From an uncultured Isosphaeraceae bacterium (GTDB lineage: Bacteria > Planctomycetota > Planctomycetia > Isosphaerales > Isosphaeraceae): a stretch of 33,244 nucleotides of DNA. Shown here piece by piece: positions 1-33,244 of the stretch. Position 1 is the stretch's first letter. Every line of letters begins with the position of its first letter. Made by a program: the position numbers and the translations under genes. A model generated the notes under the pieces. That model made no database searches and was not told the origin of the DNA. It worked only from the letters and a program-made list of their open reading frames with translations. The DNA is taken from positions 1 through 33,244 of the forward strand of contig CALLYK010000459.1 in the NCBI GenBank assembly GCA_937858365.1. Direction: 5' to 3'.

Positions 1-2
1 AT

Positions 3-1931
3 CGCGGCGAGTGCGCCCAGGCTTGCCGGATGCCTTACGAGATCGTTTGCGACGGCGAACTCGTGGACCTCGACCACGTCAAATATCTTCTCAGCCCGCA
101 AGACTTGGCTGCCTTCGACCTGGTGCCCCAGCTTGTCGACCTGGGTGTCGCCTCGCTCAAGATCGAAGGTCGTTTGAAGGCCCCTGAATATGTCGCGAAC
201 GTCACGCGCAATTATCGGAGGGCGATTGACGAGGCCGTGAAAGGCCGCGCCGCGACCTTCTCCGACGACGATGTGCGCGCCATGGAGATGACCTTCTCGC
301 GCGGGTTCAGTCATGGTTTTTTCGACGGCAACGACCACAAGGTCCTGGTGCGCGGCGACTACGCCAAGAAGCGCGGCGTCTTCGTGGGCGAGGTCACGGC
401 GATCGCGCGCGGACGGGTACGCATCAACTTGACCGCCCCCCTCAAGCCGGGGGACGGTGTCGTCTTCGTCGGCGACGAAAGCAGGGAACTCCCCGAACAA
501 GGGGGCCGTGTTTACGAGGTCTTCCCGATCGGCAAAGGGGCAACGCGCGGGCCATTATCGGCGGGTCCGGTGGACTTGACCTTCGGAAGTCGCGACATCG
601 ACACGCGACGTCTGGTCGTCGGCCAGCGTCTTTGGAAGACCGATGACCCCGAATTGACCAGGCGCGTGCGCGAGACGTTCATCGGCCCGCCCAAGCGCCT
701 TGTCGACCTGCGCGTGGAGGTGCAGGCGCGCGTCGGCGGACCCTTGTCTTTGATTGGTCGTACGAGCACGGGTTTCCAAGCGCGCGCAGTCGCGGAGACG
801 CCCCTTCAGCGGGCCTCGCGGCACGCGACGACCGCCGAGGAGGTCCGCGAGCAACTCGAACGGCTGGGCGGCACCATCTACCGATTGGCCGACCTTGCTT
901 GCGAAATCGAAGGTGGTCCCCTCGTCCCGCGCAGTGTCTTGAACGCGCTGCGGCGGGAACTGGTGGAGAAGCTCGACGAGGCGACGCGCACCGCGCCGCC
1001 GCGGGCCGTGGCCGCCGAGTCGGTCTTGCCCATGCTTCGCCAAGCGATCCAGGACCAGAGGGCGGCCGTTTCCCTCGACGGCGCGGTCGAGCTCATCGCC
1101 CTCTGCCGGACGATCGAGCAAGCCGCCGCCGCCGCTCGGGCGGGAACGTCGACCGTTTACCTCGACTACCAGGACCCGAAGCGCTATCGCGAAGGGGTCG
1201 ACGCGGTCCGCTCGGTGAATGCCGAAGCGGTCGTTTTCGTGGCCTCGCCGCGGATCGAGAAACCTGGGGAAGGGCCCCTCTTTCGTCTTCTCGCCAAGCA
1301 AGGGGCTGACGGCATCTTGGTCCGCAACGCGGGCGGGATGGCGTTCTGCGCGACGGAGGGCCTGCGTTTCGTCGCCGACTTCTCCCTGAACGCGGCCAAT
1401 GAACTCACCGTCGAGTATTTGAAGGCCAAAGGCGCCGAGCGCGTGACCGCGTCGTACGACCTGAGCGCGGAACAGTTGCTTGACTTGCTCAAAGCGGTCC
1501 CGGGCGATTGGCTCGAGGTCGTGATTCACCAGCATATGCCGATGTTTCATATGGAGCATTGCGTCTTCTGCGCCTTTCTTTCGCCGGGGACCGACCACAC
1601 GAATTGCGGCCGGCCCTGCGATGAGCACGACGTCAAGCTGCGCGATCGCGTGGGGATGGAACACCCGCTCAAGGCGGACGTCGGCTGTCGGAACACGCTC
1701 TTCAACGCGGTCCCGCAAACGGCCGCCGAGCACCTGGGCCGGCTCATCGCCGCGGGCGCCCGGCGATTGCGCGTCGAGTTTCTAGACGACGATCCGGCCT
1801 CGGTCGAACAGGCCCTCGCACTCTATCGCGACGCGATCCAGGGTCGGCGCGATGGTCGCGGTCTTTGGCGCGAACTCAAGGCCAGCAATCAATACGGAGT
1901 GACGAGAGGTCAATTGTCGGTCCTTGAATGA
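3..1931 (+). CDS. Peptidase U32 family protein (RlhA-like), 5' end cut by the window
   Basis: The reading frame is open to the window edge, and the codons before the first in-window ATG (position 30) encode RGECAQACR, a typical U32 motif, so the gene starts upstream. At least 642 residues are present, close to E. coli RlhA (about 650). A U32 half comes first (SLKIEGRLKAPEYVANVTRNY, a conserved block), then a middle region likely equal to the collagenase-like DUF3656, then a second U32 half. Near 1557-1690 lies a cysteine-rich patch (HCVFCAF, NCGRPC, DVGCRNT). In studied U32 proteins (RlhA, TrhP, UbiU/UbiV) such cysteines hold an Fe-S cluster and the proteins support hydroxylation of RNA or ubiquinone rather than proteolysis. 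I infer an rRNA/tRNA hydroxylation role; the exact substrate cannot be told. It ends about 190 bases before the next gene, so it is probably not in that operon. Confidence 0.88.
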   Translation, partial: RGECAQACRMPYEIVCDGELVDLDHVKYLLSPQDLAAFDLVPQLVDLGVASLKIEGRLKAPEYVANVTRNYRRAIDEAVKGRAATFSDDDVRAMEMTFSRGFSHGFFDGNDHKVLVRGDYAKKRGVFVGEVTAIARGRVRINLTAPLKPGDGVVFVGDESRELPEQGGRVYEVFPIGKGATRGPLSAGPVDLTFGSRDIDTRRLVVGQRLWKTDDPELTRRVRETFIGPPKRLVDLRVEVQARVGGPLSLIGRTSTGFQARAVAETPLQRASRHATTAEEVREQLERLGGTIYRLADLACEIEGGPLVPRSVLNALRRELVEKLDEATRTAPPRAVAAESVLPMLRQAIQDQRAAVSLDGAVELIALCRTIEQAAAAARAGTSTVYLDYQDPKRYREGVDAVRSVNAEAVVFVASPRIEKPGEGPLFRLLAKQGADGILVRNAGGMAFCATEGLRFVADFSLNAANELTVEYLKAKGAERVTASYDLSAEQLLDLLKAVPGDWLEVVIHQHMPMFHMEHCVFCAFLSPGTDHTNCGRPCDEHDVKLRDRVGMEHPLKADVGCRNTLFNAVPQTAAEHLGRLIAAGARRLRVEFLDDDPASVEQALALYRDAIQGRRDGRGLWRELKASNQYGVTRGQLSVLE

Positions 1932-1958
1932 TCCAAGATCCTTGCCGAACTCATGTCC

Positions 1959-1978
1959 CATTTTTGATGACAAAAATG
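1959..1978. promoter_or_regulatory. Perfect 8-bp inverted repeat with adjoining TATATT
   Basis: CATTTTTG and CAAAAATG form a perfect palindrome around a 4-base loop, 27 bases after the U32 stop codon. A TATATT hexamer (1980-1985) directly abuts it, 140 bases before the next start. The stem is mostly A-T, so a strong terminator is unlikely; an operator or a promoter-proximal site for the 2125 gene is possible. No convincing -35 box was found at standard spacing. Confidence 0.4.
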
Positions 1979-2124
1979 ATATATTGATTCCACACACGAG
2001 TTGGCCCTCCAGTTTGAGGACGTGAGACCTTCACGGAAGAATCACGATTTCGCCTTTGACTTGACTGGACCGCTCCGCTCCAATGTGTCGCGTCGGCTGG
2101 AACGCGAACGCGAGGGGCCTTGGT

Positions 2125-3978
2125 ATGAGTTATTTGGACGCGCCGCGCCTCTATTTTCGGGGGGGCTTCACGGCCGACGTCCCCACGAACAACAACTTGC
2201 TATCGGCGATTGACACCGTGGGCAGGCCGGGCGGGACCCAACCCGGTTGGAGCTGGAACCCGGCCGGAAAGGGCCTTTTCCGTCTCTTGCGCCATCGCGA
2301 CCTCGCCGCCAACCCCTTCCTGGGTCCGCAAGACGTCTGCCAGGTGATGCGGGCCTGGGACGAGACTGGCCGCGTGTTGACCACGCCCACCGACGACCCG
2401 ATCATCGGCGCCGCCATTTATGATGTTGTCGCGAGCACACCGTCGAACGAGACCGATTACGGCAACGCCAAGATGGTGGACCTCGACCCCCAGCAGCGGC
2501 GCTTGACGCGCCTGGTGGGCCTGGAGATGTCGGTCGTCTTGCAACGTGCCGACCTGAACCAACTGTCGCCCCGGCTCGTGGGCAAGGTAGGTCCTTCCCA
2601 CATGCGCGACTTCTGGATGCGCGGTTACAGCGACCTGGGCGGCCCGACCGACCCGGCCACGGGAAGCGGTGTCTTCCCCGCCTCCACGCTCTTTCAGGCG
2701 GTCATGAACGTGGGCGACGACGGCTGGCTTGGCGACCTCGCCGCGTCACCTTTCTTGCGGCAACTCAAGGCCCGCAGTCAGGGTAAGCTCTGCGTGCGGA
2801 TGCTCCTGACAGGCTTCCGCATGGACCAACAACCCGCCACGTCGCTCATGATCGGTCACGGGCGCATCATGGGTCTCATCGGGCCGCACGACGACGACGA
2901 GCCCGTCGAGTTCGTCGCGGCGCGCAGGCTCGTGGCCGTCGGCACCGCCCCTTATCCGTTCTTCGCGGCCCCCTTCCAGGTGGACGAGGACCGTCAGCGC
3001 CTGACGATCGACCTGGGTAACTCCATCCCTTGGCTGGTGGACCAGTGGTCGCTCGCGCCGATCGACACCTTGGACGCCGTGATCTTGGGGCCGGACAATG
3101 AGGTCGTCGAGGTCCTTTCCCCCTCGTTCGACGCGAAGGTCGGGGCCTGGTGGGACACGGGCGGCCTGGTGAGCTTGGACCTCGATTCCGCACAGGTCGA
3201 GTGCCTTCAGACGCATCGCCTGGGCCTGACGATGTGGCTGGGCGACGTCCGGATCCTGGCGCTCGCGGAGCACCCTTCGGGCAAGTACGTGGACATCGAC
3301 ACGCGCACGATGCACATCAATCCGGGCGAGTCGGTCAACGCGAAGGTCTACGCCAGGCAATTGGGGCGGTCCCTCATCGGTGAGAGGGTACCCTTTTACC
3401 TCCATCAACAACGCCAGCGCGACCCGGACGCGGTCATTCACGTCTTCACCCCCGACCAAGACCGCCTCATCAATAGCGTTCCCGCCGACATCTTGGGTCC
3501 GACCCCACTCGAAGTCGTCACCGACGCCAAGGGAGAGGCGACGTTGACCGTGAGTGTGCGTCCCGGCCCGATCGACTTGCCGCCGGATCGCCAGGCGATC
3601 AACAGTCAGCTTTACTTCCTGGGCGACCCCGCGGGCTGGCAGACATGGGGGGCCTATGGCGGTCCTCAAGGGGCCAATTGTGCCCTGAATGTGCTCGTCT
3701 TCAACACCGCGGCGCCGATCGACGACCCAACCTGGACCGACGTCGCACCGATTTTGGAGCGCTATGCTCGACTCTACCCGGGAATGCGCGGCCTGCGCGA
3801 CATCGGCGACGAGTCAACCGTGAGGTCCTTCGCGGCCCAGATTCTCGACCTCTTGACCCGGCCCGATGAGAACGCGAGCCATATGCCCGTGACTCGGGAC
3901 CTCTCGGCCGCCAACTTGCGGACTTTGGTCACTTTCCTCAAGAAGTGCATTCCACCGCCCACGTCTCCCAACCCCTGA
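2125..3978 (+). CDS. VioB/RebD N-terminal-domain-like protein without the ferritin-like half
   Basis: This 617-residue protein begins MSYLDAPRLYFRGGF, matching in pattern the recalled start of violacein enzyme VioB (MSILDFPRIHFRGW). Its end also corresponds to the end of the VioB N-terminal half: LYP followed by MPVTRDLSAANLRTL against VioB MPSTRELSAPKARLF. VioB then continues with a ferritin-like iron domain that makes the iminophenyl-pyruvate dimer; here the protein stops, so it is the N-domain alone. No signal peptide or membrane segment is visible, so it is probably cytoplasmic. The start at 2125 is chosen because GAGGGG lies 9 bases upstream and the VioB-like pattern begins there; an in-frame ATG at 2083 is less likely. 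The next gene follows after 16 bases, suggesting co-transcription. The family link is recalled, not computed. The biochemical role is unknown. Confidence 0.7.
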   Translation: MSYLDAPRLYFRGGFTADVPTNNNLLSAIDTVGRPGGTQPGWSWNPAGKGLFRLLRHRDLAANPFLGPQDVCQVMRAWDETGRVLTTPTDDPIIGAAIYDVVASTPSNETDYGNAKMVDLDPQQRRLTRLVGLEMSVVLQRADLNQLSPRLVGKVGPSHMRDFWMRGYSDLGGPTDPATGSGVFPASTLFQAVMNVGDDGWLGDLAASPFLRQLKARSQGKLCVRMLLTGFRMDQQPATSLMIGHGRIMGLIGPHDDDEPVEFVAARRLVAVGTAPYPFFAAPFQVDEDRQRLTIDLGNSIPWLVDQWSLAPIDTLDAVILGPDNEVVEVLSPSFDAKVGAWWDTGGLVSLDLDSAQVECLQTHRLGLTMWLGDVRILALAEHPSGKYVDIDTRTMHINPGESVNAKVYARQLGRSLIGERVPFYLHQQRQRDPDAVIHVFTPDQDRLINSVPADILGPTPLEVVTDAKGEATLTVSVRPGPIDLPPDRQAINSQLYFLGDPAGWQTWGAYGGPQGANCALNVLVFNTAAPIDDPTWTDVAPILERYARLYPGMRGLRDIGDESTVRSFAAQILDLLTRPDENASHMPVTRDLSAANLRTLVTFLKKCIPPPTSPNP

Positions 3979-3994
3979 CCGGGAGGACCGCGAC

Positions 3995-5527
3995 ATGAGC
4001 ATGGGACGTTTTTGGGCGCCGGCCCTTCTCGGCCTGCTCGCCTTGGCCCCGGGCGCCGCCCGGGCCCAAGCCACCTTGCCGTTCGCCATCGAGGTAGGCC
4101 CGGCCTTCACGATTGATGGTCTGAACGGTATCCAAAGTTACGCATGTGGCTCGGCCAAGGTAGGTGACGGCGTCAAATGGCTCATCGTGACCGGCATGTG
4201 TCAGGGCATTCATGGGTTCTCCGCGAACAAAGCCGACCAGCCGAACAACTTCCCGAGCAAGAGCGGCAACCCCGACCTCATCGTGGTGGACCCGGCCGCC
4301 CGGAAGGTCTGGAAATACCCGTTGAGCAAGTTGTCGCTGGGCGACTCGTTCAACGTCGCGGCCCTGAGCGCGAGCAATTGCGCCGCCACGCAAGTGGGCG
4401 ACATCCTTTACGTTGTGGGCGGATACGGCACCGACAAAGGCGCGCGCGCGCCTGGCGACATGGTCACCTTTTCGACGCTCACGGCCATCAACTTGCCGGT
4501 GGCCATCCAGGCGATCATCAACGGTCAGGCACCCGACCAGGCCCTTCAGCAGCTCACCGACCCGTATTTCCAGGTGGCGGGCGGCGGCCTGGCGGCACTC
4601 AACGGACAGTTCCACCTTGTGTTCGGCCAGATCTTCAATGGACTCTACTCACCCGTGAACATGTCGGCGGAACTCCCTTTCCAACAACAATACCTGAGCC
4701 GCGACTTCGTGTTCACCGTGAACACTCAACCGAACCTCGCCTACCAGAGCGTCGCAAACGTCTCCCTCGCCAATGCCGACGGCTCGAGCACGGTCCGGCG
4801 CGACTTCACACTCGCGCCCGCGCTCTTTCCGGGGGCCACGCCCGCGCCGGTCATCGGCATCTATGGGGGCGTGTTCCGCGCCCAAGGCTTTGGCGCCTAC
4901 ACGAACCCGATTTACATCTCCGGCCTGAGCAAGCCGGCGGGGTGTCCTCCCGAGCCGGGCATCACACCTGGTGAAGATACGTCGTTCGAGCAACTCTTGA
5001 GTCAATACGACTGCGCGGCCCTGCCGCTTTATGATGCCACGGGCCAAGACATGTATACGATTTTCTTCGGCGGCATTAGCGCCAATTCCGTGGACCCAGC
5101 CAATGGGGCCCTGAAGCGCGATCCGGTGAAGTTGGCCAACCGAGGGAAGAAGATCATCCAAGACGGAGTACCTTACATCCAAACCATCTCGGCCACGCGA
5201 CGCATGGCGAACGGCGCTTCGGCCGGTTACATCTTGCCGCCCACCATGCAGGGATATCTGGGCGCCGGCGCCAGGCTTTGGGTGGACCCGACCTTGCCCC
5301 TTTCCCAGAACGGCGTGGTCCTGCTCGAGAAACTGAGTTGCCCCACGGTGGTTGGATACATCTTTGGCGGCATCCAGGCGTCGGGGCCCTACAGCACGCA
5401 ATCGACCCAGGTGCCGCCCACGGTCGCGTCGAACCAGTTCATCCCGGTGCGCGTCGTGCCGGGGAATGCGCAGGCCCGACCGATGCCCCCCGCTCCCACG
5501 CCGGTCGACGTCATCATTGTGGATTGA
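3995..5527 (+). CDS. Secreted Kelch-like beta-propeller protein, function unknown
   Basis: The 510-residue product begins with a Sec signal peptide (hydrophobic core ALLGLLALAPGAARA, likely cut before QATLP). Kelch-like blades with GG turns follow: ILYVVGGYG (about residue 140), FHLVFGQIF (about 207), IGIYGGVF (about 287), YTIFFGGIS (about 353) and YIFGGIQ near the C-terminus. The pattern resembles large secreted Kelch-like proteins I recall from Bacteroidetes, whose role is not known. Cysteines at CGSAKV, MCQG, SNCAAT, GCPP and YDCAA could form disulfides in an exported protein. GGGAGG sits 9 bases before the ATG, and the gene lies 16 bases after the VioB-like gene, so the pair is probably one transcript. 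One partner looks cytoplasmic and the other exported. Confidence 0.72.
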   Translation: MSMGRFWAPALLGLLALAPGAARAQATLPFAIEVGPAFTIDGLNGIQSYACGSAKVGDGVKWLIVTGMCQGIHGFSANKADQPNNFPSKSGNPDLIVVDPAARKVWKYPLSKLSLGDSFNVAALSASNCAATQVGDILYVVGGYGTDKGARAPGDMVTFSTLTAINLPVAIQAIINGQAPDQALQQLTDPYFQVAGGGLAALNGQFHLVFGQIFNGLYSPVNMSAELPFQQQYLSRDFVFTVNTQPNLAYQSVANVSLANADGSSTVRRDFTLAPALFPGATPAPVIGIYGGVFRAQGFGAYTNPIYISGLSKPAGCPPEPGITPGEDTSFEQLLSQYDCAALPLYDATGQDMYTIFFGGISANSVDPANGALKRDPVKLANRGKKIIQDGVPYIQTISATRRMANGASAGYILPPTMQGYLGAGARLWVDPTLPLSQNGVVLLEKLSCPTVVGYIFGGIQASGPYSTQSTQVPPTVASNQFIPVRVVPGNAQARPMPPAPTPVDVIIVD

Positions 5528-5644
5528 ACGCAGAGGCCCGCGGTTTTTCAGATTGCTCTGCCAATCGCCAGGCGCGACACTTCATAATGGATGCCATGCC
5601 GCGACGAACGAGTCGGGCGGCGCTTCGCGGACCAGGGCGACTTG

Positions 5645-8600
5645 ATGGACACGACCGACTTTCACTCTCCCAGCGCGAGCCGGGAACGCGCGCCGGTGCC
5701 CAAGCCCGACGAAGACCCCCAGCGGATCGGTCGCTACCGGGTCTTGGAACGTTTGGGGCAGGGGGGGTACGGTCGCGTTTACCTGGCCCTTGACGAGGAA
5801 CTCGATCGCGAGGTCGCGGTCAAGGTCCCACGCGCCGACCGGGTGACGGGCCCCGATGACATCGAAGAGTATCTCACGGAGGCCCGGTCGCTGGCCCGTT
5901 TGGACCATCCCCACATCGTGCCGGTTTACGACGTCGGCCGCACGGACGATGGTCTCTGTTATGTCGTTTCCAAGCGCATCGTGGGTTTGGACCTGGCCGC
6001 ACGACTTCGGAAGGCGACGCCCAGTTATCGCGAGTCGGCCGAGATCGTCGCCAACGTGGCCGACGCCCTCCACCACGCGCACACGAGGGGCCTCGTCCAC
6101 CGTGACGTCAAGCCCGCGAACATCCTCATCGACGATACGAACCGGCCGTGCCTCACCGATTTCGGCCTGGCCCTGAAGGACGAGGACTTCGGCAAGGGGG
6201 CCACGCGCGCGGGCACGCCCTCTTACATGAGCCCCGAGCAAGCGCGAGCCGAGGGCCACCGCGTCGATGGCCGTTCCGACATCTTCAGCCTGGGCGCTGT
6301 CTTATATGAACTCTTGACGGGACGAAAGCCATTTCGGGGCGATACGTATCTGGAAGTAATCGACCAAATCCTCAACACCGAACCGCGACCCTGCCGGCAG
6401 GTTGAGGATTCGGTCCCCAAAGAGTTGGAGCGGATCTGCCTGAAGGCCCTGGCCAAGCGCGTGACCGATCGCTATCCGACCGCCCGGGACATGGCCGAGG
6501 ACCTTCGGGTCTTCTTGGAGGGGGCCTCGGGCCAAGAATCGCGAAGGGCCCCGAGCGCGTCGGGGGACTTGCGCGACGTCACGCCGGTCACCCACCAAGC
6601 GCCTGCGACTTACACGGGGGACGACTCCTTCCGCGTCGTCCCCAAAGGGCTCCGATCGTTCGATGAACACGACGCCGACTTCTTCCTGCAATTGCTCCCA
6701 GGGGCCCGAGACCGCGACGGCCTGCCCGAGTCGGTCCGCTTCTGGAAGACGCGGGTGGAGTCGCGCGACCCCGAGCGCACTTTTCGCGTGGGCATGCTCT
6801 ATGGCCCATCCGGTTGCGGCAAGTCGTCGTTGATCCGTGCGGGCCTCATTCCCAGGCTGGGCGCCTCGATCCGCGCCCTGTACGTGGAGGCCACACCCGC
6901 CGAGACTGAGGACCGCTTGCTCCGCGGCCTTCGTCAAGTCGTCCCAGAAGTCCAGGGCGAGTCCGACCTCGTCGCCACCCTGGCGACTCTCCGGCGCGGG
7001 CGGGTCCTACCTTCGGGACAGAAGGTCCTGATCGTCATCGACCAACTCGAGCAGTGGCTCGTCTCGGGCCTCGCCACGGAGAACACCGACCTGGTCCTGG
7101 CCTTGCGACAGTGTGACGGCCGCCACGTGCAGGCGATCCTTTTGGTCCGCGACGACTTCTGGTTGGCGGCCAGCCGGTTTCTGCGCGACTTGGAGGTCCC
7201 CCTGCTGGAAGGGGTCAACAGCGCGCTTGTGGACCTCTTCGACACGCGCCATGCGACTCGTGTGCTGACCGCGTTCGGTCAGGCGAACGGTAACCTCCCC
7301 GCGCGCGGCGGCGAGATCACCGCCGAGCAACGTGCCTTTCTCGATCGTGCCATCCAGGACCTGGCCCAAGAGGGCCGAATCATCCCGGTCCGTCTCGCCC
7401 TCTTCGCCGAGATGATGAAGGGCAAGCCCTGGACCCCCGCGACCCTTCGGGCCACCGGCGGCATTCAAGGCGTGGGCCTCACCTTCCTGGAAGAGACCTT
7501 CAGCGCCCCTTCAGCGCCGGTTTCCCACCGCCTGCACGAGAAAGCGGCGCGCGCGATCTTGAAACTCCTCCTTCCGCCCAGCGGTCGCGACATCAAAGGG
7601 CAGATGCGCTCCGAGCAAGAACTGCGCGAGGCCACCGGCTACGGCACTCGGACCCGTGATTTCGAGGACGTGCTCCGGCTCTTGGACAACGAGCTCCGGC
7701 TCATCACGCCGACTGACCCGGAAGGAAGCGCCGGCGCGCCGAACCTCGCGACGGGCCGGGGCGAGCGGTACTACCAGCTCAGTCACGACTACCTCGTCCA
7801 CTCGTTACGGGAATGGCTCACGCGGCACCAGCGGCAGAACCGTCGCGGTCGGGCCGAGTTGCGGCTGACTGAACGGGCGACCCTTTGGGGCGACAAGCCC
7901 GAGAACCGCCGCTTGCCCACCCTCGTGGAATGGGTTGGGATCCACCTGCTGACGCAACGGCGCGAGTGGACCGACGTTCAAAGACGGATGATGCGCGGCG
8001 CCGACCGCTTTCACGGTGTGCGTGCGCTCTTGGCCATCTTGCTGGCGGCGGCGGCCCTTTGGGGGGGAGTGGAGGTCCACGGGCGGATGCGCGCCTCGGC
8101 GCTGGTTGATGCCCTTCAAACGGCCTCCACGGCGGACGTTCCTCCCATCATCCGGCAACTGGCCCCCTATCAACATTGGGCCAAGAGCAGACTGACGGAA
8201 CTGGCGGCACAAGCGTCGCCGGAGGGCCGGGCGAAATTGCACGCGAGCTTGGCCCTGCTTCCTCTTGATTCCACCTTGGTCCACACTCTCACGGAGCACA
8301 TGGTCACGGCCGGCCCGGCGGAGTTCCCTGTCTTGCGCGATGCGCTTCGGACCCACGCGGCCGAGATCGTCCCGCGCTTGTGGCCGGTGCTGGAAGAGGC
8401 CCCCGTCGATGATCCTCGGGTCCTTCCCCTGGCGGGCGCTCTGGCATCGTATGCACCCGAGGACCCTCGTTGGGTCACCGTGGGCGATCATGTCGCCGAG
8501 GCACTCGTCAAGGTGAACCCCGTCTTTCTGGGGCCATGGCTCGAAGCGGTCCGGCCGGCCCAGGCGGCCCTTGTTGGGCCCCTTTCGACGATCTTTCGCG

Positions 8601-11600
8601 ACCCCCGCCGACCCGAGACGGAACACACCCTGGCCACGAACGTTCTGGCCGAGTTCGCCGTCGAGTCGCCCGACATGATCGCCGACTTGCTGATGGACTC
8701 CGACCCCAAGGCGTTCGTCCGGTTCTTCACCCTCGCGGAGAGGCTGGCGGCGTCGGTCGCCCCGCGACTACAGGCCGAGGTGGCCCGCCAGGTCGTGGCC
8801 TCGTGGGAGGACCCGCCCCTAGACGCCTCCTCAGCCAAGCCCGCGTCGGCGATCGCACAGCGCTTCGATTCCGCGGAAGGGGTCCTGGAAGAACGCTTCG
8901 CCTACTGCCAAACGCTCCCCTTCACCGAGTTCGCGAAACTGTGCGAAGCGCTCCGTCCGGCAGGCTATCGGCCAACGCGGTTCCGACCTTATTCGGACGA
9001 TGGAGCGCTTCGCGTCGCGGCCGTTTGGACGCGTGACCACCGGCCCTGGAGGTTCGCCGAAGACCTGACGGCCGAGGAAGTCCGAAGCCAGGACGAGTCG
9101 AATCGCCAGGCACGTTTCAGCGCCGTGGATGTGGCCGGTTATCTCAGCGGCAGCGGGCCGCGGTTCGCGGTCGTCTGGGTCGGCGAGAGGAATGAAGAGG
9201 AACGCGCCGAGGTCCAGGCCGGCCTGGTACCCGACGAATGGGCCATCGCCGAATCGCGGATGACGGAGAAAGACCGCAAGGTCCTGGGCCGTCAAGTCCT
9301 TCGGACGCCGGAGGGCGGACTGCTCGTGAGCGGTGTCTGGGCCCCCACCCAAGCCGGCGCCGACGCGGCCGAAGGGCCCGGCGCGTACGACCAATTCGAG
9401 CCGACGCTCGAACGCGATTTGTTATGTCGCAACGATCAATTGCTCATGGATGCGTCCGTGTACGAGGGGGGCAATGCCCTCGACCCAACCGAACGTGCGA
9501 AGGCGGCCTTGGCGCGGGCCGACGCTCGTCTCTCACTGGGTGGTGAGATGGCGGGCGCTCATCTGGAACGCGGCGTGGCCTTGGTCGCCCTGGGCGATTG
9601 GGAGAAAGCGGTGAAGGCCCTGGAAGGCCCCTTCCCGAAAGGGGCCAAGGCCGACCAAGCCCTACGCCTTCAAACCATCGCAATGGCGCGTTTGAAGCGG
9701 GTCGACGAGGCCCGGGCCGGACTTGGGCGTTACCTCAGCGGCGACCCGAGCACGCGCGATCGCACGGCCTTCGCGGCGACCGTCGCCGCCGCGCTTGGGG
9801 AGGGAGAGGAAGAGGCGTTCAAGGCCCTGGAGTCGGCCCTCGCCGAGCAGGGCGAAGACCTGGAATGGTCTCTCCTGGCGGCCGGCGCTTACGCTCAGGG
9901 GGCCCGATTCGCCAGAGACGATCACTTGGCAGCCGCTCGACGCGATCGGGCCATCGCCCTGGTCGCGCAGGCGGCGGGCGGCGGCGAAGTGGACTTTAAC
10001 CGCCTCGAACGTGACTTCGACCTCGACCCGCTGCGCCTGGACCCCCGCTGGCCCGACGTGGTCCAACCGAGCCGTCCCGATCGGCGCTACGCGACCGTCT
10101 GGTCGGCCGACCCCCGCTTTGAGTCGCTTGCGCTCTACGGGTTAGACCCGGCCACCGCCCGACGGCGCGGTCGAGATCTGACCGCGCGGGGTTATCGTCC
10201 CATCGCCGCTTCCGTGGCCCGAACCAAAACAGGGGCGCCGCTTCTGGCCCTCTCGGTCTGGCACCGACCTCTCGTGCAGGAATCGGCCAGGGAGGAACTC
10301 GGCCAGCGTCAGGCCAGGGCAGCCGCCGGATTGCTCCGTCTGGGTAGGGCCGAGGCCGTTTGGCCACTCTTGAGGCACTCGCCCGACCCCAGGGTCCGCA
10401 GCTTCCTCATCAATTGGCTGAAAGAACTCGGCGCGAACGCCCACCCTTTGATCGCCGAGTTCGATCGCCTCGACAAGGGACCGCAGCCCGCCCTCGCGCC
10501 GGGCGTCTCTCCCCATCAAGCGGTGGTCTTCCACCCGGAAACGTCCACCCGGCGCGCTCTGGTCCTCGCCCTCGGGTCCTTTCCGATCGAGTCGCTCGAC
10601 GCGGGCGACGCCGCACGGTTGACCCAGCGCTTTCTGGAACTCCATCGCGACGACCCGGACGCCGGCATTCACGGGGCGACGGCCTGGGCCCTTCGCTCTT
10701 GGGGGAAAGGGACCGAGCTTCAGGCAGCGTCGGCGGGCCCGGTCCCGCTGGAAAGTCGCGGGCCGCGCCGCTGGTTCCGCGACGCGCAAGGTCGCGACCA
10801 CGCCATCTTGGAAGGTCCCATCGAGTTCCTGGTTGGTTCGCCCCAGACCGAGCCCGATCATGACTCGACCACCGAGACCTTGCGAACGTGCATCATCCCG
10901 CGGCGTTTCGCGGTCTCTCTGAACGAAGTGACGAAGGCCGAATTTCAGCGCTTCTCCCAGAAGTCGCCGCGTTACGCGCCCGACCCCGCGAACCTGGCCC
11001 GATTCAGCCCCGACGCCGACGGGCCGATGGTCTTCGTCACCTGGTACGCGGCGGCGGCCTATTGCAACTGGCTGAGCGAGCGGGAAGGTCTGCCTCGCGA
11101 ACAATGGTGTTACGTGCCCCTCTCGGGCGACGTCTATGACGAGGGGATGACCATCCCCGCCGACTTTCTCCAACGCGCAGGCTATCGGCTACCAACCGAG
11201 GCCGAATGGGAATGCGCCCATCGGGCCGGCGCGGTCACGACGCGCGATTACGGGTTCTCACCCGAGCTGTTGGTGGCCTACGGTTGGTCTCAAGGGAACA
11301 GTCGTGATCGGGCCTGGTCGGTCGGCCGCAAGAAACCCAACGACCTGGGCCTTTTCGACACGATGGGGAACACGCTGGAATGGTGCCACGACCCATTCAT
11401 CGCGGTTCGCGGTGATCGCGCGGGGGTCGTTCGCGACGAGGCGCATCACGAAGAAACGATCGCTGAGCGCACCTCGCGAGCGTTGCGCGGTGGGTCCTTC
11501 TACTTTCCTCCGTCGTTGGTGCGGGCCGCGAACCGAGGCGGTTACGCTCCTTCTCAAGTCGACAGCTACATCGGCTTCCGGACGGCCCGGACCTGTCCTT

Positions 11601-11602
11601 GA
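5645..11602 (+). CDS. Giant Ser/Thr protein kinase / STAND NTPase / FGE-sulfatase-like fusion
   Basis: A 1985-residue protein. A Hanks-type kinase (residues 29-290) has GQGGYGRVY, K60, HRD with D154 and DFG with D172, so it should be active. A P-loop NTPase of the nSTAND type follows, with GPSGCGKSS (K393) and Walker B VLIVIDQLEQ (D466). One hydrophobic stretch near 793-812 (LLAILLAAAALWGG) probably spans the membrane, leaving the kinase and NTPase in the cytoplasm. Beyond it are alpha-helical repeats, two GYRP...VW-type repeats (near 1093-1180 and 1495-1545; like bacterial tandem repeat domain 1), a TPR-like region (near 1280-1470) and a C-terminal FGE/SUMF1-like domain (from about 1716) with RLPTEAEWE, NTLEW, RALRGGSF and IGFRTAR. 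The FGE cysteine pair is absent after RGGSF, so ligand or iron binding is likelier than formylglycine synthesis. ATG 5645 gives an N-terminus like other such kinases; 5591 would add 18 residues. Confidence 0.9.
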   Translation: MDTTDFHSPSASRERAPVPKPDEDPQRIGRYRVLERLGQGGYGRVYLALDEELDREVAVKVPRADRVTGPDDIEEYLTEARSLARLDHPHIVPVYDVGRTDDGLCYVVSKRIVGLDLAARLRKATPSYRESAEIVANVADALHHAHTRGLVHRDVKPANILIDDTNRPCLTDFGLALKDEDFGKGATRAGTPSYMSPEQARAEGHRVDGRSDIFSLGAVLYELLTGRKPFRGDTYLEVIDQILNTEPRPCRQVEDSVPKELERICLKALAKRVTDRYPTARDMAEDLRVFLEGASGQESRRAPSASGDLRDVTPVTHQAPATYTGDDSFRVVPKGLRSFDEHDADFFLQLLPGARDRDGLPESVRFWKTRVESRDPERTFRVGMLYGPSGCGKSSLIRAGLIPRLGASIRALYVEATPAETEDRLLRGLRQVVPEVQGESDLVATLATLRRGRVLPSGQKVLIVIDQLEQWLVSGLATENTDLVLALRQCDGRHVQAILLVRDDFWLAASRFLRDLEVPLLEGVNSALVDLFDTRHATRVLTAFGQANGNLPARGGEITAEQRAFLDRAIQDLAQEGRIIPVRLALFAEMMKGKPWTPATLRATGGIQGVGLTFLEETFSAPSAPVSHRLHEKAARAILKLLLPPSGRDIKGQMRSEQELREATGYGTRTRDFEDVLRLLDNELRLITPTDPEGSAGAPNLATGRGERYYQLSHDYLVHSLREWLTRHQRQNRRGRAELRLTERATLWGDKPENRRLPTLVEWVGIHLLTQRREWTDVQRRMMRGADRFHGVRALLAILLAAAALWGGVEVHGRMRASALVDALQTASTADVPPIIRQLAPYQHWAKSRLTELAAQASPEGRAKLHASLALLPLDSTLVHTLTEHMVTAGPAEFPVLRDALRTHAAEIVPRLWPVLEEAPVDDPRVLPLAGALASYAPEDPRWVTVGDHVAEALVKVNPVFLGPWLEAVRPAQAALVGPLSTIFRDPRRPETEHTLATNVLAEFAVESPDMIADLLMDSDPKAFVRFFTLAERLAASVAPRLQAEVARQVVASWEDPPLDASSAKPASAIAQRFDSAEGVLEERFAYCQTLPFTEFAKLCEALRPAGYRPTRFRPYSDDGALRVAAVWTRDHRPWRFAEDLTAEEVRSQDESNRQARFSAVDVAGYLSGSGPRFAVVWVGERNEEERAEVQAGLVPDEWAIAESRMTEKDRKVLGRQVLRTPEGGLLVSGVWAPTQAGADAAEGPGAYDQFEPTLERDLLCRNDQLLMDASVYEGGNALDPTERAKAALARADARLSLGGEMAGAHLERGVALVALGDWEKAVKALEGPFPKGAKADQALRLQTIAMARLKRVDEARAGLGRYLSGDPSTRDRTAFAATVAAALGEGEEEAFKALESALAEQGEDLEWSLLAAGAYAQGARFARDDHLAAARRDRAIALVAQAAGGGEVDFNRLERDFDLDPLRLDPRWPDVVQPSRPDRRYATVWSADPRFESLALYGLDPATARRRGRDLTARGYRPIAASVARTKTGAPLLALSVWHRPLVQESAREELGQRQARAAAGLLRLGRAEAVWPLLRHSPDPRVRSFLINWLKELGANAHPLIAEFDRLDKGPQPALAPGVSPHQAVVFHPETSTRRALVLALGSFPIESLDAGDAARLTQRFLELHRDDPDAGIHGATAWALRSWGKGTELQAASAGPVPLESRGPRRWFRDAQGRDHAILEGPIEFLVGSPQTEPDHDSTTETLRTCIIPRRFAVSLNEVTKAEFQRFSQKSPRYAPDPANLARFSPDADGPMVFVTWYAAAAYCNWLSEREGLPREQWCYVPLSGDVYDEGMTIPADFLQRAGYRLPTEAEWECAHRAGAVTTRDYGFSPELLVAYGWSQGNSRDRAWSVGRKKPNDLGLFDTMGNTLEWCHDPFIAVRGDRAGVVRDEAHHEETIAERTSRALRGGSFYFPPSLVRAANRGGYAPSQVDSYIGFRTARTCP

Positions 11603-11720
11603 ACTGCCGGCAATTGCGTTTTGTGGCGGTCCCCAACCCTTCTTGGGAATTTCCGCGCCCCGCCTCCTTCTTCAAGTGTCAAGTCGATGTGATCCTCGCG
11701 ACACTCGAAGGGGGCCCTTC

Positions 11721-13046
11721 ATGTCAGCCATCATTCGCCGTCGCGTCCCTCCTCCGCTCGTGCTCGGTTGGGAAGGTCATGATGAGGGGCGTAAAGTCAA
11801 GCAAATGGGCTTTGGCCCGAGCACACAGCCGGAGGCCGTGAAACGAGGCAGGCGCCGGCTCGTCTATCGGGGCGATGGCCACCTCCTCTGCGTGGCCCCC
11901 ACGGGTGCGGGCAAGGGACGCGGGCTCATCATCCCCAATCTCCTGACGTATCCTGGTCCGGTCATCGTCTCGGACCCGAAGGGCGAGAACTATCTGGTCA
12001 CGGCGCATCGACGACGCGCGATGGGGCATCGCGTGGTCGTGTTGGACCCCTTCCACGTGGCGACCGACAAAGGAGACTGGCTCAACCCGTTCGACGTCCT
12101 CGGCCTTCCCGGCAGCATGCCCGACGCCGACGTGGAGCTGATCGCCGAACTCATCACGGGGGGAGAACCCACCAGTGCCAAGGACCCCTTCTGGGACCTC
12201 ACGGGCGGCGGGATGTTGATTGGCCTTCTGGGACTCACCGCGCTCGAAGAGGACGCCGACCGGCGCAACCTCGGCACCGTGCTCGACCTGCTTTACGACG
12301 GCGATTGCGACTACAAGATCGCGGTGGCCCTGGACACCCGTAAGTTTCCCCATCAAATGATCTACAATGAACTGGCTGGCTATCTCTCGCATGAATCCGA
12401 CAAGTGCCGACCGAGCGTGCGTTCGACCGCGCAGGCGAAGGTGAAGGCCCTGGGATGTCAGGCCGTGCGCGAGGCGATGTCGGGGTCCACCTTCGACCTG
12501 GGCGCGATCGTTCGCGGCGAGCCGATCGATATCTTCATCGTGCTGCCCCCCGACAAGCTCCACAGCCATCGTGCCGTCTTGCGGCTCTGGCTGGGCGTCT
12601 TGATGACGGCCCTCATGAGGCGCACGAGCATCCCCGAACAGCGCACACTCCTCATGCTTGACGAAGTCGCCCAACTGGGGACGCTGGGCACGTTGCGTCA
12701 GGCGATCACGTTATTGCGCGGTTATGGTGTTCAAGTTTGGACCTTCTGGCAAGACCTGAGCCAGTTGAAGCTCCTTTACCCTCAAGATTGGCCGACCATC
12801 GTGAACAACGCGGCGGTCCTTCAGGCCTTCGGCATCTCCAACGGGCTCATGGCCGCGGAATGCGCGGCCGTCATGGGGTGCGAGCCGGGGGCGTTCCGCA
12901 AACTCGCGCACAACCAACAAATGATCATGCGACCTTATCAAGAAGTCCGGTCGCACCAACGGCTCGACTACTTGCGCGATCGCTGTTTCCGGGGCAAGTT
13001 CACCGCGAACCCGCGTCACGAGCGCGGACCCGCCAGGACCCTGTGA
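11721..13046 (+). CDS. VirD4/TraG-like coupling ATPase, soluble and orphan
   Basis: A 441-residue P-loop ATPase of the type IV coupling protein family: Walker A APTGAGKGRG (K65), then SDPKGENY, LDPFHV, LNPFDVL, and Walker B LLMLDEVAQLG (D314) followed by the LLRGYGVQVWTFWQDLSQL block typical of VirD4/TraG. In conjugation these hexamers feed DNA or protein substrates to a secretion channel. Canonical VirD4 has two N-terminal membrane helices; here only about 55 polar residues precede Walker A, so the protein looks soluble. No relaxase, VirB/Tra channel gene or integrase is in the window. ATG 11721 is supported by GAAGGGGG ending 6 bases upstream. It lies 118 bases after the kinase gene on the same strand and may be co-transcribed. 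A role in DNA or protein translocation is inferred from family only. Confidence 0.85.
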   Translation: MSAIIRRRVPPPLVLGWEGHDEGRKVKQMGFGPSTQPEAVKRGRRRLVYRGDGHLLCVAPTGAGKGRGLIIPNLLTYPGPVIVSDPKGENYLVTAHRRRAMGHRVVVLDPFHVATDKGDWLNPFDVLGLPGSMPDADVELIAELITGGEPTSAKDPFWDLTGGGMLIGLLGLTALEEDADRRNLGTVLDLLYDGDCDYKIAVALDTRKFPHQMIYNELAGYLSHESDKCRPSVRSTAQAKVKALGCQAVREAMSGSTFDLGAIVRGEPIDIFIVLPPDKLHSHRAVLRLWLGVLMTALMRRTSIPEQRTLLMLDEVAQLGTLGTLRQAITLLRGYGVQVWTFWQDLSQLKLLYPQDWPTIVNNAAVLQAFGISNGLMAAECAAVMGCEPGAFRKLAHNQQMIMRPYQEVRSHQRLDYLRDRCFRGKFTANPRHERGPARTL

Positions 13047-13069
13047 GCGTGTCGAGGCCCCGGTATAAT
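13041..13069 (+). promoter_or_regulatory. Putative sigma70-type promoter for the Tat-exported gene
   Basis: A perfect TATAAT (13064-13069) lies 17 bases after CTGTGA (13041-13046), which matches 3 of 6 positions of the -35 consensus and overlaps the VirD4-like stop codon. Predicted transcription starts near 13076, leaving a leader of about 35 bases with GGAGG (from 13101) before ATG 13111. It suggests the downstream gene is not dependent on read-through from the ATPase gene. Confidence 0.45.
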
Positions 13070-13110
13070 CCGGCTGGACATCTTGGTGGCGTGCCCGGAC
13101 CGGAGGCGAC

Positions 13111-14367
13111 ATGATCGATCGCAGGACCTTTCTGGCGGCGGCAGGCGCTGGGTTGGCTTCGACCTTGGGCGCGTCCCGATCGCGTGCCGACGGCGAAGCC
13201 AACAAAAAACTCGCAGTGGTGACGACCGAGTGGCGGTATCACTCGCACGCATGGCACATGGCGGAGCGCTTCCTGGTCGGTTATCCAATCGACGGCCAGT
13301 GGCACCGGCCGCCTCTCGACGTCGTCGCCGCGTACGTCGATCAGCGACCCGAGAACGACCTGAGTCGGTCCCGCGCGCAGGAGTTCGGGTTCCCGATCTT
13401 CCCCTCGATCGCCGAGGCCCTGCGTCTGGGCGGCAAGGAACTGGCCGTCGACGCGGTGCTCATCATCGGCGAGCATGGCCGATATCCGCGCAACGAATAC
13501 GGCCAAACGAAGTACCCCCGCTACGAGTTTTTCAAGCAAGTCACCGACGTTTTCCGTCAAGAAGGCCGGTCGCTTCCGGTCTTCAACGACAAGCACCTTT
13601 CCTGGAATTGGGAATGGGCCAAGGAGATGGTCGACATCTCCAAGGAGTTGAAGTTCCCGTTCCTGGCGGGCTCGTCGCTGCCGGTCACCTGGCGCATGCC
13701 CGCGCTCGACATGCCCCTGGAGGCCGACGTCGAAGAGCTGATGTGCGTGGCGATGGGGGGCGTCGACAGCTACGACTTCCACGCGCTCGAGACGATCCAG
13801 TGCATGGCCGAACGCCGTCGCGGAGGCGAGACCGGCGTGAAGGCGGTCCGGGGCCTCCGAGGCGCGGCCGTCTGGACTTTTATGGAACAAGCAGGGTGGC
13901 CGACGGACCTTTTCGAAGCGTGCCTTTCGCGCAGTCACACCCTGGCGCAGCCCGAGACGTTCAGCGATCGCCACCCCACGCCGCAACAGATGCGCGAATG
14001 GGTGAAGGACCCGGTCGCCTACTTCATCGAATACGCCGACGGCACCAAGGCCACCATGCTCTTGATGAACGGCCTGGTGGGGGACTTCACGTTCGCGGCG
14101 CGACTGCGCGGCGCGGCCAAGCCGCTTTCGACGCTCTTCCACTTGCCTCCGAACCCCAACGTGGTCTACTCGGCCGCGCTGATGTCCAAGGCGGAGGAGA
14201 CCTTCCTCACAGGCAAGACGCCCTATCCGATCGAGCGGACCCTTCTCACCACGGGGCTCGTGGAAGCGTGCGTGCGTTCGCTGGGTACGGGACAGGCCCG
14301 CCTCGAAACGCCCCACCTCGCCATTCGCTACCAAGGCCCCCGCGAATCGACCTACGCGCGAACATGA
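13111..14367 (+). CDS. Tat-exported Gfo/Idh/MocA-like protein
   Basis: The 418-residue product starts MIDRRTFLAAAGAG, a twin-arginine signal with likely cleavage after SRADG near residue 27, so it should be exported folded. The mature part resembles a Gfo/Idh/MocA oxidoreductase without an obvious GxGxxG: LAVVTTEWRYH opens a Rossmann-like fold, VDAVLIIGEHGRYP and LPVFNDKHLSWNWEWAKEMV sit where family members have the EKP loop (NDKHL replaces EKP), and the C-terminal half fits the mixed beta-sheet domain. Planctomycetes encode many Tat-exported members, usually tied to sugar breakdown, but no sugar genes are adjacent. GGAGG lies 6 bases before the start. The catalytic lysine equivalent and the substrate are unclear; it may be a non-enzymatic homologue. 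Confidence 0.65.
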   Translation: MIDRRTFLAAAGAGLASTLGASRSRADGEANKKLAVVTTEWRYHSHAWHMAERFLVGYPIDGQWHRPPLDVVAAYVDQRPENDLSRSRAQEFGFPIFPSIAEALRLGGKELAVDAVLIIGEHGRYPRNEYGQTKYPRYEFFKQVTDVFRQEGRSLPVFNDKHLSWNWEWAKEMVDISKELKFPFLAGSSLPVTWRMPALDMPLEADVEELMCVAMGGVDSYDFHALETIQCMAERRRGGETGVKAVRGLRGAAVWTFMEQAGWPTDLFEACLSRSHTLAQPETFSDRHPTPQQMREWVKDPVAYFIEYADGTKATMLLMNGLVGDFTFAARLRGAAKPLSTLFHLPPNPNVVYSAALMSKAEETFLTGKTPYPIERTLLTTGLVEACVRSLGTGQARLETPHLAIRYQGPRESTYART

Positions 14368-14771
14368 AGAAGAAGCTCGTTGAAAGGGGCGGCCACGTCT
14401 CCTCCCGAGTGAGAGGTATCGCGTGATCATTTGGACGAATCCCGCAGGCCCGCCCCCTCCCCGATAGGCGCGATGGATCGCGTGGGCTTCTGGTGGTCGA
14501 TGAGAACACTGACATCGTGATCCAGGTGACGGCCCTGGGGCCACGGCCATCGCTCCTTGGTATTCGTTCATGCGGCGGGAATCGAGGTCCGATTGCTTCC
14601 CTTCGATCCGTGCTCACTTTGCAGCTTGCCTCCTGACGGTTTAGGATGATGGGGTGGACTTTTCCGTCGACCTCGCTCCTTGGGCGTCCTCATCGACGAC
14701 CCACGAGGAGGACCGAGTGGAATTGAAGATCACGCCACATCCAAATTCACTTATATATTGAGAGTTTAAAG
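14368..14771. other. Non-coding stretch before the large surface protein gene
   Basis: About 400 bases with no credible gene. ORFs here on either strand have low-complexity, arginine/proline-rich translations. It contains the promoter candidate listed separately and an AT-rich end (about 14740-14771) that includes ATATATTGA, a 9-mer also present at 1979-1987 upstream of the VioB-like gene. I recognise no insertion sequence, RNA gene or terminator. Confidence 0.5.
14619..14647 (+). promoter_or_regulatory. Weak promoter candidate upstream of the surface protein gene
   Basis: TTGCAG (14619-14624) and TAGGAT (14642-14647) are spaced by 17 bases, matching 3 of 6 and 4 of 6 consensus positions. 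Transcription would start near 14654, giving a leader of about 118 bases. Such matches occur by chance at modest frequency, so this is only a candidate. Confidence 0.28.
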
Positions 14772-17700
14772 ATGTCGCCTCGGCCGACCTGGTTGGTCCC
14801 CTTCGCCACTCACACCCGTCGATCCCGGACCAAGCGCCGACTCGGTTTCGACGACCTTGAGGTCCGCTCCCTCCTGGCCGCCACGATTTCCGGCACCGTC
14901 TTTCAATTGATCGACGCCAACGGGTTTTTTCCGACGGCACAGATGGGCGGCTTTCTTTCCACGGTCGGCAATGTGCCGGTCTCGCTCGATGGCGGAGCCC
15001 CGGTCCTCAGCGGGGCCTCGGATGGCTCGTATTCTTTCGCGAACGTCGCGCCCGGGTCGCATACCGTCGCGATCAGCCTGCCCTCCGGTTTTCTTGGTTT
15101 CAGCGGCCAATCCCTGAGTTATTCGCTCGTCATCCAGGCCAATCAAACGAGTTACGCAAACCTTAATTTCGCACTTACACCCAAGTCAGCAGCCCTGGTC
15201 CAGAACCTGTATGAACTCGTCATGTCGCGCCCGGCGACGGCCGATGAACTGAAGTCCCAAGTGGCCGCGGCGGAGCGAGGCGCCAGTCCCGGAAGCACCT
15301 TCCAATCGCTCTTGACCTCGGGTGAGTTCCAGTTGAATTCCCAGCCGATCGCGAACTTCCTGGGCGCGGTCTTCCCCGGCCGACCACTGCTGATTGGCTT
15401 GATGCGTAACGCCGTCCAATTGCAAGGGCTCGGGGTCGCCCAAGACGCGACCATGCTTCAGGTCATCTATTCGCGGCCCTTCGTGGCCAAGTACGGCGAC
15501 ACGAGTCTCCTCGCCGACCCCGACTACGTTCGGTTCCTCTACCGGACCTTGCTCTTGCGCAATCCCACGCCAACCGAGCGCGCGAATTGGGTGGACGGCC
15601 TTCGAAAAGGGACGATCAACCGAGGCGACGTCGCCCTGACCTTGGTCGGGACCAAGGAGTTCTTACACAAGCAGCCGTTCGCGGCGCCTCGCGTGGGTGT
15701 CTCCCTCGCGTACCTTGGGACACTCGGTCGCGAGGCGACACCCGCCGAACTGAAGTCGGGCGTCGCCAGGGTCCACTCGGGTGAGTCGTACGAACGGTTC
15801 GCCAACCGTCTGGCCGCGTCGACCGAGGCCCGTAATTTGAAGGGCTACACCGACACGTTCGTTTGGGACGTGAAGGCCCATCAGGTCCCGACGGCCACGA
15901 ACGACCTCGCACGCCTTCAACAGTACGACCCGACCACGAACGCATTCGATATCGCGGTGACGGCCGGTTCCATCACAAGTTCCGCCGCCTCGCCGACGAA
16001 CCTCTACGTGATTTCGCACGGTTGGGCCCCCGGCTTCGCCGAGGACGTCCTACTGCACTCGACGCCCGGTAATCCTCTGCGTTGGTGGCAAACGCCCGGT
16101 TTGCCCGACTCTCAAGGCGACGCCGCTTCCCCCTGGATGTTCGACGGCGTCGCCTACGTTTCGTCGCAGGGTTTGGCCCAGGCGATCGTGGCAAAAGACC
16201 CGCTGGCGAAGGTGGTCGCGTTCAGTTGGCTCGATCAATCGGCCACTCCGCAAGCCTTCACCCCATCCAAGCTGGGCCTGGTGGGCAAGGTCCGCGCGGG
16301 GACCGCGATCGTGCGCGGCCTGGACACGGGCCGCCTTCTGCCCGGCATGACGATCTCAGGGCCCGGCATTGAACCTGGCTCGTTCATCCGGTCCTTCGGC
16401 ACCGAGCCCGGCTCGATCGTCTTATCGCGGCGGGCCACAGCGAATGTGTCCGCCGCCGTCCTGACAGTGGACCTCGCTCGCTTCGCGGTCGCCGGTCGGC
16501 TGGCGCCGGGAAGTCCAGTCGTCAGGGGCATCGACACGAGCTACCTCGTGTCGGGGATGACGGTCTCGGGACCGGGGATCGCGGTGGGGACCGCCGTGAA
16601 GTCGATCGACTCGCCCAGCCAACTCACACTCACGTCGTCGGCGACGACCGCGGGCAAACCGATGCTCGTCTTCACTGGGACGAACCTGGTGGTGATCTCC
16701 CAACGTGGGACGACCACGACGGGCTCGAAGACGCTCACGGGCCTGGACACGTCGCAGCTTTCGCTGGGCCTGACCGTGGTGGGTCCCGGCCTCGCCCCGG
16801 GGACGACCATCGCCAACATCGATGGGCCCACACAGGTAACGCTTAATCAAGCAGCAACGGGATCGTACACGTCACCCGTGGTCATCAAGGGGACCGACCT
16901 TGATTCCACACTCAAACAGCTTCTCTACGTGGGACAATCGGAAGCGAACACGCAAGTCAACGGGTTGCGGATGGCCTCGGCGATCGAAAAGGCGCTCGCG
17001 CCCGGGTTCTTCTCGTTTGGGTCCTCTTCCGGCGCTGGACTCATCCATTTGCTGGGCCATAGCCACGGGGCGAAGGTCGCGACGGTCGCCACGCTCGCCT
17101 TGCGGCAGGCCGGAGTCCCAGTGGCCCAACTGACCACGCTGGAATCACCTGAAGCGGGCCCCACCATCGGCACGAGCGTCCTCAACGTGGCGACGCACTT
17201 GGCGAACCTCGGCGGCGCTGAGAACTTCCTTTGGTATTACTTGCGCCAGATGAAGCTTGGTCGATCATCGGTGGGCGCCTCGCGCACGTCCACAGACTCG
17301 ACCTTCGTCGACAATTACTATTCGCAAGAGGGGGTGGGCACGGCCCTCGGGTCGCTTGACCTGTCTCAGTTCGACCCGAGCGCGTTGCCGCTCTCTTCCA
17401 TCTTGGACGTCCAGCTTCATCCCGAGCTGCTCTATGGGGCCCTCGGCCTTTCGGACCTCGGCGGCATTCAACAAACTTTGCTGGGCTCGCACGACTATCC
17501 GCCGCCTTTCTACGGGCAAAGCGGCCTTCAGGGGCCTTCATCACCCCAGGTCGGCATCAACTGGTCTCCCCTGCTGGGACCCGCGAACGTGCCGACAACG
17601 CAAGCGTTCGCCCAGCCGAGCACGCTCCGACGCTCAGGCACACTGACGAATGGCAGCACGCTGGTCACGGGGGTCGACGTGAGCGGCCTGGCCGTTGGGA

Positions 17701-18461
17701 TGCCAGTGGCCGACTCGGCCGCCTTCTTCAAAGACATCAGTGACGGCACGACCATCGCCGCGATCGACGCGTCGGCCGGCACGATCACGCTTTCCCAACC
17801 GGCCACGGGGTCGAAAGCGGCCACACTCGTCTTCACGTTCACGAAGACCCAGTACATCACCAATCCATTCAACCTTGAGTCCCTTTCGCTCACCAAGACG
17901 ACCCCCGCGGCCCCCGTGCCGTTGAGCTACGCTCGCCAGTACGCGATGGGCTCGGTGACGGACACGGGGCAGTCGCTGGCCCTGACCGTTGGCCCGGGCG
18001 CCGGCGTGGCCGTGGCGGCGATCACGTTCAATCCTGAGCCGGGGCCTGGCTTCAATGGACTTGGGTCCGGAATGGACCTGCAAGTCAAGTTCGACGGCGC
18101 CCAGGCCGGCGACGACGTTCAACTCGTCGTTTGGATGCGCGGGATCGCATCGGCCCCGCGGGTCTTGGACATCTCGGGGCAGGGGGCCGGCAAACTCACG
18201 ACCGGGTCCACGATCGGTTCGTTGAGCATCCCGCTATTCACGATGAGCGCCTCGGCCGCCGGCACGACTACCCAATCGGCCACGCTCAGCATGGGCGGCC
18301 TGCTCGACTCCTTCTTCCTGGACGCCCCCTTCAACGCGCTTAACGGCGGAAGCCCAACGACGGTCATCCCCGCGCTGGGCTTCTCCGTGGTCGGCAACCC
18401 GGACCGTCCAGTCACGGTCACGGTAAGCGGGATGCGCCAGTTCGAAGATGGCATCCGCTGA
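14772..18461 (+). CDS. Large surface protein: LEPR-XLL-like N-terminus, DUF4214-like repeats, repeat-interrupted alpha/beta-hydrolase
   Basis: A 1229-residue protein. The N-terminus is basic and then reads FDDLEVRSLLAA, close to the LEPR-XLL motif of planctomycete exported proteins. A carboxypeptidase/SdrD-type beta domain follows (SGTVFQLIDANGFF to about 135). Three DUF4214-like helical units start near residues 142, 254 and 311 (LYELVMSRPAT, FLYRTLLLRNPT, AYLGTLGREAT). A lipase-like hydrolase begins at VISHGWAPGF (about 415) and has its nucleophile motif GHSHG with S764. Between these lie three tandem beta-type repeats (about 506-705) with the pattern G..V.GLDT..L..GMT..GPGI..GT; a fourth sits at about 953. 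The C-terminus is beta-rich. A surface or secreted esterase/lipase-like role is inferred. The catalytic Asp/His were not assigned. The start codon has only a weak upstream GAG. Confidence 0.8.
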   Translation: MSPRPTWLVPFATHTRRSRTKRRLGFDDLEVRSLLAATISGTVFQLIDANGFFPTAQMGGFLSTVGNVPVSLDGGAPVLSGASDGSYSFANVAPGSHTVAISLPSGFLGFSGQSLSYSLVIQANQTSYANLNFALTPKSAALVQNLYELVMSRPATADELKSQVAAAERGASPGSTFQSLLTSGEFQLNSQPIANFLGAVFPGRPLLIGLMRNAVQLQGLGVAQDATMLQVIYSRPFVAKYGDTSLLADPDYVRFLYRTLLLRNPTPTERANWVDGLRKGTINRGDVALTLVGTKEFLHKQPFAAPRVGVSLAYLGTLGREATPAELKSGVARVHSGESYERFANRLAASTEARNLKGYTDTFVWDVKAHQVPTATNDLARLQQYDPTTNAFDIAVTAGSITSSAASPTNLYVISHGWAPGFAEDVLLHSTPGNPLRWWQTPGLPDSQGDAASPWMFDGVAYVSSQGLAQAIVAKDPLAKVVAFSWLDQSATPQAFTPSKLGLVGKVRAGTAIVRGLDTGRLLPGMTISGPGIEPGSFIRSFGTEPGSIVLSRRATANVSAAVLTVDLARFAVAGRLAPGSPVVRGIDTSYLVSGMTVSGPGIAVGTAVKSIDSPSQLTLTSSATTAGKPMLVFTGTNLVVISQRGTTTTGSKTLTGLDTSQLSLGLTVVGPGLAPGTTIANIDGPTQVTLNQAATGSYTSPVVIKGTDLDSTLKQLLYVGQSEANTQVNGLRMASAIEKALAPGFFSFGSSSGAGLIHLLGHSHGAKVATVATLALRQAGVPVAQLTTLESPEAGPTIGTSVLNVATHLANLGGAENFLWYYLRQMKLGRSSVGASRTSTDSTFVDNYYSQEGVGTALGSLDLSQFDPSALPLSSILDVQLHPELLYGALGLSDLGGIQQTLLGSHDYPPPFYGQSGLQGPSSPQVGINWSPLLGPANVPTTQAFAQPSTLRRSGTLTNGSTLVTGVDVSGLAVGMPVADSAAFFKDISDGTTIAAIDASAGTITLSQPATGSKAATLVFTFTKTQYITNPFNLESLSLTKTTPAAPVPLSYARQYAMGSVTDTGQSLALTVGPGAGVAVAAITFNPEPGPGFNGLGSGMDLQVKFDGAQAGDDVQLVVWMRGIASAPRVLDISGQGAGKLTTGSTIGSLSIPLFTMSASAAGTTTQSATLSMGGLLDSFFLDAPFNALNGGSPTTVIPALGFSVVGNPDRPVTVTVSGMRQFEDGIR
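16288..16890 (+). repeat. Three tandem ~65-residue coding repeats inside the hydrolase
   Basis: Units begin near 16288, 16483 and 16693. Each encodes a version of G..V.GLDT..L..GMTVSGPGI..GT.I.SID....LTLS..AT. The cores are TGRLLPGMTISGPGIEPG, TSYLVSGMTVSGPGIAVG and TSQLSLGLTVVGPGLAPG. They have diverged at DNA level, so they are old duplications. A fourth unit lies at about 17629-17840. They occupy the gap between VVAFSWLDQSATP and the region before GHSHG, i.e. within the hydrolase fold. Confidence 0.75.
17629..17840 (+). repeat. Fourth, separated copy of the surface-protein repeat
   Basis: The unit SGTLTNGSTLVTGVDVSGL, with GMPV, DGTTIAAIDAS and TLSQPATG after it, follows the same plan as the three tandem units but replaces GPGI by ADSAAFFKDIS. 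It lies about 740 bases downstream of the others, after the hydrolase part. Confidence 0.6.
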
Positions 18462-18497
18462 GCGAGCGAAACGCGCGCTCCTCAGCGTTTCTTCTTC
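18456..18497 (+). terminator. Hairpin terminator spanning both convergent stop codons
   Basis: CGCTGAG (18456-18462) pairs with CTCAGCG (18481-18487), and inside it GAGCG (18464-18468) pairs with CGCTC (18476-18480). One base (18463) is bulged and the loop has 7 bases. A pyrimidine run TTTCTTCTTC follows at 18488-18497. The left arm holds the TGA of the plus-strand gene and the right arm the TGA of the minus-strand lipoprotein gene. It looks like an intrinsic terminator for the plus strand; no T-tract follows on the minus side, though the stem could still act there. Confidence 0.65.
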
Positions 18498-18916
18498 GGG
18501 GTCGGGTTGTTGTCCATGTTCATGCCGCGGTCGAAGTCCGACTCGCGAAAGACAGCGATCGGCCGCGCGCCCAGGACGACAAAGCGCTCTTCGACCTCGG
18601 CACGCGGGGCCGCGAACGTGAGCTTCACGGTGAATCGTTTGTCGCTTGGGGAAGGCTCTTCGCGGAGCACCTCGTATGCCGACAGCTTCTTTCCGCCGGC
18701 CCAATCGCTGATGACGGCCTGGACGGGAGGGTCCAACTCCATCAACTCGGCCTGCGACTTCCCATCACGCCACGCGCTTAACGTTTGATCCAAGGCCGTC
18801 CGGGCCGACTCTGACGCCGGCACGAGATTCGGCGTTCCGTTGCAAGCCGCGAGCGTCCAGAGGATGAACCAGCAGGCAGGGGACGCACATCGTCCCCAGC
18901 CTTTTCTGTTCGTCAT
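18482..18916 (-). CDS. Small lipoprotein, paralogue of the 20558 gene
   Basis: A 144-residue product starting MTNRKGWGRC with a lipobox TLAAC (C25), so probably a membrane-anchored lipoprotein. The mature part has L..TLSAWRDGKSQAEL, PPVQAVISDW, LSAYEVL, RFTVKLTF and a final VVLGARPIAVFRESDFD, then a lysine-rich end (PKKKR). The same plan occurs in the lipoprotein at 20558-21004. The start at 18916 is supported by GAGAGGGAC about 6-7 bases upstream; longer in-frame readings overlap the DUF1559 gene and look like shadow sequence. Only 11 bases separate it from the DUF1559 gene, so the two are almost certainly co-transcribed. I know of no function for the family. Confidence 0.8.
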   Translation of the reverse strand: MTNRKGWGRCASPACWFILWTLAACNGTPNLVPASESARTALDQTLSAWRDGKSQAELMELDPPVQAVISDWAGGKKLSAYEVLREEPSPSDKRFTVKLTFAAPRAEVEERFVVLGARPIAVFRESDFDRGMNMDNNPTPKKKR

Positions 18917-18927
18917 GGTTGTCCCTC

Positions 18928-19980
18928 TCAATAGCTGTCCGCGCTGACGACCTCGCCGCCGTTGCGCGTGCCGATGGCCCTCCAGGTCGCCAAGGAGATC
19001 GTGTCCTTGACGAACCGCACGGTGCCGTCGCCCATCAAGAGGTTCGTGCCTCCAGGGTGTTTGCTGGAGGGCGGGACCTGCATGGGCATGTTGGCCATCG
19101 TGCCCGGAAATCCGAGGCCCGCGCAGGTGTGGGCGTTGGGCACGTCCACGTGATTGTAGGTCGTGCAACACATCTCACCCATGACCCAGCTCATCCCTTG
19201 GCGGCTGGTGAGTCGCGTGGCGGTGAGCGGGTTCGAGTTCCGACAGGCTTGCCAGGTGGCGTCGAGGCTGGTCACCGCGGGAATGACCATCTGGTCGGAG
19301 CGGGCATCTCGATCGCGCGTGCCCGTGCCCCGGACCTTCTCGCTGAAGAAGGCGGTGTTGCTGAGGCCGTCGGTCACGTCGGCTGCGGTGACCGCGCTGA
19401 GATAGTAAAAAATGCCGCGATTTTGTTCGGACGGGGCCACGATGCTGGGGCTGCCCTCGCCTAGGTCGCACGCCCAGGTTTGCTGGTTTCCCAGGTAATT
19501 GATTCCGCCGACCCACTCGCTCAGGGGCGGGCCATCGGACGGGCAAAGGAAGGTCGCCACCTGGGTCCGGCTCGATGTGGCGTTCTCGCGGCCCGGGTTT
19601 TGGTAGGGGGGCATGAAGGGGACGTCTCCTTGCATGCCGGGTGTCTCGGGGGGCAGAAAGAAATTGATGGAGTTGAAAAGACTGCCCTGTTCGATGTGCT
19701 GCAACAACTGACTCTGCGCCGACCACCGAGCATACACAGGGGTCCCGGGCAAAGCGGTCGCGTAAGAGGCCCCCTTGCCGAAAGGCAGGACGCCCGAAGC
19801 CGCCATATAATTATGAATCGCGATGCCGATTTGCTTGAGATTGTTGATGCATTGCGTGCGACGCGCGGCCTCGCGGGCCTGCTGCACCGCGGGCAAGAGC
19901 AACGCGATCAAGATACCGATGATGGCGATGACGACAAGCAATTCGATCAATGTGAAACCGCGCGGGCGATGTGTACGCAT
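18928..19980 (-). CDS. DUF1559 prepilin-like protein
   Basis: A 350-residue protein with a type IV pilin-like leader RGFTLIELLVVIAIIGILIA: cleavage expected between G8 and F9, glutamate at position 5 of the mature protein, and a hydrophobic helix. The DUF1559 family pattern follows (LLPAVQQAREAARRTQC, NNLKQIGIAIHNY) and the protein ends with the typical NLLMGDGTVRFVKDTIS and a WRAIGTRNGGEVV tail. This family is strongly expanded in planctomycetes, where members are thought to be exported by a type II secretion/pseudopilin route, with unknown roles. The start at 19980 has GAGGAGGG about 8 bases upstream. It is the middle gene of a minus-strand unit: a small secreted protein upstream and a lipoprotein 11 bases downstream. 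Confidence 0.93.
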   Translation of the reverse strand: MRTHRPRGFTLIELLVVIAIIGILIALLLPAVQQAREAARRTQCINNLKQIGIAIHNYMAASGVLPFGKGASYATALPGTPVYARWSAQSQLLQHIEQGSLFNSINFFLPPETPGMQGDVPFMPPYQNPGRENATSSRTQVATFLCPSDGPPLSEWVGGINYLGNQQTWACDLGEGSPSIVAPSEQNRGIFYYLSAVTAADVTDGLSNTAFFSEKVRGTGTRDRDARSDQMVIPAVTSLDATWQACRNSNPLTATRLTSRQGMSWVMGEMCCTTYNHVDVPNAHTCAGLGFPGTMANMPMQVPPSSKHPGGTNLLMGDGTVRFVKDTISLATWRAIGTRNGGEVVSADSY

Positions 19981-20060
19981 GGACGGTCCCTCCTCGTGGT
20001 GGATACGTGCCGTGACCCTGGAGACTTCGTCTGAGCATGATCCAAGTGAACTGGTCGTCT

Positions 20061-20438
20061 TCAGGCGCGCGGAGGGCGTTCCAAGCCGCGAAGGTGAGGC
20101 GTGTCGGGAACGAGTGGCCGCTCGGTCGATGGCGGCCACGCCCCCCAAGCGGCGCCAATCAAAGCGACCACGGGAAGGCCCACAAGGTCTCTGGCGGCGC
20201 CGATCGGCAAAGGGGCGAGGGGTCGTATCGGGCAGTGGGCGCCTTGGCAAACACTGGTCGGCTGGACCGGAACAACGGGGAGCGGCGTGAGTAGGCCGGT
20301 TCGTTTGGACTGATACGCGCCGACCTGGGTGAAGTCTCCGCAAGAGCCTTGCGCGGAGGGGCCGATCAACACGGCGAAGAGGGCCGCCGGTACGATCCAC
20401 CCAAGAATCGACCAAACATGGTGACGGAAAAGAGGCAC
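20061..20438 (-). CDS. Small secreted protein with CxGxxC-type motif, non-ATG start
   Basis: A 125-residue frame with codon use like its neighbours (third bases mostly G/C). It has a clear signal-peptide-like N-terminus (PLFRHHVWSILGW, then IVPAALFAVLIG, cleavage near SAQG), followed by CGDF, a proline-rich stretch and CQGAHC. I recall small planctomycete secreted proteins upstream of DUF1559 genes with a similar C-x-G-x-x-C pattern, but cannot name a family. No in-frame ATG is suitable: GTG at 20438 puts the signal peptide at the N-terminus, while TTG at 20495 would add 19 residues. No clear ribosome binding site was found for either. It lies 80 bases upstream of the DUF1559 gene on the same strand. 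Confidence 0.52.
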   Translation of the reverse strand: MPLFRHHVWSILGWIVPAALFAVLIGPSAQGSCGDFTQVGAYQSKRTGLLTPLPVVPVQPTSVCQGAHCPIRPLAPLPIGAARDLVGLPVVALIGAAWGAWPPSTERPLVPDTPHLRGLERPPRA

Positions 20439-20557
20439 TGGGCCGACCCGGCGACTCGAGGGGGACGAACACGTCCAAAGGAGTTCGCAACCCAATCACC
20501 GTAGCATCGACAGCGACAAGCCGCAAGATTTACAGTAAAGCGGTAAGCGGGGGCACC

Positions 20558-21004
20558 ATGCGCAAGGACCAGCGAAGAACGCGTATCGCCGTTTTGGTCG
20601 CGTCTGTCTGCGCCTTCGGCTGCGACCGCGGCCCATCAAGGTCGCTCGACGCGCCCGACGAGGCCCCGGCCCTCAAGGCGCTTCAACTCTCGCTCGCATC
20701 TTGGCAAGGGGGGCGACGCGATTCGGGCGGATTGATCGGCGAGGAACCTGCCGTGGGTGTCGTCGACTCGCTCCGGCCCGATCGCCCCTTGATCAGCTTC
20801 GAGGTCTTCGAACCATCGCGTGCAGACGGGACCGCGCGCGTCTTCGCGGTCCGTCTTCAACTCGGCGAGCCGTCTGAGGAAATCCACACGCGCTATCAGG
20901 TCGTGGGTCGAGACCCGCTCTGGGTCTTTCGCCAAGAAGACTACGACCTCATCCTTCACTGGGAACATAAAATGCCGGCCGACTCGCCCACGGAGAAGCC
21001 ATGA
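20558..21004 (+). CDS. Small lipoprotein, first gene of the metal efflux operon
   Basis: A 148-residue product with a basic start (MRKDQRRTR), a hydrophobic stretch and lipobox AFGC (C22). The mature part reads L..SLASWQGGRRDSGGL, EPAVGVVDSL, LISFEVF, RVFAVRLQL and YQVVGRDPLWVFRQEDYD. The order and spacing match the minus-strand lipoprotein at 18482-18916 (LSAWRDGKS, LSAYEVL, RFTVKLTF, VVLGARPIAVFRESDFD), so the two are paralogues. The stop overlaps the adaptor start (ATGA at 21001), implying translational coupling with the efflux genes. It is 119 bases from the divergent minus-strand unit. A role as an outer or periplasmic accessory of the pump is an inference from position only. Confidence 0.8.
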   Translation: MRKDQRRTRIAVLVASVCAFGCDRGPSRSLDAPDEAPALKALQLSLASWQGGRRDSGGLIGEEPAVGVVDSLRPDRPLISFEVFEPSRADGTARVFAVRLQLGEPSEEIHTRYQVVGRDPLWVFRQEDYDLILHWEHKMPADSPTEKP

Positions 21005-22425
21005 GCCCTTCGCGAGACGAGGCCACCGGCAAGTCACCCTGGCCGCGACGCCTGGCGAGCTTCGCGATCGCGAGGTTACGCTTCGTCGTCGTCGTGGTCG
21101 CCGCGCTCCTCGTCGTCGGCGGCTGGGAGACGATCCGCCTGGCCTGGGACCGCTTGATCGCCCGCCCTTCGTCCGAAGGGGCCATCTCGTCGAGCACCGA
21201 GTACTTCTGCCCGATGGACCCGGGCATCCTTTCCGACTGGGCGGCGAAGTGCCCGATCTGTCAGATGACCCTGGTGCGCAGGCGAAAAGGTGAGGCCGCG
21301 CCCCTGCCGGAAGGCGTGGTCGCGCGGATGCAATTCACGCCCTACCGGCTCTGGCTCGGCGGCATCGAAACCAGCCCGATCGAATACGCCGCTCTGGTGC
21401 GCTGGGTCGAGGCGCCGGGGGTCGTCATGGATGATGGCGCGAGCGTGCGTTGCGACTTCTTCGCTGATGAGTTGGAATGGGTCCAAGCGGCGAATCATGC
21501 CGAAGTGGAAACACTTGAAGGGCCCAACGCGGGCTTAAGTCTTTCTGCGATGATAAGATCGATGAGTGATGACGCACAAGCGAGCGTGGTCCTGGGGGTC
21601 GAATCGCTTGACCTACGTCCCGGCGAACGTGTTCGAGCGCGTCTGGCCTGTCCGATCGACGCGCTGGCACCCTTCCGCGACTCTGCCGGCGGGCCTCCCC
21701 CGTTGACCGCGAGTGAACCACGCAAGGTCTATCGGTGCATGGAGCACCGCGAGGTCCTGCTCGAGCGGGCAGGTCGGTGTCCGCGCGACCAATCGACTTT
21801 GATGGCGGTCGCCTTGCGTGACGATCAACGCGTGCGCTGGTGGTGTCCGATGCACCCGGAGGTCACGGCCGAGCAAGCCGGCGCGAAGTGCGAGAGGTGC
21901 GGTGGTATGGTCCTGGTCCCTCGCCTCCTTTCGTATCGTCCGCGGGGACAGGCGCTCTCCGTGCCGGTCTCGGCCGTCGTCCATGAGGCGGGTCGGTCGC
22001 TTGTCTTCGTGGGACGCGGCGAGGGGACCTTTGACGCGACGCCCGTCCGTCTGGGACCGCGTTGCGGCGACACTTACGCCGTGGTCGATGGACTGGTACC
22101 GGGCGACCGCGTGGCCACGCGCGGGGCCTTCTTGATCGAGGCCGAATCGCGTCTGAATCCGAGCGTCGCGGCGGCGTTCTTCGGCGCAGGTCCGGGCGGC
22201 AAACACACGGAGGCGAGCGAGAAGGCGGTCACGGGCGACCTCGCGCTCATCGAGCGTCAACATCGTTGTCCGGTCACCGGCAAGGTCCTCGGCTCGATGG
22301 GCGGACCGGTGAAGTTGGACGTTCGCGGTCGGATCGTCTTCCTTTGCTGCGCCGGCTGCAAAAGCGCGATTGAGGCCGACCCGGACAAGTACCTCGCGAA
22401 GCTGCCGAACGCGGCTCGGCCATGA
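21001..22425 (+). CDS. cusB: CusB-type efflux adaptor with three heavy-metal-binding motifs and a YHS-like end
   Basis: A 474-residue membrane fusion protein with one N-terminal membrane anchor (LRFVVVVVAALLVVGG, about residues 26-41). Three heavy-metal-binding-type cysteine modules follow: YFCPMDPG...CPIC (from 67), YRCMEHRE...CPRD (from 244) and WWCPMHPE...CERC (from 280). The later part (SVPVSAVVHEAGRSLVFVG, DGLVPGDRVATRGAFLIEAE) is the usual membrane-proximal end of CusB-like adaptors. The end (from 421, HRCPVTGKV to FLCCAGC) resembles a YHS/TRASH metal domain. Between modules 1 and 2 there is only about 140 residues of beta-type sequence, and no long alpha-hairpin is seen. It overlaps both neighbours by 4 bases (ATGA), so all three genes are one operon. 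Copper or silver export is the likeliest job; the metal is inferred. Confidence 0.82.
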   Translation: MSPSRDEATGKSPWPRRLASFAIARLRFVVVVVAALLVVGGWETIRLAWDRLIARPSSEGAISSSTEYFCPMDPGILSDWAAKCPICQMTLVRRRKGEAAPLPEGVVARMQFTPYRLWLGGIETSPIEYAALVRWVEAPGVVMDDGASVRCDFFADELEWVQAANHAEVETLEGPNAGLSLSAMIRSMSDDAQASVVLGVESLDLRPGERVRARLACPIDALAPFRDSAGGPPPLTASEPRKVYRCMEHREVLLERAGRCPRDQSTLMAVALRDDQRVRWWCPMHPEVTAEQAGAKCERCGGMVLVPRLLSYRPRGQALSVPVSAVVHEAGRSLVFVGRGEGTFDATPVRLGPRCGDTYAVVDGLVPGDRVATRGAFLIEAESRLNPSVAAAFFGAGPGGKHTEASEKAVTGDLALIERQHRCPVTGKVLGSMGGPVKLDVRGRIVFLCCAGCKSAIEADPDKYLAKLPNAARP

Positions 22426-25400
22426 TCGACCGCCTAATCGACTGGTCGATTCGACATCGGGCTTGGGTGACGGTCGTGGCCGGCCTGATGGCCCTTTGGG
22501 GCTTGTTTTCGCTCGCGATCGCGCCGATCGACGCGGTCCCCGACTTGTCCGAAAACCAGGTGATCGTCCACGCCGAATGGCCCGATCACGGACCCGGCGA
22601 GATCGACCGTGCTGTGACGACACCCCTTGCCCGAGCGTTCCAGGGCCTGCTCGGGCTAAAGGCCCTGCGCACGTCGAGCGACCCCGGAGCAAGTTCCCTC
22701 TGGCTCATCTTTGAGGAAGGCGTCGGTACGGAGGAGGCGCGCCGGCTCGTCGACCGCCGGCTGGTCGCGTCGCGCCCGGAGATGGCCTTGCCCGAAGGAG
22801 TCGAACCGCGGTTGGCCCCGAACGGCCCCGCGACCGGACAGGTCTTCTGGTACACGGTGGAGGGCGCAGGTCTCGACCTTGTCGAATTGCGCTCGATCCA
22901 GGACCGGCTCGTCAAACCGGAATTGGAGAAGGTCCAAGGGGTGGCCGAAGTGGCGAGCGTCGGCGGTATGGTGGCCGAGGTCCACGTCGAGGCCGACCCC
23001 GTCCGGATGAGACTTTATCGCGTCTCCTTGCTTGCAATTCGGGACGCTCTGCATGCAGTAAACGCACCCGCACGCGCGGAAGACCTCGAGCGTGTCGACG
23101 TCCTTAACCTGGATGGCCGAAAGGTCCGCCTCGGCGATGTTGCCACGGTCTCGCCTGGGGCGCGGCCTCGCGTCGGAGTCTTGGAGAAGGACGGCCTGGA
23201 AGTGGCGGGCGGGGTCGTCTTGATGAAGCACGGCCAAGACCCATTGGCCCTCACTCGGCGTTTGAAGGAGGGCCTGCGCGCGATCGCGCCGCGCCTTCCG
23301 ACCGGTGTTCGGGTCTTACCGGCCTATGATCGCACCCCCTTGATTCAAGGGGCCGTGGGCACTGTTCGGGGCACGATCGTCGAGGCGATGATCTGCGCCT
23401 CCATCTGCGTCTTGGTGGTGATCCGTCATGCGCGGGCCGCGTTCGTGGTGGCGATCATGCCGCTTCTCTCGGTGCTCACTTGCTTCGGTTCCCTGGAAGC
23501 GCTTCGGTTGGCGGGACTGGCCGAAGTCCCGGTCAACATCATGTCCCTGGCTGGTCTGGCGATCTCGATCGGTCTGCTCGTGGACTCGGCGGTCGTCTTG
23601 GTCGAGAATTCGTTGCATCTCCTCCATCAACGTTACGGCGACGGCCCGATTGGTCGCGATGCTCCGCTGGTCGTGGCCGAGGCTTGCCGCCAGGTGGGTC
23701 GACCGATCACGTTCGCATTGTTAATAATGCTTATCTCGTTCTTACCCGTCTTCGCGCTGGATGGCTTGGAAGGGAAGATGTTCCGGCCTCTGGCGATCAC
23801 GAAGACGCTCGCGGTAGGGGCGTCGGGCTTGCTCGCGATCACGCTGGTCCCCGCGTTGACCGCCTGGCTCGTGCGCGGCCGGGCCCGCGGCGACGAGTCG
23901 AGTCCCATCGTCCGAGGTCTGATCGAGGTCTATCGGCCGCTGCTGAGCGCCCTTCTGGACCGGCCGGCCCCCTTGTTTTGGTTGCTCGCGGCGATGTTCA
24001 TCTTGTCGGGCGTCGTGATCGGAGATCGGCGTTTCTTTCTGGTCTTGCTCGGTTTGGGACTGATTGTGTACGGCGGGTCGGCCCGCACGTTCACGAGCAA
24101 GGCGCTGGGAATGGCGGCCCTCGTGCTCCTTGCTTTGATCGCGGAACGAACGATCGAGCCGCTGGGGAGCGAATTCCTGGCGCCCTTGGATGAGCGTGTT
24201 GTGATGGACATGCCGATCTCGGTCCCCGGAATGACGATTGAGCAAGGGACCGACGACCTGAAGGCCCGCAACATGGTCCTTTGTCGCTTTCCGGAAGTCG
24301 CGATGGTGATGGGGAAACTCGGGCGAGCGGAGACCTCCACCGACCCGGCGCCGCTGGACATGATCGAAACGATGGTGGAGTTTCACCCCAGCGAGTTCTG
24401 GCCGGCGCGCACGCTGGCCGCGTCGTTCGTCCGCGAAGCGATGGCCAAAACGCGGGAACGACTGACCGCGCTCGGTTGGGTCGATGGCGGGCCCCTGGCC
24501 GGCCCCGACGCGGACCATGAACAGGTCCATTCCTTGTTCAACGCGCAAATGCGCGAGTACGTCTATCAACGAAATCGAGAGCTATTTCGGTCGCCAGGCT
24601 TCGATGAGCGGACGATGCGACTCGACGGCCTGGAAGCGGGGGCCCTGCGCCGTTGGCGGGAGCACAAGCGATCGGTCGATGCTGAGCTTCGTCGGCGCGC
24701 TCCACTCTTACTCGCCAGGATCACATTGGAAGGGGCCCTTCAGGCGTCTCGCGCGGCACCGCCCGACCTTGCCGAGTACCTCCGTCGGCTGGGCGAATGG
24801 CGCAAGCGGCAAGCTCAGACGGCCCATCACGGTGGGACCACCGAAGGCGCTGCGATGTCGAGGATGCCCGCTGTCCCTCCAGGACTGGGACCGCAGCCGC
24901 GCCTTGAGGCCCTGGCGGAAGGACTTGCGGAGGAGTTCGCACGGCAGATGGTCTTGCGGCCGGCGCGGCGTGACGAACTTGTCGGGCCGGGGGGTGAGTT
25001 GGATCGGAGTGTCTTGATGCCTGGATGGACAAACGTTTGGACGATGCCCATTCAGAACCGAGTGGACATGCTGGCGACCGGAGTGAACACGGTCGTGGGC
25101 GTGCGCGTGACCGGGCCCGACCTGAACACCGTGGTCGCGACTTCGGAGCGGATCACCGAGGTCGTGAAAGGCCTTCAAGGGGCGAGCGACGTCGTGGCCG
25201 ACCCCATCCGCGGGCGCGTCATGCTGGAAGTCCGTCCGCGACGCGATCGGATTGAAGGCCCCAATGCGGACGTGGAGGTCCGCGAAATCGAAGCGATCGC
25301 GGCGACGGCGCTGCGCGGCATGGTCGTCGCTCAGGTCCTCGACGAACGCGGGCCTCGCGCCGTTCGCCTGCGCTTCGCCAGGGCGACCCGCTCTGACATC

Positions 25401-26249
25401 GACGCCTTGGGTGAGCTTCCAGTGACACACTCCGCGACCTCTGAGGATGGTCGCTCGCGACTGCTCCCTCTGCGAGCGGTCGCCGAGATCGAGCGGGTCG
25501 ACGGACCGGCGACGATCAAAGGCGAAGCCGGCATGCCCCGGAACTTTGTGAGGCTCAACGTGCGCGGCCGGGACCCGGGCGCCTTCGTGACCGAGGCGAG
25601 GCGCGTGGTCGCTTCGAGCGTTGCCCTTCCTGATGGATACCAGGTCGATTGGGTCGGTCAGTACGAGCACCAACGTCACGCCGCTCGCACGCTCAGCCTG
25701 GTCGTGCCCATCGTCGTCTTGCTGATCGTCGGTCTCCTTTATCTCACATTGAGAGACTGGGCCGACGCGCTGATCTTGGCCTTGGTGGTGCCGGGCGCTC
25801 TGGCGGGCGGGACGATCTGCCAGTGGGTCCTGGGGGCCAAGTTCTCGGTGACGGTCGCGATCGGTACGATCGCCTGTTTCGGCATGGCCACGGGGACGGG
25901 CGTCATCATGTTGATCTACTTGCGCGAAGCGGTGAGGCTGGCCGGAGGCCTGGAAGAGCTGGACGAGGCGGGCTTACGCGCGGCCGTGCTCGACGGCGCG
26001 GTGAAGCGTTTGCGTCCGAAGTTGCTCACCGAAGCCACCACGCTTCTGGGTCTCGTGCCGATGCTCTGGGCCGACGGGATTGGTTCGGAAGTGGTCCGAC
26101 CGATGGCGGCGCCCGTGCTGGGCGGCTTGCTCGTCGCCGACGAGTTCATCGACCTTCTTCTGCCGGTCCTTTTCCATCAGTTCCGCCGTCGGCGGCTGGC
26201 CCGACGAAGGCGACTCGGTGGCGAGCACGCGGGCGATCCACGAGCGTGA
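22422..26249 (+). CDS. cusA: CusA/CzcA-type heavy-metal RND efflux pump with a large insert
   Basis: A 1275-residue inner-membrane proton/metal antiporter, longer than E. coli CusA (about 1047). HME-RND hallmarks: a first helix and APIDAVPDLSENQVIV, EEGVGTEEARRLV, the TM4 motif GLAISIGLLVDSAVVLVEN, MPISVPGMTIEQGT, PGWTNVWTMPIQNRVDMLATG (methionine at the position recalled as a Cu/Ag ligand in CusA) and ATGTGVIMLIYL. About 190 residues (673-863) are inserted between the conserved VREAMAKT region and LDRSVLMPGW; this insert is charged and contains helical stretches. Extra hydrophobic residues lie near 520-585. In CusA an acidic residue in the AAE-type TM stretch aids proton relay; here the site reads ATGTG, as in CzcA-type pumps that also lack it. 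Start overlaps the adaptor stop (ATGA). No outer-membrane CusC homologue is adjacent. Confidence 0.92.
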   Translation: MIDRLIDWSIRHRAWVTVVAGLMALWGLFSLAIAPIDAVPDLSENQVIVHAEWPDHGPGEIDRAVTTPLARAFQGLLGLKALRTSSDPGASSLWLIFEEGVGTEEARRLVDRRLVASRPEMALPEGVEPRLAPNGPATGQVFWYTVEGAGLDLVELRSIQDRLVKPELEKVQGVAEVASVGGMVAEVHVEADPVRMRLYRVSLLAIRDALHAVNAPARAEDLERVDVLNLDGRKVRLGDVATVSPGARPRVGVLEKDGLEVAGGVVLMKHGQDPLALTRRLKEGLRAIAPRLPTGVRVLPAYDRTPLIQGAVGTVRGTIVEAMICASICVLVVIRHARAAFVVAIMPLLSVLTCFGSLEALRLAGLAEVPVNIMSLAGLAISIGLLVDSAVVLVENSLHLLHQRYGDGPIGRDAPLVVAEACRQVGRPITFALLIMLISFLPVFALDGLEGKMFRPLAITKTLAVGASGLLAITLVPALTAWLVRGRARGDESSPIVRGLIEVYRPLLSALLDRPAPLFWLLAAMFILSGVVIGDRRFFLVLLGLGLIVYGGSARTFTSKALGMAALVLLALIAERTIEPLGSEFLAPLDERVVMDMPISVPGMTIEQGTDDLKARNMVLCRFPEVAMVMGKLGRAETSTDPAPLDMIETMVEFHPSEFWPARTLAASFVREAMAKTRERLTALGWVDGGPLAGPDADHEQVHSLFNAQMREYVYQRNRELFRSPGFDERTMRLDGLEAGALRRWREHKRSVDAELRRRAPLLLARITLEGALQASRAAPPDLAEYLRRLGEWRKRQAQTAHHGGTTEGAAMSRMPAVPPGLGPQPRLEALAEGLAEEFARQMVLRPARRDELVGPGGELDRSVLMPGWTNVWTMPIQNRVDMLATGVNTVVGVRVTGPDLNTVVATSERITEVVKGLQGASDVVADPIRGRVMLEVRPRRDRIEGPNADVEVREIEAIAATALRGMVVAQVLDERGPRAVRLRFARATRSDIDALGELPVTHSATSEDGRSRLLPLRAVAEIERVDGPATIKGEAGMPRNFVRLNVRGRDPGAFVTEARRVVASSVALPDGYQVDWVGQYEHQRHAARTLSLVVPIVVLLIVGLLYLTLRDWADALILALVVPGALAGGTICQWVLGAKFSVTVAIGTIACFGMATGTGVIMLIYLREAVRLAGGLEELDEAGLRAAVLDGAVKRLRPKLLTEATTLLGLVPMLWADGIGSEVVRPMAAPVLGGLLVADEFIDLLLPVLFHQFRRRRLARRRRLGGEHAGDPRA

Positions 26250-26377
26250 TGGGCCAATGGCCTTCGCGAATTTGCGCTTGCCGCCGGCCCCTCGTCGGTG
26301 TGCAATTGGCGGAGAAGGGTCTGGGCCGTCTCAGACCGGGGAGACACCGAAGTTCGTCTCATCGTGAGTGTGGCGCG

Positions 26378-28786
26378 ATGCCAGCGAGAAGAGCCAAGTC
26401 CGTTTTGGCACCAGGGAACAGTGGCCCTCCATCCGCGGAGGACCTGGCCGTCTTGCGGGCGTTGGAACGCAAGGTCCTCTGGTTGGCCGTTTGGATGATC
26501 CATGAGGCCAACCACGTTCGGCCCAAACGCGACGGCCTCAAGGTCGGCGGGCACCAAGCATCTTGCGCTTCGCTCGTGACCTTGATGACCGCGCTCTATT
26601 TCCATGTCCTGCGCCCCGGCGACCGGGTGGCCGTGAAGCCCCACGCCAGTCCCGTCTTCCATGCGATCCAGTACTTGCTGGGCCGGCAGGGGCTGGACCA
26701 GCTTCAGCGCTTTCGCGGGTTCGGTGGCGCGCAGTCGTATCCGTCGCGTGTGAAGGACCGAGACGAAGTCGATTTTTCGACGGGCTCGGTCGGGCTGGGC
26801 GTGGCCGTCACCCTTTTCGCCGCTCTGGCTCGCGATTATTTGCGTCTGAAGGGCCTTGTGCCCGATGACATTCAGCCGGGACGGATGATCGCCCTCGCCG
26901 GTGACGCCGAGCTTGACGAAGGGAACGTTTATGAGGCCCTTCTCGAAGGCTGGAAGCACGACGTGCGCGACGTTTGGTGGATCATCGACTACAACCGCCA
27001 AAGCCTGGACAGCATCACATCGGACAACCTCTACGCGCGGTTCGACGCGACCTTTCGCGCGATGGGTTGGGACGTCGTTTCTTTGAAGTACGGCCGGAAA
27101 CTCGAAGCGGCCTTCGAGCGACCCGGCGGCGGGGCCCTGCGTGATTGGATCGACAATTGCCCGAATTCACTCTATTCGGCCCTGGTATTTCGCGGCGGCC
27201 CAGGTTGGCGCGAATACCTCAAGCGAGACCTGGGCAACACCCGAGGCATCACCGCGCTCCTCGACGACCACGACGACTCGGCCCTGCACGCCCTGATGAC
27301 GAACCTGGCCGGACACGACCTGGAAGTGGTCCTCTCCGCGTTCCAGGCTGCCACCTCCGACACGCCCACTTGCTTCATCGCCTACACGATCAAGGGGTAT
27401 GGCCTGCCGATGGCCGGTCATAAAGACAACCACTCGGGTCTGATGACCGTCGAAGAAATGGATGCGTTTCGCCAGGCCCATCGGATCGCGCCCGGCGCCG
27501 AGTATGACCCCTTCTCCACCTTGGACTTGCCCGAGGAGGACATTCAGTCCTTCTTGAAGCGGGTCCCGTTCGTTCAGACGCCCACGCGTCGGCACAGCGC
27601 GGCGCAACTCGTCCTTCCCAAGAGCTTCGAACCGCCTCCGGGCGCGCGAATGTCCACCCAAGATGGGTTCAGCCGGGTCCTTCACGACCTTTCCGGCCGC
27701 GATGATGAATACATCCAACGGATCGTGACCACATCGCCGGACGTCACCGTTTCCACAGGCCTGGGACCGTGGGTCAATCGTCGCGGCGTCTTCGATCGCC
27801 ATGAGCGGGCCGACACGTTTCACTCCCAGTCGATCTTCTCCGCGCAGCGTTGGGAGGTCTCGCCCGGCGGCCAACACATCGAGTTGGGCATCGCCGAAAA
27901 CAACCTGTTTCTCTTACTCGCAGCTCTGGGACTCACAGGCCCGCTCTTCGGTTCGCGTCTCTTGCCGATCGGGACACTTTACGATCCGTTCATTTGTCGT
28001 GGATTGGATTCGTTGATTTATGCATGCGCGCAAGACGCGCGGTTCCTGCTGGTGGGGACGCCTTCCGGCGTGAGTTTGGCGCCGGAAGGGGGCGCTCATC
28101 AATCGATCACGACGCCCCTCATCGGCCTGAGTCAACCGGGCCTTCAGACGTTTGAGCCCGCCTATGTGGACGAGTTGGCCGTGGTGCTCCCTTGGGCCTT
28201 GAATCACTTGCAAGAGGCCCACGGCGGTTCGGTCTATCTGCGTCTTTCCACGCGGCCGTTGGAGCAACCCCGGCGCGTCTTCTCGACCGAGGAACGCGAG
28301 GCGATCGTCCAGGGGGCCTACTGGCTGGTCCCTCCCCGTCAAGGTGCGGACCTCGCGGTCGTGGCGATGGGTGTGGTCTTGCCGGAAGCGATCGAGGCCC
28401 ACGCGATGATTCAGGAAGACCTGCCGGGCGTGGGTTTGCTTGTCGTGACCTCACCAAGCCGTCTGCACGCCGCTTGGAGAAACGGGCAGAGGCAAAGCGG
28501 TGACTCGCACGTCGAGGGGCTGCTTTCGGGTCTCGCCCCAGGTGCGACACTGGTCACCGTCTTGGACGGCCATCCGGCGGCCTTGTCGTGGTTGGGGGCC
28601 GTTCGTGGCCATCGCGTGGTCTCGCTCGGCGTGGAGCGATTCGGGCAGTCCGGAGACGTACCCGACCTCTACCATGCGTTTGGCCTCGACAGCGAAGCGA
28701 TCGTCGGGGCCGTGGCGCGGGCCTGTCTCGACATGGCGTCGTCGCGGGACGCGGACTCGACCCGTCAGTCGTGCCCTTCCATCTGA
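26378..28786 (+). CDS. Homodimeric-type pyruvate dehydrogenase E1 / transketolase-like TPP enzyme
   Basis: An 802-residue thiamine diphosphate enzyme. The first half has GHQASCASLVTLMTALY and the TPP-binding motif GDAELDEGN (residue 175 onward) ending in IIDYNRQSLDS, which mirrors AceE (GDGEMDE...NCNLQRLDG). IAYTIKGYGLPMAGHKDNH is the AceE-like loop. The second half has GGQHIELGIAENNLFLLLAA and a C-terminal transketolase fold. AceE makes acetyl-CoA with E2 and E3; none of those genes is in the window. Length is below E. coli AceE (887), so a related oxidase or decarboxylase on another 2-oxoacid is possible. ATG 26378 is the first in-frame codon fitting the family start; its ribosome binding site (GTGAG) is weak. 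It starts 128 bases after the pump gene and ends 22 bases inside the convergent TPR gene. Confidence 0.8.
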   Translation: MPARRAKSVLAPGNSGPPSAEDLAVLRALERKVLWLAVWMIHEANHVRPKRDGLKVGGHQASCASLVTLMTALYFHVLRPGDRVAVKPHASPVFHAIQYLLGRQGLDQLQRFRGFGGAQSYPSRVKDRDEVDFSTGSVGLGVAVTLFAALARDYLRLKGLVPDDIQPGRMIALAGDAELDEGNVYEALLEGWKHDVRDVWWIIDYNRQSLDSITSDNLYARFDATFRAMGWDVVSLKYGRKLEAAFERPGGGALRDWIDNCPNSLYSALVFRGGPGWREYLKRDLGNTRGITALLDDHDDSALHALMTNLAGHDLEVVLSAFQAATSDTPTCFIAYTIKGYGLPMAGHKDNHSGLMTVEEMDAFRQAHRIAPGAEYDPFSTLDLPEEDIQSFLKRVPFVQTPTRRHSAAQLVLPKSFEPPPGARMSTQDGFSRVLHDLSGRDDEYIQRIVTTSPDVTVSTGLGPWVNRRGVFDRHERADTFHSQSIFSAQRWEVSPGGQHIELGIAENNLFLLLAALGLTGPLFGSRLLPIGTLYDPFICRGLDSLIYACAQDARFLLVGTPSGVSLAPEGGAHQSITTPLIGLSQPGLQTFEPAYVDELAVVLPWALNHLQEAHGGSVYLRLSTRPLEQPRRVFSTEEREAIVQGAYWLVPPRQGADLAVVAMGVVLPEAIEAHAMIQEDLPGVGLLVVTSPSRLHAAWRNGQRQSGDSHVEGLLSGLAPGATLVTVLDGHPAALSWLGAVRGHRVVSLGVERFGQSGDVPDLYHAFGLDSEAIVGAVARACLDMASSRDADSTRQSCPSI

Positions 28787-29094
28787 TCAAGCAGGCCGCT
28801 GATTTCCGCCTGGGCGTGGTGGTCGCGGACCTTCTTGGCCCTGGCCAGCCCTTGGGTTAGTGCCTTGCGCGCTTCGTCGTGCTCCTCGGTTTCCATGTAC
28901 GACTGGCCGAGTTGCTGGCACGCCGCGACCTCGTCGGGCCGCTCCGCGATCAAGGCGTGAAGGAGGTCCCGTCCTTCAACAATCTCCCCTTCGCGAAGGC
29001 ACTGGACCGCTAAACCATAACGAAGAAAGGGGTCGCCGGGGTCTTCGGCCAGGGCCTGTTCGATCTTGAGGCGTTTCGGCGATTTTTCGGCCAT
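28765..29094 (-). CDS. Small TPR-repeat protein
   Basis: A 109-residue, mostly helical protein with a TPR-like pattern: LRYGLAVQCLREGEIVEGRD, then ACQQLGQSYMETEEHDEAR, then a basic end. The 34-residue periodicity (G.....A....P) fits two to three TPR motifs, which bind protein partners. There is no signal peptide, so it should be cytoplasmic. Its 3' end overlaps the E1 gene by 22 bases tail to tail, so both messages share complementary ends. No terminator is seen between them. The start has no strong ribosome binding site. Confidence 0.78.
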   Translation of the reverse strand: MAEKSPKRLKIEQALAEDPGDPFLRYGLAVQCLREGEIVEGRDLLHALIAERPDEVAACQQLGQSYMETEEHDEARKALTQGLARAKKVRDHHAQAEISGLLDQMEGHD

Positions 29095-29412
29095 GCGTCG
29101 TCACTCTGTGCGCGATCGATAACGGTCTTCGCGACGATCGTCCCAACCGTAAAGGTCGAGCGCCCTCGGTGTCAATCAGCGCGCGGGCCTCGTCGTCGGG
29201 TCTGTTCCGCCCGGTCGCGGCCGGATACCTGTTGTAACGGATAATCGGGAAGAAGCGCCGGGCGGTCTCGGCGCGGTCGCTCGGGGCTGGAAGGCGGCCT
29301 CTTCCCCAACCGATCCTCCAAAGTGTTCCGGGCTGGTCGTTGTCGAGCGCCGTGGGGGCCGACGGCGGTGGCGACCAGTCTCGCCATTGGACCTCGGATT
29401 GGGGAGTCATCC
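29095..29412. other. Divergent intergenic region between the TPR and HtrA-like genes
   Basis: About 318 bases without a credible gene; ORFs here on the minus strand are arginine/proline-rich shadows. It should hold promoters for both divergent genes, but I found no -35/-10 pair with good spacing (GGATAAT near 29239 has no partner). GGGGAG at 29401-29406 is the ribosome binding site used by the protease gene. Confidence 0.45.
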
Positions 29413-30816
29413 GTGCCACTGCCGACGACACGATGGATGAGGTCGCGGAATGTCACGCGGGTCGCGTTGGCCTTGGCCGTCTTGGCCGCGTTCAACGCGT
29501 CCGGACGGGCCGACCAGACCAAGCGCAAGACATGGGCGACCGAGGTCTTCCGCAAGGTGCAACCCAGCGTGGTGAGCATCTCCAGCGAGAAGAAGGCCGC
29601 CTCCACAAGCCGCTGGCCTTTCTCTCCCGAGGAGAACCAGCGTCCTCGCGTGAGCGGCATGGGCACGGGGGTCATTATCGACCAACGCGGCTACATCCTC
29701 ACCAACCAGCACGTGGTCGACAAAGTGACCGGCGTCGAGGTCCACCTCTTCGACAACACGGTGCTGCCGGCCCGCGTGATCCAGCAGGACCCCAAGGCCG
29801 ACGTCGCGATCATCAAGGTGGAAGCCGGTAAACCGCTCACGCCCATCGCGATCGGCACGTCTGCCGACCTGATGATCGGCGAGGACGTGATGACCATCGG
29901 CAACGCGTTCGGCTACGAAGGGACGACCGGCACCGGCATCATCGGTGCCCTGAGTCGCGACGTCGCCCTCGCGGACGACCAGACTTACCGCAACCTCATC
30001 CAGACGAACGCGCCCATCAATCCAGGGAACTCCGGCGGCCCCCTCATCAACGTGGACGGCGAGCTCATCGGCATCAACGTGGCCACACGCTCGGGGGCCC
30101 AGGGGATCGGCTTCGCGATGCCCATCGACGACGTGAAACGAGTGGCCGCCGAACTCTTGAGCACGCGGCGATTGGGCGGGACCTGGCACGGTTTGTCAGG
30201 TGTGGAGACCGTCTTGCCTGGGACCGACCGCCGCTGCCTGGTTGTCACCGAGGTGGCCTCGGGAAGCCCCGCGGAATCGGCCGGGGCACTGCCGGGCGAC
30301 CGCCTTGAACGCCTCGCCAACCTCACCATTAGCAACGCCCTTGACGTCGAGCGGGCACTTCTCGACACCAAGGCCGGCCAACGTCAAGAACTGGTGGTCC
30401 GCCGAGGCACCGAGGAAGTGAAGCTGCCCCTCGAATTGCAGCCGCTCCCCCGGGCCGTGCCCGACGCGAGCGACCAGGTCTTCCGCCTGGTGGGCCTGCG
30501 GGCCACGCCGGTCCGCTCCGAATATGTGACGCCGGTCTCCGACAAGCTCAAGGGCGGCCTTTATGTCCACTCGGTTTCGGCGAACAGCCCGGCGGCCCGC
30601 GCCCAGGTGCAAAAGGGTGACATTCTGGTGGGAATGAGCGTGGGCGACTCCAACTTCGAGACCGTCTTGCCCGACAACGTGCTGTACATCTTGAAGCAAG
30701 CGGAGAAGAAACAGGACCCATCCATCCGCTTTTACTTCATCCGGCGAAACATCCTGCATCTGGGTGAGTTGCCGGTCGCCACGGCGGGCACGGTTGCCAA
30801 CTCGACGACGCGCTGA
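29413..30816 (+). CDS. HtrA/DegP-like serine protease with two PDZ-like domains
   Basis: A 467-residue exported protein. GTG 29413 is chosen as start because GGGGAG lies 6 bases upstream; ATG 29437, eight codons later, has no such site. Both leave a Sec signal peptide (VTRVALALAVLAAFNASGRA). The trypsin-like domain has the triad H100 (TNQHVV), D130 (PKADVAI) and S207 (NPGNSGGP), so it should be active. A first PDZ domain (about 265-340, VVTEVASGSPAESAGALPGD) and a second PDZ-like domain (about 370-445, YVHSVSANSPAARAQVQKGD) follow. HtrA-family proteases degrade or refold damaged envelope proteins under stress. It is followed after 51 bases by the glycerate kinase gene; a shared transcript is possible but no shared function is obvious. 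Confidence 0.9.
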   Translation: MPLPTTRWMRSRNVTRVALALAVLAAFNASGRADQTKRKTWATEVFRKVQPSVVSISSEKKAASTSRWPFSPEENQRPRVSGMGTGVIIDQRGYILTNQHVVDKVTGVEVHLFDNTVLPARVIQQDPKADVAIIKVEAGKPLTPIAIGTSADLMIGEDVMTIGNAFGYEGTTGTGIIGALSRDVALADDQTYRNLIQTNAPINPGNSGGPLINVDGELIGINVATRSGAQGIGFAMPIDDVKRVAAELLSTRRLGGTWHGLSGVETVLPGTDRRCLVVTEVASGSPAESAGALPGDRLERLANLTISNALDVERALLDTKAGQRQELVVRRGTEEVKLPLELQPLPRAVPDASDQVFRLVGLRATPVRSEYVTPVSDKLKGGLYVHSVSANSPAARAQVQKGDILVGMSVGDSNFETVLPDNVLYILKQAEKKQDPSIRFYFIRRNILHLGELPVATAGTVANSTTR

Positions 30817-30867
30817 GCATGATGGATATGCTGGGCCCGACAACGGCCCGGCGGGAAACCTGTCATC

Positions 30868-32025
30868 GTGCGGATCGTGATCGCCCCCGACAAGTTCAAA
30901 GGTTGCCTCGCGGCCGGTGGAGTGGCCGAGGCCATCGCGCGCGGCGTTCGGGCCGCGTGCTCGGGTGCGATCGAAGTCGCAGTGGACCTCGTCCCCATGG
31001 CCGACGGTGGCGAGGGGACCGTTGAGGCCCTCGTCAACGCGACCAGCGGCTCGTTGCGCGAAGCTCGCGTCACCGGGCCGCTCGGCGAGGAACGGCGGGC
31101 AACCTACGGAATGCTCGGCGACGGCAAGACGGCCGTGATCGAGATGGCCGCCGCGTCGGGCCTCGTGCTCGTCCCACCCGCTCAACGCGACCCGATGATC
31201 GCCACCACCCGCGGAACAGGAGAGCTGCTGCTGCACGCGATCGCGGCGGGCGCGACAAACGTCATCCTCGGGATCGGCGGCAGCGCGACGAACGACGGTG
31301 GGGCCGGTTTGGCGCAGGCCCTCGGCTACCGATTGCTCGATCGACAAGGAAACGACCTTACCCCCGGGGGCGGTCCGCTCGCCGACCTGGATCGGATCGA
31401 CGCCTCCAAGGTCTCGCCCCTTCTGAAGTCCGTAAGCGTGCGGGTCGCCTGCGACGTGGACAACCCCCTCTACGGCGAACGAGGCGCCTCGGCTGTCTTC
31501 GGTCCACAAAAAGGGGCGACCCCGGAAATGGTGGCGACCCTCGACCACAACCTGGCCCATTTCGCTCGACTCATCGAGCGCGACCTGGGCCTGAGCGTGG
31601 GCGCCTTACCCGGGGCCGGGGCCGCGGGTGGGCTGGGCGCTGGACTCGTCGCCTTCGCGGCCGGCACGTTGGGACCAGGCATCGACCTCGTCATCGACGC
31701 GGTCGGCCTGGAAAAGAGGCTCCAAGGCGCATCAATGTGCATGACCGGAGAGGGGGCCCTCGACGCCTCCAGCGCCGGTGGAAAAACGGCCGTCGGCGTG
31801 GCACGCGTGGCCAAGCGGCTGGGTGTCCCCACGATCGCGCTCGTCGGTTCGATCGGGACCGGCGCTTCGGCGGTCCTTTCTCAAGGTCTTTGTGCGTATT
31901 TCAGCATTTGCTCGGGACCAATGACCTTGGATGAGTCGATGGGCTGCGCCGCCTCGCTGTTGGAAGGATGCGCCGAGCAAGTGACGCGGGCCTTTCTCGC
32001 GGGTCGAGGCCCCCATGCGACCTGA
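30868..32025 (+). CDS. glxK: Glycerate kinase (GlxK/GarK family)
   Basis: A 385-residue ATP-dependent kinase that phosphorylates glycerate, feeding it into glycolysis or the serine cycle. The N-terminus VRIVIAPDKFKGCLAAGGVAE is the family signature, followed by PMADGGEGTVEALV, MAAASGLVLVP, GGSATNDGGAGLAQALG, DVDNPLYGERGA and TGEGALDASSAGGKT, spread over the full expected length (about 375-385). The start is GTG at 30868, in line with the conserved beginning; no ATG fits. The ribosome binding site is weak (GGGAAA further upstream). The 3' end overlaps the ThiL start by 11 bases. Whether it yields 2- or 3-phosphoglycerate cannot be told from these motifs. Confidence 0.93.
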   Translation: MRIVIAPDKFKGCLAAGGVAEAIARGVRAACSGAIEVAVDLVPMADGGEGTVEALVNATSGSLREARVTGPLGEERRATYGMLGDGKTAVIEMAAASGLVLVPPAQRDPMIATTRGTGELLLHAIAAGATNVILGIGGSATNDGGAGLAQALGYRLLDRQGNDLTPGGGPLADLDRIDASKVSPLLKSVSVRVACDVDNPLYGERGASAVFGPQKGATPEMVATLDHNLAHFARLIERDLGLSVGALPGAGAAGGLGAGLVAFAAGTLGPGIDLVIDAVGLEKRLQGASMCMTGEGALDASSAGGKTAVGVARVAKRLGVPTIALVGSIGTGASAVLSQGLCAYFSICSGPMTLDESMGCAASLLEGCAEQVTRAFLAGRGPHAT

Positions 32026-32782
32026 AAAGCCAGGCGAATTCGACCTCATCGCGGGATTGCGTCGCCGGGCCAAGGCCCACCCGCGCGTTCCCCTGGGCAT
32101 CGGCGACGACTGCGCCTTGATCGCCCCATCGCCCGGTCATGAGGTCCTCGTCACCACAGACATGCTCTTGGATGGCCGCCACTTTCGGCTTCAGGAACAC
32201 GGTCTGGCGAACATCGGTCACAAAGCGCTCGCCGTGAACCTCTCCGACATCGCCGCGATGGCCGGAACACCGATCGCCGCGTTCGTGGCCGTCGCCTTGC
32301 CGCGCGACCGCGCTGTCGAGGTTGCCGAAGGTCTCGAAGAGGGCATGAGGCCCCTCGCCGATCGCTTCGCCGTGTCCTTGGCCGGGGGCGACACCAACGC
32401 ATGGGACGGCCCACTCGTGGTCTGTGTCACCTTGATCGGCGAAGTCGAAAGGACACGGGCCGCGCGGCGCTCGGGTGCGCGACCGGGCGACGTCGTCCTC
32501 GTCACGGGCCCCTTGGGCGGCAGCATTTTGGGCCGCCACCTGCGACCCGAGCCTCGAATCATCGAAGCCCAACGACTCGCCCAGGCCTCGACCATCCACG
32601 CCATGATCGACATCTCCGACGGCCTGGCCGCCGACCTGGGACACGTCCTCGAAGAAAGCGGCGGACTCGGGGCCATCCTCGAAGAAGAGCACATACCCAT
32701 TCATGACGACGCCTTCACGCTCACCGATCGCGACGGTCCCATCGGTCGCGCGATGCAGTCCCTGTTCATCGACTCGCGCTGA
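32015..32782 (+). CDS. thiL: Thiamine-monophosphate kinase, C-terminally truncated
   Basis: ThiL converts thiamine phosphate to thiamine diphosphate with ATP, the cofactor of E1 enzymes such as the one at 26378. Conserved blocks: LGIGDDCALI, TTDMLLDGRHF, KALAVNLSDIAAMAG, SLAGGDTNAW and MIDISDGLAADLGH, then GLGAILEEEHIPIHDDAF. The family is usually about 325 residues; this one stops at 255 with QSLFIDSR in place of the expected HALHDGEDFELL block, and no frame downstream restores it. The break lies between about 32735 and 32790, where composition changes. So either the gene is broken or the assembly joins unrelated DNA. It overlaps the glycerate kinase by 11 bases. Confidence 0.88.
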   Translation: MRPEKPGEFDLIAGLRRRAKAHPRVPLGIGDDCALIAPSPGHEVLVTTDMLLDGRHFRLQEHGLANIGHKALAVNLSDIAAMAGTPIAAFVAVALPRDRAVEVAEGLEEGMRPLADRFAVSLAGGDTNAWDGPLVVCVTLIGEVERTRAARRSGARPGDVVLVTGPLGGSILGRHLRPEPRIIEAQRLAQASTIHAMIDISDGLAADLGHVLEESGGLGAILEEEHIPIHDDAFTLTDRDGPIGRAMQSLFIDSR

Positions 32783-33005
32783 GCCCGGCCCCCGCAACCT
32801 CGTCGGCCGGGTCGAGCGGGACACCGAGCGCGAGGATCGACCACACCGCCTCGAACGCGTGGACCTGGTCCGGGCCGAACGGCGGCTCGATGTCCTCCAC
32901 GTCGTGCCCGAGCGATGAGAGCAGCCGGGACGCGTCGTCGTAGACCGCGAGGACGACGGGGTCGATCTCGTCAGCAGGCACGTCGAGAGTGACCGCGACG
33001 GCGTG
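32766..33005 (-). pseudogene. Fragment of an amidase-family protein, high GC3
   Basis: On the minus strand the residues AVTLDVPADEIDPVVLAVY, then DDASRLLSSLGHDVEDIEPPF and VHAFEAVWSILALGVPLDP, read like the middle part of an amidase-signature (GatA/AmiE-type) protein, where RLL..LGH.VE..PP is common. The fragment stops at a TGA next to the ThiL break and has no sensible beginning: further upstream the frame becomes proline/arginine-rich shadow sequence. Third codon positions are nearly all G or C, higher than in the rest of the window. It is a fragment rather than a working gene. Confidence 0.42.
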
Positions 33006-33244
33006 CGCGAGCTGTTCGTGGGCGTCTCCTACGACGAACGGTCCCTCGTCGTCTTCCACCCCGGCGCCGGCGACGCCGACCGGCCGGTGGACGAGTTCAA
33101 ATTCGGCGGGGGAAGCGACGTCGAGGCGCTGTGCGAGGTGCCGCTGCCGGGCGGCGGACACGGCATCTGCGCGTCGTTCGGGCCGTGGCGCGGCTGGCGG
33201 CTCTGGACCGCGTCGTGGGACGGCCGCGCGGGGAAATTCCACGA
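32783..33244. other. Compositionally distinct tail of the window
   Basis: About 460 bases with higher GC3 than the preceding 32 kb, holding a minus-strand amidase-like fragment and a plus-strand unrelated frame, directly after a truncated ThiL. The pattern suggests an assembly chimera or recent rearrangement. Confidence 0.55.
32919..33244 (+). CDS. Partial ORF running off the window end
   Basis: An open plus-strand frame from 32919 to the end of the window has no visible start and no stop. From about 32994 it reads like real protein: VRELFVGVSYDERSLVVFHP, then VDEFKFGGGSD and GWRLWTASWDG. It opposes the amidase-like fragment over part of its length, so at most one strand is coding there. I do not recognise the family. 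GC3 is near 100%, unlike the rest of the window. Confidence 0.33.

Follow-up and report, generated by a model that had tools for sequence, protein, structure and literature searches.

Genes at the locus

The window, i.e. the whole stretch of 33,244 nucleotides that was analysed (an uncultured Isosphaeraceae bacterium, contig CALLYK010000459.1), contains two neighbouring genes on the same strand, one for a large protein kinase and the other for a VirD4/TraG-like ATPase (Table 1). The initial annotation proposed that the two form one system, a kinase-regulated DNA or protein pump unlinked from conjugation, which would be a new arrangement. The label "receptor-like kinase/STAND" given to the first protein is fair: kinase and nSTAND1 domains are combined with a single TM helix, and the catalytic motifs VAVK, HRD and DFG are intact. 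The start given for this gene at that time, 5645, is an alternative one and corresponds to the in-frame Met19 of the ORF.

Table 1. Features of the kinase and ATPase genes in the window
Feature	Position	Strand	Basis
Ser/Thr kinase - nSTAND1 - TM - FGE-sulfatase protein, 2003 aa	5591..11602	+	ORF, Pfam; orthologues L049, L050
Protein kinase domain, aa 49-295	5735..6475	+	Pfam Pkinase 8.6e-45
nSTAND1 NTPase domain, aa 352-770	6644..7900	+	Pfam 2.3e-22
Predicted TM helix (one), aa 809-827	8015..8071	+	Hydrophobicity
FGE-sulfatase (SUMF1-like) domain, C-terminal, aa 1745-2000	10823..11590	+	Pfam 7.1e-33
Intergenic gap, 118 bases	11603..11720	+	Between kinase end 11602 and ATG 11721
TM-less VirD4/TraG-like ATPase (P0001), 441 aa	11721..13046	+	Pfam, tree, TM scan
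Walker A APTGAGKG, aa 59 of P0001	11895..11918	+	Motif
Walker B LLMLDE, aa 310 of P0001	12648..12665	+	Motif

The longest ORF of the ATPase begins at 11304, within the kinase gene, but by homology and by codon usage translation starts at ATG 11721. With this start, the earlier statement that the ATPase follows the kinase gene by 118 bases is exact. Neither a sigma-70-like promoter nor an intrinsic-terminator pattern was found in the gap. P0001 matches the Pfam families T4SS-DNA_transf (PF02534, 2.2e-57) and TraG-D_C (PF12696, 7.1e-14). No TM segment was detected, all 19-residue windows over the whole 441 aa being below the TM threshold. The lack of membrane helices noted previously is thus confirmed for P0001, and it holds for its clade as sampled. 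Further downstream, the window encodes a 1229-aa protein with a DUF4214 domain (14772-18461) and, beyond that gene, an RND efflux pair (21001-26249).

The TM-less clade and conjugation genes

A profile HMM built from nine relatives of the ATPase was used to search 398 genomes of the class. There were 49 matches above 300 bits, found in 46 of these genomes, and the next group scored at about 240-270 bits. The higher-scoring group is TM-less, with the motor near the N terminus, while the lower-scoring, TM-anchored one has N-terminal TM helices, with 105-177 residues before the motor. Two isolated hydrophobic stretches in the TM-less group (in L025 and L118) fall either within the motor or in an N-terminal extension that is itself uncertain. 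In a maximum-likelihood tree, to which plasmid and phage coupling proteins were added for comparison, the 49 TM-less and 16 TM-anchored sequences are split with a support of 100/100.

Distribution of the clade is uneven. In the family of the window organism the ATPase is present in 4 of 45 genomes; in genus g287 there is one copy per genome in 17 out of 19 genomes, with shared local synteny. Most g287 genomes have, upstream of the ATPase, a gene for a probably secreted protein of about 140 aa with a weak cytochrome c' match (e.g. L092 10509-10946). Rare outsiders of the clade occur in Thalassotalea, on Sinorhizobium megaplasmids and on a Runella plasmid. In S. meliloti RCAM1115 (L054 7992-9366) the annotation splits the ATPase into two pieces that overlap, due to either a frameshift or a sequencing error; the near-identical copy of strain 1132 is intact. 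No ATPase relative was found on viral contigs, and phage matches are distant only (21-33%). The literature searched contained no account of planctomycete VirD4 proteins that are TM-less.

According to the initial annotation, no conjugation gene is present. We found none among the scanned ORFs of the window, and a search of the rest of the genome for relaxase and VirB genes agrees: the relaxase families PF03432 and PF03389 (the two covered by the relaxase search) and VirB4 (PF03135) were all absent from the assembly, which has 6.8 Mb in 591 contigs and is 85% complete. P0001 is the sole PF02534 and also the sole PF12696 protein of this genome. The same three families are missing from nearly all 45 genomes of the family, with a single PF03432 match (G032) as the exception. 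Around most planctomycete clade members the genes are ordinary ones, for housekeeping functions or secreted proteins, and do not recur; neither a conserved partner gene nor T4SS genes were found near clade members at the sampled loci. Homologues beside conjugation loci were seen for TM-anchored cousins only, and not for the TM-less clade; the plasmid coupling proteins used for comparison adjoin the TraA relaxase and TraC/TraD. Our results support the conclusion that the ATPase is unlinked from conjugation and that the same is true for its clade as sampled.

P0001 shares PF02534 and TraG-D_C, the Walker A and B motifs and the fold with the VirD4/TraG coupling proteins (TrwB, VirD4, Cag-beta). 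TM-anchored relatives are 580-815 aa long and carry an N-terminal TM domain, whereas P0001 has about 440 aa and no such domain. Moreover, VirD4/TraG coupling proteins operate together with a relaxase and a channel of VirB type, whereas for P0001 no relaxase (PF03432, PF03389) or VirB4 was detected. T4CPs lacking the TM domain have been described previously: TraJ/TraI of pIP501 are encoded on conjugative plasmids, and some TM-less T4CPs act together with small membrane proteins (PMC7434980). Judged from this description, the pIP501-type proteins are likewise motors without membrane helices, but they are encoded by conjugative elements, while the P0001 clade comes without T4SS or a conserved small membrane partner. 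We also considered a split coupling protein complemented by a separate small membrane protein. The Thalassotalea ATPase does have a 120-aa ORF with hydrophobic stretches upstream of it, but the ORFs at this place in Runella and Sinorhizobium are not membrane-protein-like and planctomycete loci have no recurrent small partner, and the idea was rejected.

Selection, fold and possible roles of the motor

The TM-less clade is under purifying selection, with dN/dS values of 0.01-0.24 for eight informative close pairs. All sequences keep the DE of Walker B, and 46 of the 49 have the Walker A lysine. A structure model made from seven sequences has a moderate confidence (pLDDT 70, pTM 0.72), and its best PDB matches in Foldseek are Cag-beta, TrwB-deltaN70 and DotL, followed by DndH (5e-7), VirB4 and TdpAB (6e-5). 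Because dN/dS is low, the Walker motifs are conserved, the gene is stable in genus g287 and the fold of the model matches, we conclude that the clade ATPase is a folded motor of coupling-protein type, maintained by selection, that has neither a membrane part nor a channel. Furthermore, we infer that it forms hexamers, has DNA as a substrate and acts in the cytosol. By analogy, it would be a DNA translocase, most likely a soluble hexameric ring that spends ATP on travelling along cytoplasmic DNA or pulling it. Such a motor would resemble TrwB minus its membrane part, or the motors of HerA/FtsK type, and would no longer be tied to any type IV secretion channel. In many Planctomycetia this TM-less branch of the VirD4/TraG (T4CP) ATPases appears to be a solitary chromosomal gene.

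What is new is a TM-less, conjugation-free clade of VirD4-like motors, which is a modest variation on coupling proteins. It is a well-delimited family in which the ATPase is still under selection after losing the membrane domain and the secretion channel, both of which are considered necessary for coupling proteins. The role of the ATPase would be directly testable in cultured planctomycetes of the single-copy genus.

Could the motor take part in genome defence? It has been established that HerA/FtsK motors are captured by conflict and counter-invader systems (PMC10853773). By this explanation, which we regard as unlikely though worth considering, the clade would be a VirD4/HerA-type motor captured to find or move the DNA of invaders, and its effector partners (Card1, caspase, patatin, TIR/STAND) would differ between genomes. 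Several single loci are consistent with it. In Thalassotalea sp. G2M2-11 (L026 9992-12728) a Card1/Can2 CARF-nuclease (PF09002 2.8e-35; PADLOC CARF4-PDDEXK 4e-110) begins 26 bases after the TM-less ATPase. On the Runella plasmid pSP2_1 (L053 4188-14152) the ATPase is flanked by two caspase-family genes, in Sinorhizobium a patatin effector-like gene is nearby (PADLOC 7e-47), and large TIR-STAND or NACHT-like proteins are encoded near L116 and L123. The fold neighbours DndH and TdpAB point in the same direction, DndH being a defence motor. The location of the outside members next to Card1, caspase or patatin genes weakly suggests genome defence.

On the other hand, most planctomycete members lie beside ordinary housekeeping or secreted-protein genes, and the gene is stable and single-copy in genus g287, whereas most defence genes are not. 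It also counts against a defence role that large STAND/TIR proteins are frequent in planctomycetes. HerA/FtsK-type defence motors (DndH, TdpAB, mad8) belong to the same ring-motor superfamily and are used without a secretion channel, but the sequence of P0001 is clearly nearest to T4CPs and not to HerA. In HerA/FtsK capture defence systems the motor is fused to or encoded with an endonuclease, whereas no nuclease adjoins the window ATPase, and adjacency to the Card1 nuclease is limited to the Thalassotalea member. Phosphorothioation or methylation genes were not found beside the window ATPase. Defence is a minority hypothesis because the neighbours of most planctomycete members are unremarkable and do not recur. 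By a further reading, which is tentative and which we rather doubt, planctomycetes use this clade as a free-standing DNA motor for a chromosomal function unrelated to conjugation, possibly in defence, and the motor pairs with cOA-activated Card1 or caspase effectors once it has moved into other phyla.

Other genes were noticed at the outside loci. DUF4062 and further conflict-type genes are close by in Thalassotalea (L026), and in Runella (L053) small co-oriented genes with no function assigned are situated on either side of the ATPase. In Sinorhizobium a gene without assigned function immediately precedes the ATPase.

The kinase as a neighbour of the ATPase

Regarding the kinase, orthologues were searched for in the 45 genomes of the family with the C-terminal 1653 aa of the protein as a query. 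Full-length orthologues with 48-50% identity are present in two genomes (G013 and G019; L049, L050), and there is a partial paralogue with 60% identity in the window genome itself. Both genomes with an orthologue are 99% complete and have zero matches to the ATPase. In G019 the gene after the kinase orthologue is a convergent one for a repeat protein of 2517 aa; in G013 the contig stops 450 bases downstream of the orthologue. Conversely, gene calls around each of the 48 other ATPase-clade loci gave no kinase as a neighbouring gene (0/48). At 3 of the 48 loci the start of the ATPase was missed by the simple gene caller, and a kinase scan of the flanks was used there instead. In total, the 716 kb of flanks of the 48 loci contain 3 kinases, as compared to about 9 expected by chance. 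It is important to note how abundant kinases are: the window genome has 129 PF00069 matches, i.e. one per approximately 53 kb, and seven other genomes tested have 68-133 each; taken together this is about one per 80 kb. A lone kinase-ATPase adjacency is unremarkable because kinases are so abundant in these genomes.

The idea of one system therefore fails at its first part: the pair lacks conservation across genomes, an outcome that the initial annotation had named as a refutation. Kinase orthologues occur in genomes without the ATPase, and relatives of the ATPase occur with no kinase adjacent to them. Of the proposed kinase-regulated pump unlinked from conjugation, the second half stands, since no T4SS genes were detected, and the link to the kinase does not. 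It is likely that we are dealing with two unrelated genes side by side and no kinase-ATPase system, the ATPase being an orphan TM-less motor of coupling-protein type, likely a soluble hexamer. The 2003-aa protein fits the planctomycete kinase-nSTAND-FGE type and nothing unusual was found in it; it would be one paralogue of an expanded family of such proteins, acting independently of the ATPase.

A lineage-specific version of regulation, in which the membrane kinase/STAND protein, on sensing a signal, would switch on a co-transcribed soluble ATPase by phosphorylation, seems to us very improbable. The genes are co-oriented and the 118-base gap is free of a terminator pattern, which would fit co-transcription, but the absence of the ATPase from the genomes with kinase orthologues and of kinases next to the rest of the ATPase clade argues against it, and so does the great abundance of kinases. 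The sister of the window ATPase in the tree, L110 of genome G443 (51% identity, support 100/99), also has an upstream kinase on the same strand, at a distance of about 1.1 kb and with two small genes in between. This kinase is not an orthologue: it matches the window kinase in the kinase domain only (40%), and its C-terminal half is different. No further close member of the P0001/L110 pair was found in 95 genomes of the family of G443 (best others 42-48%). We read the kinase upstream of L110 as a coincidence, but it is the only residual hint and may reflect a loose link.

The MADS anti-phage system has eight mad genes, among them one for a DNA methyltransferase. Two of these genes encode a kinase (mad6) and an ATPase (mad8), and the window kinase and ATPase match them in a generic way (E 1.2e-64 and 2.8e-5, respectively), which would favour a regulated motor; against it, no other MADS-like gene, for example a DNA methyltransferase, was found in the window. 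Membership in MADS was rejected, given a generic kinase match, a weak mad8 match and no methyltransferase among the window proteins scanned.

Finally, the ATPase could be the remnant of an integrative mobile element, a coupling protein that is decayed or stray. The patchy distribution in the family (4/45 genomes) and the surroundings of TM-anchored relatives in the same family, which are found near ParB-like and integrase-like genes, as read from sequence only (L031, L033), or on a plasmid (Singulisphaera), would agree with such an origin, but dN/dS values far under 1, intact Walker motifs, a well-supported separate clade that is near-universal in genus g287 and the absence of integrase and relaxase genes beside the window ATPase make it hardly credible; purifying selection and clade structure disfavour it. 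As regards the genomes of L031 and L033 themselves, PF03432, PF03389 and PF03135 were not detected there, and these two loci may represent an undescribed planctomycete mobilisation type.

Follow-up and report, generated by a model that had tools for sequence, protein, structure and literature searches.

The window analyzed here, a stretch of 33,244 nucleotides from an uncultured Isosphaeraceae bacterium (contig CALLYK010000459.1 of a 6.8-Mb genome in 591 contigs, 85% complete), carries a forward-strand operon of three genes in which neighbors overlap by 4 bases each: a small lipoprotein gene (20558 to 21004), an adaptor gene (21001 to 22425), and, directly 3′ of the adaptor, a CusA-type RND pump gene (22422 to 26249). 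On the divergent side, upstream of the first lipoprotein gene, the reverse strand encodes a DUF1559 pilin-like protein (18928 to 19977, start placed from the profile match) and, adjoining it, a second small lipoprotein (18482 to 18916, assigned from the family alignment with a start codon of our choosing). We refer to the two small lipoproteins as LipA and LipB, names coined for this analysis; they are paralogues (28% identity, E = 4e-13). LipA, the first gene product of the operon, has the lipobox AFGC and an HWEHKM motif near its C terminus that is conserved in similar form in many family members, and LipB ends in an NMDNNP motif. The pump (1,275 aa) belongs to the CusA/CzcA family of HME-RND pumps (TIGR00914, 721.8 bits, cutoff 701.45; CusA structure 3t51, E = 9e-158), and the DUF1559 protein combines the family domain (PF07596, 122.4 bits) with an N-terminal methylation motif (PF07963, 35.4 bits). 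The adaptor open reading frame is genuine, starts with ATG, and specifies a CusB/CzcB-type protein of 474 aa.

All features of the adaptor lie on the forward strand. An N-terminal membrane helix (residues 17 to 39, 21049 to 21117; AF2 model, low-to-middling confidence) is followed by HMBD 1 (residues 68 to 94, 21202 to 21282), which we placed from its CxM..CxxCxM motif, and by a beta-barrel (residues 133 to 218, 21397 to 21654) that is supported by the AF2 strands, by alignment with the ZneB barrel, and by structural matches to CusB (Z = 13.3) and ZneB (Z = 12.1). Next come a degenerate HMBD 2 (residues 242 to 268, 21724 to 21804; C-x2-H..C-x2-D, recognized by conservation and not above the Pfam cutoff), HMBD 3 (residues 280 to 307, 21838 to 21921), and a membrane-proximal domain (residues 317 to 382, 21949 to 22146), with a YHS/TRASH-like module at the C terminus (residues 420 to 462, 22258 to 22386; CPVT..CCxxC). 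Pfam reports the HMBD family in two stretches (PF19335, 58.7 bits, cutoff 23.6), of which the best alone, HMBD 3, was placed from the output, and nothing else exceeds its cutoff; the C-terminal module reaches 10.4 bits against a TRASH cutoff of 27. NCBIfam recognizes only the membrane-proximal part (TIGR00999, CzcB family, residues 317 to 379, E = 4.5e-14, below the whole-protein cutoff), which also matches SilB (5a4g, E = 1e-13) and CusB (3ne5_C). In an alignment of 20 rows (the window plus 19 of 25 homologous loci), the cysteines of HMBD 1 are invariant (20/20), as are C423, C449, C450, and C453 of the YHS-like end (20/20); C246, H249, C260, and D263 of HMBD 2, in which Asp occupies the fourth-ligand position, are kept in 19 rows, with a gap in the 20th. 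The loci left out of this alignment were L022 (a broken frame running into the pump), L030 (contig end), and L023, L024, L025, and L028 (hairpin bearing or other). Both internal HMBDs are missing from one relative, G021 (locus L026/L110).

In the textbook picture, an RND heavy-metal pump forms part of a tripartite tunnel, with the alpha-hairpin and lipoyl domain of the adaptor joining it to an outer-membrane channel. In the window's adaptor, the first membrane-proximal strand runs straight into the beta-barrel, and alignment with the hairpin-bearing homologues L023, L024, L025, L141, and L111 places the longest gap, of 94 to 113 residues, at the junction loop around residues 143 to 147 (21427 to 21441), where the two halves of the lipoyl domain are missing together with the hairpin that they flank. 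The Pfam scan found no barrel-sandwich domain (PF16576) in this adaptor, whereas the three hairpin-bearing homologues scanned score 221 to 231 bits. The AF2 model (mean pLDDT 78.2, pTM 0.55) has no helix pair in the core, its helices being the N-terminal membrane segment, two short ones (residues 114 to 119 and 376 to 393), a linker (residues 406 to 420), and those of the YHS end; a control model of the hairpin-bearing L025, built from 10 sequences only, shows lipoyl strands and helices at residues 183 to 197, 202 to 214, and 219 to 228. A sequence-only reading of this DNA had described an adaptor with four metal-binding modules, no visible hairpin, and a core that appeared too short for the long hairpin contacting CusC-type channels. 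The missing hairpin is borne out by all three lines of evidence, and the shortening goes further than proposed, with the lipoyl domain gone as well; the four modules also stand, as two HMBDs by Pfam, a third that is degenerate and conserved, and a YHS-like end whose cysteines are conserved despite its sub-cutoff score. That reading was silent on the loss of the lipoyl domain, on the DUF1559 partner, and on the change at the E939 position of the pump described below. Judged from sequence, the adaptor keeps its HMBD, membrane-proximal, and barrel parts, and lipoyl domain and hairpin are gone.

The pump retains the copper-binding methionine triad of CusA (E. coli CusA numbering here and below, taken from structure-match alignments and PMC8092243): M573, M623, and M672 correspond to Met597 (24210 to 24212, + strand), Met647, and Met883, and E625 corresponds to E649. 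These sites are M and E in all 25 to 26 hairpin-less rows that cover them. The transmembrane Met pairs of CusA are incomplete, M391 and M410 being mostly kept in hairpin-less pumps (M410 is Leu in the window) and M403, M501, and mostly M486 being replaced, as they are in nearly all canonical planctomycete pumps. Between TM6 and PC1, hairpin-less pumps have a region of constant extra length (23967 to 24143, + strand, in the window) that exceeds its canonical counterpart by about 51 aa and contains additional hydrophobic segments; the pumps of L023 and L024 share it. We rejected the idea that the pump makes up for the missing hairpin with the long insertion that separates M623 from M672: this insertion spans about 235 residues in the window's pump (49 by E. 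coli numbering) and is longer still, about 300 residues, in canonical planctomycete pumps, so it does not account for the loss. In the trees, the pumps of hairpin-less systems group together as a single clade (support 99 to 100), which rooting places as sister to all hairpin-bearing pumps, though in a tree whose outgroups are distant and that carries warnings of long branches. We therefore read the direction of change (loss of the hairpin and of E939) from the general presence of both in other HME systems and not from the root.

The hairpin-less adaptor occurs at 33 places in 30 of the 45 Isosphaeraceae genomes searched in the order, with 40 to 51% adaptor identity; among these places, the match in G008 is a fragment and that in G021 falls into two pieces without internal HMBDs. 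Carriers include the isolates Paludisphaera soli JC670 and Aquisphaera insulae JC669 and the few-contig genomes G001, G027, G028, and G040. No further full-length match at 1e-60 was found in 294 genomes drawn from the phylum (split matches could escape this search), the other matches there being hairpin-bearing homologues with internal HMBDs in two genomes. Most carrier genomes also encode a canonical, hairpin-bearing paralogue, and the window's genome has both types, with a second, canonical Cus operon on another contig (a hairpin-bearing adaptor, a pump fragment, and a divergent OEP gene). The absence of the hairpin is, on this comparative sequence evidence, a property of the whole clade and not a local defect. 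A mixed ring, in which canonical CusB would supply the hairpin in trans, is conceivable in most genomes and is disfavored by G040 (99% complete), where the hairpin-less adaptor occurs and the matches listed include no canonical HMBD adaptor; a Cus-type hairpin partner in trans would thus not be needed there.

The neighborhoods of the two types differ consistently. We compared 32 of the 33 hairpin-less places (the G008 fragment was left out) with 31 canonical loci, at least 18 further canonical places not being included. A small lipoprotein of the LipA/LipB family lies near 31/32 hairpin-less and 0/31 canonical loci (Fisher, 4e-17, relatedness ignored), and a DUF1559 gene lies near 30/32 and 4/31, respectively (Fisher, 2e-11, relatedness ignored). 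An OEP gene, in contrast, was found near none of the 32 hairpin-less loci and near 19 of the 31 canonical ones (Fisher, 2e-8, relatedness ignored; home-made profile from 21 open reading frames rather than Pfam, with several loci cut by contig ends). Pump matches are nearby in both types (31/32 and 28/31), the hairpin-less exception being L088. The earlier observation that no CusC gene adjoins the adaptor therefore holds in the window and extends clade-wide, none of the relatives having a linked channel gene at these 32 loci. It does not extend to the cell as a whole, since about 15 OEP genes lie elsewhere in the window's genome, one of them beside the canonical Cus operon, so TolC-like proteins are not absent. 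In G001, G007, G027, G028, and G040, four of which are in few contigs, the nearest OEP gene among the matches listed (which reach down to about 5.6e-5) lies some 300 to 690 kb away from the adaptor, unless the two are on different contigs. Both hairpin-less loci without a DUF1559 gene nearby can be accounted for. The contig of L084 (G006) ends early, and the gene turns up on a different contig of that genome; in G027 (L101), about 2 Mb separate the DUF1559-lipoprotein unit from the adaptor and pump, so the two units need not be physically linked. In G010, a single strong LipB-like match has no DUF1559 match beside it.

The DUF1559 protein of the cluster stands out from its many paralogues. The family fills 83 places in the window's genome (Planctopirus limnophila has 68 such proteins; PMC10632474), and its function at this module may, given how common it is, be a general one. 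On the N-terminal side of its HPGG anchor, the window's protein has a Met/Cys/His-rich stretch (SWVMGEMCCTTYNHV..TCAG..TMANMPM) that follows the group pattern MGEMCC...NH...C...MxNMxM. The Met/Cys motif was found in 28 of 34 DUF1559 open reading frames from cluster loci (30 readable) and in none of 21 others from the window's genome (17 readable), this background having been drawn from 30 loci of which only 21 gave a usable open reading frame; four sequences on each side had no readable segment. One of the four unread cluster sequences, L106, shows the motif in the alignment, with the anchor HSGG in place of HPGG, and two readable sequences do not show the motif pair, both of them second DUF1559 genes (L089 at 1886 and L105 at 11658). 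The cluster proteins form an orthologous group, 62 to 89% identical to the first row of alignment A5, compared with 36 to 43% identity to the window's protein for the DUF1559 proteins near canonical loci. The GEMCC pattern, searched at the DNA level, appears in three genomes without the adaptor, in every case outside DUF1559.

The orthologue is present in exactly the 30 genomes with the hairpin-less adaptor and in 0 of the other 15, and copy numbers match as well, with 33 places each and two copies of both in G002, G007, and G032. Within genera, both genes are present or both are absent: G001 and G002 have both and G003 neither, G031 has neither in its genus, and G040 has both and G039, G041, and G042 neither. 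A second, weaker DUF1559 group (1e-155 to 1e-135) is likewise confined to adaptor-bearing genomes. By these patterns of sequence occurrence, the adaptor, the two paralogous lipoproteins, and the Met/Cys/His-rich DUF1559 orthologue are co-inherited.

The best explanation of these observations, to which we give a probability of about 0.5, is a conserved, TolC-independent, metal-handling RND module of Isosphaeraceae, a family found in soil and water. It draws on the shortened adaptor, on the operon without a channel gene, on the co-inherited partners, and on a pump that retains the Met triad, D405, K984, and T987 and has S, A, or G at the E939 position. No way is known in which an adaptor lacking both lipoyl domain and hairpin could hold on to a TolC-type channel, and the lipoproteins and the Met/Cys/His-rich pilin-like protein, as constant partners, are natural candidates for its replacement. 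According to this model, the adaptor would sit low on the periplasmic part of the pump, as a collar, and its Cys modules would collect a soft metal, of which Cu(I) and Ag(I) are the probable ones, and load the Met-triad cleft; the pump, without a connection to a TolC-type duct, would release the metal within the envelope; and the lipoproteins and the pilin-like protein would receive it, either to sequester it or to pass it on. A role of the adaptor as a metal relay, as the sequence-only reading had suggested, is plausible, since the cysteines of all its modules are conserved and the pump retains the Met triad. The structural part which that reading gave to the lipoprotein is conjecture; LipA is a constant partner and a paralogue of the lipoprotein that pairs with the DUF1559 gene. 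Against the module as proposed stand G021, which lacks the internal HMBDs, and L088, which has no pump match. The co-inheritance of the lipoproteins and of a pilin-like protein rich in metal ligands suggests that metal is handed on by a different route; we infer that the DUF1559 stretch, LipA, or LipB may bind metal and that metal may be handed over to the pilin-like protein. The fuller version, a relay-type rather than tunnel-type exporter in which the adaptor is a metal-loading collar and the pseudopilin and the two lipoproteins accept the metal and either retain it in the envelope or carry it to the cell surface, we put forward as a tentative proposal, well short of even odds.

The most serious competitor, which we consider rather doubtful, is a tripartite efflux system with an unlinked OEP, in which the channel touches the pump funnel directly and the adaptor merely stabilizes the pump. 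Hairpin-less RND adaptors are already known from BesA of Borrelia burgdorferi (PMC3807786; also PMC4446572), and PMC3807786 describes a BesABC system that works without an adaptor hairpin; the window's adaptor resembles BesA in this absence and in fold (4kks, Z = 12.1, rmsd 4.4, 167 aligned residues). Furthermore, many OEP genes are present in the window's genome and in five relatives, and one of their products could be shared. BesA is a multidrug adaptor and not a metal adaptor, however, and it keeps the lipoyl domain, proposed there to stabilize the contact with TolC, and is cotranscribed with a TolC homologue (PMC3807786), whereas the window's adaptor has lost the domain and has no channel gene in its operon. 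The contrast in linked OEP genes between hairpin-less and canonical loci of the same family also stands against a shared channel, as does the loss of about 35 residues of the DN docking region from the window's pump, though other hairpin-less pumps keep this region.

Other known systems share only parts of this architecture. The module resembles CusCBA/SilCBA in the barrel and membrane-proximal fold (CusB 3ne5_C, Z = 13.3, rmsd 3.0, 179 aligned residues), in the Met triad of the pump, and in Cys-rich HMBDs such as other HME adaptors have; it differs in lacking the lipoyl domain, the hairpin, and a linked CusC-type gene, in the replacement of E939, and in the extra hydrophobic pump segments and in its lipoprotein and DUF1559 partners. 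Among other adaptors, those of L023 and L024 (other Planctomycetota) and of L025 also place HMBDs between barrel and membrane-proximal domain, with a YHS-like end in L025 and pumps with extra hydrophobic segments in L023 and L024, but they have lipoyl domain and hairpin, their pumps keep E939, and L024 and L025 have an OEP match. EmrA-type adaptors show comparable modular loss within the adaptor family, lacking the membrane-proximal domain (PMC4158417), but keep and lengthen the hairpin. The open literature searched (CusB and DUF1559 in Planctomycetes, hairpin-lacking metal adaptors, HMBD and YHS modules), as far as its accessible text extends, yielded no account of a metal adaptor that lacks both lipoyl domain and hairpin, nor of a DUF1559 link to a metal pump module. 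Relative to BesA-like adaptors, a metal adaptor without lipoyl domain, hairpin, or linked channel and linked instead to DUF1559 thus appears to be new.

The proton relay of the pump bears on an unlikely alternative, in which the system is energy uncoupled or regulatory: rather than working as a normal proton-driven exporter, it would sense or buffer metal by way of adaptor, lipoproteins, and pilin-like protein. The residue aligned with CusA E939 is Gly1158 in the window (25893 to 25895, + strand) and S, A, or G in 25/25 hairpin-less pumps (21, 3, and 1, the G being the window's), compared with E in 27/27 full-length pumps of hairpin-bearing systems; 6 of 31 hairpin-less rows and 4 of 32 others do not contain the region, L028, which shows A at a cut contig end, was not counted, and the second pump open reading frames of L025, L091, L106, and L136 were left out of this comparison. 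A point mutation of E939 abolishes transport by CusA (PMC8092243). The residues aligned with D405, K984, and T987 are nevertheless retained together with the Met triad, and divalent-metal HME-RND pumps of the CzrA/NczA group naturally lack both E939 and K984 (PMC3637150), so loss of E939 does not imply inactivity and is ruled out as proof of a dead pump. Our filter yields 28 columns in which the two pump groups differ, E939 being one of them, so the change there should not be over-read.

Decay of the cluster, with an adaptor shortened as the system fell out of use, is very unlikely: the window's pump does have the longest branch in the tree, the DN deletion, and Gly at the E939 position, but the adaptor persists at 33 places in 30 genomes with module cysteines kept at 40 to 51% identity, the pumps form one clade (support 99 to 100), and a DUF1559 orthologue, 62 to 89% identical to the first row of its alignment, is inherited exactly with the adaptor. 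An assembly or gene-model artifact, which the incomplete state of the window's genome (85%, 591 contigs) might invite, is refuted for the clade by the same short adaptor in independent genomes, including JC670, JC669, G001, G027, G028, and G040.

If the TolC-independent module works as proposed, a clade without hairpin, lipoyl domain, or linked channel would show that RND metal pumps can work without a tunnel, and the canonical Cus system paired with it in the same genome would provide a built-in control. One DUF1559 protein would likewise gain a first concrete role, and a testable one, in a planctomycete family whose paralogues number in the dozens in a genome and are unexplained.

In the window's pump, we observe additional hydrophobic segments between TM6 and PC1 (window 23967-24143), which are constant throughout the clade of pumps that accompany CusB-type adaptors without a lipoyl domain and alpha-hairpin (hairpin-less systems). 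The segments, possibly two membrane helices beyond those of CusA, are also present in the pumps of L023 and L024, two loci from other Planctomycetota whose HMBD-containing adaptors bear the hairpin, and are absent from canonical Isosphaeraceae pumps and from the pump of L025, a further hairpin-bearing locus with HMBDs.

The planctomycete CusA-type pumps examined have a long insertion between the second and third methionines of the Met triad (residues 647-883 of the window's pump), with a size of approximately 235 residues in hairpin-less and approximately 300 in canonical pumps, whereas the corresponding spacing in CusA is 49 (E. coli numbering). The DN docking region of the window's pump is only 77 residues long, compared with 112 as the median for 25 full-length pumps of hairpin-less systems; approximately 35 residues are missing at window 23067-23087 (pump residues ~216-222). 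This shortening may affect trimer assembly, or it may be a peculiarity of the window's lineage or of the assembly.

With respect to the adaptors, the slot between the barrel and the membrane-proximal domain holds HMBDs in hairpin-less adaptors, while canonical Isosphaeraceae CusB paralogues (e.g., L047/L141 and L111) carry a YHS-like module there. At one locus (L106, G032:C117), canonical and hairpin-less Cus operons are convergent, with ~10 kb between them. At another (L088, G013:C445), lipoprotein and DUF1559 genes neighbor the hairpin-less adaptor, and the stretch retrieved contains no pump match.

Genome G010, which lacks a hairpin-less adaptor, encodes a LipB-like lipoprotein (L143, G010:C1:2997198-2997590) with no adjoining DUF1559 match. 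DUF1559 paralogues are abundant, with 83 places in the window's own genome, and several in related genomes pair with LipA/LipB-family lipoproteins at lower scores. Subfamilies of DUF1559 may be distinguishable in part by their lipoprotein partners.
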